This document shows, one piece after another, positions 1 through 64,000 of a stretch of 64,000 bases of DNA (positions are counted from its first letter, which is position 1; each line of letters begins with the position of its first letter). The translations under genes and the position numbers were made by a program. This DNA is from Planctomycetaceae bacterium. GTDB taxonomy: Bacteria > Planctomycetota > Planctomycetia > Planctomycetales > Planctomycetaceae. The DNA lies in assembly GCA_021732995.1 (NCBI GenBank), contig JAKFWA010000088.1, positions 5,612-69,611 on the forward strand. Direction: 5' to 3'. The notes beneath the pieces were generated by a model. It was not told where the DNA came from and did no database searches. It saw only the letters and a program-made list of their open reading frames with translations.

Positions 1-1
1 C

Positions 2-124
2 CAGGGCTCCAACACCTTCAGCTTCGAGAACCCCGCCACTGCCGGATACACCGAACGCGATGACCAGTCACTCGTCATCTCCACCTCGGTGCTTCAGGCA
101 CTCGCCAAGCTCAATGGCTTCTAG
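2..124 (+). CDS. C-terminal tail of an unidentified protein (partial)
   Basis: An open frame enters from the left edge and stops at a TAG at 122-124, giving 40 residues. The tail is polar with a last helix-like stretch rich in Val, Leu and Ala (VLQALAKLNGF). No family can be named from so little. The codon choice, mostly C or G in third position, matches the neighbouring real genes, so a genuine gene end is likely. The 210 bases that follow, up to the glycosyltransferase stop, show no gene. Confidence 0.5.
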   Translation, partial: QGSNTFSFENPATAGYTERDDQSLVISTSVLQALAKLNGF

Positions 125-334
125 TCTCGATTGCGCAACGGATAAAGTTCGACGTCACATTGTTCAGATCCCTCGATTCAACGAACGGGATTGCCGTGCG
201 GCGTGGAACTTTCCATTGCGCGGCCGTTGATGCCGGTTTCCTCAGTAGTCAGCAGCGGCGGTTGGGATTATCTCGCTGACGTCGCTCGCCGCATGGACCG
301 CGTACTCGACATTTGATGAACCTGATTCGACAGA

Positions 335-1321
335 TCAGTGGCTCGCGGCGGTTGATTCAATTGCATCCACACGCGGCGCGGTGCGCTCTTTGACGCTGTA
401 AGTTTCAACGTCCCGCCCCGTGTAGGCGATGAGCAATTCCGCAATGAAGCCGAGTGATACCGCCTGAGCCCCCAGCAGCATCGACGCCATCGAATACGCG
501 AGTAGCGGACGCGAGCCGATGGGATCGAAACTCATCCCGCCGATGTTCGTGAGCATCCAGATCGCGGCAAGAAACGCGAGCCCCAGCGAACCAAGTCCGA
601 ACAGACAAAACCCGATGCCGCCCAGGAGATGTTGCGGACGCTGGCCATAACCCGTGAGGAACTTAACGGTCAGTAGATCAAGAAAGCCGCGCAGGAACCG
701 CTTGACGCCATACTTTGAGTGCCCGAATTGACGCTCGCGATGATGCACCGGCAGTTCCGTCACTTTGAACCCGCGAGCTGCTGCGAGCACGGGAATGAAG
801 CGATGCAACTCGCCGTAAATCCGGATCTCGTGCGTCACCTCGCGACGGAAAAGTTTCAGCCCGCAGTTGTGATCGTGCAGCCACAAGCCGGTGAGCTTGC
901 CAATCATCCAGTTGAAGACTTTGCTGGGGTAAACCTTGTGCCAAGGGTCCAGCCGCCGCTGCTTCCAACCGTTGACAACATCGAAGCCAGTCTCCAGCTT
1001 GGACAGGAACTTGGGAATCTCCGCCGGATCGTCCTGCAGGTCGGCGTCCATCATCATGACCAGGTCGCCATCGGCGGCTCGCATGCCCGCCGTCAGCGCT
1101 GCCGCCTTGCCGAAGTTTCGCCGGAAGCGGATACCGGAAATACGGCTGTCGAGCTTCGAGCACTCGCTGATGACGACCCACGACGAATCCGTCGAGCCGT
1201 CATCCACAAAGATGACCTCGAACGGGATATTGTTCTGTTCGCAGGCGGCAATTATTTCGCGTGAGAGTTCGATCAGGCTTTCGGACTCGTTCAGCACCGG
1301 CACGATGATGGATAGCTTCAT
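335..1321 (-). CDS. Family 2 glycosyltransferase, polyprenyl-phosphate sugar type (DPM1/GtrB-like)
   Basis: 328-residue protein expected to move a sugar from a nucleotide donor to a polyprenyl phosphate at the inner membrane. The GT-A domain occupies residues 1-220: SIIVPVLNE at the start, the donor-binding VDDGSTDSS near 39-47, the metal-binding DADLQDD near 92-98, and a QRRLDPWHK segment near 121-129. Two hydrophobic segments near 233-258 and 274-300 anchor it, as in GtrB/ArnC-type enzymes. The start at 1321 was chosen because the family fold begins exactly there, with a purine-rich stretch upstream; the open frame continues upstream for 92 residues that look non-coding. The sugar substrate cannot be told. 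Confidence 0.88.
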
Positions 1322-1617
1322 GGTCCTGCCCTGCCCTCTCAATGCACCTTTAGTTTTCAACTTCGTTCGACAGTTTGGACACATTCTGCCTGACGAGCAA
1401 CGCAGAGCCGTGACTCCGCGGCGCGCCGCGAACGACTGCGATACTTTTGTTCCGATTGCGCAATTCTGACGAACTTGAGTGGAGCGGCTGAGGTTACAAC
1501 TACGCATTCGCGTGAGATCGCGTTGTAGAGGATTGAAGCTAAAAAACAGCTCGTCACTATGGCACCTGAAGCAGCAATGAAGCTGCAAGCGTCTCAATGA
1601 TGCAAGGGAGCCGTTCC

Positions 1618-2088
1618 ATGCCGGTTGTGTGCTGTGTTGACCACCGTCCGCTTCGTCGCGGGTGGGCCATCCTCACGCTGCTCGCTTTGACTTCAGCGGG
1701 CTGTTCTTCACAACCTCCGCCGCCCCCCAAAGTAGAAGTCGATTTGCGCCAGGTCGCCGTTCTGTACGGTCGCTTTGTCGGCCAGCACCGTGGCGACAGT
1801 CCAAAAGACGAAGCCGAGTTCCGGAAGTTCATCGAGGACTCAGAACTCGCTGAGCTTAAGACCCGAGGAATCGACAGCGTCGATTCCTTCCTGACGTCTC
1901 CACGCGATGGCAAGCCTTACGTCGTGATGTATGGCCTGAAGATGCAGGCGCCGGACGCTCAAGGGGGACCGGTAATTGCACATGAACAAGTGGGGCAGAG
2001 TGGCAAGCGCAACGTTGCTTTCATGACCGGACGGATTGCGGAAGTTGATGAAGCAGAGTTCGCCAAACTGATTCCGGCGAAACCTTGA
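1618..2088 (+). CDS. Small lipoprotein paired with a DUF1559 gene
   Basis: 156-residue predicted lipoprotein. After a basic start (RPLRRGW) comes a hydrophobic stretch and a lipobox ending TSAGC near residue 28, then a proline-rich linker and a soluble domain of about 115 residues. The start at 1618 has an AAGGGAG ribosome site seven bases upstream; an ATG at 1597 is less well placed. It lies 49 bases before the DUF1559 pseudopilin in the same orientation. A small lipoprotein beside a DUF1559 gene is a recurrent planctomycete arrangement, which suggests a shared envelope role, but the function is unknown. Confidence 0.75.
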
Positions 2089-2137
2089 GCGGCGTCGAGT
2101 GTTGATACATCATCCAACCAATTCTGCGGGGCAGAAC

Positions 2138-3040
2138 ATGAAACGTCAGTTCAAGAACACTTCTGAGTCGCGTGGCGGTTTTACGCTGATCGAACTGCTG
2201 GTCGTCATCGCAATTATCGCGGTGCTGGTTGCCCTGCTGTTGCCAGCGGTTCAGCAGGCGCGCGAGGCCGCCCGCAAGACGCAGTGCAAGAACCAGCTCA
2301 AGCAGATCGGCCTGGCAATTCAAAACTTCCACGATCTCTACGGGCGGTTCCCAACGGGCGGGGTGTGCCCGTGGTCATGGTCCAATCGCGATGACCTGGT
2401 TGATACCGGACCGGGCTGGGCATATCAGATTCTGCCCCACCTGGAGAAGCAGTCTGTCAAGGAACTGACTAACACGGTCGATGTTGAGCGGTCCATGGTG
2501 AAGCCGTACTTCTGCCCTTCACGCCGACCATTCGCAGCCATGAACGGCTCGTTCCTGATGGACTATGCGTCGGCCACTCCGGGCGATTCGCCGAACTCGT
2601 GGGATCAGTTCTGGTACGGCGACACTTGGGGCGTTGCCGCCGGAGCTATTTACCGAGGCATTATTGTTCGTTCGGCCTCTAGTCGGATCTGCCGCTTCAA
2701 GGACATCACCGATGGCTCTTCAAACACGTTGCTCGTCGGCGAGAAGTGGTTGAACCCGATGAAGTATGCATCCGGTGACTGGCACGATGATCGTGGCTGG
2801 ACCGATGGCTGGGATCCAGACGTCGTCCGCTACACCGCCTTCAAACCAGTGCCTGATGCGGAGACCACTGGCTACGGCTGGGAAGGCTACCAATTCGGTG
2901 GCCCACACATCGTGGTGTTCAACACGGTCTTTGGCGACGGTGCGGTTCGCACTATCAACTTCAACGTCGACGCCACGGTCTTCAACAACCTCGGCAGTCG
3001 CATGGATGGCTCGGCCATCGAAATGTCTCAGCTCGAATAG
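2138..3040 (+). CDS. DUF1559 pseudopilin-like protein
   Basis: 300-residue protein with a type IV prepilin leader: SRGGFTLIELLVVIAIIAV, with the processing Gly-Phe junction and Glu at +5 of the mature protein, followed by a long hydrophobic helix and the family-typical LLPAVQQAREAARK. The remainder is the DUF1559 domain with the characteristic C-terminal FGDGAVRTIN element. These proteins are massively expanded in Planctomycetes and are thought to sit in the envelope after prepilin peptidase cleavage; their job is not established. The start at 2138 gives the normal short basic leader; a GTG at 2099 would add 13 residues. Confidence 0.92.
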   Translation: MKRQFKNTSESRGGFTLIELLVVIAIIAVLVALLLPAVQQAREAARKTQCKNQLKQIGLAIQNFHDLYGRFPTGGVCPWSWSNRDDLVDTGPGWAYQILPHLEKQSVKELTNTVDVERSMVKPYFCPSRRPFAAMNGSFLMDYASATPGDSPNSWDQFWYGDTWGVAAGAIYRGIIVRSASSRICRFKDITDGSSNTLLVGEKWLNPMKYASGDWHDDRGWTDGWDPDVVRYTAFKPVPDAETTGYGWEGYQFGGPHIVVFNTVFGDGAVRTINFNVDATVFNNLGSRMDGSAIEMSQLE

Positions 3041-3227
3041 CCAATTCGCCTTGTGGCGTTTTTCGTCGCGCGCCTATGCTGCCACGCTGTCAGGAGTACT
3101 GCGCGCAGCAAGGGAGAGTCGATTGCTGTTGGCGGTTCTGATGGTTTCAGATTCTGATGTATCAGCCATCAATTGAATGATGGCTTCAGCCTGAGAAGTT
3201 TCTCCAGCAGTGCAGGGAGGCAATTGC

Positions 3228-4157
3228 ATGGACAGCGTGTTGATCATTGGCGCGGAGACTGTCGCCGGCGCGAACTGCGCCGTGGTTTTCAGCGAGCGAT
3301 TTCGAGTGGTCGGCGTGACCGCTCGACCGGACGTTCGGATCGAGGGTTGCGAGATGCGCACGTGCAAGAATCACGATGCGACAACGACGCGCCAGTTGAT
3401 CCAGCAGGTGCAACCAAAGTGGATCGTCTTCTGTGGCAGCGTCGCGCGCTCCACGTGGGACTTTGAAACAGACGACACTATCGACGATGTAGCCGCTATC
3501 GGGTGGGCAAGTGCAGCGAAGGACGCTGGCATAGCCTTCACCTTCCTGTCCTCGGATGCCGTTTTTACGGGGCCTTGGATTTCCCACAGCGAAGAAGATG
3601 AGAACTACTGCGAGACACCGCGTGCGAAGCAGATTCGCCGCATTGAAGATGACATCCTCAGCAAGAACGACGAAGCCCTGATCGTTCGCACGAACGTCTT
3701 CGGCTGGAGTCCTGTCGAGAACTGCACCAGTTTCGCTGAGCGGCTGGCAGCAGATCTAGTTGAGGACAAGGCCAGCGCAACAGACTGCATTCGCCACGCC
3801 TCACCGCTGCTCGCGACTGACCTTGCCAACATGTTGCTGCAGGCGTTCGATGCGGACACGATCGGCTTGCTGCACCTCTCAGGTGGCGAGCGAATCAATC
3901 CCTACAACTTCGCGTTGCGGCTCGCCTCATCCTGCAACCTGCCTCGACCGCAGTTGCCTGAAACGGTTTCACTGAGCACGCCCGCGGCAGGTTTTGGCCA
4001 GGGCGAAACCACACTCGATTGCTCGCTGGCTCGTGAGTTGCTCGGCGTGCAGTTGCCGCTCATCGAAGACGGCCTACAGGGACTGATTGCTCAACAGTCC
4101 AACGGTCACCGCGAGAAGCTCCGTGGTGGAGCTTGCTCTACCAGCAAGGCGGCATAG
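3228..4157 (+). CDS. RmlD-like NAD(P)-dependent sugar reductase/epimerase homologue, degenerate
   Basis: 309-residue Rossmann protein of the extended short-chain dehydrogenase group, closest in layout to RmlD (dTDP-4-dehydrorhamnose reductase). Seen: an N-terminal beta strand and loop (VLIIGAETVAG) in place of the usual GxxGxxG, an FLSSDAVFTG strand where RmlD has its YxSTDYVFDG element, and a late LHLSGGERINPYNFA segment typical of the substrate side. The usual catalytic YxxxK is not evident; the matching region reads ETPRAKQIRR. So the fold is well supported but activity is uncertain. AGGGAGG lies seven bases before the ATG. A strong terminator follows the stop. Confidence 0.72.
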   Translation: MDSVLIIGAETVAGANCAVVFSERFRVVGVTARPDVRIEGCEMRTCKNHDATTTRQLIQQVQPKWIVFCGSVARSTWDFETDDTIDDVAAIGWASAAKDAGIAFTFLSSDAVFTGPWISHSEEDENYCETPRAKQIRRIEDDILSKNDEALIVRTNVFGWSPVENCTSFAERLAADLVEDKASATDCIRHASPLLATDLANMLLQAFDADTIGLLHLSGGERINPYNFALRLASSCNLPRPQLPETVSLSTPAAGFGQGETTLDCSLARELLGVQLPLIEDGLQGLIAQQSNGHREKLRGGACSTSKAA

Positions 4158-4192
4158 CCCGATACGCTCGCAACGACTCACTGAAAGATTTG

Positions 4193-4228
4193 ACGCCCGC
4201 AGGTCTCAAGCTCTGCGGGCGTTTTTTT
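4193..4228 (+). terminator. Rho-independent terminator after the RmlD-like gene
   Basis: A perfect 10-base-pair stem (ACGCCCGCAG with CTGCGGGCGT, 4193-4202 and 4213-4222) encloses a 10-base loop and runs into seven T residues on the plus strand. It lies 35 bases after the RmlD-like stop and seven bases from the convergent DUF1295 stop, so it separates the two transcription units. Confidence 0.93.
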
Positions 4229-4235
4229 GCGAGGG

Positions 4236-5033
4236 TTACTTGCTACCGGTGCGCGGCAGCCGTGGAAAGAACGCACTGGTCCGCTCGATATACGCCACGT
4301 ACTCGGGTGACCGCTGCTTCATCGATTTCTCCAGCAGGGCAACGCCGGAGACTCGAATCAGCAGAAATGACATCAGGATCGGGCTTATGACGGTCCACCA
4401 GGTCCCCGGATCACTCATCGACATGCTTACGAGCCAGTGACCCCACCAGATCATGAAATCGCCGAAGTAGTTCGGGTGCCGCGTGAATCGCCACAGCCCG
4501 CGATCCATCACTCGGCCCTTGTTCTCCGCTCGCGACTTAAACCGCGCAAGTTGCAGATCGCCGACCGACTCAAAGATGAAACCAATCAACCAACTGGCGA
4601 TCCCCAGCCCTGTTAGCCACCAGATCGGAGCATGAGACCTCGGCCAAGCGTGCACGGCTTGCAGGGGAAGTGAGACAACCCACATCACAGCGCCTTGCAG
4701 ACCGAACACGATGAAGAGGCTGGACCAGGCGAACGACGGCCCAAAGCGTTCGCGCATCTCGCGGTAGCGATAGTCCTCGCCTTTGCCGATGTTTCGCCAG
4801 GCCAGATAGGCGCCCAGCCGAACACCCCACAACGTCGTCAGAATCGGCAGTAGAAACTGCTCCGCAGCCAGTTCTCGTGCCTCGTGCAAACGCATGGCAA
4901 CGCACACCCAACTCACCAGCACAAAGCCCAGGCCCCAGCCGATGTCGACGATACTCACATTGCGCAGCGGCAGACTCAGCAACCACATGCCCAGCATCAT
5001 GCCCGCGATGGCGATCATGGTCGTCAGCAGCAC
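4236..5033 (-). CDS. DUF1295 membrane protein (steroid 5-alpha-reductase-like fold)
   Basis: 265-residue integral membrane protein. About six to seven hydrophobic segments are visible. The C-terminal part carries the DUF1295 signature: GLWRFTRHPNYFGDFMIWWGHW, split here as FTRHPNYFGD followed by FMIWWGHW, and an ending RSPEYVAYIERTSAFFPR. The family is related to steroid reductases and isoprenylcysteine methyltransferases and probably acts on a lipid, with an unknown substrate. The GTG start at 5033 has a GAGG site seven bases upstream. It lies 24 bases downstream of the lipoprotein gene at 5058-5819, so the two probably form an operon. Confidence 0.85.
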   Translation of the reverse strand: MLLTTMIAIAGMMLGMWLLSLPLRNVSIVDIGWGLGFVLVSWVCVAMRLHEARELAAEQFLLPILTTLWGVRLGAYLAWRNIGKGEDYRYREMRERFGPSFAWSSLFIVFGLQGAVMWVVSLPLQAVHAWPRSHAPIWWLTGLGIASWLIGFIFESVGDLQLARFKSRAENKGRVMDRGLWRFTRHPNYFGDFMIWWGHWLVSMSMSDPGTWWTVISPILMSFLLIRVSGVALLEKSMKQRSPEYVAYIERTSAFFPRLPRTGSK

Positions 5034-5057
5034 AACGAGACCTCGCCGGAAAGGACG

Positions 5058-5819
5058 TCAGATACCGCCACCACCAACGGGCTTTGAATTCTGCTTCGAA
5101 CGCGGAATCTCACCGGACATGGTGAGTTGCTCCATACTCAAAGACATCTTCTCAAAGAAGCGTTCGCGACGATCCACCGCCGCGGGAGCAACTGCGATCA
5201 CCGCCAGTTGAATGTCCTTGACGTCATACCTGAACAGGATGACGTCCATCGAAACGCCGTCCACGGTCTCGTCCAGCGTGATGTACTGATAGTTCTTGAT
5301 CGGCACGTACGCGACGCCGCGCGGCACGCGTTCGTCGTTGAACTTCCACGGATCTACCGCCGAGTTCCGCTTGAACTTCAACGCGTCAGCCAGCACGTCG
5401 GACAGGTTGCTGAAATACCCGGTTGGGACAATGTTCGCGTTAGTTTCCTTCTCCATCCACAACTGATGGTTGGAACACAGCAGCACCCAAGCCGGCATGC
5501 TGCGCACTTCAGAACCGGGAATGTCTACCCCTACATCTCCGCGAAACGCTCCCAGCAGCCCCGGCAGCGGACTGCCAAGGAATGGAGGCTGTCGTTGATC
5601 AGGCTCGCCCTCCGTCGGTGCGGCAAGCTCAGTGAAACCTTTGGGAGGTCGATATTCGATGCCGAAGTTCGACCAGGGTCGTAGTTCCAAACTCTGATCG
5701 ACCTTTTCGCGGTACTGGAAGTATGCAACCGACTCACTAAGCCGACGCTCGTACAACTCCGACCCGCACCCCGTCAGGGCTAGCAGCAGAGCGGAACTCA
5801 GGAGGCGTTTCCGGGACAT
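5058..5819 (-). CDS. Predicted lipoprotein of unknown function
   Basis: 253-residue protein. The chosen ATG at 5819 gives a textbook lipoprotein signal (MSRKRLLSSALLLALTGCG, lipobox LTGC with Cys at 18). ATGs at 5849 and further upstream are possible but would bury the signal; no clear ribosome site decides it. The mature part has no recognisable domain; it contains a repeated pattern of hydrophobic strands (YQYITLDETVDGVSMDVILFRYD is seen in two blocks) and ends in Lys/Gly-rich tail GGGGI. It is encoded just upstream of the DUF1295 gene and may act with it in the envelope. Confidence 0.7.
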   Translation of the reverse strand: MSRKRLLSSALLLALTGCGSELYERRLSESVAYFQYREKVDQSLELRPWSNFGIEYRPPKGFTELAAPTEGEPDQRQPPFLGSPLPGLLGAFRGDVGVDIPGSEVRSMPAWVLLCSNHQLWMEKETNANIVPTGYFSNLSDVLADALKFKRNSAVDPWKFNDERVPRGVAYVPIKNYQYITLDETVDGVSMDVILFRYDVKDIQLAVIAVAPAAVDRRERFFEKMSLSMEQLTMSGEIPRSKQNSKPVGGGGI

Positions 5820-6029
5820 GTTCAACGCCAGCAGTTTGCGGTCGGTCATGAGGTGATCGCGATGAGGTGACGAAACAACTGAGCTTGCTGAAAGCGAGGA
5901 AACAGAACCTGAGCCGTCCCACAAGACTGCTACTTGCAGCACACGGCCCTTCAATGTGGTGAGGCTCTTTCAATCAGAGGCTAACGGTATAGCAACCTCA
6001 TGCAGTTCGCGACCACCGAATCCTCAAAA

Positions 6030-7388
6030 CTACTTGCGTTGCAGCAAAGTCGAGAATGCCGCGTCGCTACGACTCAACCCCTGCAGGACCCGGGCAAGCG
6101 TCAGCACGGCGTCGCAGGATGGGTAGGCTTCGCGATGCCAATAGAGCGGCATCTGCCCTCCGCCGAAGACCGCTTGAGTGGCACGCATCGAATCGCTCAT
6201 GCTGCCGCGCGTTGAGCCGCCATCGGCTACTCGATCCGTCTTGAGCAACGGGCGCAACGCAGCCATGACCTCCGACGCGACGCAAACTTCGGCCTGCGGA
6301 TGCTCAGTCAGTAGCAGATTGGCCAGAAACGCCGACAACCTCAGCGAGTCAACCACTTGCCCACGCTCATCGACCAGCCAGCATTCACACCCGTCGTCGC
6401 TGATCATGATTCCCAGGTGAGCTTCACGCTTCAGAACGCGGCGGCAAAGCTCTTCCAGCACAACTTCATGACGCAGCGGCGATAGCGGACTGGCAGCAGT
6501 CTCCACTTCAAACAGCTCGCAAGGCAATTTGGCGAACAGCGCCCGGATCGTTGCACGGACCGATCGCGGTCGAATCGCGGCCACGACTCGTAACGGCCGC
6601 AGCGCGTGAAAGTGCTTCCACAAGCCCGCTTCATAGGGGAACACGGCTTGAAACGAACGCTGAAAACCCGCTCGTCGGGTAGCCCGAGAATAGCCTTCGC
6701 GAAAACGCCGCTCGACGAGTTCCAAGCCAGTGTCACTCGATAGCGGCAGCGCTCGCTCGCCCACCAGATCCAAGCCCGTCCAAGCCGCATCCTTACCGGA
6801 GCCAGTGACGTAAACTCCGCCCACAGCCTGCAGATGGTCAGCCGCGAAGTTGAAGCAGGGTCGCGCGACCTGCCCGACATCCAGCACCTGACACCCCATC
6901 AAGCGTAACTGGTCGGCGACCGCAGCAAACAACGACGGCGACGCAGACCGTTCGTCGTAGCCAATCACCACCAGCGGCCCGGAACGCTTCGCAGCATTCT
7001 TCTTGACGGCCTGAGTCCGCGCGACCAGCGGAGCCTGTTCCCACAACAGACTGGCCAACGCTCCCGCAATCTGCCCGGCCGCCTGCGGAGTTATCTGATT
7101 GAGAAACACACCGCGCACGCCGTCAGGCTCGAAGATCGATCGCTGCGGGGCACGCTGCTGCTCAACACTTTGAATGCGTTCGACCACAGCCGGAGCGATA
7201 TGCCCCGTCTCATGCCGGTGCTGACAATGACGACACTTCGGATAGAACGAAGCCAGCCGCGCCAGGTGCACAGAGCGCGAGATCGTGTGGACATCATCCG
7301 GACAGCGATATTGCGGCTCGGGCGGCAATAACACCGGCAGAGGAATCGGAGTGGATTCCGTATCTGGATTGTGCTGCCCGGCATCCAT
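6030..7388 (-). CDS. Phosphohexomutase-like protein with Cys/His-rich N-terminus and altered metal loop
   Basis: 452 residues. Residues 1-65 hold a possible zinc site: C29, then C52-x2-C55 with His at 54, 57, 59 and 63. From about residue 86 the alpha-D-phosphohexomutase fold begins: EPDGVRGVFLNQITP, then GYDERSASPSLF near 143-154. The phosphoserine loop, TASHNP in active enzymes, reads VTGSGKDAAWTG (Ser197). The metal loop, normally DGDADR, reads DDGCECW near 330-336, losing two of three aspartates to cysteine. The family is clear; ordinary mutase activity is doubtful. The start at 7388 has a GGAG site six bases upstream. It is divergent from holA. Confidence 0.75.
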   Translation of the reverse strand: MDAGQHNPDTESTPIPLPVLLPPEPQYRCPDDVHTISRSVHLARLASFYPKCRHCQHRHETGHIAPAVVERIQSVEQQRAPQRSIFEPDGVRGVFLNQITPQAAGQIAGALASLLWEQAPLVARTQAVKKNAAKRSGPLVVIGYDERSASPSLFAAVADQLRLMGCQVLDVGQVARPCFNFAADHLQAVGGVYVTGSGKDAAWTGLDLVGERALPLSSDTGLELVERRFREGYSRATRRAGFQRSFQAVFPYEAGLWKHFHALRPLRVVAAIRPRSVRATIRALFAKLPCELFEVETAASPLSPLRHEVVLEELCRRVLKREAHLGIMISDDGCECWLVDERGQVVDSLRLSAFLANLLLTEHPQAEVCVASEVMAALRPLLKTDRVADGGSTRGSMSDSMRATQAVFGGGQMPLYWHREAYPSCDAVLTLARVLQGLSRSDAAFSTLLQRK

Positions 7389-7547
7389 GCCGACTCCATT
7401 TCAATACGCGTGTCGCTCGAGTGAGGGGCTGAGTTGCATCGCCGGAAGCATCGAATCACGATCTACTTCCGGCGGCGCTTAGCATGTTCGAGCGTCGCCA
7501 GAATGTGGTCAAGATGGCCTCGCTTTTCGGACGGATAACAGTATCCC

Positions 7548-8540
7548 ATGCACGCCACCGAGTTCCTGAAATCTCCGCCGCAAACCGTTCCCGGAGTGAT
7601 TGCACTCACAGGCGAAGAGCGTGCTCTGAAGCTGTCAGTCCTCGACGCCATCTGCAAGAGCCAGATGACCGACGACGAAACTCCCACGAAATTCGCGGGC
7701 AAGGACGTCGATATTCAAACGGTCCGCAGCGAGTTGCTGACCGTACCGATGTGGGGCGGCAAACGGGTCATAGTGATCGAAGACGCCAATGACTTCGTCA
7801 CCGACAACCGCCCTGCCCTTGAAGCCTACACCAACAAGCCGGCCAAAAAGTCACTGCTGATTCTGGATCTGAAGTCATTTCCGTCAAACACGAAGCTCTA
7901 CAAACTCGTGAACTCAGCAGGCCTCGTGGTCGACTGCTCGCCACTGAAGGGCACAGCGTTAAATCGCTGGCTGCAGGATTCACTGAAAGCCACTCACGGC
8001 AAGACTCTCTCGCCGGATGCGACTTCGCTGCTGATCGAACTCGCGGGCACGAATCTCGGTCATCTCGAACAGGAACTCGCAAAACTCGCGACCTATGTGG
8101 GTGACAAAACAACCATCGACGGCACCGCTGTTCGAAAACTCGTCGGTGACTGGAGAACCGAAACCACCTGGGCGATGACCGATGCCGTTCGCGAGAACAA
8201 CCTCGCCGAAGCATTGCACGCACTCGACAAACTGCTGGTAGGCGGCGACGCGCCGCTCAAAATTCACGGCGGCATTGCGTTCGTGTTCCGCAAGATGGCC
8301 GTGGCCACAGAACTCTCGCGGCAGGGCTCACCATTGGGTGAGGCACTGACTCAGGCCGGTGCGTGGGGCGGAGAGATTCAACCAGCCACGCGATATCTCA
8401 AGCAGATAGGCCGGCCTCGAGCAGAAATGCTGGCGCGGCGGCTGCTCGAAGCAGACGTGAATCTCAAAGGCGGCAGCACACTGAACGATCGCACGCAACT
8501 GGAGCTGTTACTGTGCCGTTTGGCCGGGCAGGTGGATTAG
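7548..8540 (+). CDS. holA: DNA polymerase III subunit delta (clamp loader)
   Basis: 330-residue protein with the layout of HolA, the clamp-loader subunit that opens the beta clamp during replication. Seen: an N-terminal ATPase-like fold without a P-loop (ALTGEERALKLSVLDAI), the TVPMWGGKRVIVIEDAN strand around 65-82 that matches the conserved F/P-x-F-G-x-R-V element, then the helical lid (AGTNLGHLEQELAKLATYVG) and the C-terminal collar domain from about 215 (GDAPLKIHGGIAFVFRKM). The length matches the family (about 340). It is divergent from the phosphohexomutase-like gene and 76 bases before the SRPBCC gene. Confidence 0.88.
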   Translation: MHATEFLKSPPQTVPGVIALTGEERALKLSVLDAICKSQMTDDETPTKFAGKDVDIQTVRSELLTVPMWGGKRVIVIEDANDFVTDNRPALEAYTNKPAKKSLLILDLKSFPSNTKLYKLVNSAGLVVDCSPLKGTALNRWLQDSLKATHGKTLSPDATSLLIELAGTNLGHLEQELAKLATYVGDKTTIDGTAVRKLVGDWRTETTWAMTDAVRENNLAEALHALDKLLVGGDAPLKIHGGIAFVFRKMAVATELSRQGSPLGEALTQAGAWGGEIQPATRYLKQIGRPRAEMLARRLLEADVNLKGGSTLNDRTQLELLLCRLAGQVD

Positions 8541-8616
8541 CGAGACGCGGGAAACTACGTTGCTCAGTGATCGCACCAGAGTACAGCCTAGCGCAACGCG
8601 AGGAATCGTTACCGAG

Positions 8617-9060
8617 ATGGAAACCTTTGAAGCACGCACGGAGTTGAACTGTTCGCCGCAAACGGCGTTCGACTTCCTGATCCAGCCAGCCAATATCAAA
8701 GCCATCAGCCCGCCGGGCGTCGGTTTGTTCTTTGTGTCCGCTCCCGAACGTTTGGAACTACGTTCACAGATGACGTTTCGCGTGCAGGCGTTTGGAGTCG
8801 CTCGCGAAGCCGTGCACGAAGTGACGAACTTCGAACCATCCACGCGTTATGTGGAAGAACAGATCAGCGGCCCCATGAAAGCCTGGGTGCATGAACATCT
8901 CTTCGAATCTACCGAATCAGGCGTGATCGTGATCGACCGAATTCACTTCCTGCCACCGGGCGGTGTGGCGGGGCTGTTGATCACAAAAGACCGCATATTG
9001 GATAACCTTGACGATGGCTTCTTCTACCGTCACGAGCAGCTCGCGAAGCACCTGAAGTAG
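8617..9060 (+). CDS. SRPBCC-fold protein
   Basis: 147-residue protein of the START/SRPBCC ligand-binding fold. It opens with METFEARTELNCSPQTAFDFL, the usual first strand and helix, has the central strand pair (QMTFRVQAFGVAREAVHEV), a GPMKAWVHEHLFE strand and a long C-terminal helix (GFFYRHEQLAKHL). The family binds hydrophobic ligands; the ligand here is unknown. ATG at 8617 has GAGGAA 11 bases upstream; an in-frame start at 8560 would add a non-family stretch. It follows holA in the same direction. Confidence 0.8.
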   Translation: METFEARTELNCSPQTAFDFLIQPANIKAISPPGVGLFFVSAPERLELRSQMTFRVQAFGVAREAVHEVTNFEPSTRYVEEQISGPMKAWVHEHLFESTESGVIVIDRIHFLPPGGVAGLLITKDRILDNLDDGFFYRHEQLAKHLK

Positions 9061-9131
9061 CGCCCGCTCCGTGCGGACGTACCTGCTCTCGAACAAACAT
9101 CGCCCCCTGCCCTTGTTAATCAGCGTGATTC

Positions 9132-9365
9132 ATGTCCGATGACGAGACCTCAAAACGCAACGTCGCCACCGCAATTGCCGGCGTCGGTCTGCTGCTCTGC
9201 GGCGGTGCCCTGCTGGCACTCGTGTCCCTCGTCATCCCGAACTTCATTTACGTGATCGCGGTAATCGCCGGGATGGGGTTCATCGGCATTCTGCAATACG
9301 TGACGTGGGGTTGGAGACTCGACAAAAACCGCATTCGCGACGATGACCCGCCCGCGCGTTCTTAA
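9132..9365 (+). CDS. Small two-helix membrane protein
   Basis: 77 residues with a short charged N-terminus (MSDDETSKRN), two hydrophobic helices near 12-35 and 38-60, and a charged tail (RLDKNRIRDDDPPARS). There is no known motif. It sits between the SRPBCC gene and the GlcE-like gene, with 71 and 41 bases on either side, and could be co-transcribed with them. Codon use fits the neighbours. Function unknown. Confidence 0.65.
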   Translation: MSDDETSKRNVATAIAGVGLLLCGGALLALVSLVIPNFIYVIAVIAGMGFIGILQYVTWGWRLDKNRIRDDDPPARS

Positions 9366-9406
9366 AATCCCTCAACCATTAACTCTCTCTCGTATCGGAC
9401 GTTGGT

Positions 9407-10480
9407 ATGGAGTTCCCGGCTTCGCTGAGTGAAGTTCAAGACGCGGTGATTTCACTGTCGCGAGTGCGTGTCACTGGCGGCGGGAGTAAGCCTGCATTGT
9501 CGGCTGGAGCGAACCTGTCCGTCGCGAAGCTCAGCGGCATCATTGAATACAACCCCAGCGAGTACACCTTCACGGCCTTTGCTGGTACTCCGTTGGCTGA
9601 AATCCGCGATGAACTCGGCAGGAACGGGCAATCGCTGCCGTTTGATCCGCCGTTCGTCGAAGCGGGAGGCACGCTGGGAGGGACAGTCGCCGCAGGGCTC
9701 TCTGGCCCCGGCCGCTTCCGCTACGGCGGCGTGCGCGACTTCTTCCTGGGAGCCAAGCTGGTTACCGGCGAAGGCCGCATGGTGTTCGGCGGCGGCAAAG
9801 TCGTGAAGAACGCCGCGGGTTTTGATATCCCCAAACTGATGGTCGGCGGCTTGGGCTCGCTCGGCGTCTTGATCGAACTGACGTTCAAGGTGTTTCCGAA
9901 GCCCGCCACCTTTGTCACGGTACGAGCTGACTTCGCCGACGCTCGCGCCGCGGACGATGCAATGACTCGGCTGGCTATGTCGCAATGCGAAGTCACTTGC
10001 CTGGATTTGGAACCGCCGCACCGCGTCTGGGTCCGTATCGGCGGTTTGTCTGAAGCCACCGAAGCCCGAGTCGATCGAGTGCGATCCATCTTGGGGACAA
10101 GCGACGTGACGGTCGTTCGCGACAACGAAGATGAAAAGGTTTGGAGCGACGCGCGCGAGTTCCGCTGGGTTCCGTCCGATCACAGTCTGATCAAGCTCCC
10201 GATTTCGCCCGGCCAAGTCCTGGCGATTGAAGAGTTCGCGACGAAGCAGAAAGTGGCTGTGCCGCGCCGCTACAGCGTGGGCGGAAACGTCGCGTGGCTG
10301 GCATGGCCGAATGGCCTGCCGCAAACGGACCTCGACGGTTTGTGCGCGCAACTCAAACGCAACGCCCTGGCGCTGACCGGAACCTGGGATCCACCACAAC
10401 GCGGCGCTGTGATGGGCGGAGCCTTCCGCGAACGACTATTGAGCGTGTTTGATCCCGCATCGAAACTGGCTGTTTCATAA
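9407..10480 (+). CDS. glcE: FAD-binding oxidoreductase, glycolate oxidase GlcE-like
   Basis: 357 residues of the PCMH/FAD-linked oxidase type. Seen: an N-terminal RVTGGGSKPALS element that binds the FAD pyrophosphate, then the second FAD element (PFVEAGGTLGGTVAAGLSGPGR) near 82-105, RYGGVRDFFLGAKLVTGEG near 105-123, and GGGKVVKNAAGFDIPKLM near 127-144, which is highly characteristic of GlcE. GlcE works with GlcD and the iron-sulfur GlcF to oxidise glycolate to glyoxylate. Neither partner is in this window, so they must be encoded elsewhere or the protein works alone. Length matches the family (about 350). Confidence 0.85.
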   Translation: MEFPASLSEVQDAVISLSRVRVTGGGSKPALSAGANLSVAKLSGIIEYNPSEYTFTAFAGTPLAEIRDELGRNGQSLPFDPPFVEAGGTLGGTVAAGLSGPGRFRYGGVRDFFLGAKLVTGEGRMVFGGGKVVKNAAGFDIPKLMVGGLGSLGVLIELTFKVFPKPATFVTVRADFADARAADDAMTRLAMSQCEVTCLDLEPPHRVWVRIGGLSEATEARVDRVRSILGTSDVTVVRDNEDEKVWSDAREFRWVPSDHSLIKLPISPGQVLAIEEFATKQKVAVPRRYSVGGNVAWLAWPNGLPQTDLDGLCAQLKRNALALTGTWDPPQRGAVMGGAFRERLLSVFDPASKLAVS

Positions 10481-10530
10481 CTTTCCTGGCTGCTCACCAG
10501 AAACATCTAACAACAAGCTTGAGGGGCATC

Positions 10531-11919
10531 ATGCTGAACCGACTTTTGTGGGGCGTGTTGCTGGTTGTTGTGCTAAGTGCTGCGCAAGTTGTGTCAGCCG
10601 CGGACAAACCGAATGTCCTGTTCATTGCGATTGATGACCTCAATCACTGGGTTGGACATCTCAAGCGAAACCCGCAGACGAAGACCCCGAACCTCGACCG
10701 TCTGGCGGCGCGCGGAGTCTCCTTCTCGCACGCCTACTGTGCAGCCCCGGTTTGCAATCCGTCGCGAGCCGCCCTGCTCTCTGGGCGCCGTCCCGGAGCG
10801 ACTGGCATCTATGATAACAATCAGCCGTTTGCATCAGCCGTGACGTCGGACCAATCGCTCGTCACAACCTTCAAGCAAGCTGGCTATAAGACCATGGGCA
10901 TCGGAAAGCTGTGGCACGGCGGCCTGGGCTTCGCCGATCAATGGGATCTCGCCCCGAAGGAGAAGGGATCTGGCCCCAAGCCTAAAGGGGATCGCAGCAT
11001 CGGAGGGATTGCGTTCGGCACGCTCGACTGCGACGACGCAGACACGGGCGACTATCACTCAGCCAGTTTCGGAATCGAGCAGTTGCAGCTCAAGCACGAC
11101 AAACCCTTCTTCCTGGTGCTCGGCTTCCACAAGCCGCACATGCCTTGGAACGTGCCGAAGAAGTACTTTGACATGCACCCGCTTGATCAAATCGAGCTGC
11201 CACCGCATCAGGAGAATGACCTGAGTGACGTGCCACCAGCGGGCATCAAAATGGCCAAGCCTGATGGGGACCACGCTGCTGTCCTGAAGTCTGGTCGCTG
11301 GAAGGAAGCGATTCAGGCGTACCTTGCAGCGATCAGCTATCTCGACGCGCAGGTCGGTCGAGTCATTGATGCGTTCGATAAAAGCGAACATCGAGACAAC
11401 ACCATCATCTGCCTGTGGGGTGATCACGGCTGGCATCTCGGCGAGAAGCAGCACTGGCGCAAGTTCGCGTTGTGGGAAGAATCAACTCGCGCTCCGATGA
11501 TCTGGGTTGCTCCGGGAGTTACTCCGGCCAATCGCATCTGCGAGCGAACCGTTGACTTCATGGGCATCTATCCGACCATGTGCGATCTGGCGGGCATCAC
11601 CATTCCGAAGCATGTGCAGGGTGAGAGTTTCAAAGCACTGCTGGCGAATCCCTCTGCCGAGTGGTCGCACCCCGGAATCACCACCTTCGGCCGCGACAAC
11701 CACGCCATCCGCACCGAAAAGTGGCGTTACATCCGCTATGCCAACGGCGACGAGGAACTCTACGACGAACAAGCCGACCCGTACGAATGGACGAACCTCG
11801 CCACCAAGCCCGAGTACGCCAAGACCAAATCAGAACTGGCAAAGTGGCTCCCCAAAGAGAACAACCCAGTTGCTGGTAACAAAGACAAAGCTGCGGCGAA
11901 GAACAAGAAGAAGCAATAA
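10531..11919 (+). CDS. Secreted sulfatase, iduronate-2-sulfatase-like
   Basis: 462 residues. A signal peptide of about 24 residues ends at VVSA-AD. The metal site opens with NVLFIAIDDLNHWVG, and the formylglycine motif is C-N-P-S-R-A-A-L-L-S-G-R near residue 70. The cysteine must be converted to formylglycine for activity. A second metal site is LWGDHGWHLGEKQHW near 293-307. Order and spacing match the iduronate-2-sulfatase-like group. It probably removes sulfate from polysaccharides in the periplasm or outside. The Lys-rich tail (KDKAAAKNKKKQ) is unusual. The ATG at 10531 has AGGGG close upstream. It converges on the DUF1501 gene. Confidence 0.92.
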   Translation: MLNRLLWGVLLVVVLSAAQVVSAADKPNVLFIAIDDLNHWVGHLKRNPQTKTPNLDRLAARGVSFSHAYCAAPVCNPSRAALLSGRRPGATGIYDNNQPFASAVTSDQSLVTTFKQAGYKTMGIGKLWHGGLGFADQWDLAPKEKGSGPKPKGDRSIGGIAFGTLDCDDADTGDYHSASFGIEQLQLKHDKPFFLVLGFHKPHMPWNVPKKYFDMHPLDQIELPPHQENDLSDVPPAGIKMAKPDGDHAAVLKSGRWKEAIQAYLAAISYLDAQVGRVIDAFDKSEHRDNTIICLWGDHGWHLGEKQHWRKFALWEESTRAPMIWVAPGVTPANRICERTVDFMGIYPTMCDLAGITIPKHVQGESFKALLANPSAEWSHPGITTFGRDNHAIRTEKWRYIRYANGDEELYDEQADPYEWTNLATKPEYAKTKSELAKWLPKENNPVAGNKDKAAAKNKKKQ

Positions 11920-11995
11920 CTTCCGGAAGTCGGCAACGCCGCAACTCTGCGCAGCATCCGACGCTGCCAAGGCGCAAACTCTTTTTGCAGAGTTT

Positions 11996-13357
11996 CTAAG
12001 CAAGCAGCCCCTTGACCAGTTTTCCGTCTTTGATGATCTCGATAGGCCGCGTACCGAACGCCAGCAGTTCGTCGTTCGCATCAATGCCCAACTGGTGATA
12101 GACGGTAAACAGGAAGTCTTCGAGTGGAACGGCATCTCGCGCCGGCTCTGCTGCGGTAGCGTCTGACGCTCCGTAGATGCGGCCTTTGGCGATGCCGCCA
12201 CCGGCCAGCAACATCGAATAAACCCGAGCCCAGTGATCACGGCCATTGGACGTATTCACCATGGGCGTGCGCCCGAACTCTGTTGTCACCATCACCAAGG
12301 TCGTATCGAGCAGCCCGCGTTGCTCTAAGTCGGTAATCAAACCGGACAAGGCATGATCCAGCGCCGGCATCTTGTCGAGGCAGTCATCCTTGATGCCCAC
12401 GTGCGAATCCCAGGCTCCATAGTTGACCGTCACAAATCGCACACCCGCTTCGACCAGGCGGCGAGCGAGCATCAGTCGCGGGCCGATTCCAGCAGGCTCA
12501 CGCCGGGCTTTCGTCAGGTAGTCGTGTCCGTAGAGATCACGCATCGATTCCGGTTCGTCCGCGAGCGAGAACGCCTTCTGCGATTCCGAAGAACTCAGCA
12601 GCGAATACGCGCGGCGATAGAACTCGTCCATCGTGTTGAGCTTATCGGGATCGGATTCCAAAGTTCGTAAGCGGTTCTCAACGAGGTCGCGTGCGGCACG
12701 GCGACGCTCGAACTGTTCGGGCGAAACACCGGCCGGTATAGAGAAGTCACGAACCTTGAACTCACCCCGAGCCCCCGGATCGGCATAAAGCTGAAACGCT
12801 CCAAACTTGCTGCCGAGGTATCCAGTCCCACCTGAATATCCCGCCAAGCTCGGAACCGCGACATACGGCGGCATGTTGCGGCGAGGCCCGAAAGCTTGCG
12901 AAATCACGGAGCCCATCTGCGGATAGTCAATCACCGTCGTTGGCGTGTAGCCGGTAAAGAGGTGATACGTCGCCTGAGCGTGATCCGGGATCTTGCCGAC
13001 AACCGATCGCACCACCGTCACCTTGTCGGCGATCTTTGCAGTCCGAGTGAAGTTCTCGCTGAAAATCTCACCCGTGTTCGTCTTCACCACGTTGAACGCA
13101 CCGCGGTACTCGACCGGGGCTTCTGGCTTGGGATCGAACGACTCCTGTTGAGCAACTCCACCGGGCAAATGCACCTGAATAATGCTGAGCGCCTTCGGTT
13201 CGGGCTTCCCTTGAGACTCAGCCTGCGCGCGATGCCGGAAGAGGTCGCCCATCGTCAAACCCAGCGCACCGCAGACGCCAACCTGCACGGCCTGACGTCG
13301 AGTCATCATGTTCCGAAAACCGGAGCAACCGCGAGCTGACTTCTGTTGTGCTGTCAT
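11996..13357 (-). CDS. DUF1501 family protein with Tat-like leader
   Basis: 453 residues. The leader TRRQAVQVGVCGALGLTMGDLF near 18-40 contains a twin arginine and a hydrophobic run. The body is DUF1501: QVHLPGGVAQQESFDPKPEAP near 61-81, GKIPDHAQATYHLFTGY near 121-137, YGAWDSHVGIKDDC near 307-320 and VTTEFGRTPMVN near 348-359. The family is related to alkaline phosphatase/sulfatase folds and in planctomycetes normally follows a DUF1549/DUF1553 gene. Here it stands alone, convergent with the sulfatase. Role unknown, probably periplasmic. Confidence 0.9.
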   Translation of the reverse strand: MTAQQKSARGCSGFRNMMTRRQAVQVGVCGALGLTMGDLFRHRAQAESQGKPEPKALSIIQVHLPGGVAQQESFDPKPEAPVEYRGAFNVVKTNTGEIFSENFTRTAKIADKVTVVRSVVGKIPDHAQATYHLFTGYTPTTVIDYPQMGSVISQAFGPRRNMPPYVAVPSLAGYSGGTGYLGSKFGAFQLYADPGARGEFKVRDFSIPAGVSPEQFERRRAARDLVENRLRTLESDPDKLNTMDEFYRRAYSLLSSSESQKAFSLADEPESMRDLYGHDYLTKARREPAGIGPRLMLARRLVEAGVRFVTVNYGAWDSHVGIKDDCLDKMPALDHALSGLITDLEQRGLLDTTLVMVTTEFGRTPMVNTSNGRDHWARVYSMLLAGGGIAKGRIYGASDATAAEPARDAVPLEDFLFTVYHQLGIDANDELLAFGTRPIEIIKDGKLVKGLLA

Positions 13358-13485
13358 AGTTCTCGATCAGTAGATCAAAACATCGCCCCATCGAGCGATG
13401 AAGAATCGTGGGAAAACGTTTCGAGCGATCGGTAAGGAACATATCGGCAACGCGATGTTGGCGCCTATTTGGTCTTAAGCCGCAC

Positions 13486-13527
13486 CGTGGCAGCGAGCCC
13501 GGCTCGGCAGGAGCCTCGCCCTCCCTT
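13486..13527. repeat. GC-rich interspersed palindromic repeat copy
   Basis: The stretch contains GAGCCCGGCTC and, overlapping it, GGCTC-ggcag-GAGCC at 13501-13515, a perfect five-base stem. It lies between the DUF1501 start and the nth stop, outside any gene. The same type of unit, which reads as EGEAPAEP when translated by mistake, is a common intergenic repeat in planctomycete genomes from my general knowledge; only this one copy is seen in the window. Confidence 0.5.
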
Positions 13528-13576
13528 CCGTGGCGCGTTCGCCGTGAGGCTCGCACCGCCAGCAAACTGCAAAGAG

Positions 13577-14248
13577 TTACTCCAGCGGTTTCAGGCCGAC
13601 TCGCGGACAAACCTTCAACAGCGGACATTCCAGACATTTTGGCCGTCGCGCGATGCAGATCCGTCGTCCGTGATGAATGAGTCGATGCGAAAAGTTGATC
13701 CACTCTTCTTTCGGCAGCAGAGCAGCCAGCTCGCGTTCAATGATTTCGGGATTGGATGACTCGGTCAGCCCCAGCAGGTTCGAAATCCGCTTGACGTGAG
13801 TGTCGACAACAACTCCTGTCGGAAGGCCGAACCATGTTCCCAGCACGACATTCGCGGTCTTGCGGCCGACTCCCGGCAAGCTCGTCATTTCATCAAGAGT
13901 CTGAGGCAACTCGCCGCCAAATTCGTCGACCAGCTTGCGCGCCATGCCACGAATGTTCTCGGCCTTCGCACGGAAGAAGCCCGTCGACTTGATGAGTTGC
14001 TCAACGTCTTCCTGCTTGGATTCTGCCAATACTTCAACCGTCGGATATCTGGCGAACAAGGCTGGCGTGACCATGTTGACTCTTTCGTCCGTGCACTGGG
14101 CAGAAAGAATCGTCGCCACGACCAATTCATACGCAGACGTGTGATGCAGGGCACATTGCGCATCGCCGTAGGTCTGTGCGAGCAGTGAGGCAACTTTGCG
14201 AGCACGTTTGCGTTTGTCAGCAAGTGCGGACGGAAGGGAACTTGCCAT
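13577..14248 (-). CDS. nth: Endonuclease III (DNA glycosylase/AP lyase)
   Basis: 223-residue base-excision repair enzyme that removes oxidised pyrimidines and cleaves the abasic site. Helix-hairpin-helix [14 protein letters not shown] near 125-138 contains the catalytic Lys, followed by the catalytic Asp in VVDTHVKR near 149-156. The C-terminal iron-sulfur loop has the exact spacing C-x6-C-x2-C-x5-C ([17 protein letters not shown]). ATG at 14248 gives the family length (about 211); the frame runs 41 residues upstream without family features. Confidence 0.93.
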
Positions 14249-14501
14249 ATCGATTGTGTCAAAGAAAGGATGTTCTCTGCGGAGTTCTGAAATGCGTCCT
14301 ACTACACTCCGGACGCTCGCTGTCAGACATTCACCTCCATTTGCATGTCGGCCAGCCGGGCAACTTACCAATGATGGCTCACCGGACGGACGGATCGGGA
14401 GTCATCCAGGCGGGATCCTAAGTCTCGCCTGAGTTTGAAGGTATGGCTCGCAGCAGGAGCGTCTCAGAGATTTGTCGCTGAGGCTACCAGAGGAGCAGCA
14501 C

Positions 14502-14885
14502 ATGGACGACATGGTCGAGAGGTACCTTCACGCGATCCAGCTCTTCAACGAGCAGGATTTCTTCGAATGTCACGATGTACTGGAAGAGATCTGGGCAGAA
14601 AGTTTTGGTGATCAAAAGACGTTTCTGCAGGGATTGATTCAGGCCTCCGTGGCGCTGTTCCATTTCGGGAACGAAAACTTCGGCGGAGCTCGCAAGCTCT
14701 ATGTCTCGTCGCGCGAGCGTTTGGAACGCTTTCCGGCCGAGTACCTGGGCATCGACCTGCTGAGGTTCATTAACGAGTTTGATGCGTGCTTTCAGGAGTT
14801 ACTCGAGGCCGGTGATGTCTACCCCTCAGGCATCGAGTTGCGTGAAGAACGGATTCCGGTCATCCATTTCGCGGACCAGGAATGA
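14502..14885 (+). CDS. DUF309 family protein
   Basis: 127 residues, all helical. The DUF309 signature is present: a helix LFNEQDFFECHDVLEEIWAE near 15-34 holding the His and Glu residues, then FLQGLIQASVALFHF near 42-56. It is a small cytosolic domain of unknown function, related in sequence to possible metal-binding helical bundles. The ATG at 14502 has GAGG nine bases upstream. Its stop overlaps the next start by four bases (ATGA), so translation is coupled with the LON-domain gene. Confidence 0.88.
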   Translation: MDDMVERYLHAIQLFNEQDFFECHDVLEEIWAESFGDQKTFLQGLIQASVALFHFGNENFGGARKLYVSSRERLERFPAEYLGIDLLRFINEFDACFQELLEAGDVYPSGIELREERIPVIHFADQE

Positions 14886-15586
14886 TCATGCAGCCGTCCG
14901 ACGCCCCGCTGCCGTTGACGCAATTCACCGGCACAGCCCCACTGTTTCCATTGCCCGATGTGACCCTCTTTCCGAACGTCATGCTGCCGCTGCACATCTT
15001 CGAGCCGCGCTATCGGCAGATGGTTCAGGACGTGTTGCAGAGTCATGGCTGCATCGCGATTGCGAGTTTGAAAGATGGCTGGCAATCGAGCTATCTGCAC
15101 CGTGACTGTCCCATTCATGAGACTGTCTGCCTCGGCAGCATTGTCGCGGATCAGAAGCTGGAGGACGGTCGCTACTGCCTGCTGATGCAAGGCATCTGCC
15201 GCGCGACCGTCATCAAGGAACTGGCGACCGAGTCGCCTTATCGCATCGCCCAGCTAAAGCTGACTCCCGACGTTTATCCCCAGCAGCCCGTGATCGACCG
15301 CAAGCATCGCAGCCAGGAACTCGTGCAGTACTTCCGTGAGGTCTTTGGCGATGCCAACCTCGACGCGAAGCTGCTGCACGCGCTGGAAGCCGGAGTGCCA
15401 CTCGGCGAACTCTGTGACGTGATCGCGCATTCCATGCGTTTGACGCCAGAGCACGCCCAAGAACTCATCCGGCAGACGGATGTAGATCAACGCAGTGATC
15501 TGGTGCTGGATCAATTGAAATTGCAGTGTCGCAAGCATCCGCAGGTCAGCAGCCGCGGCTATCCACCATCGTTCAGCTTGAACTAG
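14882..15586 (+). CDS. LON N-terminal (substrate-binding) domain protein
   Basis: 234 residues containing only the N-terminal domain of Lon protease, without ATPase or peptidase parts. The opening APLFPLPDVTLFPNVMLPLHIFEPRYRQM is diagnostic (split: LFPLPDVTLFPN and LPLHIFEPRYRQMV). The rest follows the family: ASLKDGW, then RYCLLMQGICRATVI and a C-terminal helical part. Such stand-alone LON domains are thought to bind proteins or peptides. It overlaps the DUF309 gene by four bases, so the two are co-expressed. Confidence 0.88.
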   Translation: MIMQPSDAPLPLTQFTGTAPLFPLPDVTLFPNVMLPLHIFEPRYRQMVQDVLQSHGCIAIASLKDGWQSSYLHRDCPIHETVCLGSIVADQKLEDGRYCLLMQGICRATVIKELATESPYRIAQLKLTPDVYPQQPVIDRKHRSQELVQYFREVFGDANLDAKLLHALEAGVPLGELCDVIAHSMRLTPEHAQELIRQTDVDQRSDLVLDQLKLQCRKHPQVSSRGYPPSFSLN

Positions 15587-15685
15587 TGGCTGGTCCCTGT
15601 GCGACAGGGCCGTTAGTCTCGCCGTCCAATCAACTGCCGCTGATCCGACGCCAGCAGCGGCCTTTCAGAGCGGTGAGGAACGACC

Positions 15686-17401
15686 ATGACGGATCAGTCC
15701 GAACGGCCAACATCAGTCCGATATGTGATTGTCGCAGTCGTGACTTTGATGTCGTTTCTGCTCTATCTGGATAGGATCTGCATTGGTTTTCTGTCCGACT
15801 ACATAAGACAAGACCTCGGCCTGACGCAGAAGCAGACGGGGTATATGGTGAGCGCGTTCTTCTGGTCGTACGCGTTGGCGCAAGTTCCCTCAGGCTGGCT
15901 GAGTGATCGCTTCGGAGCCCGGGGAATTCTGGCGTTCTACATCTTGTCGTGGTCGGCGTTCACGGCTTGGACGGGCGCTGCCGAAAGCCTGCTGATTTTG
16001 ATCGCCTCGCGGCTGTGCTGCGGAATCGGCCAGTCCGGCGCCTACCCGGCAGCGGCAAGTGCGGTGCGTCGCTGGATGCCTCTGTCGAGTCGCGGCACGG
16101 CCAGTTCCTGCGTAGCCAACGGGGGGCGTATCGGAGCAGCCTTGGCCCCCATCCTGACGGCCTATCTGATGGTGATGTTCGTGCCCCTCAGCACGCCCGC
16201 AGCACTGCACGTCGATGACGTCCTTGAACCAGCTAAAATTGTCGACTGGCTGGCCAAGCCTGAAACCGCAGTTCTCTTGAAAAGAGAGCTCGCTGCAGAC
16301 GACACGGAACTGATAGCCAAGCTGAAGGAACATTCCGAGTTCACTAACGATGATCGCATCGCTATCGCACGAACGCTGAATCGCCTGATTGAAGACGGTT
16401 CGCTGTACGATTCAACTACGATGGCGAATCTCAACCTTCCCCGAGAAGCGCTTCGGACTATCGAGAAGTTCGCAGCCCACGAAACCGTCGGTGCGGACGA
16501 AAAAAATCGCATGAACCGACTGATCGTCGAGGCATTGCTGCCTACGTCGGTCAAGCGGCTCTATGGACTCGGGTGGCGCCCCGTGCTGTACCTTTACGGT
16601 GGAGTGGGACTGCTGGTAGCTCTGGTTTACTGGACGATGTTCCGAGAGACCCCCGACGCGCATCCGGGAACCAATCAGGCCGAACGAGAACTGATTCGCG
16701 GGCCGGGTGATGCCGTTGCGCCGGTCTCGAAACCGAAGCTGGAGCCAGTCCCGATCGGGCGACTCCTCACCAGTGCCAACATGTGGAGCAACTCCATGAT
16801 GCAGTTCGGCACAAACGTTGGATGGCTGTTTATCGTGACGCTGCTGCCGCGGTTCTTTGCCGATGTCTACGACGTACCGATCATCACTCGCGGCTACATG
16901 ACGATGATTCCCTCGCTCGTCGGAATTTTTGGGCTTGCGCTGGGCGGACGACTCACGGACATGTGGGGCAAGAAGTTTGGTCTGAAGTGGGGTCGCCGGC
17001 TGCCAATTCTAACGTCCCGGCTGACAGCGATTGGTGCCTACGTAGGTTGCATCGGGGTCTCCATGCTGCCTACAGATTCTCCACTCAATTCGCCGTGGAC
17101 AATCACCGCATTGTGCGCTCTGGCCGCGTTCTCGACGGACGTGGGAGTCGCGCCCACCTGGGCGTTCGTGCAAGACGTCGGGGGACGTCATACGGCGTCG
17201 GTCCTGGGCTGGGGCAACATGTGGGGCAACCTGGGCGCCGCTATTGCTCCCCTCCTCTACGACCTGGCCTTGGGCGAAAAGCCCGGCATTAAGGAATGGA
17301 ATCTGACCTTCGCACTGTGTGCTCTGGCGTTTGTGTTCAGCGGAGCCTGTGCCCTCGCTCTGGATGCCACTCGCCCTGTGTTCTCAGACGAACAGGACTG
17401 A
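15686..17401 (+). CDS. MFS transporter (ACS-like) with a ~120-residue inserted domain
   Basis: 571 residues, longer than the usual 420-450. The N-terminal half is a normal major facilitator half: LYLDRICIGFLSD near 27-37, FWSYALAQVPSGWLSDRFGARG near 59-80 (the A-motif), and SRLCCGIGQSGAYPAAASAVRRW near 108-130, as in anion:cation symporters for hexuronates or similar acids. After TM5 a polar, mainly helical block from about 170 to 290 interrupts the fold, then LGWRPVLYLYGGVGLL resumes TM6. The C-terminal half is complete. GAGGAA lies before the ATG. Substrate unknown. Confidence 0.87.
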   Translation: MTDQSERPTSVRYVIVAVVTLMSFLLYLDRICIGFLSDYIRQDLGLTQKQTGYMVSAFFWSYALAQVPSGWLSDRFGARGILAFYILSWSAFTAWTGAAESLLILIASRLCCGIGQSGAYPAAASAVRRWMPLSSRGTASSCVANGGRIGAALAPILTAYLMVMFVPLSTPAALHVDDVLEPAKIVDWLAKPETAVLLKRELAADDTELIAKLKEHSEFTNDDRIAIARTLNRLIEDGSLYDSTTMANLNLPREALRTIEKFAAHETVGADEKNRMNRLIVEALLPTSVKRLYGLGWRPVLYLYGGVGLLVALVYWTMFRETPDAHPGTNQAERELIRGPGDAVAPVSKPKLEPVPIGRLLTSANMWSNSMMQFGTNVGWLFIVTLLPRFFADVYDVPIITRGYMTMIPSLVGIFGLALGGRLTDMWGKKFGLKWGRRLPILTSRLTAIGAYVGCIGVSMLPTDSPLNSPWTITALCALAAFSTDVGVAPTWAFVQDVGGRHTASVLGWGNMWGNLGAAIAPLLYDLALGEKPGIKEWNLTFALCALAFVFSGACALALDATRPVFSDEQD

Positions 17402-17413
17402 TAGCCCACTCCA

Positions 17414-18469
17414 TCAGGGTGGCCAACACCCCTTCTCTTTCAACCAGCCCTGCACGATGGGTTCGACAATCGACCGAATCGCAGCGTTCGCGTAGCCACA
17501 CCAATGCACTGGAGTCGTTACATCCAGCGGTGCGTCGAGCGGTTCGCCATAGCCGTTCGTGACAATCACTCCGGCTTGTTGAGCAGCCAGCAGGCCAGCC
17601 AGATCATAAGGATGAGCCGACATGACCGGCCCTCGCACACCATTCATCTGAGCCATCAACGGCCGCAGGTCAATGCAGCAGCGGTCGCGTCCCGTCATCA
17701 ATTGAACGAGTTGCCCACCGGTCGAGATGTACTGATCGTCGAACATGTTCGGAGCTTCCGCGAGTTGCGGATCCGCAGCCGCTATCTTTTCCGTGAGTTC
17801 AGCCGCGAGTTGTTTGATTCCGGGAAAGTAGCTGACAACGGAGACAAAACCGTCTCGCAGCGTCGTCTTGGAACTTGGCGTTACAGCGAATTCAGAGGCA
17901 GCGGAGCAAGCTGACTCAATCAATGAAAACGTGCCCTCACCATCTCGCGCCGCAGTCAGATCAACTCGCAAACCGCGAGTCTGTTGCCCACGCACGGCAA
18001 CAAACGCATCGGCGAGGTACTGCTTGGATGTTGGCAACTCAACGCTGACGGAAGCCAGGCTTTCACGCAAACAGCCTGTCTGAGTCCGCCCGTCTGTCAC
18101 TGCCGCCAGAAACCAGGCCGAGCGTTTGTCGTACATCAGCATGCGAGTGCCATCGATCGGATCCATGATCAATCGGAACCGAGACGTCACGCCAGCCTCG
18201 CCAAAGCGCATGTGCCCGTCGTCGCCAAACCCTTCAGCGACCAGATCGAGTGGAAAACACTCCGCAGGCCACCTGCGGATTTCGCGCGTAATCGCACCTT
18301 CCACGAAATCATCAATGGCGTAGATGCGGTCTCCAGCGGCTTCGCGAGTGGGTTCGGCCAAGCGATCGAAACCACCATGTTCCCGCTGCAAACGCACAAT
18401 CTCGGCCTGCACGACCATGCCCAATCGCAAGAGCCGGTCGCTCCATTGCTCGTCGCGGGATCCAGTCAT
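17414..18469 (-). CDS. Inositol monophosphatase-family phosphatase
   Basis: 351-residue member of the lithium-sensitive phosphatase superfamily. Motif A with the metal-binding aspartates reads LIMDPIDGTRMLMYDKRSAWF near 99-119 (core DPIDGT). The late DLAGLLAAQQAGVIVTNGYGEP near 298-319 is the equivalent of the second motif, with Asp followed by a Gly/Ala-rich helix. The substrate could be a sugar or nucleotide phosphate; an ordinary inositol phosphatase is not proven, as the protein is about 80 residues longer than SuhB. ATG at 18469 has AAAGG six bases upstream. It lies 23 bases after selA in the same operon. Confidence 0.75.
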   Translation of the reverse strand: MTGSRDEQWSDRLLRLGMVVQAEIVRLQREHGGFDRLAEPTREAAGDRIYAIDDFVEGAITREIRRWPAECFPLDLVAEGFGDDGHMRFGEAGVTSRFRLIMDPIDGTRMLMYDKRSAWFLAAVTDGRTQTGCLRESLASVSVELPTSKQYLADAFVAVRGQQTRGLRVDLTAARDGEGTFSLIESACSAASEFAVTPSSKTTLRDGFVSVVSYFPGIKQLAAELTEKIAAADPQLAEAPNMFDDQYISTGGQLVQLMTGRDRCCIDLRPLMAQMNGVRGPVMSAHPYDLAGLLAAQQAGVIVTNGYGEPLDAPLDVTTPVHWCGYANAAIRSIVEPIVQGWLKEKGCWPP

Positions 18470-18492
18470 CGTGCGCCTTTGAAACGGGAAGT

Positions 18493-19878
18493 TCAACGGG
18501 GATCAACTAACCGCACGGCCAGTGCCAGCCGGGAATCATCCTCCGGCATCACGCTACGCAAGTCGAGCCAGACTTCCTGCTGCTGGATGCGCGGGACAAC
18601 CCGAATCTTCCCGGTGCGAAGTCGATAGGCAAACTGGTCCACCGTCACCTGCCGAGGCCGCACGGCCACAACAAATCCTGGAAGCTGAACGGCCGGCAAG
18701 CTGCCACCTCCCACTTCCGACGATTGCTCGCGCACGCTCACTTCCAGATCACCGATTCCACCAAGTTCGCTGGCCACCGCATTCGCACGACGCCTCAGTT
18801 CTTCGGGCGGACAACAGAGCATCATCAGCGTGGGGATCTCCTTTTCGGCAACATCGCGCACGTAGGAATCGAGTGTCGCGGCAAGCGCCGCCAGCGTCAG
18901 CTTGTCGATTCGCACGGCACGCGCCAAAGGATGCTGCTGAATCTGCTCGATTAGTCCTGCTTTACCTAACACGATGCCGCACTGAGGTCCCCCCAACAGC
19001 TTGTCGCCACTCCCGAGCACAACATCCGAACCTGCTGCCACGCTTTGTTGAAATGTGGGCTCGTCTGCAAATCCAACAGCAGCCATATCGAAGAGTGCCC
19101 CACTGCCGATGTCATCGATCAAGAGAACTCCGTGCCGACGCGCTAACTCCACCAGAGCGTGATGCTCAGGACGCTCTACGAATCCGACCACGCGATAATT
19201 CGACGGGTGCACACGCAAGATCGCCGCGGTGTTCGGGCCGATCGCTCGATCGTAATCGCTCAGTCGCGTGCGATTGGTCGTTCCTACCTCACGCAGAACA
19301 GCGCCGCTGAGTTGAAAGATGTCCGGCAACCGAAAGCAGCCACCAATCTCGATCAGTTCGCCGCGCGAGATCACGACTTCACGACCGGCGCACAGGGCCT
19401 GCAGCGTCAGCAACGTGGCGGCAGCGTTGTTGTTGACGATCGCCGCGCGCTCACACCCCGTCAACAACTGCCAGACGGGCTCCAATTGATAGCCACGGTA
19501 GCGCCGGAGTCCTGACTCCAGATCAACTTCCAGATTGCAGGCCGCCGACGCATCATGAACAGCTTGGCGTGCAGCGGCGGATAAAGGCGCTCGTCCCAAT
19601 GATGTATGCAGGACGATCCCGGTGGCATTGATGAGCTTCCGAAAGTGCGACCGTTCGGTCAGCTCGGCAGCCGTCGCAATCGCCTCAACAATCTCTTCAG
19701 CCAGGTGTTCACGACTCGCGGGCGCGGGCACGTCTGCTTCTGCCAGCAGCCGTTGTCGAACACTATTGATCGCCGCTCGAATCCAATCCAGGACCTGAAT
19801 TCGTCCATAGCTGTCCGTCAGTTCCTGAAGAGCAGGATTAGCAGCAACTTCATTCACCGACGGTAAATCACGCAGCAT
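18493..19878 (-). CDS. selA: L-seryl-tRNA(Sec) selenium transferase
   Basis: 461-residue PLP enzyme that converts seryl-tRNA(Sec) to selenocysteinyl-tRNA using selenophosphate. Seen: the N-terminal domain (LPSVNEVAANPALQ), INATGIVLHTSLGRAPLS near 83-100, the cofactor region VNNNAAATLLTL near 148-159, IGGCFRLPDI near 178-187, DDIGSGALFDM near 255-265 and the PLP lysine in GSGDKLLGGPQCG (about Lys293). Length equals the E. coli enzyme. The frame extends to a TTG at 19911, but the ATG at 19878 fits homologues better. No selB, selD or tRNA-Sec is in the window. The neighbour ybaK is 50 bases upstream. Confidence 0.93.
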   Translation of the reverse strand: MLRDLPSVNEVAANPALQELTDSYGRIQVLDWIRAAINSVRQRLLAEADVPAPASREHLAEEIVEAIATAAELTERSHFRKLINATGIVLHTSLGRAPLSAAARQAVHDASAACNLEVDLESGLRRYRGYQLEPVWQLLTGCERAAIVNNNAAATLLTLQALCAGREVVISRGELIEIGGCFRLPDIFQLSGAVLREVGTTNRTRLSDYDRAIGPNTAAILRVHPSNYRVVGFVERPEHHALVELARRHGVLLIDDIGSGALFDMAAVGFADEPTFQQSVAAGSDVVLGSGDKLLGGPQCGIVLGKAGLIEQIQQHPLARAVRIDKLTLAALAATLDSYVRDVAEKEIPTLMMLCCPPEELRRRANAVASELGGIGDLEVSVREQSSEVGGGSLPAVQLPGFVVAVRPRQVTVDQFAYRLRTGKIRVVPRIQQQEVWLDLRSVMPEDDSRLALAVRLVDPR

Positions 19879-19928
19879 GAATAGGACCCGCTGAAGTTCA
19901 ATGCCGCTCAACTGCCATCAGCACCAAG

Positions 19929-20414
19929 TCACGATTCGGTGCTGATCGCCGCGAGTTGGCCGCTCGTCGCTTTCACATAATCGCCAGGAGCGATGAAGAC
20001 CTGCAATCCTCGCTGGCCAGCGGACACCGAAACGACGCCAAACAGTTCCAGCGTCTCATCAATGTAGACGGGAAAGGCCTTCTTGGCACCGAGGACAGTG
20101 ACACCACCGCGAATGTAACCTGTCAACGGCTGAACGTCTTTCAGCGCCACGGGCTCAATCTTCCGATCACCGGTGACCTTCGCCAAAGCCTTCAGATCCA
20201 ACTGGCAGTTACCCGGCACCACGGCAAAACAACAACCTTGCTTGTCACCGCGCACCACGAGCGTTTTGAAAACCTGCTCCAAGGGTAAACCGACCTTGGC
20301 AGCAACCGTCTCGGCGGACAGGTCTTCCGGATCAACGTCGTATTCCCGCAGTTCGTACGGGAGCTTCATCACGTCCAGAAGTCGCACAGCGTTTGTCTTG
20401 TGTGACATCAGCAT
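19929..20414 (-). CDS. ybaK: YbaK/EbsC-type aminoacyl-tRNA deacylase
   Basis: 161-residue YbaK-fold protein, expected to hydrolyse mischarged Cys-tRNA(Pro). Seen: MSHKTNAVRLLDVMKLPYELREYD at the start in two parts (KTNAVRLLD, PYELREYD), VFKTLVVRGDKQG with the conserved Lys near 49-61, and the GYIRGGVTVLGAKKAFPVYID block near 98-118 that forms the active-site wall. Length equals the family (about 159). ATG codons at 20414 and 20408 are both possible. It is the first gene of a likely ybaK-selA-phosphatase operon, although the link between tRNA editing and selenium is only suggestive. Confidence 0.9.
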   Translation of the reverse strand: MLMSHKTNAVRLLDVMKLPYELREYDVDPEDLSAETVAAKVGLPLEQVFKTLVVRGDKQGCCFAVVPGNCQLDLKALAKVTGDRKIEPVALKDVQPLTGYIRGGVTVLGAKKAFPVYIDETLELFGVVSVSAGQRGLQVFIAPGDYVKATSGQLAAISTES

Positions 20415-20659
20415 CTGCCGGAAATCAGGCGAACTAACACCACATCAAACGGAAGATATGAGCAACTCCAGCCATGCCGATCAGCGAGGACAGGACTCGC
20501 TGAGTCGGGGCGGGAACAAGGATCGCTCTCGACTCGATAGAAGGAGGGAACCGCAACCGTCAATTCTGTTGTGAAGAAGCGACCTGTGAAGCCGCGGCAC
20601 TATCGAGGAGATTCATGGTCAGGAAACAAACGAGCCCGCATGCGGATAGATCGGGGCGA

Positions 20660-21262
20660 CTAGAACTTACGCACGATACCAACAATCACACCGAGCACGG
20701 TCACGTTGCTGGAGTGCACAGCCTTCTTGCTGGTGGTAAGCGGCTCAAGTCGCGCACCGCGTGCATCGGCGAAGTACCGACGCAGCACAGCGTTCTGGCC
20801 ATCCAGCAATGCCAGCACTCGATCACCGTCGCGGCAGGCTTCCTGCTTGCGAACAATGACATAGTCACCGGATTCAATGCCATCGTCAGCGAACGAATCG
20901 TCCTTGGCCTTCACGCAAACGTGATCGCCACTGCCGAACACGTCCATGAAGTCGATCGACTCCTCTTTCGCCATCGACAAAGGACTGCCGGAGGAAATCG
21001 ATCCCAGCGTCGTCAAGCTCGTCGCCCGATGCGGCTTGTCGGCCAACTGAATGGCTCGCGACATGTGCGACTCGCGAAGGATCAACCCCTTCTTTTCCAA
21101 CGCTTTCAAATGGCACATCACTCCGTTGGGAGAGCGGATCCCAAATTCGTTTCCGATCTCTCGAACCGTCGGGCCATAACCGCGGTTCAGAATCTTGTCC
21201 TTGAGGAACTCAAAGATGTCCCTCTGCCTTGGCGTCAACGTCGCCAATTTCGTGTTTCCCAT
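20660..21262 (-). CDS. lexA: LexA-like repressor lacking the usual catalytic lysine
   Basis: 200 residues. Residues 1-70 form the LexA winged helix (TPRQRDIFEFLKDKI, then GPTVREIGNEFGIRSPNGV and HLKALEKKGLI). The C-terminal S24 domain has the nucleophile Ser123 in DDSFADDGIESGD. By alignment with E. coli LexA, the general-base lysine (TVKR in E. coli) falls at Leu160 in AVLRRYF, and the Ala-Gly cleavage site falls at Ser91-Gly92. It should bind DNA as a dimer but may not self-cleave. The start at 21262 matches LexA lengths. Target: possibly the SOS regulon, not shown. Confidence 0.85.
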   Translation of the reverse strand: MGNTKLATLTPRQRDIFEFLKDKILNRGYGPTVREIGNEFGIRSPNGVMCHLKALEKKGLILRESHMSRAIQLADKPHRATSLTTLGSISSGSPLSMAKEESIDFMDVFGSGDHVCVKAKDDSFADDGIESGDYVIVRKQEACRDGDRVLALLDGQNAVLRRYFADARGARLEPLTTSKKAVHSSNVTVLGVIVGIVRKF

Positions 21263-21368
21263 CGCAACCCTCGATGTCTGTGTAAGAGTCCTTTCCACCA
21301 CCCGAGGTTATCCAGACTCCTACTACAAGAAGATTGCGTGACGATACGGACGAGCGCTCCGGTTGTGA

Positions 21369-21383
21369 AGTGATCTAGTCACT
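21369..21383. promoter_or_regulatory. Inverted repeat upstream of the LexA-like gene
   Basis: AGTGA-tctag-TCACT: five-base arms around a five-base centre, 107 bases before the lexA start in the 292-base gap between the P450 stop and the repressor start. It overlaps a second short inverted pattern, ACTG-aaaaac-CAGT. Autoregulation is common for LexA, so this is a candidate operator, but nothing ties it to the protein and such short repeats also arise by chance. Confidence 0.25.
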
Positions 21384-21554
21384 GAAAAACCAGTAATGCG
21401 GTAATGAACCCTCACCATGTGCACGAACGTAAGGTGAAGCAGGGAATGAACTTGAAAACACGTGGCAACAGCCAGCATCATTTCGCAACAATACTGTACG
21501 AATGCGGCAATGCGCAAATCCAAACATTGCCGCCACAAATAGCCACAATCGAGT

Positions 21555-23027
21555 TTATGCGGCATACTTGGCAACACCGGACGTCTTTGCAATTGCCGCG
21601 TCGAAATCAACCAGCATCGGTAAGTTGCCGTTCAATGCTGCAGTCGTCTTCTGCGCGCGCGGGTGTTGCAAGAGCGCAGGAACTGTGGTTGTCGGAGCAA
21701 GCATCGTCGAGATCACACGGGCACTAATCTCGGAATTGGGAACCACCGCCAGGTTGAACGATTGCAACACGCGCGGCAAAACGGCTCGAATGATCGACTG
21801 CGCCAGCGGCGCACCGAGACACAGACGCGGTCCACCGCCAAATGGCAGGTATTCATAAGAGGACGGCTTAATCGACAACCAGCGATCCGGCAGAAAGCGA
21901 CGGGGCTCGGAATAGAGCGACTCCATACGGTGAGTCATGAACTGGCTATAGATCACGATGCTTCCCGCCGGAATGGTCGCAGCACCCATCTGAACTTGTT
22001 CCTGAGCAATGCGCTGAGAATACGCGGACGCGGGCAGAATGCGCATGCTTTCGCAGATGACTCGATCCATCAGCGAAGCCGTCGAAAAGAGGCTAGGATC
22101 TTCAGAGGCCGCCGGCTGCGCGAATTCCTCATCCAGACGTTGCATCGCCTCAGGATGTTGAGCCAGCAACAACAAGGTCCACATCAGCGAATGCGCGGTT
22201 GTCATATGCCCGGCTGCAAACAGCAACGCCGCCTGTCCGATCAACTGGGCCTCGGTCATGCCGTCCCCGGCCTCCTGAGCTTGAATCAGCAGGGACAGCA
22301 TATCGCCGCCGCGTTCCGCTGCCGCGCGGCGATTGGCCAACATGTCCTTGATTCGGAGTTCGACTTCCTCCGAGTAACTCAGCAGTTCCTGGTAGCGTTC
22401 GAAGGCATCGCTTCCAGAGGCAAAAGCCGCCGCACCGGTCTCATGATTCAGCTCAACCCAGCGATGGACCATCTTGCCGAGTTCAAACGCGGATTCCTGG
22501 TTCGTCATTCCAAAGAGAATAGAACTGACTACGCGCAACATCAGGTGGGTCATGTCCGCAGAAAGATCGCGAACCTGACCGACTCGCCACTCGCTGAGCA
22601 TTTCGTCGGTGAGGCGCGTCACAACTTCGCGGTAGGCAGAGACCGCCTGCTTGCCAAAGGCACTCTTGACGACGCGTCGCTGCTGAGAATGCTCCTGGCC
22701 ATTCATGCTCAGCAGCCCACTCGTCATGCGACGCTGAGCGGAGTTCTTGGAACCGCGCATGGCGAAGAACCGTGAATGAAACAGGTTCGGCTGGCTCAGC
22801 AGTTCGCGATTGTATTGAGCACCTAGTGCGAAGATGACCTGTTGGTCGCCCTCGCGCACGGCGAAGAGATCCCCATGAAGACTCTGCAGCCGCGTCATAT
22901 ACGCGATGGGATCTGCCGCGAAGTCGCGAACGCTGCCCGACACAACGGGCAGTCCATCAACGACGGTGAAGTTGGCATCCATGCCGACACTCTCTAGTCC
23001 AACGATATTGTAGGGTCGCGGAATCAT
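21555..23027 (-). CDS. Cytochrome P450
   Basis: 490-residue soluble-type P450. Helix I reads FAAGHMTTAHSLMW near 270-283 (normally AGxDTT; the acid is replaced by His274-Met275). The ExxR of helix K is ESMR at 326-329, the PERF region is EPRRFLPDRW near 374-383, and the heme loop is FGGGPRLCLGAPLA with ligand Cys403. No signal or membrane anchor is seen. Its start overlaps the stop of the acyltransferase-like gene by four bases (ATGA), so they are translationally coupled. Electron donor and substrate are unknown. Confidence 0.94.
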   Translation of the reverse strand: MIPRPYNIVGLESVGMDANFTVVDGLPVVSGSVRDFAADPIAYMTRLQSLHGDLFAVREGDQQVIFALGAQYNRELLSQPNLFHSRFFAMRGSKNSAQRRMTSGLLSMNGQEHSQQRRVVKSAFGKQAVSAYREVVTRLTDEMLSEWRVGQVRDLSADMTHLMLRVVSSILFGMTNQESAFELGKMVHRWVELNHETGAAAFASGSDAFERYQELLSYSEEVELRIKDMLANRRAAAERGGDMLSLLIQAQEAGDGMTEAQLIGQAALLFAAGHMTTAHSLMWTLLLLAQHPEAMQRLDEEFAQPAASEDPSLFSTASLMDRVICESMRILPASAYSQRIAQEQVQMGAATIPAGSIVIYSQFMTHRMESLYSEPRRFLPDRWLSIKPSSYEYLPFGGGPRLCLGAPLAQSIIRAVLPRVLQSFNLAVVPNSEISARVISTMLAPTTTVPALLQHPRAQKTTAALNGNLPMLVDFDAAIAKTSGVAKYAA

Positions 23028-23809
23028 GCGGCCTCGGCAGACAGATTAGGGTGACGACAAAGTTCTTCAAGTTCAGACAGCGTTAAGGAGAGGATTTGTT
23101 CTTCCAGCTCCGCAAGTCGCTCAGCCACAAATGTTCCGTCCATCAGGCGATGGTCATATGCAAGCGTAACGCGGCATTCATTACGGGCATTGAGCGGCCC
23201 GTATGTCAGTGACGTTGTGAGGAAGCCCGGCGGATGTTCAATCTCCGCGCCGCGTCCGGCAACGGTTGTCAGCAGAAAGGTGCCAAGTCGTTTGGATCGT
23301 TTCGCACCGCTGACGTTCAGGTTCCACCACCAGATGAACCGTCTCAGAAGCGACGGCAGCGCGCTCAGTTGGAGTTGCTGCCGAAACACTTCCTCAACGG
23401 GTTCTTGAGTAAACCGGTCCAGAGCCAGTTGAACATCCCTCAGCGGCACCTGATGCGGTGCTCGGATCTTGCCCCACAGCAACCAGTCATCGGCTGCGTG
23501 CTTGCGCTGCACAGCCACGGTCGCGACAGGCTCGGCGTGTTGTACGACGTGAGGGAATGGCCAGTTGACCCACGACTGACACAGACGTGCGTTTCGGGCG
23601 CACACCGCCGAATAACTCTTCAGGAAGATCGCCGGCCACGACACGCGCTGCGGAGTTTGCCGGCGAGTCTCCTCGACGCGATGAAGTTTGAAGATCCGGC
23701 TTTGAGCGGTTGTAGGCACCGCTTGAAACAGCCTCAGCACATCGCACACCAGAACGCGGCTGCGCGGAAGAAGCATGCGGCGGGAATTGAAACCGGTCTC
23801 AGAAGTCAT
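23024..23809 (-). CDS. 2-oxo acid dehydrogenase E2-type acyltransferase domain protein
   Basis: 261 residues with the catalytic fold of dihydrolipoamide acyltransferase/chloramphenicol acetyltransferase but no lipoyl domain. The diagnostic HxxxDG active-site motif is TLAYDHRLMDGTFVAERLAEL near 222-242 (His at HRLMDG). Earlier PGFLTTSLTYGPLNARNECR corresponds to the substrate-binding strand. The start is uncertain; 23809 was chosen because the fold begins soon after, while the frame continues to 23905. The stop overlaps the P450 start by four bases. It may use an acyl-CoA; it is not part of a complete dehydrogenase cluster here. Confidence 0.75.
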   Translation of the reverse strand: MTSETGFNSRRMLLPRSRVLVCDVLRLFQAVPTTAQSRIFKLHRVEETRRQTPQRVSWPAIFLKSYSAVCARNARLCQSWVNWPFPHVVQHAEPVATVAVQRKHAADDWLLWGKIRAPHQVPLRDVQLALDRFTQEPVEEVFRQQLQLSALPSLLRRFIWWWNLNVSGAKRSKRLGTFLLTTVAGRGAEIEHPPGFLTTSLTYGPLNARNECRVTLAYDHRLMDGTFVAERLAELEEQILSLTLSELEELCRHPNLSAEAA

Positions 23810-23966
23810 GATCGTAGTCACGGTATGAACGAAGCGAGTCTTCGTCATATCGACACGCGCACTACTCAATTCGCCTCTGACCGATAGCGGCAGCGCGTCC
23901 GTCAAAACACGAAGTGTTCAGCAGCAAGCACGTTCCGGATGCGCGTGCAACGACGGAATAGAACGG

Positions 23967-25232
23967 TTAGCAGGGTGCCAATGAGGGGCAAGCACAGGCG
24001 GAACCAGTTGCGGCTTGCGGACTGGCCTCTTCGATCTTCGCCGGAAGTTGAGCAGTCAGCGCGATTGTGCCGCCTTGACCGATTGCAGCTTCAACCAGGC
24101 TAAGCAATCCCGCCATCGGCAACCCCAACCAGTAGGCCGCTCGCTGCAGCAGGCGCTGACCGCGCGTCATCGCACTTTGACTCGGAGCGTCGTAACGATG
24201 CAGCGACGAATACAACGAATTGCGCGGTGCATCTGTCAATTGATTGAGAGCGCTCTGCAGCCAGCCAAACGGATTCTGGAGCAAGGCGAAGTGGCGTGTT
24301 GAACACACCTGAAAGCCATGCCGATCGACCAGCTTAGCCAACGTACGATCCGAGAAATGATAAACGTGTCGCGGCAGGTCCAGATGGAACCAGTTCGCCC
24401 CCGACCAGCGCGACTGCCAGCTGCCAAGGTTCGGCACGGCGATGATCAGCCGCCCGCCCGGCTTCAGGACACGAGCGATCTCATCCAGCGTCTGATCGGG
24501 CTGAGGCAGATGCTCCAGCACATGCCAGAGAATCACCGCGTCAAACGTGCTGCTCGGATACCGCGCATCCGCTAGCTGCGGTGCAATCCGAATCTTCGCA
24601 CGACGATCAGCGCCTTCAGCCGCTGCGGCGTTCAGCTCAACACCATGAGCTTCATAGCCCAAATCCAGAATGCCGCGCAGCATCACTCCGCGTCCGCAAC
24701 CGACATCGAGCACTCGCCCGCCCTGCGGGATTCCTCTCAACAAAGTCGCAGCGCGAAGCTTCGCGCCGAGTCGCACACCAGCCTCAACCAGCGGCTCAAA
24801 CTTCGCGTCCGGAGTTCCGTAATACTCGGCCGGATAGAACTCGGCGATGCGGGCACTGGAAGGCATTGGATGCAGCGATCCCAGCCCGCAGCCATCACAG
24901 GTGACGAATCTTTCCTGCAAGCCTTGAATGAGATACTTCGGCGTCGCGGCGATATGCCCACAAACAACGCACGGTGAGGTTTCAACCGCTGGTTCCGCGC
25001 GCGCGGGTAGCGGCCAGATTGGCGGATGCTCCGGAATGTGCTCTGGCGGAACCAACCCCAGGTCACGAGCACGCTCGGCTTCGATCAGTTCCTGCAGTGA
25101 CTCAATAATCCCCAGCACGTCCTCAGGTCGCCGGACGCGGGGCGACGACGCGGCATCGCGCGCCTGCAGTTGAACCAGCGCAGCCTCAGACTCAAGACCG
25201 CGAGACTCCGTTGGTATCAGTTCTGTCGACAT
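23967..25232 (-). CDS. Class I SAM methyltransferase with N-terminal zinc ribbon
   Basis: 421 residues. A zinc ribbon near 87-118 (C-V-V-C-G-H then C-D-G-C) is followed by SLHPMPSSARIAEFYPAEYYG, a typical linker for this methyltransferase group. The SAM domain starts at RVLDVGCGRGVMLRGILDLGYEAHGVE near 172-198 (motif I DVGCGRG) and continues to FDAVILWHVLEHLPQPD near 229-245. The C-terminal part (residues 320-400) is largely hydrophobic. Related proteins act in saccharide or lipid methylation. It ends only 158 bases before the acyltransferase region start, on the same strand, so co-expression is possible. Confidence 0.85.
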   Translation of the reverse strand: MSTELIPTESRGLESEAALVQLQARDAASSPRVRRPEDVLGIIESLQELIEAERARDLGLVPPEHIPEHPPIWPLPARAEPAVETSPCVVCGHIAATPKYLIQGLQERFVTCDGCGLGSLHPMPSSARIAEFYPAEYYGTPDAKFEPLVEAGVRLGAKLRAATLLRGIPQGGRVLDVGCGRGVMLRGILDLGYEAHGVELNAAAAEGADRRAKIRIAPQLADARYPSSTFDAVILWHVLEHLPQPDQTLDEIARVLKPGGRLIIAVPNLGSWQSRWSGANWFHLDLPRHVYHFSDRTLAKLVDRHGFQVCSTRHFALLQNPFGWLQSALNQLTDAPRNSLYSSLHRYDAPSQSAMTRGQRLLQRAAYWLGLPMAGLLSLVEAAIGQGGTIALTAQLPAKIEEASPQAATGSACACPSLAPC

Positions 25233-25455
25233 GGCAAACCCGAGGGCATTGAGTAGCTCTGCGATTCCCGAAACCCGCCATCGCCAATGACGGCGCGGAA
25301 TCGCAGAGCGCGATGCCTCAAACCTAGGTCGCCCTCAACAACACGCGGTCCAGATTTCCCGCACCGCCAGATCCGCCCTGACAGCTCGCAGCGATTGTGT
25401 CGAGAATGCAGGGCGTGAGGCAGCTTGTCTCGCGTCGGCGAGCGTCAATCGCTGC

Positions 25456-26787
25456 TTAAGACGGTATCAGCAACGTCAGAGTCTGACGCTTGCCGTTGCG
25501 GATGATGACCACCGCTACCTTGTCGCCCGGCTTTCGATTGTAGAGCGACCACGCCAGCATGTCGGTCTCACGCACGAGGTCGGTCTTGCCGTCGAACTCA
25601 ACGATAATGTCGCCCTTCACGAACCCAGCCTGCTTGGCCACGTTGTGTGGGCTGTACTGCCCGACGTGCTCCACCCTCAGAGCCATCTGCGATGGCTCAA
25701 GCTCGAGCTTTTTCCGTTCTTCATCGGGCAGCACTTTCGAGAACATGCCGCCCAGAGCTGAACGACGCAGTTCCCAGCTTGAAGCTCGCCACGCGATGTC
25801 ATCCTTTTGCCGCCACTTCGCGGGCAGAGTCAACTCAATGCTCTTCGTCTCATTGCCGCGGCGCACCGCTGCCTTCAATTTCGCTCCGTCCGCGGAAGCG
25901 TGATGCAGTACCCATTGCACGTCGGCGATCGACAACAGCGGCTGGCCTTCCAGAGATTCAATAACGTCGCCGGCCTTGAAACCCGCAGTAGCAGCAGCCG
26001 AGTCCGCAGTCACGGACTTCACCAGAGCCCGTTGATCGGGGTCCAGAATCAAGCCGATTGCCTTCGGATGTGGATACGGAAACAGGACCTTCTCAGGAAT
26101 ACCGCCCTTCTGAGTGCGGTAATACTCCCGCTGCGCATCTCCGATCTGATGGCAGTGAATGCAACTGCGAACCACATTGCCGCTGTAGTCCAACTCCGAG
26201 CCGTATTTGCCCGCCAGCTGCGGATACTTTTCAGGAGCCTTGAAGTCCGGTGCCGGGCCAGTCTTCCCGGCCAGAGCCGTCTTCACTGCCGGGTAACGGC
26301 TGTGAAGTTCCAACGCACCTTCAAGTGCTCGGCCCAGTCCCTCAACGGAGACATCGCCCTTCCACTCGGTCCGGTCAGAGCGCGTCCCAAAGCGACCATA
26401 AATCGTCCGGTCCGCATTCAGCATGAACGCGGCGAAGGACTGGTCGGTATCATACTGAAACAACGACAGGTCGAGACCGTTCGTCGACACGATGCGCACG
26501 CAGACGAACTTGCTGAGCAGTGGCTTCACGCGCGGATTCTGATCGATGAGCTCATCATCCAGCTTCACGCACTCCTCGCAGGGAATGCACCGCAGGATGA
26601 CCAACAGCGGCTTGCCGGTTTCTTTCGCCTCGGCAAAACCCTTCGCCAAGTCGTTGTAGATCCAGAAGCCTTCGCTCTCTACCTTCTTCTTGTCCGCCCG
26701 TACTTTCTCTTCGCGGGTTTGAGCCGCCAACGGCTGGTAAGGAACGAGCGATAAGACGCAGCAGACGAGTGCTAACCAGCGTTTCAT
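25456..26787 (-). CDS. Periplasmic thioredoxin-like protein with CxxCH motif and two PDZ domains
   Basis: 443 residues. Signal peptide at 1-22 (MKRWLALVCCVLSLVPYQPLA, cleaved after LAA). Residues 45-160 form a thioredoxin-like domain with CIPCEEC (Cys67, 70, 73). A c-type heme motif CIHCH lies at 209-213. PDZ-like domains follow near 240-315 (ATAGFKAGDVIESLEG) and 360-440 (AKQAGFVKGDIIVEFDG). This suggests an exported redox or heme-binding scaffold. The ATG at 26787 has GAGAGGTG upstream, a good ribosome site. No neighbour explains its job. Confidence 0.82.
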   Translation of the reverse strand: MKRWLALVCCVLSLVPYQPLAAQTREEKVRADKKKVESEGFWIYNDLAKGFAEAKETGKPLLVILRCIPCEECVKLDDELIDQNPRVKPLLSKFVCVRIVSTNGLDLSLFQYDTDQSFAAFMLNADRTIYGRFGTRSDRTEWKGDVSVEGLGRALEGALELHSRYPAVKTALAGKTGPAPDFKAPEKYPQLAGKYGSELDYSGNVVRSCIHCHQIGDAQREYYRTQKGGIPEKVLFPYPHPKAIGLILDPDQRALVKSVTADSAAATAGFKAGDVIESLEGQPLLSIADVQWVLHHASADGAKLKAAVRRGNETKSIELTLPAKWRQKDDIAWRASSWELRRSALGGMFSKVLPDEERKKLELEPSQMALRVEHVGQYSPHNVAKQAGFVKGDIIVEFDGKTDLVRETDMLAWSLYNRKPGDKVAVVIIRNGKRQTLTLLIPS

Positions 26788-27068
26788 GAAACACCTCTCA
26801 GGGGAAAGTGAGGGGCAGCGGCGATAAAACAGACGTTCCAGTTCTACCCCGAGACAGTTCGCTTCCGCCAATCTCGGGAACCTCAGATGAGAAAATCCTC
26901 ATCCGCGATTGGGGCTCCGAGCACGTGCTCCTCCAACTCTCCGCGCCATTCGTGAACCATCCGAACTGGAGTTACAAGGAGGCCGGACATTTCCATGCCA
27001 TCTGTCGGACAGGCTTATCCGAACTTCAGACTCCTCATCTCAACTCTTTTGAACCGCCAGGCAACGCC

Positions 27069-27446
27069 ATGATCTACGACCTCGCCCCAATGGCGCGCGT
27101 CACCAGAGTCAATCGTTCCATTGAGTTCTACCGGCACTTCGGCTTTGAAGTTCAATGTTGCTTCGGTGAGCCCGAGTTGGCGTGGGCGGCGCTGCACGCC
27201 AAACAAGGCGTCCTGATGCTGTCGCGATCAGACCAGCCCATCGCGGCGGATCAGCAGGCGGTGCTGTTCTATCTCTACACCACCGACTTGCAGAAACTGC
27301 GACAGCAGTTGCAGTCAGCAGGGATCAATACGGGAGAGGTCACGTTTCCGTTCTACATGCCAGAAGGCGAGATGAGCGTCACCGACCCGGACGGCTATTG
27401 CCTGCTGATTGGACAAAGCGATTGCTGGCGTCGGCCTCCTGCATAG
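27069..27446 (+). CDS. VOC (glyoxalase/bleomycin resistance) superfamily protein
   Basis: 125 residues with the beta-alpha-beta-beta-beta unit of the vicinal oxygen chelate fold: APMARVTRVNRSIEFYRHFGFEV near 6-28, then WAALHAKQGVLMLSRSD and VLFYLYTTDLQKLRQQLQSAGI near 71-92, ending VTDPDGYCLLIGQ near 108-120. The expected metal acids are not all obvious. The start at 27069 fits the family; the frame extends 87 residues upstream through sequence with no family signal. Function unknown; it may be a binding protein. Confidence 0.75.
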   Translation: MIYDLAPMARVTRVNRSIEFYRHFGFEVQCCFGEPELAWAALHAKQGVLMLSRSDQPIAADQQAVLFYLYTTDLQKLRQQLQSAGINTGEVTFPFYMPEGEMSVTDPDGYCLLIGQSDCWRRPPA

Positions 27447-27545
27447 GGAATACTCAGTCGGTTTGCGAATCCCACCTCAGAGACAACGCCTCGCGTCTTT
27501 GACGATCTGACCAGCCACGCCGCGACCCCACCACTGAGAATCGTG

Positions 27546-30500
27546 ATGTTGAAACGACTCATCCTCTGCGCCTGGGCTATCGCCCTGAACCTGCTGGTGG
27601 CATCTCTCGCTGCAGCAGGTGATGCACGTTTCAGCTATGAGGTGCTGCCGATTCTGTCCGACAAGTGCTTTCACTGTCACGGGCCGGATGCCAGCCATCG
27701 CGAAGCCAATCTGCGACTCGACCTGCGTGAGTCTGCAATCGCAGATCTCGGAGGTCACGCGGCGATCGTTCCCGGAGATCCAGCACGCAGCGAACTCCTC
27801 AAGCGCATCACGACCAGCGATCCCGATGAATTGATGCCGCCGCCCAAGTCGCATCGCAAGCGGCTGACGGCGAAGGAAGTCGACACGCTCAAGAGCTGGA
27901 TCGCGGCGGGCGCTCCCTGGGGCCAGCACTGGGCCTTCGAAAAGCCATCACGCCGCAGCGGTGCTGCCGCTCCGAACCAGATCATCGACAAGCTGGTCGG
28001 CGAACGGCTGAAGGCCGAGGGGCTGTCGTTTTCCGATCCTGCGGCGAAGCACACACTGCTGCGACGGTTGTCGTTCGACATCACCGGCTTGCCTCCCACT
28101 GCCGCTGAGTTAGCGGACTTCCTCAAGGATGATTCTCCGGAAGCCGTGCAACGAGTCGTTGATCGGCTGCTGAAATCGCCGCACTACGGCGAGCGAATGG
28201 CCATGTGGTGGCTCGACGCTGCCCGGTATTCAGACACCGACGGCTTTCAAGGCGACGCCACCCGCACCAACTGGCCGTGGCGCGATTGGGTCATCAACGC
28301 CTTCAACGCCAACATGCCATTCGACCAATTCACCATCGAACAGTTCGCGGGAGACCTGCTGCCGGACGCCAAGCCCGAACAGATCCTCGCCACGTGCTTC
28401 CATCGCAATCACATGACCAACGGTGAAGGCGGTCGCGATCCCGAGGAGTCCCGCATCGACTACGTCATCGACCGCGTCAACACGACCGGCACGGTCTGGC
28501 TGGGGCTGACGCTGGGCTGCACGCAGTGTCATTCCCACAAGTTCGATCCCGTTTCGCAGTCCGACTACTACAGCCTCTTCGCGTTCTTCAACAGCATTGA
28601 TGAAGACGGCGGCGCTGGTCCGGGTGCGAAGCCGCTGCTGAGTTATCAACCGCCATTGGCATCGCGGGCCGTCGAGGAAGCTCAGCGCATTGTCGAAGAA
28701 CGCAAGCCGCTCGAAGCCGCTGCCAAACGACAGGCCGAAGCTCAATTCCCCGACTGGCTCGCGCAGCAGACTGCCCGAGTGAAAAGCGGATTTCAGGCGT
28801 GGCATGCGCTGGTGCCGTCGTCCGTAACGTCGGCCGAAGGAACGGTGCTGAAACATGAATCCGATGGCATCGTCCAAGCGAGTGGACCGGTACTTCGGCA
28901 GGACGACTACCGCATCATCGCGTCGTTGCCGAAAACTTTTATGGCCTCCAATGACTCGCGAGTCACGGGCTGGAAGCTGGAAATCCTACCGCACGCGTCG
29001 CATACCGACGGCAAGCTGTCACGCGGAGCACGTGGTGAGTTCATCCTCACCGACGTCAAACTGCAGGTTCGTAAACGTGGCCGCTCGGAAGTTCGAGATA
29101 TTCTGATTGGCAGCGCCGTGGCTGATGTCGAGAACGAAGCCAAGGCCCGCGAATACGGCAAGGTGACTGATACGCTCGACGACGACCCGCGCAACGGCTG
29201 GACCACGGTCGGCCACGACGCGAAACAACCGCATATCGCCGTCTTCTCGTTAGCCGAGCCACTGGTGCTCAGCGACGACGAGGAACTGCTGTTCGTGCTG
29301 CTGCAGCGTTCCACCACCGGCGACGCCAACATTGGCCGGTTTCGCATTTCCGTAACCGATCAGCCGGGCAACGCCGTCAAAAAGCTGGAGCCAATGCCTC
29401 TCGAAGAGTTGGCTGCGGCGGCGAGTAAATCAGAAGGCGGAAGCGTTGAGCTGGATCCCAAGCTGAAGCAAAAGCTGCTCAGCCAGTTCCTCGACGATCA
29501 CGACGACTATCAAGCTGCCAAGTCCATCCTCGACCGCGCGAATCGACAGCTCAATGAAGTGAAATCCGCGTCGGGCACGCTCAAGATCATGGTCCTGGGT
29601 GATCGCAAGGAACCGCGTAAGACGCACGTACTCGACCGCGGTGTGTGGAACAAGCACGGCACTGAAGTGCAGCCGGGTGTAGTCCCCGCGCTGCTCGCTT
29701 TGCCCGCAGAGCAAACCAAGACGCGCCTGGATCTCGCGAAGTGGCTGGTCTCGCATGACAACCCGCTGACCGCCCGCGTGATGGTGAATCATCTCTGGCA
29801 GATGTTCTTCGGCGCGGGACTGGTGCGAACTCCCGACGACTTCGGCTTGCAGGGTGAACGACCAACGCATCCCGAGTTGCTGGACGAGTTGGCCATCGAG
29901 CTAATGGAGCACAACTGGGACCTGCATCACATCATCCGTTTGATCGCGACCAGTCGCACGTATCAGCAATCGAGCAATGCATCAGAAGAACTGCTGACAC
30001 GTGACCCCGACAATCGCCTGCTGGCTCGCGCAGCCCGCTTCCGCCTGCCGAGCTGGATGCTGCGCGATGCCGCCCTGCAATCCAGCGGACTGCTCAATAC
30101 CGCGATTGGTGGCCCGCCGACTCGTCCCTATCAACCGGCCGGCGTCTGGGAAGAACTCTTCATGGGTCGTTATCGCTATGACCCGAGCGAAGGAGCCGCT
30201 CAATACCGCCGCACCGTGTATACGTTCTGGCGACGTTCCAGCGCGCCCACGTTTCTGTTCGACAGTGCCCAACGTCGAGTCTGCGAAGTCCGCACCAGTC
30301 GCACCAACACGCCCCTGCACGCGCTCACACTGTTGAATGACGGCACTCTGCTGGAAGCTTCGAAGGACCTTGCGCGACAAGCCTCTCTACAGCACGAAAC
30401 CGACAAGCATCGTCCGTCAAACGACCAGCTAAAGTTTCTCAGCCGCCGCGTTCTTTCGCGAGAACCGAGCGCAAACGAATTGGCCATCCTCAGTCGAGAA

Positions 30501-30677
30501 TGGTCGCGCGCTGTCGACTACTATAAGAACTCACCGAACGACGCCGCGAAGCTGCTGGCCGTCGGACAACCGCAAGTCAAGCCCGCCGAGAAGGCGATCG
30601 ATCCGGCTCAGGCTGCCGCGTACATGCTCACCGCGAGTATGCTATTCAATCTCGATGAAGCGCTGGCTCACGAATGA
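27546..30677 (+). CDS. Giant PSCyt1/DUF1549/DUF1553 protein no. 1
   Basis: 1043 residues with a signal peptide (about 1-24). The PSCyt1 domain carries a heme-type motif CFHCHGPD near 40-47. DUF1549 (LSFDITGLPPTAAELADF, and later SRIDYVIDRVNTTGTVWLGLTLGCTQCHSHKFDP with a second CTQCH) spans about 180-350; DUF1553 (LDLAKWLVSHDNPLTARVMVNHLWQMFFG, PTHPELLDELA, TNTPLHALTLLNDGTLLEAS) spans 720-1035. The long pieces are quoted in parts. The family is planctomycete-specific and presumed extracytoplasmic, maybe linked to polysaccharide degradation. Normally followed by DUF1501; here an RluA-type gene follows. Confidence 0.93.
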   Translation: MLKRLILCAWAIALNLLVASLAAAGDARFSYEVLPILSDKCFHCHGPDASHREANLRLDLRESAIADLGGHAAIVPGDPARSELLKRITTSDPDELMPPPKSHRKRLTAKEVDTLKSWIAAGAPWGQHWAFEKPSRRSGAAAPNQIIDKLVGERLKAEGLSFSDPAAKHTLLRRLSFDITGLPPTAAELADFLKDDSPEAVQRVVDRLLKSPHYGERMAMWWLDAARYSDTDGFQGDATRTNWPWRDWVINAFNANMPFDQFTIEQFAGDLLPDAKPEQILATCFHRNHMTNGEGGRDPEESRIDYVIDRVNTTGTVWLGLTLGCTQCHSHKFDPVSQSDYYSLFAFFNSIDEDGGAGPGAKPLLSYQPPLASRAVEEAQRIVEERKPLEAAAKRQAEAQFPDWLAQQTARVKSGFQAWHALVPSSVTSAEGTVLKHESDGIVQASGPVLRQDDYRIIASLPKTFMASNDSRVTGWKLEILPHASHTDGKLSRGARGEFILTDVKLQVRKRGRSEVRDILIGSAVADVENEAKAREYGKVTDTLDDDPRNGWTTVGHDAKQPHIAVFSLAEPLVLSDDEELLFVLLQRSTTGDANIGRFRISVTDQPGNAVKKLEPMPLEELAAAASKSEGGSVELDPKLKQKLLSQFLDDHDDYQAAKSILDRANRQLNEVKSASGTLKIMVLGDRKEPRKTHVLDRGVWNKHGTEVQPGVVPALLALPAEQTKTRLDLAKWLVSHDNPLTARVMVNHLWQMFFGAGLVRTPDDFGLQGERPTHPELLDELAIELMEHNWDLHHIIRLIATSRTYQQSSNASEELLTRDPDNRLLARAARFRLPSWMLRDAALQSSGLLNTAIGGPPTRPYQPAGVWEELFMGRYRYDPSEGAAQYRRTVYTFWRRSSAPTFLFDSAQRRVCEVRTSRTNTPLHALTLLNDGTLLEASKDLARQASLQHETDKHRPSNDQLKFLSRRVLSREPSANELAILSREWSRAVDYYKNSPNDAAKLLAVGQPQVKPAEKAIDPAQAAAYMLTASMLFNLDEALAHE

Positions 30678-30707
30678 CGCTCCGCACTTGAACCCAGAAC
30701 GGCTCTG

Positions 30708-31469
30708 ATGTCGCACGAGATTGATGTTCCGCAGGTCGAAGTCGCCCGCCCAAACTGGCTGCTGCTCGAAGACGGCCCGTTGCTGGCCGTCAACAAGCCC
30801 GTTGACCTGTTGACCGAAGGTGTTCCGGCCGGCTTGCCCACGATGGTCGGCTTGGTGAAGGAATACCTTAAGCAGAAGTATGACAAAGCCGGCAACGTCT
30901 ACCTCGGTATCCCGCATCGGCTGGATCGCGCCTCATCCGGAGTGCTGGTCATGACCCGCAACTCCAAGGCAGCAGCCCGAGTCGCTGAACAATTCGAGAA
31001 GCGTGAGGTCAGCAAGATCTACTGGGCTTTGCTGGAGCGCGAGCCCACCGAATCAGCGGCCGAACTGGTCGACTGGCTGCGAAAGATCCCGGACGAAGCC
31101 CGCACAGAAGTGGTCGCTCAAGGTTCCGCTCCGGACGCTAAGGAAGCTCGTCTGCGCTACCGCGTGCTCGGTCAGCAGTCGTTCGGCACACTGGTGGAAA
31201 TTGAATTGCTCACCGGCCGCATGCACCAGATCCGAGCCCAATTCTCGTCACGCGGGTGTCCGGTTGTGGGAGACACTAAATACAGTGCCCAACCTTGGCA
31301 GACCGACGAACCAGCTTCCGATACACGAGATGACGTGCGGATCGCCCTGCACGCCCGGTCCCTCACACTGAAACACCCCATCCGCTACGACGAACTGCGT
31401 ATCGAAGCCCCAGTCCCCGCGTTCTGGCAGTTGCCGGATCAGGTCGCCGAATCAGCAACGACTCCGTAA
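30708..31469 (+). CDS. RluA-family pseudouridine synthase
   Basis: 253-residue pseudouridine synthase without an S4 domain. The catalytic motif is HRLDRASSGVLVM near 67-79, with the Asp nucleophile in RLDR. Other conserved parts are VNKPVDLLTEG near 28-38, SKIYWALL near 104-111, and GRMHQIRAQFSSRGCPVVGDTKYS near 168-191. It acts on an RNA uridine, probably rRNA or tRNA, but the position cannot be assigned. It starts 30 bases after the DUF1553 stop. Its 3' end overlaps the convergent adenylate-kinase-like gene by 31 bases. Confidence 0.9.
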   Translation: MSHEIDVPQVEVARPNWLLLEDGPLLAVNKPVDLLTEGVPAGLPTMVGLVKEYLKQKYDKAGNVYLGIPHRLDRASSGVLVMTRNSKAAARVAEQFEKREVSKIYWALLEREPTESAAELVDWLRKIPDEARTEVVAQGSAPDAKEARLRYRVLGQQSFGTLVEIELLTGRMHQIRAQFSSRGCPVVGDTKYSAQPWQTDEPASDTRDDVRIALHARSLTLKHPIRYDELRIEAPVPAFWQLPDQVAESATTP

Positions 31470-32095
31470 CCGGCATCTCGAATCGTGGGGATGATCACAT
31501 CGAGAATGCGTTTCTTGACCTGCATCTCGGTGCCCATCGGGTTCACGCTGTGGCTGAGTTCGGCCGGGTAGAAGTTCAGCACCGGCTGAGTGGTCTGGCG
31601 GTAGATTTCAAAACGGCGACGGATGATCTTCTCGTCAGCATCGTCAGCCCTGCCGGCCACAAGCGCGCGACTTCGCAGACGTTGGACGATCGGTTCGATG
31701 TCGTCGGTTTCCAAGTGCACAATGGTCAGCACCTCAATGTGGTCCTGCAGCATCGCACATTGGCGAACGCTGCGCGGGATGCCATCCAGCAGCAGCACCT
31801 GCCGCGCGGGGTCGTAGGTACCATTTGAAATCTTCTCGTCCAGCCAATGCCGCCAGATGCGAATGCACAATTCATCGGGCACGAGTTCCCCATGATGGAT
31901 GAACTTCCCCACTTCCTGACCGTCCGCCGTGGCCGGATCGAGACCTCGAAAGATCGCCCCGGTCGACACGTGCAACACGCCCTTCATCGTTCCCAGCAGC
32001 ACACCCTGAGTGCCCTTGCCCACGCCAGGCATTCCAAACAGCAGAATCGCGGGCAGCCTGGCGGGTTGTGTCACGGCGGAATCGGGTGTCTTCAA
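31439..32095 (-). CDS. Adenylate kinase-like nucleotide kinase (TTG start)
   Basis: 218 residues. P-loop GMPGVGKGTQ near 19-28 is the adenylate kinase form. Other elements match: VSTGAIFRG (NMP-binding STG..R), GELVPDELCIRIW, LLLDGIPRSVRQC (GFPRT-like) and GRADDADEKIIRRRFEIY (short lid). There is no zinc lid. The open frame extends to an ATG at 32308, but that would add 71 Arg-rich, non-family residues. A TTG at 32095 has AGGAAG exactly eight bases upstream and starts just before the fold, so it is chosen. Substrate could be AMP or another nucleoside monophosphate. Confidence 0.75.
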   Translation of the reverse strand: MKTPDSAVTQPARLPAILLFGMPGVGKGTQGVLLGTMKGVLHVSTGAIFRGLDPATADGQEVGKFIHHGELVPDELCIRIWRHWLDEKISNGTYDPARQVLLLDGIPRSVRQCAMLQDHIEVLTIVHLETDDIEPIVQRLRSRALVAGRADDADEKIIRRRFEIYRQTTQPVLNFYPAELSHSVNPMGTEMQVKKRILDVIIPTIRDAGYGVVADSAT

Positions 32096-32507
32096 GATCG
32101 AAACTTCCTGGCTTCGACGACCGAAACGTAAGAGCAACTGAGTGGGCGTTTCAGTCCTGTCGCGCCACAGTCTCCCCGAGCGGGGGCGGGGTTCTAGCGG
32201 AAGGATCGAGCGTGCACAAACTGGCCGAAACGATGTTCTCAGGATCGTTCTGATGGATGCCACGTACGCCCGTCGCAAGTGATGAAACCATCGGTGCCTG
32301 CAACGCATTGGTGAGCTGGCTCACGCGAGGCAGTGTCTGAAACACAACCCACCACGTTGAAAACAAAGCGACCTCCCTTCACCATCCGGCGGTGAGCGGC
32401 CTACCGCCAGTTGGCAGCTCGGTCAGGACGAGAACAGCTACCGAAATCTTCACCGCGTTTTGTGCGCATCGCTCTGATTGCATTACCCGCCTCACTGAAA
32501 GGCACGG
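32096..32507. other. Intergenic region between adenylate-kinase-like and TPR genes
   Basis: About 410 bases between the divergent adenylate-kinase-like and TPR genes. It should hold both promoters, but I cannot point to a convincing -35/-10 pair. A 71-codon minus-strand frame (32151-32366) is open, but its product has no recognisable motif and no ribosome site, and I do not call it as a gene. The stretch around 32170-32190 is very G/C-rich. Confidence 0.4.
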
Positions 32508-35180
32508 ATGTCTGACTCTCCCGACAACTCGGTCGATCAGCGGATTCAGGATCTGTACGCGAAGCACTCCGAGCTTTATGAGCGCGGCCACTACCGCTCA
32601 GCATCGCGAGTCTCTCGCGAACTGCGGCAACTCGCCAAAGCTGAGGGGCGGATCATCCCTTATCTGCATGCGAATCATCAGTTGATGAACGCGGCTCAAT
32701 CGTTGCTGGAACCCAACCTCGGAATTGAAGTCGCCATTGATTCCATCGCACTGCTGGAAAGCGAAGAGAAGGCGCGTCTGATTCAGCCGAATCTGCCGGA
32801 AGATCGATACGAATACGCCGTGCACCGCATGTCGTCCTGCGCTTACGACAATCTCGCCAAGCACATCGCTAACCGCGATGGGTACAACTCGGACGGCTGC
32901 CATGAATGCATCGCGGATGGCATTCAGGTGTGTCGTCGCACCGGCAAGCTAGAATGCATCAACTGCTTCCGCGAGTACGCCACGGACGTGTACCGGGCAT
33001 CGGACGACCTTGAGATGGCCATGCACCACGCGCGTGCGGTGGAGCAGGTCAATCCTCGCGATGACGACGATGACGATCGCCGCTGGGTGGGCGCCCGCGA
33101 CCAGATGCATCTGCATCTCGTGCAAGGGCAACTGGAAGCCGCGCTGGACGCCGCGAAACGCTGCTGGCTGCTGCATGTGAACTATCACGCCCCGCTGGAA
33201 GCGAAATTCGACACGCTGATTAACCTCGAAGTCATCTTCTGGCTGATGGGCAAGCAGGACGCGCTGCAGGAATTCGTCGCAAGTGCGGGCGTTGAACCGG
33301 TCCGAGGCGACGAGATTCCACCCGGCGAATTCCCTCATTGGGATGTCAAAATCAGTCATCGCAATGCTCTGCGACACGCGTGCAGAGGCGAGTTTGCCGA
33401 AGCGATCGAAGTGCTAACACGACTCGACCAGCTACTGCAAGCACGACAATCGCTCGATCCCTGGTTCGAAGCGTGCTTGCGACTCGTGTCCATCTGCCTT
33501 TTAGCCGGTGAAGCCGAGAAAGCCGCGCGGCTGGCCAAACAACTGACCGAACGTGCTCAAACAGCACGAGACTGGTTGACACTACGACGCCTGAAGGCAC
33601 TGCAGTCGGGCCAGCTTCCCCCGGCGCCCTTGCCAACGGTGGCCCCCTTCACGTCGGGACCGTTCGCACCTCAGAAAAACTCTTCCGATCAGGGTCATCA
33701 GCACGACCACGATCATGGCAGTTGCAGCGATCACGACCATGATCATGACGCTCCTGCGAGTGAGCTGATTGAGACCATTGACCTGATTAACTCAACGGAA
33801 GCCGCGCCGACGCCTGAGCAATCGCCGCTGCTCAACTGGCTGGAGAGCTGGTTTCATCGTCTGCATGAGAGTTCAGACGAAGAAGAACGTCAGATCGTCG
33901 CCTTCGAGATTCTGAACCGCACGGCCTCAGAAGCGGAAACAGCAGACGAAGCTGCGAGGCTGGTGCACACAGCTCACGTCTTTCTGTCCCAGTACCAACA
34001 GGAAATACGAGCGTGGCATTGGGCTCAGCCGTTTCTGGCCGCGTTCGCGAACGATGCCACTCTGATCAACGTCGTCGCATCGCTGGGACAACGCGCACGC
34101 GAGGCCGCAGAACAACAAGAGCCCGCGCTGGAACCCGATGACATCGTCCCTCTTGGTCGCCTCGAACAACTCTTCCGGCAATCACTGGACCTCGACGCGG
34201 ATCGAGCCAATAACTTCGTTCGCGCCGGACAGTTCTATTGGGCGAACGATCGGCAAGGCGACGCGGAACGCTGCTTCGCTCGCGCATTCCGGCTGGATCG
34301 AGCGAGCCCGGTCGCGGTGATGCGATTGGCCGAGATTTACGCCGCGACGGATCGCGCTCAAGACGCTCTCAGCGTGCTGGACCTCAGCATTCGCGAGGGC
34401 TGCGAAGATCCCGCCGTCTTCTGGCAAGCCGCGATGACGGCCATCAATCAGTCTCGCTATCAGGTCGCCGCCAGCTACCTGCTGCAGTACGAGAAGCACA
34501 CCTCGGAAGAACAGTGGGTGCACTACTACCTCGCCCTCTGTCACCTGGAAACCGCCCGCCCCGTTGACGCATTGCGATCGTTGGACATTGAAGCCGAACG
34601 CAATCCGACGGCGACCTTCGCGACTACCGCGTTGCGTGCCTGCGCGGCGGCACTCGGGAACAACCTCACGGCGCTGCGCGAGCACCTGACAACACTCTTG
34701 GGCCTGCCGCTGTCTCAAGTGAACTATCTGACGCAGTCGGGCCTGTCGCGCTTGTTCGAACGACTCTACACGGCAGTGCTCAAGTTGCCGCAGGACGATG
34801 CCCAGCGTCTGCAACTCGAACTCGTCGGCCTTCAGGCGGGCTTCGCGCCCGATACTTACTTCGATGCGTTCCGCCAGCAGGGAGACGCCCAAGACGGCGA
34901 AAGCTTTTACATCGTCACGTTGGAGCAACCGCTCGACGCGACCTGGCCGCAATCGCCTGGATGCCTCCCCGGCCAGGAACATTGGCAGGTCTATCTGGCT
35001 CGCTGGGGCGTGCTCGCACAAGACGTCGGGGAAGCGGAACAGCTCGCGCGCGACTGGCAGTCACGCTGCGGGCTGATGTCCTGCAACCTGTTGTCGATTG
35101 ACCTGCAAGGCGAGGGCTACAGCGACAAACCGGGCGTCGTCTGGCAGGGCTTTCATATCCAGAATTCAGACGACGCCTGA
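32508..35180 (+). CDS. Large TPR-like protein with Cys cluster and His-Asp linker
   Basis: 890 residues, mostly helical repeat units of tetratricopeptide type (for example LVSICLLAGEAEKAARLAKQL and FVRAGQFYWANDRQGDAERCFARAFRLD, with the W/L/G/Y/A pattern). No signal peptide is seen. Residues 131-153 hold five cysteines (C131, C134, C142, C150, C153), a possible metal site. Residues 397-413 form a striking His/Asp run (GHQHDHDHGSCSDHDHDHD) in a proline-rich linker that could bind zinc, nickel or copper. AAAGG lies five bases before the ATG. Role unknown; a scaffold for protein contacts is the default reading. MFS gene follows 17 bases downstream. Confidence 0.8.
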   Translation: MSDSPDNSVDQRIQDLYAKHSELYERGHYRSASRVSRELRQLAKAEGRIIPYLHANHQLMNAAQSLLEPNLGIEVAIDSIALLESEEKARLIQPNLPEDRYEYAVHRMSSCAYDNLAKHIANRDGYNSDGCHECIADGIQVCRRTGKLECINCFREYATDVYRASDDLEMAMHHARAVEQVNPRDDDDDDRRWVGARDQMHLHLVQGQLEAALDAAKRCWLLHVNYHAPLEAKFDTLINLEVIFWLMGKQDALQEFVASAGVEPVRGDEIPPGEFPHWDVKISHRNALRHACRGEFAEAIEVLTRLDQLLQARQSLDPWFEACLRLVSICLLAGEAEKAARLAKQLTERAQTARDWLTLRRLKALQSGQLPPAPLPTVAPFTSGPFAPQKNSSDQGHQHDHDHGSCSDHDHDHDAPASELIETIDLINSTEAAPTPEQSPLLNWLESWFHRLHESSDEEERQIVAFEILNRTASEAETADEAARLVHTAHVFLSQYQQEIRAWHWAQPFLAAFANDATLINVVASLGQRAREAAEQQEPALEPDDIVPLGRLEQLFRQSLDLDADRANNFVRAGQFYWANDRQGDAERCFARAFRLDRASPVAVMRLAEIYAATDRAQDALSVLDLSIREGCEDPAVFWQAAMTAINQSRYQVAASYLLQYEKHTSEEQWVHYYLALCHLETARPVDALRSLDIEAERNPTATFATTALRACAAALGNNLTALREHLTTLLGLPLSQVNYLTQSGLSRLFERLYTAVLKLPQDDAQRLQLELVGLQAGFAPDTYFDAFRQQGDAQDGESFYIVTLEQPLDATWPQSPGCLPGQEHWQVYLARWGVLAQDVGEAEQLARDWQSRCGLMSCNLLSIDLQGEGYSDKPGVVWQGFHIQNSDDA

Positions 35181-35197
35181 AGCGAAAACCAGCCACC

Positions 35198-36523
35198 ATG
35201 AACGAACCCGACCACACGCCATCCAAATGCCGGTATGTTGTCGTCGGGCTGTTCTGCTTCATGGCGGCCATTGCCTATCTGAGCCGCAATGCGATCTCGG
35301 TCTTCGCGGCGGATGAAACATTCGTCGCCGAGTTCCGCCAGAGTGACATGAACGCAGACGCCACGACTCAGGCGCTCAGCCACGTGATGTCGGCGTTCTT
35401 CTGGTCGTACGCGTTACTGCAGATTCCGTTTGGCTGGCTGGGTCAGCGTTTCGGCACGCGAGCGATGCTTAGCGCTTACATGGGTGCCTGCGGAGTACTC
35501 ACGCTAGCCATGGGCCTGTCCACCACGATCGTGATTCTGGCGGTCGTTCAGGCTCTGCTGGGAGCAACCCAAGCCGGGATGCTGCCCACCGCCATGCGAT
35601 CGGTGGCCGACTGGGTCCCCACCACTCGCCGCGGCTGGGTGTCCGGCCTGATCGCCGCCTGCATGCAGATTGGCGGAGCCATTGCTTCGTCTCTGACCGG
35701 GTATCTGGCGGAACAGGGTTACTCGTGGCGCCAAACCCTCGCTTTCTACTCGGCCCCCGCTTTGTTGTGGGCGTTCAGCTTCGTCGTCTGGTTTCGCAAC
35801 CAGCCGGAGCAACATGCTGGTGTGACGCCCGGCGAGCTCATCATCATTCGCGCCGGCCGGACAGAGCCTGCGACCTCGACTCCACAAGAACGCACCAATT
35901 GGGCCGGGATCGTCACCTGCGGAGCGTTATGGGCCATCAACGCTCAGCAGTTCTTCCGGGCCGCTGGCTACATCTTCTTTGCGACCTGGTTTCCCAAGTT
36001 TCTGCGCGAGACCTATCACGTGAGCCTCGGCGAGGCCGGGCTGCTGTCCAGCTTGCCTCTGATCACAATTCTATTGGGCAGTACCTCAGGTGGCTGGCTC
36101 GCAGACCACCTGCTGAAGCGAACTAACAGCCGAGCGATCGCGCGCAAGCTTGTCGCCAGCGTCTCACTGATTACGTGCTCACTGTTGATTGCGGGAGCTT
36201 ACTGGGCTCCCACTGCTGAGGTCGCCATCGTCATGATCTCCTGCGGTACTTTCTTCTCGGGGGTGGCTGGTCCGTGTGCGTTCGCTCAGACCATCGACAT
36301 CGCTGGCCGGCAAGTTCCTGTCGTGTTTGGGATGATGAACATGCTGGGTAACATAGGCGCCGCGATCTGCCCGCCGATCGTGACTGCCTTTGCCGCTAAA
36401 ACGCAAAGCTGGTCCAGTGTGCTCTTCCTGTTTGGGGCGATCTATTTCGCAGGTGGGTTGAGCTGGCTGTTTCTCGATGCCGAGCAACGACTTAGCTCCG
36501 TTGAAAGCACCAAGGACGCCTGA
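35198..36523 (+). CDS. MFS transporter, ACS-type anion symporter-like
   Basis: 441 residues with 12 predicted membrane helices and no insertion. A-motif FGWLGQRFGTRAML near 83-96, preceded by FWSYALLQI. The second half is regular (SLPLITILLGSTSGGWLADHLLKRTNSR). It resembles the sugar-acid group of the superfamily, like the carrier at 15686-17401, but is shorter. The two share the FWSYAL signature at the end of TM2. It lies 17 bases after the TPR gene and may be co-transcribed. Substrate unknown. Confidence 0.88.
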   Translation: MNEPDHTPSKCRYVVVGLFCFMAAIAYLSRNAISVFAADETFVAEFRQSDMNADATTQALSHVMSAFFWSYALLQIPFGWLGQRFGTRAMLSAYMGACGVLTLAMGLSTTIVILAVVQALLGATQAGMLPTAMRSVADWVPTTRRGWVSGLIAACMQIGGAIASSLTGYLAEQGYSWRQTLAFYSAPALLWAFSFVVWFRNQPEQHAGVTPGELIIIRAGRTEPATSTPQERTNWAGIVTCGALWAINAQQFFRAAGYIFFATWFPKFLRETYHVSLGEAGLLSSLPLITILLGSTSGGWLADHLLKRTNSRAIARKLVASVSLITCSLLIAGAYWAPTAEVAIVMISCGTFFSGVAGPCAFAQTIDIAGRQVPVVFGMMNMLGNIGAAICPPIVTAFAAKTQSWSSVLFLFGAIYFAGGLSWLFLDAEQRLSSVESTKDA

Positions 36524-36709
36524 ACCTCGCTGCCGGAAACGACTCAGCGAATGCCCCGATAGTCCACTGGAGCAGGCTGGGCTCAAAGGTTTGCAGCCGG
36601 AATGAGCCCCTGAAACTTGACCCTGTGACTGGCCGACTTTAATTTGCATCGCTTCCCCCAATACTGGGCAGGAGCGATCATTAGTACCTGCTTATCTTAG
36701 ATCACAGCA

Positions 36710-37684
36710 ATGTTCGTGCGGACGGTTGAACTTTTTCTGGATGTGGCCAGTTGCCGGAGCTTCTCCAAGGCAGCAGACGCCAACGGTATTTCCCAGTCGT
36801 CCGTCAGCCAGTCTGTCGCTCAACTGGAAAAACGACTCGGCGTTGAACTCATCGATCGCACGAAGCGCCCATTAGAGTTAACCGCAGCCGGACAGCGTTA
36901 TTTTGAAGGTTGCCGCGAATTACTGGACCAGTCGCGCGAACTCGAAGATTCTGTGCAGAGCATCGCCAACAAGGTCACCGGGCGGCTGCGAGTTGCAGCG
37001 ATCTATTCTGTCGGACTGAGTCAGTTGGACCGCTACGTCGGTCACTTCCAGCGGCTGTTCCCGGAAGTCGAACTGCACGTGGACTTCCTTCATCCCGAAG
37101 AAGTTTACGACCGTGTCCGCAGCGATATGGCCGACCTCGGTCTGGTATCGTTCCCGCGTGAAGGCGGTGAATTTGCCTGCATTCCTTGGCAGGAAGAGCG
37201 TTTTGTGGCCGTGGTTCCGCCGGGTCACCCGTTCGCCCTGAGGGCTCAGGCGGGAGTTGCAAAACTGGAAGTCACCGAGTTGGATGGCCAGACATTTGTG
37301 GCCCTGACGTCCGACCTGAAAGTGCGTCGCGAGACCGATCGCTGGTTCAAGCAGTACAAGATCAACGTGAAGGTCGCCTTCGAATTCGACAACATTGAAA
37401 CCGTGCGTCGCGCGGTTGAGGACGGCCTCGGGATGGCTCTGCTGCCTGCCCCGACGGTTGCACGCAGCGTAGAGACTGGCACACTCATCCAGTTGGAACT
37501 CACGGACGTCGATTGGATCCGTCCGCTGGGCGTCATTCACAAGCGCCATCGACGCCTCAGCAACGCAGCAGAAAGCTTTATCAAACTCCTGAAAGAAAAC
37601 CCGGAAGACCTTCCGAAGCCCGAACCTGCGGCGGCTCATTCGGATCGGAAGAGGAATGCGCGGCGCCCTAAAGCGTCGGCTTGA
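36710..37684 (+). CDS. LysR-family transcriptional regulator
   Basis: 324 residues. N-terminal winged helix-turn-helix: RSFSKAADANGISQSSVSQSVAQLEKRLGVELIDR in the first 55 residues, followed by the usual PLELTAAGQRYFE linker. The effector domain is of periplasmic-binding-protein type (VAAIYSVGLSQL, EFDNIETVRRAVEDGLGMALLPAPTV). An Ala/Arg/Lys-rich tail ends the protein. It reads in the same direction as gltB, 101 bases upstream, so it may control glutamate synthase in the way GltC does in Bacillus. That is inference; the usual divergent placement is absent. Confidence 0.92.
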   Translation: MFVRTVELFLDVASCRSFSKAADANGISQSSVSQSVAQLEKRLGVELIDRTKRPLELTAAGQRYFEGCRELLDQSRELEDSVQSIANKVTGRLRVAAIYSVGLSQLDRYVGHFQRLFPEVELHVDFLHPEEVYDRVRSDMADLGLVSFPREGGEFACIPWQEERFVAVVPPGHPFALRAQAGVAKLEVTELDGQTFVALTSDLKVRRETDRWFKQYKINVKVAFEFDNIETVRRAVEDGLGMALLPAPTVARSVETGTLIQLELTDVDWIRPLGVIHKRHRRLSNAAESFIKLLKENPEDLPKPEPAAAHSDRKRNARRPKASA

Positions 37685-37731
37685 CACCCAGTCGTGCTCG
37701 ACGGTGATCAAGCCACCCAGTCGCGCCCCGT

Positions 37732-37745
37732 TTAATACACATTAA
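37732..37745. promoter_or_regulatory. Possible LysR operator upstream of gltB
   Basis: TTAAT-ACAC-ATTAA: perfect five-base arms around four bases, 40 bases before the gltB start, in the 101-base gap between the LysR gene and gltB. It has the general look of a LysR T-N11-A site. The AT-rich sequence beyond (GATAAT near 37776) could be a -10 element, but no good -35 is visible. Tentative. Confidence 0.35.
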
Positions 37746-37785
37746 CCAATACACTTCGCGTCAGTCGGATCTTGAGATAATTACA

Positions 37786-42387
<4,602 letters not shown>

Positions 42388-42508
42388 GCGAGAGACAGGT
42401 TGGCTATCGACTGGGACATAAAAGTTGCCTCGACCCACGAATCAGAGGTCGAGTTCACGATACGGAATCAACTGCAAGACTGACGTACTGAGAAAGTGAG
42501 TGACTGAG

Positions 42509-44032
42509 ATGGGAGACCCACGGGGTTTCATGACTGTGACTCGGCAGACGCCGCACGAGCGGGCGCCGCAGGAACGCATTCTGGACTGGAATGAATTCCA
42601 TGAGCACATGTCCGAAGACGCATTGAAGCAGCAGGGTTCGCGGTGCATGGATTGTGGTATTCCGTTCTGTCACACCGGTGGCATGCTGAAGGGAATGGCA
42701 ACGGGGTGCCCGGTCAACAACCTGATTCCCGAATGGAACGATCTGGTCTATCGCGGCCACTGGCGTGAGGCCCTGGACCGCCTGCACAAGACCAACAACT
42801 TCCCGGAGTTCACCGGTCGGGTCTGCCCGGCTCCGTGCGAAGGCGCCTGCTGCCTCGGCATCATTGAGCCTGCCGTCACGATCAAGAACATTGAGTGTTC
42901 CATCATCGATCACGGCTGGGAGAACGGCTGGGTCGTGCCAAATGGACCGACGTCGCGCACCGGCAAGAAGGTGGCGGTTGTCGGCTCTGGTCCGTCGGGT
43001 CTGGCCTGTGCGGCTCAGTTGAATGCGGCTGGTCACGAAGTCACGGTCTTCGAGCGTGCTGATCGTATCGGCGGCCTGCTGATGTACGGCATTCCGAACA
43101 TGAAGCTCGACAAACGCGAAGTCGTGCAGCGTCGAGTCGACCTGATGGCCGCTGAAGGCATCAAGTTCGTCACCAACACGGAAATCGGCAAGACACTGCC
43201 GGCAAAGCAGTTGATGAAGGACTTCGACGCCGTCGTGTTCTGCGTTGGAGCCACTAAGCCGAACGACTTCTTCGCCAAGACTCCGGGGCGTAACTCGGGT
43301 GGCATTCACATGGCGATGGAGTTCCTCACGAAGAACACCAAAAGCCTGCTCGATTCTGGACACACCGACGGCAATTACATCAGCGCCAAAGACAAGCACG
43401 TGATCGTGATTGGTGGTGGCGATACCGGTACGGACTGCATTGGCACATCATTGCGCCATGGCTGTAAGAGCCTGGTGACGTTTGAAATTGTGCCGCGTTC
43501 ACCAGATGAACGAGCCGCCAACAACCCGTGGCCCGAATGGCCGAAGATCTTCCGTGTCGACTACGGCCACGCGGAGGCCGCGGCGAAATTCGATTACTCG
43601 CAAGTCGCGAACAAGCAATACGCGAACGACCCGCGCGAATTCGCAATTCAAACGTCCGAGTTCCTCACTGACGACCAAGGTCACGTTCGCGGTCTGAAGA
43701 CCGTGCGCGTCGACTGGAGCAAGAAGGCCGAAAACGGTGCTCCGTTCACGGTCGTTCCGGGCTCTGAGCAAGAGTGGCCAGCCGACCTGGTACTGTTCGC
43801 GCTGGGCTTTAGCGGTCCTGAACAAGTCATCGCTCAGGAGCTGGGGCTCGAAGTTGATCCTCGATCTAACTTCAAAGCCGAATACGGCAACTATGCCACC
43901 AGCATTCCGAAGGTCTTCGCGGCCGGTGACTGCCGTCGAGGACAGAGCCTCGTCGTGTGGGCCATCAACGAAGGCCGTGAAGCCGCTCGCGAATGCGATC
44001 GCTTCCTGATGGGCTCTACCAAGCTGCCATAA
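42509..44032 (+). CDS. gltD: Glutamate synthase small subunit
   Basis: 507 residues. The small subunit supplies electrons from NAD(P)H through FAD to GltB. The N-terminal iron-sulfur region has [14 protein letters not shown] and [12 protein letters not shown]. The FAD-binding Rossmann motif is [17 protein letters not shown] near 151-167, with [13 protein letters not shown] near 299-311 for the nucleotide cofactor and [18 protein letters not shown] near 467-484 to close the FAD site. The ATG at 42509 matches the MGxPxGF start seen in relatives; the frame also allows a GTG nine bases upstream. Confidence 0.97.
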
Positions 44033-44052
44033 GTTGTTGTCTCTGATTTCCG

Positions 44053-44088
44053 GTTGAGGCGTCATCCATCAATCGATGACGCCTCAAC
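44053..44088 (+). terminator. Stem-loop after gltD
   Basis: A perfect 14-base stem (GTTGAGGCGTCATC paired with GATGACGCCTCAAC) with an eight-base loop lies 21 bases after the gltD stop and 19 bases before the next gene. There is no T-run, so it may be an mRNA 3'-end protector or an attenuating stem rather than a classical intrinsic terminator. Confidence 0.5.
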
Positions 44089-44106
44089 TGCGAGCCGGAA
44101 GGTTCA

Positions 44107-44610
44107 ATGAGTGCTCCGAATCCTGAATCCGGTTCAATCCCGCCCCCGCGTTCTCAAGGCGTCCCCGGCAAATGGGTGATTGCCGGTATGTTCGCGTTTG
44201 GAATCGCCGCCACACTCTCACTGTGGGTGTACTGGTACTTTCATTCGGGACCATTTCATCCGCTGCAGAAGGCCATCGCCGCTGAGTTCCCAAAGTCGAT
44301 TCCGCGTGTCGACGGCGGCCAACGACGCATGCACAAAGGCGGCCCGCGCCTGATTTGGGTCATCCTGCGCGTCCCCTTCAAACCGGAAGAAGAGGAAGAG
44401 CGCAGTCAGGAAGTCGTTGACCGCGTTGTCGAACTGACTCGCGGGCACTTGACCATGTCTGACTGGGATCAGCTCAACCTGCGGCTGTTTTACGGTGAGC
44501 CAGAGCGTGTCATTCACTCGAAAGACTTTCAGCTACCTCTGAACGCACCCGTTGAGCCTGCGAAAGTCGAAACTCCAGCGGCGGAATCAGCAACGAAGTC
44601 TGACGAGTAA
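44107..44610 (+). CDS. Single-pass membrane protein of unknown function
   Basis: 167 residues with a Pro-rich N-terminus, one hydrophobic helix near 23-46 (WVIAGMFAFGIAATLSLWVYW), then a soluble domain with a basic patch (GGQRRMHKGGPRL) and an acidic stretch (FKPEEEEERSQE). No family is recognised. It follows gltD after a stem-loop and might be expressed with the operon. Its last codon overlaps a 49-base interspersed repeat. Confidence 0.65.
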   Translation: MSAPNPESGSIPPPRSQGVPGKWVIAGMFAFGIAATLSLWVYWYFHSGPFHPLQKAIAAEFPKSIPRVDGGQRRMHKGGPRLIWVILRVPFKPEEEEERSQEVVDRVVELTRGHLTMSDWDQLNLRLFYGEPERVIHSKDFQLPLNAPVEPAKVETPAAESATKSDE

Positions 44611-44655
44611 GCCGGACAAGTTCGTCCGGCTGTCGGACAGGATTGTCCGACCTAC
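44607..44655 (-). repeat. 49-base interspersed repeat, copy B
   Basis: Read on the minus strand, this differs at three of 49 bases from the unit at 59820-59868, which reads on the plus strand. Each has two nested inverted repeats: GTCGGACA-TGTCCGAC and CCGGAC-GTCCGG. This copy overlaps the stop codon of the 44107-44610 gene, so it is part of the 3' end of that transcript. Confidence 0.8.
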
Positions 44656-44700
44656 GATACAAAGCTGCGAGCATCACAGCAGAGCCGCCCTGCTCCACGC

Positions 44701-44967
44701 CTATCGAGGTTGAAATCCCATCAGCTTGTACTGGCTGAACTCCATGGTGGACTGCATCTTCACGCTAATGATGCCGGAATATGCCACCATCACTTTGCGG
44801 GCACCGGTCGCGTCCGGGCGGTCACGTTCCAACACCAGTAGACCGGGCGAGGTCATGAAGTTAACGAAGGTGACGTTGTCGCCGGAACTCGTAATGACCA
44901 TGCCTTCCTTCGGAATTGCATTCGGCCACGTTTCGAAGAGTTTCTGCCACGCCTGAGCTGCATCCAT
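44701..44967 (-). CDS. Small conserved-looking protein of unknown function
   Basis: 88 residues: MDAAQAWQKLFETWPNAIPKEG at the start in two helices, then beta-rich segments (GMVITSSGDNVTFVNFMTSP, VMVAYSGIISVKM). A good ribosome site, GGAGG, lies five bases before the ATG at 44967. The frame extends 24 residues upstream through the terminator, which argues against an earlier start. No family is recognised. It is cytosolic by the absence of a signal. Confidence 0.65.
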   Translation of the reverse strand: MDAAQAWQKLFETWPNAIPKEGMVITSSGDNVTFVNFMTSPGLLVLERDRPDATGARKVMVAYSGIISVKMQSTMEFSQYKLMGFQPR

Positions 44968-44992
44968 CGCAACCTCCGTTGTCACTCGACAT

Positions 44993-45023
44993 AAAAAAAG
45001 CCCGAGCCAAAAGCTCGGGCTTT
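44993..45023 (-). terminator. Rho-independent terminator after tRNA-Glu
   Basis: An 11-base stem (AAAGCCCGAGC with GCTCGGGCTTT) and a five-base loop end in seven T residues when read on the minus strand. It lies seven bases after the tRNA-Glu 3' end and separates that gene from the small protein at 44701-44967. Confidence 0.93.
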
Positions 45024-45030
45024 CGTAGAG

Positions 45031-45105
45031 TGACCCCAAGGGGATTCGAACCCCTGTTACCGGAATGAAAATCCGATGTCCTAGGCCTGACTAGACGATG
45101 GGGCC
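45031..45105 (-). tRNA. tRNA-Glu (anticodon TTC)
   Basis: 75 bases on the minus strand. Acceptor GGCCCCA pairs with TGGGGTC, with discriminator A; D-stem GTCT/GGAC; anticodon stem TCGGA/TCCGG around the loop TTTTCAT, anticodon TTC; T-arm CAGGGGTTCGAATCCCCTT. No CCA is encoded. The fold and sequence closely follow bacterial tRNA-Glu. Confidence 0.96.
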
Positions 45106-45117
45106 AACGCGGGGCGT

Positions 45118-45145
45118 AAGTTAGTTAGAGCCAAAATCCTGTCAA
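45118..45145 (-). promoter_or_regulatory. Sigma-70-type promoter of tRNA-Glu
   Basis: Reading leftwards on the minus strand: -35 TTGACA at 45145-45140, a 16-base spacer, and -10 TAACTT at 45123-45118, 12 bases upstream of the tRNA. It is followed by a GC-rich ACGCCCC segment like the discriminator of growth-controlled promoters. The -10 and following bases are shared with the tRNA-His promoter. Confidence 0.7.
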
Positions 45146-45275
45146 CGCCACCTGCGGGCGGCTGGCCGAAAAATCTCACTTGGAAGATTCTCGAAGCCCG
45201 CGGAATCTGTTTTTACGTCAAGTTAAGTGCATTCAGAAGTCCGTATTCGCAAAGACATTGACGCAAAAGAACCGG

Positions 45276-45671
45276 TCACCCCTTAGAATTCGCCGCCAGA
45301 GCCTCGTGAATGGCAGCCACCAGTTGAGCAGTCTCGCAAGGTTTCTCCAAAACAGTGATCGCCCCCAGACGCATCGCTTTCACAGTAACAGACACATCCG
45401 CGAATCCGCTGACGATGATTGTCGGGACTCGCAGCTTGCGAGCGGCAAGCGCCGCCTGCAGGTCGGTGCCACTCATACCGGTCATCCGCAGGTCCGAAAC
45501 GATACAGACGCGACGCGTGGGCACTACGGATTCCAGCCACAACGAATCATCAAGCAGTCTCTCGGCCGAAGCATAAGCACGAGCTTCCATACCCAGACTC
45601 TCCACGAGCGCGCTGACGGACTCCCGCACCATCTGGTCGTCGTCGACAATCAAGACGATATCACTAACCAT
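45276..45671 (-). CDS. Stand-alone response regulator receiver (FixJ/CheY-like)
   Basis: 131-residue REC domain with no output domain. The acidic pocket is VDDD near 9-12, the phosphoacceptor Asp60 is in IVSDLRMTGMSG, Ser/Thr at VSGF near 85-88 and Lys at LEKP near 106-109. The LxxALAAR pattern and VSGFADVSVTVKAM place it near the FixJ receiver. It lies 42 bases downstream of the PAS kinase in the same orientation and is its likely partner. ATG at 45671 has AAAGGG upstream; a GTG one codon earlier is also possible. It probably acts through protein contacts. Confidence 0.92.
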   Translation of the reverse strand: MVSDIVLIVDDDQMVRESVSALVESLGMEARAYASAERLLDDSLWLESVVPTRRVCIVSDLRMTGMSGTDLQAALAARKLRVPTIIVSGFADVSVTVKAMRLGAITVLEKPCETAQLVAAIHEALAANSKG

Positions 45672-45713
45672 CACAAATGACCCTTTGTCCTCGCGACATC
45701 GTCGGGAGGTGAA

Positions 45714-47744
45714 TCATTTATCCGCACTTTGAGTCGGCAACTTCACGGAAAAGCAGCATCCCTGCGCAGGACTATTCGCAACGGTGATGAAACCACCATG
45801 TGCCTCCACAATCTTGCGGCTGACCGCCAGTCCAATCCCCATTCCGTCAGGTTTGGTGGTGAAGAATGCGTCAAAGACGCGCGACAGATTTTCCGGTCGA
45901 ATTCCGGGACCGTTGTCAGACACCAGAAGTTCGACACACGTATCTGCGGCGCGCGTCGCAACTCGAATGCGGCGGCCATCCGCCATTCGTTCCTGCAAAG
46001 CTTCACAGGAATTCCGCAACAAGTTGACAAGCACCTGCTGCAGTTGAGTTCGATCACCTTGCACCAGAGGCAACGCTTCCGAAAGCTCATGATCGATCTC
46101 AACTCGCGACTTGCGTGCTTCGAATTCGATCAGAGCTTCTGACTCACGGACCAGCTCGTTGAGGTCACACGTTGATCGATGCGGCTGTGTGTTGCGAGCG
46201 AAACTTCGCAGCCGATCGATGATGATCTTCGTGCGCAGCGACTCTGTCTCAATTTTCTGTACCCACTCGAGTGCCTTGGTTGGCGTGCTTTCGCCAAGTC
46301 GCCGCAAGACGGTCTGACACGCGGCCGCAAAGTTGGTGATCGCCGTCAACGGTTGCGTGATCTCGTGAGCGATGCCCGCCGCCATCTCACCCATCGTTGT
46401 CAGACGGCCGACGTGTGCCAGTTGAGCTTCCTGCTGCCGTAGCTTTTCTTCCACCTCAACACGCGCGGTGATGTCGTACACAAAGAGCATCAGGCCACAG
46501 ACATCGCCGCTGTCGTCCCGCATCGGCACTTTATCCACCAGCACCCAGCGTTTGCGGTCGCCAACGTTGTAGAATTCCACTGACCCAAGCAGGGGCTGCC
46601 CCGTGCGAATCGCATCGAGACTCTGTTGGTGTCGCAACTTCGGGTCGTCCCAGAACGGCGCGAGCGTCTCGACTGTGCCACCGCGCATCTGCTCATCACT
46701 GACCCCGGTCAGTCGTTGGGAGAACAAGTTGTGTCGTATCGCCTTCGCATCGACATCGACATAAATCACTTGAGCCTGCACGGCATCCAGCAGCGATTGC
46801 AGTTCGCGGCGTTGTCGGGTGGATTCCGCTTCCGCTCGCTTGCGAGCAGTGATGTCCAGAACGATGCCAAAGTAGCCCGCGAACACCCCGGTGTCATCGA
46901 AGCGCGCCACGGCGTGCTCGTAGACCGATCCATACTCGCTCTCATACCGCCAGATCTGGTACTCAATTTCATAGTCGCGATGCAAAGCCATCGCGGTAGC
47001 GATGGACACACTGCGGATCGCCCGGTCATCCGGGTGAACGAATTCTGCCCACTGCTCGGTCGTGGCATCGGTGAGTGGCAAACCCAGGAATCGGGCACCA
47101 GACCCCTGCAGGAACGTGGCCTTTCCCCCGACGTCCGTCATCCACATCGCCAGCGGCGCAATGTTGGCAAATTGACGAAACTGCTCCTCGATAGTGCGAC
47201 GACGTTGTTCCTCCAGGTTGCGTTCGATCGATCCCGCGAGGGTGTCAGCCGCCGATTGCAACGCCTCAATCACCGCCGCTGGCCATTCACGTTCGTTGTG
47301 ACAGTCTTCGAAGCCGATCAGCCCGTACGGAGTGCCATGTACACAGACTGGCAGGAGAATGAACGAGCGGATGTCCTGCGACTGCATCATCTCGCGAGCT
47401 GGCGAGGGCAGTTCGCGCACCAGGCGATGCACGGGCAGCCCCTTCGCCAGAGCTGGCAGAAACTCTTCAAATCCTGAACCGCGAATCGCGAACGATTGAA
47501 ACTCGGGCCGATCAATTTGCGCGGCAACACCGTCCGCCACCCACTCCCAGTATTGATGCAGCAGCCAATCCTGCTCATCGTCTTGGCGCTGAATCGTCGA
47601 GAAGTGGCTGCGGTCGGCACAGATCGCCCGAGCTAAATCATCCAGCACTTCCCGCAGCACGCATTCCCAGTCGTGATTGCGGACGAATCGCGAGGCCGCC
47701 CGGCAGGCTGCCACGAGAACCGCGTCGCGCTGAGGATCGCTCAC
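45714..47744 (-). CDS. Hybrid-free PAS/GAF sensor histidine kinase (FixL-like)
   Basis: 676 residues, no membrane segments. A GAF-like domain covers about 20-175, PAS domains about 190-305 (FANIAPLAMWMTDVGGKATFLQG) and 315-430. The HisKA motif AAGIAHEITQPLTAI contains His460, followed by the ATPase domain with VNLLRNSCEAL (N box), VSDNGPGI (G1 box), FFTTKPDGMGIGLAVSR (G2 box) and a C-terminal GGFITVANSPAQG. The GTG start at 47744 was taken from the frame. It pairs with the receiver at 45276-45671. The signal could be redox or a small molecule; no heme ligand is evident. Confidence 0.92.
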   Translation of the reverse strand: MSDPQRDAVLVAACRAASRFVRNHDWECVLREVLDDLARAICADRSHFSTIQRQDDEQDWLLHQYWEWVADGVAAQIDRPEFQSFAIRGSGFEEFLPALAKGLPVHRLVRELPSPAREMMQSQDIRSFILLPVCVHGTPYGLIGFEDCHNEREWPAAVIEALQSAADTLAGSIERNLEEQRRRTIEEQFRQFANIAPLAMWMTDVGGKATFLQGSGARFLGLPLTDATTEQWAEFVHPDDRAIRSVSIATAMALHRDYEIEYQIWRYESEYGSVYEHAVARFDDTGVFAGYFGIVLDITARKRAEAESTRQRRELQSLLDAVQAQVIYVDVDAKAIRHNLFSQRLTGVSDEQMRGGTVETLAPFWDDPKLRHQQSLDAIRTGQPLLGSVEFYNVGDRKRWVLVDKVPMRDDSGDVCGLMLFVYDITARVEVEEKLRQQEAQLAHVGRLTTMGEMAAGIAHEITQPLTAITNFAAACQTVLRRLGESTPTKALEWVQKIETESLRTKIIIDRLRSFARNTQPHRSTCDLNELVRESEALIEFEARKSRVEIDHELSEALPLVQGDRTQLQQVLVNLLRNSCEALQERMADGRRIRVATRAADTCVELLVSDNGPGIRPENLSRVFDAFFTTKPDGMGIGLAVSRKIVEAHGGFITVANSPAQGCCFSVKLPTQSADK

Positions 47745-48114
47745 CGAACTACTTGCGTTACCGGTAGCGGGCGCTGTGGAAAGAGGAACTGTCGCCTGAA
47801 TTTGGATGTTCCAGTTCGTGAATCAGCCAAAAGGGATGAGACGAGCGTCGGTCGTGCGGACTCATAGCGGCGTTCAATTTCGATGGCAATATGTGAACTA
47901 TCGAGCCAGACGTTGCAGGTGGGGTTTCGGAAGGAACCTCTCTTCACGGTTTTCTCCCACATTGCCGCAGACCGCCGCTGCCTCAGCCTGGGTATGACCT
48001 TAGACTCGATTCTTGAAGTACAAGTCAGTTATCTTTGATGCGTCCGGCGGCCCACCCAGGGGACTCATGTCCCTACCCCGGATTGACTCCAGACGACATT
48101 CGGAGACGAAGAAC
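47745..48114. other. Divergent intergenic region
   Basis: 370 bases between the kinase start (minus) and the second DUF1549/1553 gene (plus). I see no gene and no repeat. It must hold two divergent promoters, but no convincing hexamer pair could be picked; a TTGAAG near 48013 lacks a suitably spaced -10. Confidence 0.4.
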
Positions 48115-51100
48115 GTGCGACGACTCTCTCTGTCTGCTTTCGCGCTCATGGCGGCATTGAATGGACTCGCGGCGGCTGAGGACAAACTCAGCTTCAATCG
48201 AGACATCCGGCCGATACTGTCTGAGAACTGCTTCAGTTGCCACGGCCCGGACAAGAACCAGCGCAAGGCCAATCTGCGGCTGGATCAGAGAGAGAGCGCA
48301 GTCGGGAAATCAGAATCTGGAGCGACCGCCATCGCGCCGGGAAAACTCGCCGAGAGCGAACTCATCAAACGCATTCTGAGCAAGGACGACGGTGAGCAAA
48401 TGCCGCCGGCCTCGACCGGCAAGAAGCTGACCGCCGCGCAGATCGAAACATTGAAGAAGTGGATCGAACAAGGTGCCGAGTTCGAAGGCCACTGGTCGTT
48501 CCTGAAGGTCGAACGTCCGCAGGCGCCGAAGCTCGCCGACGAATCGCGCGTCACGAACGACATTGACCGCTTCGTGTTTGACCGACTGGCCAAACAAGGT
48601 CTGAAGCCGCAGCCCGAAGCTGACAAGGTCACGCTGATCCGTCGCGCAACGCTCGACCTCACCGGCTTGCCACCCACGCCCGCCGAGGTCGATGCGTTCC
48701 TCGCAGACACCGCCCCCAACGCCTACGAAAAGCTGGTTGATCGCCTGCTAGGTTCAACTCGTTTCGGCGAGCATCAAGGACGCGTCTGGCTGGATCAGGC
48801 ACGCTACGGTGACACGCACGGCCTGCATCTCGACAACGAGCGGTCGATGTGGAAGTACCGTGAGTGGGTCATCAATGCCTTCAACGGAAACAAGCCGTTC
48901 AATCAGTTCACCGTCGAACAACTCGCGGGTGACCTGCTGCCGAATTCCACGCTGGATCAAAAAGTCGCGACCGGGTTTGTCCGCTGCAATGTGACGACCA
49001 GCGAAGGCGGTTCCATCAACGAAGAAGTCCTTGTGCGCTACGCCGTTGATCGCACGGAGACGATGGGCACGGTCTTCATGGGTCTGACGCTGGGCTGTGC
49101 CGTGTGTCACGACCACAAGTTCGACCCGGTGTCTCAGAAGGAGTTCTATTCGCTCTACGCCTTCTACAACGCTGCCGCTGATGCGGCGATGGACGGTAAC
49201 CAGCTCGCGCCGCCGCCAAGCATCAAAGTTCCGACTCCGGAACATACCGAGAAGCTGAAGGTGCTTGACGAGAAACTCGCTGGCCTGCGAAAGCAGATCG
49301 CCGAAGAACTCGGCAAGTTCGACTACAAAGAACCCGAGAAGAAGCCTGACGCACCGTCACCAACCGAGCCGCGCGAATTCGTGTGGATCGAAGATGCGGC
49401 ACCGAGCGGCGCTCAACTGCAGGGCGATTCACCTTGGGAGTTCGTTGCGAAGCCCGATCATCCAGTCTTCAGTGGAGAGAAATCGACTCGCCGCAAGAGC
49501 CCAGGCCTGTCGCAGCACTTCTTCACTGCCGCCAACCCCACGCTGAAGGTGGGCGAAGGCGATAAGTTCTTCGCCTACTGCTACCTCGATCCCGCCGATC
49601 CGCCCAAGACCGTGATGCTCCAGTGGAACGACGGCCAATGGGAACACCGCGCGTTCTGGGGTGAAGACAAGATTGCGTTCGGTCAGGGCGACGTCCCCGG
49701 ACATCGTCGGCTGGGTGACTTGCCAAAACTTGGCGAGTGGGTCCGACTCGAGATCGATGCGAAGCACGTCGGATTAAATCCTGGAGCACAACTCAACGGC
49801 TGGGCCTTCACTCAATTCGGTGGCACGCTCTATTGGGACAAAGCCGGCATCATCACCAAGACGCCGCAGAACGGCATGACCTTCGAGTCACTGGCCGACT
49901 GGTCCGCCTATGAAAAATCCTTGACGCAATCGCAGGTTCCAGGACCGGTGAAGGAAGCTCTCAAGGTCGATGCCGACAAACAAAACGACGCACAGAAGAA
50001 GCTCATCCGTGAGTACTTCCTCGAGAACGTCTATCCAAAGTCCCGTGAGTCGCTGCAGCCGATCCGTCAGCAGATCACGGCCACCGAAAAAGAGCGCACC
50101 GACACCGACAACTCCATTCCGATCAGCCTCATCATGGCTGATATGCCCACGCCACGCCCAACTCACATTTTGATTCGCGGCGCGTACGACAAGCATGGCG
50201 AGAAAGTCGAAGCAAACGTGCCGAGTGCCTTCCCGGCAATGGCTGAAGGCGCTCCAAAGAATCGGCTCGGTATGGCGCAGTGGCTGACGGATCGCTCACA
50301 CCCGCTGACGTCGCGAGTCACCGTGAATCGCTTCTGGCAGCAATTCTTCGGACGCGGCATCGTCAAAACCGCCGAAGACTTTGGCTCGCAAGGCGAATGG
50401 CCGACTCATCCCGAGTTGCTGGACTACCTCGCAGCGCAGTTCATGGAATCGAACTGGAACACGAAGGATCTCTTCAAGGCGATCCTGATGTCTTCGACGT
50501 ATCGGCAGTCGTCGAACGTCAGCGCCGATCTGCTGGCCAAAGATCCCGAGAACGTCCTGCTGTCGCGCGGCCCGCGTTTCCGACTCGATGCCGAGATCGT
50601 GCGTGATTCGGCGCTGTACGTGTCCGGCCTGCTAATTGAGAAAGTCGGCGGCCCGAGTGTGAAGCCCTATCAACCCAGTAATATCTGGGAGCCGGTAGCA
50701 TTCGTCGGCAGCAACACGAGTGCGTATGCACGCGGGGCGGGCGAAGCTCTCTACCGCCGCAGCATGTACACGTTCTGGAAGCGCACCGCTCCGCCGCCAA
50801 GCATGATGGCCTTCGACGCGCCTTCGCGAGAAAACTGCATCGCTCGCCGCGCCCGCACCAATACGCCGCTGCAGGCACTGGTGCTGATGAACGATGAGCA
50901 ATACGTCGAAGCAGCGAAGCAACTCGCGCGACGTGTTCTCAAAGAAGGTGGGACAACTCCAGCCTCGATGCTCACGTTCGGCTTCCGAGTGACGACTGGT
51001 CGCTCTCCGGACGAACGCGAACTCGGCGTGCTGTTGAAGCTGCACGAGCAGCAGCTCACACGTTTCACCGCCAACAAGGACGCAGCGACGAAACTGGTTT

Positions 51101-51210
51101 CCGTCGGTGAGTCCAAGCGTGATGAATCACTCGACGTCAGTCAGCATGCGGCGATGACGATGATTGCCAACGTGCTGCTGAACCTCGACGAAGTCATCAC
51201 CAAAGAGTGA
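48115..51210 (+). CDS. Giant PSCyt1/DUF1549/DUF1553 protein no. 2
   Basis: 1032 residues. The GTG at 48115 gives a clean signal peptide ([23 protein letters not shown]), with GGAG nine bases upstream; ATGs at 48067 and 48013 would bury it. The PSCyt1 motif is CFSCHGPD, and a second [11 protein letters not shown] closes DUF1549 (about 320). A concanavalin-like insert lies near 440-610 ([22 protein letters not shown]). DUF1553 follows from about 730 ([47 protein letters not shown]). Related to the protein at 27546, with which it shares order and motifs. The expected DUF1501 partner is missing. Confidence 0.93.
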   Translation: [1031 protein letters not shown]

Positions 51211-51303
51211 CTGGCGTTTGCTGGCCTGCGATGATGCACTTCGGACCATACACCCGTCGTTAGCACCGGTGCGCTCACTCACTTTTCACGCAGGCGAGAT
51301 TTC

Positions 51304-52482
51304 GTGACACAGCAATTCTCGGCAGTTGTCGTTGGCACCGGCTTTATTGGCCCCGTGCACGTGGAAGGCCTGCGTCGCGCGGGGGTGCATGTTGCCGGAA
51401 TCGTCGGGTCATCACCCGCGAAGTCAGCCGAGGCCGCAGCGCGGCTCAACCTCCCGAAGGGCTATGCGTCTTTCATAGACGTACTAGCCGACAAGGCGGT
51501 TGACGTGGTGCATCTGACGACGCCCAATCGACACCACTTCGAACAGGCATCTGCAGCATTGCGAGCGGGCAAGCACGTCATGTGTGAGAAGCCGCTGGCG
51601 ATGAACTCGCGAGAGACCGCCGAGTTGGTCCGCATCGCGAAAGAATCCGGCCGAGTGGCCGGCGTCGCTTACAACGTCCGCTTCTACCCGCTTTGTCTGG
51701 AAGCTTCAGAACGAGTCCGACGCGGCGACTTGGGCGACGTCTTTCATGTCGCTGGCAGCTATGTGCAGGACTGGTTGCTGAAACCAACCGACTTCAACTG
51801 GCGCGTGCTGTCTGAAGACGGCGGTGAACTGCGAGCAGTCGCGGATATCGGCACCCACTGGCTCGACCTGATCCAATTCATTAGCGGCCGCGAAATCGAA
51901 GCCGTCTGTGCCGACCTCCAAACCGTGCATCCCGAACGCCAATGCCCGCGCGGCAGCATCGAAACCTTCAGCGGCAAAATGCCAGCAGAGACGACTCAAT
52001 CCACAACTGGAGACGCGAACAATTCTGCCTCGGTACGCATTGATACCGAAGACTATGGCTGTCTGATGCTGCGGTTTCGTGGGGGTGCGCGGGGCGTCGT
52101 CTGGGTATCTCAGGTCACCGCCGGGCGCAAGAACTGCCTGCGTTACGAACTCGCGGGCTCGAAGCAATCGATCGCCTTCGACAGCGAACGCCCGAACGAA
52201 CTGTGGCTCGGCAACCGTGATCGCCCTAACGAAGTCCTGCTGCGCGACCCCGCCTTGATGTCATCCACCGCTCGCCAACATGCCGACTATCCCGGCGGCC
52301 ACAATGAAGGCTTCCCGGACACGTTCAAGCAACTCTTCCGAGCCTTCTACGGCCACATCGCGAAGAACGATCCCGCCGCGACTCCGACATTCCCCACCTT
52401 CGAAGACGGACATCGCGAAGTCCAGCTCTGCGAAGCCGTCCTCCGCAGCCACCGCACCCAAGCCTGGGCCAACGTAGAGTGA
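51304..52482 (+). CDS. Gfo/Idh/MocA family oxidoreductase
   Basis: 392 residues. NAD(P)-binding Rossmann start VVVGTGFIGPVHVEGLRRAGV near 8-28, then DVVHLTTPNRHHFEQA near 67-82 and the Gfo/Idh signature CEKPLAMNSRETAELV near 94-109, with the catalytic Lys in EKP. The C-terminal substrate domain follows (GVAYNVRFYPL, GGELRAVADIGTHWLD near 178-193, with D-x3-H). It probably oxidises or reduces a sugar or inositol-like compound. The GTG start follows a 93-base gap after the DUF1553 gene, so the pair may share an operon. Confidence 0.92.
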   Translation: MTQQFSAVVVGTGFIGPVHVEGLRRAGVHVAGIVGSSPAKSAEAAARLNLPKGYASFIDVLADKAVDVVHLTTPNRHHFEQASAALRAGKHVMCEKPLAMNSRETAELVRIAKESGRVAGVAYNVRFYPLCLEASERVRRGDLGDVFHVAGSYVQDWLLKPTDFNWRVLSEDGGELRAVADIGTHWLDLIQFISGREIEAVCADLQTVHPERQCPRGSIETFSGKMPAETTQSTTGDANNSASVRIDTEDYGCLMLRFRGGARGVVWVSQVTAGRKNCLRYELAGSKQSIAFDSERPNELWLGNRDRPNEVLLRDPALMSSTARQHADYPGGHNEGFPDTFKQLFRAFYGHIAKNDPAATPTFPTFEDGHREVQLCEAVLRSHRTQAWANVE

Positions 52483-52494
52483 GGCTCGAATTCA

Positions 52495-52545
52495 TTCTCC
52501 CCCTCCGCAAGGGGAGAAGGTGGCCGCAGGCCGGTTGAGGGGGGA
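52495..52545. repeat. Palindromic intergenic repeat (REP-like)
   Basis: TTCTCCCC-ctccgcaa-GGGGAGAA (eight-base arms, 52495-52518) is followed by GGCC-gca-GGCC (52522-52532) and a short G-run. It sits between the Gfo/Idh gene and the convergent ceramidase-like gene, a typical spot for REP-like units. Only this copy was seen in the window. Together the two hairpins could also end transcription from either side. Confidence 0.55.
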
Positions 52546-52605
52546 TTCTTCAGCACTTGATAAACACATCCGTGAAAGACCAGGACGAGACGCCTTGGCC
52601 ACGAG

Positions 52606-53982
52606 TCACCGAGCTGCTTTCAACAGTGCGTGCACCTTGCCGATCAACCGCTCCTCGACATCCGGCGTGAAAGCACCCGGCTGCAAAACAGTGGTCATGT
52701 AGCGCATCGCTCCGACCGCTTCATAGCCTCCCTCTTCGAGCACTCTGCGGCTGGGTACATAGGCGAAGACATCGTTCGAGTAGCCAGCGACCCACACAGC
52801 GGGACCATCCTTCACAGACAGTTCTCGCTTCAGTCGCAACGAATAATCCACCACGGTCTCGCCGGGCAAAGCAACGAGAGTGATCTCATTCCCTAGCCGC
52901 ACTACCTGCACCGGAGCCGCATACTTCTCCAACAGCCGCCCTTCATCATCGAGTTGCTTTAACAGCCGCTCCGCGTAGGCCTGATCGTACTTGTCCGTCG
53001 ACTTCGCGCGAGTCTGCAATTCCTCGCGTGTCGGCGGGGTGTCATAGGTGAGATCCACGGTATCAAGCTGACTGCTCAAACCACCGGTGAGCGGTCGCGG
53101 CGTGGTTTGCAGCGCTGCATCAATCGATGTCGCCAGCGTCCGACCGTGCATGCGAGCCAGTTCAATCGTTCCGCGCGGATAGGGGTTCTGATCACCGCCG
53201 CAGCCCATCAGGAACAAAGCCACCACGCCGGGATGGTCCGCCTCAAAGTACTCTTGAGCGTACCCCGCGTAATCACCACAGAACTGATAGAAGCCCAACG
53301 TCGTGTTATGACAAGCGTAACCGAACAGCACCGCTCGTAACTTTCCGTCGGCCCCGTCCACTCGCAGCACGGGCACGTCATGATCCACCGGCCCTTCCGG
53401 ATTGGGGAAATTTGCATACCCCTTAGGCGTCGGCGTGCGGCGATTCATCGCGAAGCCTGCGCGAGCGTGCTGATAGCTCAACTTCGCAGGCTCCAGTCCC
53501 TTTAACGCGGTATCAATCACCTGCAGAATTTTGGCCTGCAGGTCGTCTACATACTTCACACTCAGTTGCCGCCGTTCAGCATCGAGTTCCTGGAGCGTCG
53601 CGTTCGTCACGCGGATCTCTGGCCCGCAGTGCGTGTGCGAGCAATTCATCAGCAAATTGGCGGGCTTCAAGGTCTGCGTCTTCTGCAACTGCTCATCAAT
53701 TTTCTGCCGCAGAGGCCCCGGCACGCTGATCAAGTCCAGGGTCACGAACACAAACTTCTGCCCTTGAGCGTCCTGTAGCGCCAACGCCTTGGCGAACAGG
53801 TCCTGAGCTACCCCTTCCGACGGCTTGGTCCGCGACGCGTACCCGGCCATCCACATCGGCCCTTCGGGCGTCACCTTGACTGTCGCCACTCCCGCCTTCC
53901 ACACGGCGTCTTCCGCGCACACCGCGCCGGTAACCCACACTCCAACGCAGCAGAGCCACAACACCACGCACCGTTTCCGCAT
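52606..53982 (-). CDS. Neutral/alkaline ceramidase-like secreted protein
   Basis: 458 residues. Signal peptide 1-23 (MRKRCVVLWLCCVGVWVTGAVCA). The neutral ceramidase N-terminal domain is suggested by AGVATVKVTPEGPMWMAGYASR near 31-52, the metal-binding region NCSHTHCGPEI near 113-123, GYACHNTTLGFY near 220-231 and GDYAGYAQEYFEADHPGVVALFLMGCGGDQNPYPRG near 236-271 in two pieces. These match the neutral/alkaline non-lysosomal ceramidase family. Enzyme activity is not shown and the natural substrate may be another amide. GGGAG is eight bases before the ATG at 53982. Confidence 0.85.
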   Translation of the reverse strand: MRKRCVVLWLCCVGVWVTGAVCAEDAVWKAGVATVKVTPEGPMWMAGYASRTKPSEGVAQDLFAKALALQDAQGQKFVFVTLDLISVPGPLRQKIDEQLQKTQTLKPANLLMNCSHTHCGPEIRVTNATLQELDAERRQLSVKYVDDLQAKILQVIDTALKGLEPAKLSYQHARAGFAMNRRTPTPKGYANFPNPEGPVDHDVPVLRVDGADGKLRAVLFGYACHNTTLGFYQFCGDYAGYAQEYFEADHPGVVALFLMGCGGDQNPYPRGTIELARMHGRTLATSIDAALQTTPRPLTGGLSSQLDTVDLTYDTPPTREELQTRAKSTDKYDQAYAERLLKQLDDEGRLLEKYAAPVQVVRLGNEITLVALPGETVVDYSLRLKRELSVKDGPAVWVAGYSNDVFAYVPSRRVLEEGGYEAVGAMRYMTTVLQPGAFTPDVEERLIGKVHALLKAAR

Positions 53983-54152
53983 GACGAGTCTCCCTGATCG
54001 AAAACCACTCCAGCGTTCTCAAGACTCTGAGTGAATCGCAACTCAGCTCCGAAGCCAAGCCATCAGCAGGCTACGGCACTCATGCGTCGCTACTTCCATC
54101 TACTGATTCATGAAGCAAACTCACGCCGTTTAATCTGACGATCACGTTCAAA

Positions 54153-54305
54153 TCAGGCTGATCTCTTCTCTTTGGCTTTTCGCCATGCGGCACGCTTGTT
54201 TTCGCGGCTTGGTTTCGGGTCGAATAAGTCGCCCGAAATCGGGCGCTGGGAGATGTTCGATACCTGCCGGAACTTGAACTGCCCTTGCATGAGGTCATTC
54301 ACCAT
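54153..54305 (-). CDS. Possible small basic protein divergent from apbE
   Basis: 50-residue frame starting MVNDLMQGQFKFRQVSNIS and ending in a Lys/Arg-rich helix (SRENKRAAWRKAKEKRSA). Codon third positions and composition look coding rather than random. Its ATG almost coincides with the ATG of apbE on the other strand, so both cannot be read from separate untranslated leaders. No ribosome site is clear and no family is recognised. Listed as uncertain. Confidence 0.35.
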   Translation of the reverse strand: MVNDLMQGQFKFRQVSNISQRPISGDLFDPKPSRENKRAAWRKAKEKRSA

Positions 54306-55317
54306 GTCGTTAAGTCGGCGTAAGTTTCTGACGTTGTCGTTAGGTGGAGGAGTAGCGGTCGCTGGTGGTTTGATCGCCGCCAATCACCCTCTCTGGGACA
54401 CCAATCAAGTTTTGACGGAGCACTCCCGTCGATCCTGGGCATTAGGCTCGGACGTCACCATGACGGTTCTGGGAACCGACGCCGCACAGGCGAACCGTGC
54501 ACTCGACTCGGCCTTTGCCGAACTGGAAACGGTCGAAAGGGTGATGAGCCTCTATCGACCCGATAGCCAGATCAGCGTTCTCAATCGAGAACGTATTCTG
54601 TATCAGCCACACCCGTATCTCGTTCAAGTGCTGACGGCCTCTGCTGAGACGTCACGACTATCCAACGGGGCGTTTGATATCACCGTGCAGCCGTTGTGGG
54701 ATGTCTTCGCGATCGCTCAGAAGCAAGGCCGACTTCCCTCAGATGATGAGGTTGGCAAGGCACGTCAGGCCGTTGACTGGCGTGCTGTGGAAGTCACGAA
54801 AGAGCGAGTGCGGCTGCTCTCTCCAGTTCAGGCGGTCACGTTGAATGGAGTTGCCCAAGGCTTTGCTGCCGATCGTGCGGTGGCGTCGCTGCGAAACCAC
54901 GGCATCGAGCATGCACTCGTCAACGCGGGTGAAATCGGTTCGCTGGGCACCAAGCCCAATGGTGATCCCTGGAAGGTCGGAGTGCAGCATCCTCGGCAAC
55001 GAGAAGCCTTCGCGGCGCTGGCTGCTCTGAGCGGTCGATGCCTCTCAACCAGCGGAGACTATGAGACCACGTTCTCGGCAGACTTCTCGAAGAATCACAT
55101 CTTTGATCCGCGCACCGGCCAGTCGCCGAGCGAACTCGCCAGTGTGAGCATTGCCGCGCCGACTGCCATGCAGGCCGATCTGTTCAGCACCACCGCGATG
55201 GTGCTTGGGCCCGAGCGAAGTCTGGAGTTCATTGCTCAGCTTCCGCACGTGGACGCGCTGTTGATTCTGAAGAACGGCCGCACGCTGCAAACGAGCGGCT
55301 TTGCGGGCAACGCTTGA
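54304..55317 (+). CDS. apbE: FAD:protein FMN transferase
   Basis: 337 residues. A twin-arginine leader (SLSRRKFLTLSLGGGVAVAGG) exports it to the periplasm. ApbE signatures: MSLYRPDSQISVLNR near 80-94, NGAFDITVQPLWD near 123-135, LNGVAQGFAADRAV near 182-195 (the flavin-binding G-x-x-x-G-x-x-x-D), CLSTSGDYETTF near 243-254, NHIFDPRTGQSPS near 261-273, and ADLFSTTAMVLG near 289-300. It transfers FMN from FAD to Thr in target proteins. The target is very probably the next gene. A start at 54304 has GAGG ten bases upstream. Confidence 0.93.
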   Translation: MSLSRRKFLTLSLGGGVAVAGGLIAANHPLWDTNQVLTEHSRRSWALGSDVTMTVLGTDAAQANRALDSAFAELETVERVMSLYRPDSQISVLNRERILYQPHPYLVQVLTASAETSRLSNGAFDITVQPLWDVFAIAQKQGRLPSDDEVGKARQAVDWRAVEVTKERVRLLSPVQAVTLNGVAQGFAADRAVASLRNHGIEHALVNAGEIGSLGTKPNGDPWKVGVQHPRQREAFAALAALSGRCLSTSGDYETTFSADFSKNHIFDPRTGQSPSELASVSIAAPTAMQADLFSTTAMVLGPERSLEFIAQLPHVDALLILKNGRTLQTSGFAGNA

Positions 55318-55421
55318 GATCACTGCTCACCTGAGAAGCCTGTGATGGTCTTGATTCTCAGCGTCGCGAACGCCTATCCGAGTCTTCATTCCGCAGATCA
55401 ACGTTCGAGTGAGACTTCCTC

Positions 55422-56501
55422 ATGAAATACATTGCACTCCTGCTGCTGTTGCCTGTTCTGCTCATCAATACCGCTGCGGCTCAAACTGGTGGAGCAGCCA
55501 AGCAGGCCGGCACGAAAGCGGATCTGGATCAGCTCATCAATAAACTTGGCAAAGCACCGCCGGACTGGTTTCAAGCCACGAAGCTGAACTATCCGCAGTC
55601 GCTGGACCTCAATTGGCCTGAGAAACCCGAAGGTGGCTGGAACAACCAGAAGAACGTCGGGCAATTCATCTGGGACGTGATCAATCCGAACCCCGGACGT
55701 TGGCGCGAGGGTGTGAAGCTGATGCATCATCTGCTGACGATGCACCAGAAGGATCCGGTGAAGCGTGAAAAGATCATGCTCACGATGGCCCACATGTACC
55801 ACAACCTGATTGAGGACTATGGACGTTCAGCCTTCTGGTATCGGGCAGTTGGTGTGGAGAAAGATCCGGGAGAGTATTCATCTTCGGCCGTGGTGCTCGC
55901 CGAGTGTTATTGGCGCTTAGGTTATATAACTGAAGCTAAGGCTTTGCTGGCTAAAGTGCCGGAAGGACTGCGACACGCCAAGTTGCTGGGCGACATGGGT
56001 GACACCGATCGGTCGATTAAGATGGCGTTGGCGAATCAGGACGAACAGGGCTATTCGTTTCTGACCGCTGGCGACGCCTGCCGACAAGCCGGTCGCTATC
56101 CTGAAGCTCTGCAGCACTACCAGCAGGTGCTGGCGATTAAGCTTCCTGCGCAGAATCCGCCGGGGCGTATGGTCCAGAATCACAAGCGCGCCAACGCCAA
56201 CATCGAAGCGATCAAGTCCTTCGAGTTGTTTGATCTCAAGCAAGTTGCCGACGGGAAGTACACCGCCGCGAGCCAGGGCTACGAGGGACCAGTCGAAGTC
56301 GCCGTCACCGTGGCAAAAGGTCGCATCCAGTCCGTTAACGTGACGAACCATCGCGAAAAGCAGTTCTATTCCGCCATCAGCGACACCCCGACCAAGATCA
56401 TCGCCAAGCAACACGTGAAAGGCGTGGATACCACCACCAACGCCACGATCACATCCGAAGCCATTGTGAATGCGACGGCTAAGGCGTTGGTGAAGAAGTA
56501 A
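55422..56501 (+). CDS. Exported TPR protein with C-terminal FMN-binding domain
   Basis: 359 residues. Signal peptide 1-20 (MKYIALLLLLPVLLINTAAA). The middle contains helical repeats of TPR type (IMLTMAHMYHNLIEDYGRSAFWYRAV, AECYWRLGYITEAKALLAK, TAGDACRQAGRYPEALQHY). The C-terminal 85 residues match the FMN-binding domain: DGKYTAASQGYEGPVEVAV, FYSAISDTPTKIIAKQHV and VDTTTNATITSEAIVNATAKAL, where Thr342 corresponds to the flavinylated Thr of the S-G-A-T consensus (glycine replaced by Asn340). It is expected to be the substrate of the adjacent ApbE. Confidence 0.85.
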   Translation: MKYIALLLLLPVLLINTAAAQTGGAAKQAGTKADLDQLINKLGKAPPDWFQATKLNYPQSLDLNWPEKPEGGWNNQKNVGQFIWDVINPNPGRWREGVKLMHHLLTMHQKDPVKREKIMLTMAHMYHNLIEDYGRSAFWYRAVGVEKDPGEYSSSAVVLAECYWRLGYITEAKALLAKVPEGLRHAKLLGDMGDTDRSIKMALANQDEQGYSFLTAGDACRQAGRYPEALQHYQQVLAIKLPAQNPPGRMVQNHKRANANIEAIKSFELFDLKQVADGKYTAASQGYEGPVEVAVTVAKGRIQSVNVTNHREKQFYSAISDTPTKIIAKQHVKGVDTTTNATITSEAIVNATAKALVKK

Positions 56502-56604
56502 GTGGCCGACTTGACCGGAAGGTGGGTCAACCGCAGGGCTACCCACCACCAACATCGTGTTGCTCTTGTTGCAGGCATCGTCCTGCGACCGAAGATCCTG
56601 ACCC

Positions 56605-58395
56605 ATGCGACTCGACCACTTCCTGCCATTTATGAAGAAGAGCAAGTTCGGCGCAATCCGCCGAGCGTTGCAACGGCTGGGTCCAACCTGGCTTTCGTCG
56701 CCGGTCAGACGCGTGGTGCAAGCGGTTTGTTTGTGTACTTTTCTCGTACTCTTCTTCTACGTGTGCTGGCCTTATACGGCTCGGCCTGACACATCAACGT
56801 CGGATTGGCCATCGCATTACACGGATGAACTGACCCGTAAGGAAAAGATTGCGGCCGAGTTCTTTCTGATCATCGATCCGCTGGTCAGTTTCTCAACGGC
56901 GATCGCGTCACGATCTTGGGTCTGGTCACTGACCAGCGCCGCCATCATTCTGGCAGCGTGCTTGCTGATTCCCCGTGGCTTCTGCGGCTATTTGTGTCCG
57001 TTGGGAACGGTGATCGATCTGTTCGATTGGTCCGTCGGAAAGCGAATCACCCGCTTCCGTGTGCCCGACGACGGCTGGTGGGTCCATATTAAGTATTATG
57101 TGTTACTGGCAATTCTCATCGCGGCGGCGTGCGGAGTTCTGATCTCCGGAGTCTTCGCGGCTATCCCGGTTATCACGCGCGGGTTGTTATTCACACTCGC
57201 ACCGTTGCAGACGGGTCTCTTGCGTGAATGGCATCTGGTTCCGCCCGTGAGCATTGGGCACGTGGTCTCGCTGGCACTGTTTGCGACCGTCTTAGGCTTG
57301 GGATTTCTCAAGCCGCGCTTCTGGTGCCGGTATGTTTGTCCCAGCGGTGCGGTCTTCTCACTCGGGAATCTGTTTCGAGTCACCGAGCGGAAGGTCGAAA
57401 GCTCGTGCATTCATTGCAACAAATGCGTTGAGATCTGCCCGTTCGACGCGATCAAACTCGACTTCACCACACGCACCACCGATTGCACGATGTGTCAGTC
57501 GTGCGGTGGAGTCTGCCCCACTCAAGCCATCAAGTTCGTGGATCGTTGGGAGTTGGTGCAGCTCAAGGCACCCGATGATCCGCCCACGCACGAGACTGCG
57601 TTGGGCCGCCGCGGCTTTTTGTCAGCTGCCGTCGGAGTTGCCGCAGGCGTAACTGGCGGGCTGAGCGTTGCTGGTGTCACCAAAGTCTGGGGAGCGGACC
57701 TTGATAACCCAAACGCATGGCGACCAATTCGTCCACCCGGCAGCGTCCCCGAAGCCGAATTCCTGCAGATGTGCATCCGCTGCGGTGAGTGCTTCAAGGC
57801 CTGCCCCAACGATGTGCTGCATCCCCTGAGTTTTCAACAGGGACTGGAAGGCCTCTGGACGCCGCGCGTGAACGCCGACTGGGCGGGCTGTGAATCCAGC
57901 TGTAACGCGTGCACGCAGGTGTGTCCGACCGGGGCGATTCGCGCGATTCCACTGGAAGAGAAGCGAGTCTGCCGCATCGGGCTGGCTGAGATCAACTTGC
58001 AAACGTGTTTGCCTCACGCCGGAAAAGAGGCGTGCCAACTCTGCGTCGATGAGTGCCACAATGCGGGCTATCACGCAATTGAGTTTGCCCGCGTGCACAC
58101 TGAGGTCGATGCGTCGGGGAACCCCGTTGAAGACTCAGGCTTCGTGGCCCCAGTTATCCTGGCCGACAAGTGCGTCGGTTGCGGCCTCTGCCAGACGCGA
58201 TGCTACGGTATCAACGTCGCCGACAAGCATCTTCTAACCGACTCCGCAGTCACTATCTTTGCTGGCACAGGTAAGGAAGACCGCATCATGAGCGGTTCGT
58301 ACGTCGCCCTTCGAGAAGAAGAGCGAGCGAGAAACGCCCCACAACAAGCCCCGGACGCAGCAAACGAGAATTACCTGCCGGACTTTCTGAAATAG
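56605..58395 (+). CDS. NapH/NapG-like fused membrane polyferredoxin
   Basis: 596 residues. The first half is a NapH/NosR-type membrane ferredoxin: helices near 40-58, 105-122, 164-205 and 216-236, with CGYLCPLG (127-134) and CRYVCPSG (241-248) motifs, then two 4Fe-4S clusters (CIHCNKCVEICP near 268-279 and CTMCQSCGGVCP near 294-305). A Tat-like segment GRRGFLSAAVGVAAG (334-348) leads into a NapG-like part with clusters at 390-401, 429-441, 468-484 and 523-533. It should move electrons across the inner membrane, probably to or from the flavinylated protein upstream. The fusion of two normally separate proteins is notable. Confidence 0.9.
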   Translation: MRLDHFLPFMKKSKFGAIRRALQRLGPTWLSSPVRRVVQAVCLCTFLVLFFYVCWPYTARPDTSTSDWPSHYTDELTRKEKIAAEFFLIIDPLVSFSTAIASRSWVWSLTSAAIILAACLLIPRGFCGYLCPLGTVIDLFDWSVGKRITRFRVPDDGWWVHIKYYVLLAILIAAACGVLISGVFAAIPVITRGLLFTLAPLQTGLLREWHLVPPVSIGHVVSLALFATVLGLGFLKPRFWCRYVCPSGAVFSLGNLFRVTERKVESSCIHCNKCVEICPFDAIKLDFTTRTTDCTMCQSCGGVCPTQAIKFVDRWELVQLKAPDDPPTHETALGRRGFLSAAVGVAAGVTGGLSVAGVTKVWGADLDNPNAWRPIRPPGSVPEAEFLQMCIRCGECFKACPNDVLHPLSFQQGLEGLWTPRVNADWAGCESSCNACTQVCPTGAIRAIPLEEKRVCRIGLAEINLQTCLPHAGKEACQLCVDECHNAGYHAIEFARVHTEVDASGNPVEDSGFVAPVILADKCVGCGLCQTRCYGINVADKHLLTDSAVTIFAGTGKEDRIMSGSYVALREEERARNAPQQAPDAANENYLPDFLK

Positions 58396-58471
58396 AATCA
58401 GCCACAGCAGCAATAAACCGTGACGAGAACTCGAGTTGTGGCCACGATCAACTCTCACTGATCACAAAAGA

Positions 58472-58509
58472 AAAAGCCTCGCCAGAGGGCAAACTCTGAC
58501 GAGGCTTTT
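58472..58509. terminator. Hairpin terminator between polyferredoxin and tRNA-His
   Basis: AAAAGCCTCG pairs with CGAGGCTTTT, continued inside by CAGAG/CTCTG. Both strands have A- or T-rich flanks, so it can end the polyferredoxin transcript on the plus strand and the tRNA-His transcript on the minus strand. Confidence 0.85.
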
Positions 58510-58516
58510 CGGAAGG

Positions 58517-58591
58517 GGTGGCTAACCGGATTTGAACCGGCGACATCCAGAACCACAATCTGGCGCTCTAACCAACTGAGCTATAGCCACC
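58517..58591 (-). tRNA. tRNA-His (anticodon GTG)
   Basis: 75 bases including the encoded G at -1, on the minus strand. Acceptor GTGGCTA with TAGCCAC and discriminator C73; anticodon stem CCAGA/TCTGG with loop TTGTGGT; T-arm GCCGGTTCAAATCCGGT. The extra 5' G and C73 are the histidine identity elements. CCA is not encoded. Confidence 0.96.
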
Positions 58592-58622
58592 ATCACACCG
58601 GCGAACCGGTCTGAGCGGGCGT

Positions 58623-58651
58623 AAGTTAGTCCTGCACTCCCCGCGTTTCAA
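58623..58651 (-). promoter_or_regulatory. Sigma-70-type promoter of tRNA-His
   Basis: On the minus strand: -35 TTGAAA (58651-58646), a 17-base spacer and -10 TAACTT (58628-58623), followed by ACGCCCG. The -10 hexamer and the six bases after it match those of the tRNA-Glu promoter. Confidence 0.65.
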
Positions 58652-58734
58652 CTATGGACAGTGGGCATTGGCACGAGGTTCGATACTCGGGCCGCTGGTG
58701 ACGGAATTGCCTTCTGCGCGGGTGGTTACGACGT

Positions 58735-59769
58735 TCAGGCTTCGACATCAGCCGGGACTTGGCGGGCAACCTCGGGAACTGACTCCAGCAGAGAGTTCAC
58801 CAGTTTTTCGGTGGTCCAGCCTTCCATGCGAGCGGTGTAGTCCAGGATCAGGCGGTGGCCGAGCACGTTCGGAGCGACTCGGCGGACTTCATCGAAGCCC
58901 ACGTTCGGCTTACCGGCGACGAGCGCAGCGGCACGAGCGGTTCCGGCAATGCCGATGGCGGCTCGCGGTGAGGCTCCGAAGCGAACGAATCGCCGCACTT
59001 CTTCCGACGAGTCCGGCAGGTCGGGATGAGTCGCGTTGACCAACCGCGCGATGTAATTGCTCACGGCGTTTGGTAAGTGAATGCGATCCACGGCGTCGAA
59101 GAGCGAAATCAGTTCCGTGGTCTCCAACGCCACGTCCAGTTGCGGCGGAACGCCGTGCTGTCGCGTGTTGATGATGCGCTGCAGAACATCGGTCGCAACA
59201 CCTTTCACCGTGATTTTGAACGTGAAGCGGTCGATCTGAGCTTCCGGCAACGGATAGGTGCCTTCCAGTTCGATCGGGTTCTGAGTCGCCAGCACAAAGA
59301 ACGGATACGGCAACGGATGCGACGTACCAATCACCGTCACGCGGTGTTCCTGCATGGCTTCCAGCAGTGCGGCCTGAGTCTTCGGCGTGGCGCGGTTGAT
59401 TTCGTCGGCGAGGACCAGATTCGCGAAGATCGGGCCTTCGTGAAACACCAGCCGTCGCGCTCCATTCACCTCTTCGAGAATCGGAGCGCCGATGATGTCG
59501 CTGGGCAGCAGGTCCGGCGTGAACTGCACTCGCCGGAACTGCAGACCGAGCAGCGACGACAGCGACTTCACCAGCTCCGTCTTGCCCAGCCCCGGCAGAC
59601 CTTCGAGCAGCAGGTGCCCGCGTGCCAGCAGGCATATGACGACGCGCTCGATGAGTTCGTCCTGCCCCAGAATGGCTGTCTTCAGCCCGGCGATGAGCTT
59701 GTCGATCGAGGCTTTGGCCTGCGGGATCTCTTCGGGCGTCAGCAGCTTCGCGGACATCGATTCCGTCAT
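58735..59769 (-). CDS. MoxR-type AAA+ ATPase
   Basis: 344 residues. Walker A LLEGLPGLGKTELVKSL near 57-73, Walker B LVLADEINRATPKTQAALLEAMQEH near 118-142 in two pieces, sensor FFVLATQNPIELEGTYPLPEAQIDRF near 159-184, and the C-terminal lid (FGASPRAAIGIAGTARAAAL). MoxR proteins act as chaperones, usually followed by a DUF58 partner on the same strand. Here tRNA-His lies downstream, so no DUF58 gene is adjacent. The start at 59769 is taken; the ATG at 59757 is an alternative. Confidence 0.92.
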   Translation of the reverse strand: MTESMSAKLLTPEEIPQAKASIDKLIAGLKTAILGQDELIERVVICLLARGHLLLEGLPGLGKTELVKSLSSLLGLQFRRVQFTPDLLPSDIIGAPILEEVNGARRLVFHEGPIFANLVLADEINRATPKTQAALLEAMQEHRVTVIGTSHPLPYPFFVLATQNPIELEGTYPLPEAQIDRFTFKITVKGVATDVLQRIINTRQHGVPPQLDVALETTELISLFDAVDRIHLPNAVSNYIARLVNATHPDLPDSSEEVRRFVRFGASPRAAIGIAGTARAAALVAGKPNVGFDEVRRVAPNVLGHRLILDYTARMEGWTTEKLVNSLLESVPEVARQVPADVEA

Positions 59770-59819
59770 ATTCAGCTCGATTCCTTGACGACGAGGTGCA
59801 TTCTCACTGCGGCTTTTTT

Positions 59820-59868
59820 GTAGGTCGGACAATCCTGTCCGACAACCGGACGTACTCGTCCGGCTTAC
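59820..59868 (+). repeat. 49-base interspersed repeat, copy A
   Basis: Three bases of 49 differ from the inverted copy at 44607-44655. It starts 51 bases upstream of the moxR start and ends 25 bases before the DJ-1 gene stop, so it may be in the moxR leader region. The internal hairpins GTCGGACA-TGTCCGAC and CCGGACG-CGTCCGG are intact. Confidence 0.8.
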
Positions 59869-59893
59869 TTGGCGTTCCGGTTCGGACGGTCCA

Positions 59894-60427
59894 CTACTTC
59901 TTGAACAGCACGTCGATCATCGCGCGGCAGAAGTCGGGAAGATCATCGGGCTTGCGGCTGCTCACGAAATAGCGATCAACCACAACTGCGGCGTCTTCCC
60001 AAACGGCTCCGGCGTTCTCGAGATCATCCTTGATGCCGGGCGACCCGGTCACTTTCACGCCGCGATAGACCTTCGCACTGATCGGCATCCACCCGCCGTG
60101 GCAGATGGCGGCGACCAGCTTGCCGTCACGAGCGAACTCAGAAATGAGCGACTGCACTTTCGGATCGCGACGCAGCTTGTCGGGCATGAAGCCGCCGGGG
60201 CAAAGGACCCCATGAAAGTCCGCAGATTTCATGTCAGCGATGGCGGCGTCCGACACGCAGGGGTAACCGTTCTTGCCCATGTACTTCGTCTTGGCTTCCG
60301 GGCCTGCGAGCACAACTTCAGCACCAGCTTCGATCAGCCGGAGCTTCGGATACCACAACTCCAGATCCTCATAGACATCGCCCACGAAGACCAAAACCCG
60401 CTTTCCGGCCAATACCAGATGGTTCAT
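59894..60427 (-). CDS. DJ-1/PfpI family protein
   Basis: 177 residues of the DJ-1/PfpI fold. KRVLVFVGDVYEDLELWYP near 10-28 contains the conserved Glu; the nucleophile elbow is ICHGGWM near 114-120, where His follows the catalytic Cys; GVLCPGGFMPDKLRRD near 80-95. Members include proteases, deglycases and chaperones; activity cannot be assigned. ATG at 60427 has AAGGA seven bases upstream; an upstream extension of 58 residues is not family-like. Confidence 0.9.
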   Translation of the reverse strand: MNHLVLAGKRVLVFVGDVYEDLELWYPKLRLIEAGAEVVLAGPEAKTKYMGKNGYPCVSDAAIADMKSADFHGVLCPGGFMPDKLRRDPKVQSLISEFARDGKLVAAICHGGWMPISAKVYRGVKVTGSPGIKDDLENAGAVWEDAAVVVDRYFVSSRKPDDLPDFCRAMIDVLFKK

Positions 60428-60537
60428 GGAACACGTCCTTGATGATGCAAGTTCTGAAGATGCACGCCCGACAAACTGGCTGATGCTTGTGGACATTAGC
60501 TCGCTGAGGCCGCTGATGCATGCCGCGCGGCTGCGGC

Positions 60538-61266
60538 TTAGGGCAGCTCGCGAATGCGGATGTTGCGGAACTCGATCGGCGAGCCCTCCGACTCCAGGCA
60601 CAGGAAACCCGACTTCGGGTCGCAGCCAGTGCCGCCCGAGACTTCCTCACCGTTCACCCACAGGCGGACTTCACCGTTGATCGCTCGCACGTAGTAGTGA
60701 TTCCACTCGTTAACGCCCTTACTGAGGTTCTTGCGGGGAAAGCTGCGGCTGCTGCCCTTAGGGGCCGTCGGTGGGAAGGGCGTCATCTTGGCGGTGCCCG
60801 TCGGGAACACGTCGCCATGAGTCGTAAACCAGTCGGATTTCTTGCCGTTTTTCTGCTCGTATTGCTCAGCGTAACCGTGGTCGAGCACCTGCACTTCAAT
60901 GCCCACAGGCAACTGTCCGCGTTTCAGCGAGTTCAGATTCTCTTCCTGAGCCCAGAGAAAAATTCCCGAGTTGCCGCCGGACTTCAGGTGCCTCCATTCG
61001 GCCACCAGTTCCAGATTCGTGTAGGTCTTCACCGAACGAATTACGCCGACCGGTTGTCCGGTGCATTTCGCGAATCCGTCTTGCCACGTCCAGGTTTCGG
61101 GGTCGCAGTTGACGTTCGTAAAGTCTTTTTCGCCCAGGGCGACCCAGCCGAGACCTGTTCCATCAATGAACGCCTTCGGAGCGGCCACTGCGTCTTCAGC
61201 AGTTGCCAGTCCGGGAGAACTCACCAATGCCAGCCAACAGAGAACGACCAGATTTCGCAGCGTCAT
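60538..61266 (-). CDS. DUF1080 (3-keto-disaccharide hydrolase-type) secreted protein
   Basis: 242 residues. Signal peptide about 1-24. The DUF1080 jelly-roll is seen in NLELVAEWRHLKSGGNSGIFLW, VGIEVQVLDHGY and NHYYVRAINGEVRLWVNGEEVSGG, with the final beta-strand EGSPIEFRNIRIREL. Such domains are concanavalin-like and are abundant in planctomycetes; some cleave keto-disaccharides. The ATG at 61266 has AGG sites upstream; an alternative ATG lies nine codons earlier. Confidence 0.9.
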   Translation of the reverse strand: MTLRNLVVLCWLALVSSPGLATAEDAVAAPKAFIDGTGLGWVALGEKDFTNVNCDPETWTWQDGFAKCTGQPVGVIRSVKTYTNLELVAEWRHLKSGGNSGIFLWAQEENLNSLKRGQLPVGIEVQVLDHGYAEQYEQKNGKKSDWFTTHGDVFPTGTAKMTPFPPTAPKGSSRSFPRKNLSKGVNEWNHYYVRAINGEVRLWVNGEEVSGGTGCDPKSGFLCLESEGSPIEFRNIRIRELP

Positions 61267-61495
61267 GGGCCTGACCTTTTCGTGGGGGAACATCTCTGCA
61301 CATCACCCGCCGGCCGAGCCTGTCATCGCGGCTCACCAGCGGAACTGAATATGTAGCAGAACGCCCCGCGATCGTGACCTCACCAGCCCTCGGAAAACGC
61401 CTTAGTTCGCGCGAGAAACCGTTCTTCCGGCAAACTGCCAGCCTGCTATCATTCACCCCGTTCGAATCCCTGTTTCATGGAATGAGATACGACTC

Positions 61496-62740
61496 ATGCG
61501 TAACGAGAATGAAGTCCCGTTTGAGGACAAACAGTTCAAGATTCCAGTTGCTGACCGCCTCCGCCGCTTGCCGCCCTATTTGTTCGGCAAAATCAACAAG
61601 ATGAAGTACCAGAAGCGCGTCGCCGGCATCGACGTGATCGACCTCGGCATGGGCAACCCGACCGACGCTCCTGATCCCCAAATTGCGGACAAGCTGGCCG
61701 AAGCCATCAAGGATCCGAAGAACCATCGCTATTCCGTTGCCAACGGCATCGGCAACCTTCGCAAGGAAGTCGCCGCACGCTACCTGCGCAAGTACGACGT
61801 GAAGCTCGATGCCGATAACGAAGTCATCGCTTGCCTGGGCTCCAAAGAAGGTTTCAGCCACCTGTGTCTGGCCATGATGGGCCCCGGCGACACGGCTATC
61901 GTTCCCGCTCCGTCGTTTCCGATTCACGTCTATTCGGTGGTTCTGGCGTCTGGCAACGTCATCGCCCTGGATACGCGCAAGCCCGACAAGTTCCTGGAGC
62001 GCGTCGCGTTTACGTGCGAGCACCTCTTCCCGAAACCGAAGCTGGTCATCGTCAACTTCCCGCACAATCCATCGACCACCTGCATTGATCCCGAGTTCTA
62101 CGTCGAGCTGGTGAAGCTCGCCAAGAAGCATGACTTCCTCGTGATCAGCGATTTTGCTTACTCAGACATCTGCTTCGAGGGGTATGTCGCTCCGAGCTTC
62201 CTCTCGACTCCGGGAGCCAAAGACGTCGGCGTTGAATTCACGACGATGAGCAAAGGCTACAGCATGGCCGGCTGGCGCATTGGTTTCTGCGCTGGTAATC
62301 CTGAAATGGTCCGTGCCCTTGCTACCATTAAGGGGTATTACGACTACGGTATTTTCCAGGCAGTACAAATTGCAGCCATCGTTGCGATGCGACACTGCGA
62401 TTCCGCGGTTGATGAAATTGCCGCCGAGTATCAAAAGCGTCGCGACGTGCTGTGCGATGGCCTGCATCGCCTGGGCTGGGAAGCCACTCCGCCACGCGCG
62501 GGCATGTTTGTCTGGGCCAAGATCCCCGAACCGTGGGCTCAAATGGGCTCGATCGACTTCGCGATGAAACTGCTCGACGAAGCCGGCGTCGCCGTCAGCC
62601 CCGGCCGAGGCTTCGGCCCCGAAGGCGAAGGCTATTTGCGATTGGCCGTCGTCGAGAATTCCCAACGCCTGCGTCAAGCCGTCCGAGCCATCGGCCGCTG
62701 CCTGAAACCCGAACAGTTCACTGCCGAAGCCGGTAGCTAA
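61496..62740 (+). CDS. alaC: PLP-dependent aminotransferase (AlaC-like)
   Basis: 414 residues of class [16 protein letters not shown] near 49-61 contacts the substrate; [21 protein letters not shown] near 76-96; the NFPHNPSTT element near 188-196; [12 protein letters not shown] near 220-231; the PLP lysine in [16 protein letters not shown] near 249-264. The pattern is that of AlaC/DapL-like enzymes, probably using glutamate and pyruvate or a related acid. The gene is followed by a strong terminator. Confidence 0.92.
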
Positions 62741-62765
62741 CTCTCGCGCGATTGCTATGAAAACG

Positions 62766-62818
62766 AAGCCCGAAGTTCGGAGCGAAGGTTCGCTCATCGA
62801 ACTTCGGGCTTTGTTCGT
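62766..62818 (+). terminator. Rho-independent terminator after the aminotransferase
   Basis: AAGCCCGAAGTTCG pairs perfectly with CGAACTTCGGGCTT (14 bases), with an inner GAGCGAA/TTCGCTC stem in the loop, then a T-rich tail. It lies 26 bases after the stop codon. Confidence 0.92.
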
Positions 62819-62908
62819 TTGTGGTTACTTCTTAAGAAGATAGGCTCGTACACCGCGATGCGGGGCTGTTTGTCGTGAATCGAGTCTCGAAACAGGGTTG
62901 CGAAGACG

Positions 62909-63492
62909 ATGCACTCGTGGGCTGCACAAGTCGAACAACTGACCGGTTACCGAGGACTCAAAGTTACTCTCCAGCACGATGGGGCTCAGGTCGCTTATTC
63001 CAGCGTTCTCGAGGCGTGGCAGCATCAAGCGGACTGCCGTTCGATGTTCCTCAAGCTCTTGCAGAACGCACCTTATTCGGCGTTTCGGTGGGAGACGCCT
63101 CCGATTACCAAGGCCACGGCAAGCCGACCATTTGAGTTTGTCTTGTTGGATAGTCCCGGCTTGGCGACAAACCCAGACCCAGTCCGTTTGCGGAACACCT
63201 TAAGACGTCACAAGCCGATGTTGTTGAGTTCGAGAATCTCAGCCGAAACGCAGTGCTCGTCGTACCACGTGAAAAGGGGCTCCGATCCGCTTACGGACAT
63301 CGCGCCGCCTTTGTGCGGAATGCTCCCGAAGGACAACAACACGCTCTTTGGGAAATGGTGGCCAGTGCGATGATCCGCCGATTGGGGACAGCACCCGCCT
63401 GGGTCAGCACCGCCGGAGCGGGAGTATCATGGTTGCACGTGCGACTCGATAACCGTCCGAAGTATTACGGCTATGCGCCCTATCGTGAATGA
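62909..63492 (+). pseudogene. DUF6940 gene broken by a one-base frameshift
   Basis: The N-terminal part starts at 62909 (MHSWAAQVEQLTGYRGLKVTL) and reads the family core FRWETPPITKATASRPFEFVLLDSPG near 59-84 in two pieces, up to about 63199. The family then continues in another frame from 63202: DVVEFENLSRNAVLVVPREKG, HRAAFVRNAPEGQQHALWEMV, ending VSWLHVRLDNRPKYYGYAPYRE at 63492. One base is missing near 63200 (ACC-TT-AAG). Without it the gene would give about 194 residues. It could be a sequence error or true decay. I recognise the family from memory; function unknown. Confidence 0.82.
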
Positions 63493-63692
63493 CCACGGAC
63501 AACACGTGTCGAATGACCTGCTGCGGGCTTCCATCGGACTGCGACGGATATCACATACGTGACTGTTGACACGTTCACTCTTAGTAGCGAAGGTAGCCTT
63601 CATCCATTGCGAACAGCGTTCATGCTCTGAGAGTCTATATTTCAAACGGCTCTCGCCTGCCCGACCACCCGGTAACCATCGCGGAGAAACTA

Positions 63693-64000
63693 ATGACTCG
63701 AAAACGCGTGATTGCAGTGACGATCATCGTCCTTGTCATTGCTGCTGGCGCATATGGTTTTTCTGAGGCCAAACGCGCGCGTAACAAAGCCTACGATGTG
63801 GCGTCTCGCCATAATATAAAGCAGTTGGCCACTGGAATCATCAACTATGCGGCTCAGCATCAGGAATACCCTGACTCGCTCGAGCCAATTAAGGTCACCA
63901 TGGAAGCAGGAGGAGTATCATTCAGTTCAACCATGAACAACCCGCTCACGAAGGACTCGCCTGGCTATGAGTATGTAAAGCCAGCCACTAAGTGGATGGA
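63693..64000 (+). CDS. Pilin-like single-pass protein, start only (partial)
   Basis: 102 residues are visible before the right edge. After MTRKR there is a hydrophobic helix (VIAVTIIVLVIAAGAYGF), then a charged helix and DVASRHNIKQLATGIINYAAQHQEYPDSLEPI, which resembles the part of a pseudopilin after the transmembrane helix, though no GFTLIE cleavage site is present. GGAG lies six bases before the ATG. Complete function and length are beyond the window. Confidence 0.7.
   Translation, partial: MTRKRVIAVTIIVLVIAAGAYGFSEAKRARNKAYDVASRHNIKQLATGIINYAAQHQEYPDSLEPIKVTMEAGGVSFSSTMNNPLTKDSPGYEYVKPATKWM

Follow-up and report, generated by a model that had tools for sequence, protein, structure and literature searches.

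A planctomycete gene trio of ApbE, an exported TPR-FMN protein and a fused NapH-NapG polyferredoxin: a candidate electron route to a periplasmic flavin

A class of 539 gene clusters has been described in which a NapH-like protein is accompanied by a separately encoded FMN_bind protein (Meheust et al. 2021, PMC8238504), and a NapH-like flavinylation system is operationally defined there as a PF12801 polytopic protein inside a flavinylation gene cluster; the main text of that report names neither planctomycetes nor TPR proteins. In PceC and NosR, too, an FMN_bind domain feeds a NapH-like membrane protein bearing CX3CP motifs. The fusion of NapH to NapG likewise has a precedent in PFD of the delta proteobacterium MLMS-1, which is a dual Sec/Tat protein (Tooke et al. 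2017, PMC5449189). On the flavin side, crystal structures of covalently flavinylated domains are available (8P2B and 8P2A; PMC10339131), and the acceptor motif recognized by ApbE has been published as D-x-x-[S/T]-G-A-[S/T] (PMC12052999).

In the current study, we analyzed a trio of genes in a window of 64,000 nucleotides (the whole stretch of planctomycete DNA under study) that combines elements of these systems. Profile searches and the sequence bore out the coordinates and the three gene identities proposed in the initial annotation. All three genes are intact and are separated by intergenic gaps of 104 and 103 bases, and their features are as follows.

54304..55317, plus strand: ApbE-family FAD:protein FMN transferase (337 aa; PF02424) with a twin-arginine leader, MSLSRRKFL
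55422..56501, plus strand: TPR-FMN protein, exported (359 aa; PF04205, TPR_2/TPR_19)
56250..56495, plus strand: FMN_bind domain of the TPR-FMN protein, residues 277-358, matching 8P2B and 8P2A
56445..56447, plus strand: codon of Thr342, the predicted FMN acceptor (motif D336-T-T-T-N-A-T342), from its invariance and its alignment with Thr67
56605..58395, plus strand: NapH-NapG fused membrane polyferredoxin (596 aa; TIGR02163 and NapG models, Fer4 families, invariant cysteines)
56701..57540, plus strand: NapH-like part with four predicted TM helices, two CX3CP pairs and two cytosolic 4Fe-4S motifs (hydropathy, cysteine positions, PF12801)
57601..57690, plus strand: internal twin-arginine motif, R335 R336, with the low-hydrophobicity TM5 (RR invariance, hydropathy)
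57730..58224, plus strand: NapG-like extracytosolic part with four 4Fe-4S motifs (PRK09476, cysteine positions)

The transferase matches PF02424 over nearly the entire profile (236.5 bits, cut-off 25.6; E 5.1e-70), and the Tat leader first assigned to it stands on the SRRKFL sequence, with a TAT_signal_seq score (15.8 bits) slightly below the cut-off of 16.7. 3′ of the polyferredoxin gene lie a tRNA-His gene on the opposite strand and a hairpin with a T-run that scores on the minus strand.

Judged from its sequence, the trio falls into the separate-FMN_bind class of NapH-like flavinylation systems by the operational definition of PMC8238504: a PF12801 polytopic protein adjoins both ApbE and an FMN_bind protein that is exported, as read from the hydropathy of its leader. 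Like the described systems, it clusters the gene of the iron-sulfur protein with those of ApbE and the exported FMN_bind protein; it differs from them in the fusion of NapG to NapH, in the mounting of the FMN domain on a TPR array, and in having no adjoining nirS, exaA, nosZ or dehalogenase gene. Assignment to the PceC/NosR type was rejected, as the FMN_bind domain lies in a separate gene; in PceC and NosR it is part of the membrane protein itself, which is encoded beside rdh or nosZ, whereas here it belongs to a TPR protein and the membrane protein carries a NapG half instead. The halves are therefore already known in kind. New are the TPR-FMN partner, the relaxation of its acceptor motif and its strict pairing with the polyferredoxin in planctomycete and verrucomicrobial genomes. 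A literature search on TPR with flavinylation, or on planctomycete NapG, NapH or ApbE, returned no paper on the trio among its titles.

The two halves of the polyferredoxin are well delimited, with a NapH match over residues 85-316 and a NapG match over residues 331-537 (PRK09476, E 9.1e-28), and Fer4_5 (PF12801) scores 47.6 bits in the NapH-like part against a cut-off of 22. Six cysteine sets (268-278, 294-304, 390-400, 429-440, 468-484 and 523-533) agree with the six 4Fe-4S clusters originally attributed to a NapH/NapG fusion, and two CX3CP pairs (C127/C131 and C241/C245) complete the cysteine complement described here. Immediately N-terminal of TM5 is a twin arginine, in GRRGFLS, and TM5 itself has the lowest helix peak (mean hydropathy 1.70, against ca. 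2.0-2.75 for the four NapH helices). Both marks of a dual Sec/Tat polyferredoxin (PMC5449189) are present, namely, a NapH-like four-TM part fused to a NapG-like four-cluster part and an RR pair preceding a weakly hydrophobic TM5, and from this anatomy we predict that the NapG part is exported in a Tat-dependent manner. The initial annotation regarded the fused polyferredoxin as unusual. It is, in fact, of a known kind: PFD of MLMS-1 shares with it the fusion, the RR before TM5, the weakly hydrophobic TM5 and the four periplasmic clusters. The two differ in that FMN is absent from the main text on PFD (PMC5449189), whereas the present polyferredoxin is strictly paired with a TPR-FMN protein. 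A structure model of the polyferredoxin had a mean pLDDT of 56, too poor for topology or docking.

The TPR-FMN protein, earlier described as an exported protein ending in an FMN-binding domain, has a hydrophobic leader (residues 4-22, by hydropathy), a TPR-like helical array spanning approximately residues 32-268, in which TPR_2 and TPR_19 matches exceed their curated cut-offs, and a C-terminal FMN_bind match over residues 286-356 (PF04205, 46.9 bits, cut-off 22; E 4.6e-12). Structure prediction of the FMN domain had been proposed as a check, and in the AlphaFold2 model of the protein (mean pLDDT 88.4) the domain adopts the fold of the covalently flavinylated ones, superposing on 8P2B with Z 14.0 and 1.4 Å over 81 residues and on 8P2A with Z 12.8 and 1.6 Å over 83 residues. 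Sequence alignment pairs Thr342 with Thr67 of CbFMN4-D1, the FMN-bearing residue in the 8P2B crystal, and Thr342 is therefore the likely acceptor, as originally proposed, and would presumably carry the flavin covalently. CbFMN4 and SaFMN3, the multi-flavin proteins of PMC10339131 from which these structures derive, share with the TPR-FMN protein the fold of an individual FMN domain and the flavin-threonine position; they differ in carrying several FMN domains in a row, as opposed to one on a TPR array. An identity as RnfG/NqrC was rejected on the curated score (TIGR01947, 34.8 bits; cut-off 102), and no rnf or nqr gene adjoins the protein.

Relatives of the TPR-FMN protein were sought in GTDB representative genomes, giving 129 places, 80 of which were kept; the named hosts are nearly all Planctomycetota, with about nine Verrucomicrobiota, and cultured carriers include Rhodopirellula sp. 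SM50 and Brevifollis gellanilyticus. The polyferredoxin gene lies directly downstream of the TPR-FMN gene, on the same strand and with a median gap of 1 base, in 60/72 loci with room for it; of the remainder, three have genes between the two and nine have no polyferredoxin in view. Immediately 5′ of the TPR-FMN gene, 28 of 73 loci have ApbE (median gap, 3 bases). In a 393-genome sample of the phylum, a TPR-FMN relative (E<1e-10) was present in 17 genomes; in 16 of these, its contig also encoded the polyferredoxin, in most cases in the adjoining gene. NapH/NapG-like scores in this sample drop from 620 bits to 285 bits for the next-best proteins, and beside these weaker proteins (≤285 bits) no FMN_bind gene was found in the genomes checked. 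The distribution is patchy, with the unit in ca. 4% of sampled planctomycete genomes. The genes thus stay together in homologous loci, one of the points on which the original proposal was to stand or fall, and the union of TPR and FMN domains, first taken for an oddity, characterizes a family conserved among planctomycetes and verrucomicrobia. ApbE was present in all relatives' genomes (119/119); being universal, it was rejected as a marker of the system, and for the same reason, loci without an adjacent ApbE very likely have a copy elsewhere.

Conservation was scored in an alignment of 69 loci, each residue wherever it was present. All 24 cluster cysteines are invariant (the last eight in 68/69 rows, one row being gapped), and none of the 69 loci departs at the four CX3CP cysteines, at R335-R336 or at Thr342. 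Because of these invariant residues and a gene order recurring in dozens of loci, the trio as observed is far beyond chance. With it, the flavin-based electron carriers outside the cytosol gain a conserved module that has had no name until now, from phyla whose respiratory wiring has been little studied. As a three-gene unit it offers a defined object for asking where the electrons come from, which way they flow and what a flavin tethered to a TPR array does.

We consider it reasonably probable (roughly 60%) that the trio forms a cytochrome-free route by which electrons pass outward from the quinol pool, or another inner-face donor, to a periplasmic flavin. Sec would insert the first four TM helices of the polyferredoxin and Tat the fifth; the NapH half, with the CX3CP pairs, would provide a site of quinol oxidation, from which electrons may pass through two 4Fe-4S clusters on the cytosolic side and then four on the periplasmic side to an FMN presumably placed on Thr342 by ApbE. 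Through the TPR array, the flavin carrier may dock to the polyferredoxin, to periplasmic partners that change, or to both. The analysis shows the gene anatomy, the conservation, the strict pairing, the modeled fold of the FMN domain and the aligned position of the acceptor; the covalent flavin, the quinol donor, the outward direction and this docking role are inferences from the named families. Several observations argue for the route: the pairing, upstream ApbE and co-occurrence described above; the lack of FMN_bind neighbors beside the weaker NapH/NapG-like proteins in the genomes checked; the double pair at L105 and the divergent family with its own fusion (both described below); the invariant cysteines, arginines and threonine; the close fit of the FMN domain to 8P2B and 8P2A, with Thr342 on Thr67; and the published kin among NapH-like flavinylation systems (PMC8238504) and dual Sec/Tat polyferredoxins (PMC5449189). 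Against it stand the acceptor motif lacking the conserved glycine, the poor polyferredoxin model, the nine loci with room yet no polyferredoxin together with an orphan relative, and the fact that none of the lineages shows a linked electron acceptor. Of the flavin-based transmembrane electron route envisaged in the initial annotation, the pairing of an ApbE-served carrier with an iron-sulfur protein that spans the membrane is retained; the novelty of the fused polyferredoxin is not. A more speculative extension, which we regard as doubtful, is that the trio is a dedicated cytochrome-free export module of planctomycetes and verrucomicrobia, in which the TPR array makes the flavin carrier an exchangeable plug for several periplasmic clients and a cognate ApbE has adapted to the glycine-less motif; the association of non-Gly motifs with an adjacent ApbE, given below, bears on this last point.

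The main rival has the wire running inward, with oxidation of a periplasmic substrate reducing the FMN and the polyferredoxin passing electrons to the quinone pool or a cytosolic acceptor. NapH-like flavinylation systems are thought to serve reductases as well as oxidases (PMC8238504), and no linked enzyme fixes the direction here. The absence of a terminal enzyme beside the trio, noted from the start, extends to its relatives: no terminal oxidoreductase recurs nearby in any lineage, nor does any gene family beyond TPR-FMN, polyferredoxin and ApbE recur among the neighbors of the relatives' loci. GH62-like or Vgb_lyase-like genes do lie within the operon at a few loci, which would suit an inward flow. 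Nevertheless, the NapG and NapH halves resemble a quinol dehydrogenase and no oxidase family recurs nearby, and we consider the inward direction unlikely.

Alternatively, the trio may be a maintenance hub whose reducing power, instead of serving respiration, keeps proteins of the periplasm or cell surface in working order by reduction of metals, thiols or cofactors, with the TPR array recognizing the clients. TPR arrays commonly bind proteins, and the patchy distribution fits this alternative. Among same-strand neighbors, no Pfam family exceeds 4/77 (Vgb_lyase, PPK2, nitrilase and M20 peak at 4/77), as would be expected for scattered clients. A respiratory partner encoded elsewhere fits equally well, however, and no client is found among recurrent neighbors, so that a maintenance role seems quite improbable to us.

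The acceptor motif bears on a third alternative, that the FMN_bind domain is unflavinylated, with the TPR-FMN protein playing a structural or sensory part and ApbE acting on a different protein, for example the NosR-like one with tandem FMN_bind domains in the same genome. The TTTNATITS acceptor named in the initial annotation holds for the position of Thr342, and the motif keeps D336, T339, A341 and T342 of the ApbE consensus, but it departs from the published motif at the glycine, which is replaced by N340. In another flavoprotein, a Gly-to-Ala substitution in the motif cut flavinylation to ca. 50% (PMC12052999). Among the 69 relatives, this column holds G in 26, S in 16, R in 13, N in 9, A in 2 and K, H and D in 1 each, whereas A341 and T342 never vary and Asp336 is kept in 67/69. 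An adjacent ApbE is found at 31/55 loci with a non-Gly motif and at 1/28 with a Gly motif (Fisher p ca. 9e-7); in tree-aware pairs the link points in the same direction (2.3 for, 0.1 against) and is not significant, and because there are too few independent changes on the tree, the link is not established. The missing glycine, the universality of ApbE, the presence of which alone says little, and an orphan relative that adjoins sensor kinases would all suit an unflavinylated domain. The invariance of Thr342, the near-invariance of Asp336 and the closely spaced upstream ApbE genes argue against it, and we judge it very unlikely. The motif variants among the relatives provide ApbE targets that differ naturally at this site. 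The orphan relative (L131:7574-8716, G360) consists of the N-terminal segment and an FMN_bind domain with the motif NAVTGAT, has no polyferredoxin, and adjoins PAS/histidine-kinase genes.

That the trio feeds the periplasmic nitrate reductase of its own genome, which has a NapA/NapB/NapD cluster and two NrfA-like genes, is highly improbable, given that the nap cluster lies on a different contig (C51, L141:4094-11123) with its own NrfD, a 4Fe-4S protein and a multiheme protein in place of NapGH and that one NrfA-like gene has a NapC/NirT-type partner, so that nitrate reduction does not obviously need the trio. No nap gene lies beside the trio, which thus has no linked napA of the kind that marks NapGH.

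Elsewhere in this genome, two further ApbE genes (L031:15074-16180 and L033:8382-9521) had no FMN_bind domain adjoining either of them in a genome-wide FMN_bind search. A second FMN_bind protein (L032:8619-10346, contig C119), of ca. 575 aa, combines two FMN_bind domains with a NapH-like PF12801 part; no ApbE or terminal reductase was seen among the larger ORFs of that 13-kb contig.

Both partners vary in length across the loci. Outside the window's clade, the TPR-FMN protein often has a longer N-terminal segment, and many relatives of the polyferredoxin carry ca. 100 extra residues in the TM1-TM2 loop; the window's clade has neither, and by eye the two extensions show no strict correlation across loci. 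The distance matrices of the two proteins correlate with r 0.69, a value obtained without a species-tree control and given no weight here. At L125:3867-6627, L122:5200-6360 and L130:2615-3643, GH62-like genes (two loci) and genes for a virginiamycin-B-lyase-like propeller (two loci) stand between the TPR-FMN and polyferredoxin genes. A divergent TPR-FMN family of lipoprotein type has a NapH-NapG fusion of its own as partner. Both kinds of TPR-FMN/polyferredoxin pair, belonging to different subfamilies, stand in tandem behind a single ApbE at one locus (L105:1822-8910), and at L139:6734-9409 (G014) two tandem genes of the lipoprotein type precede one NapH-NapG fusion.
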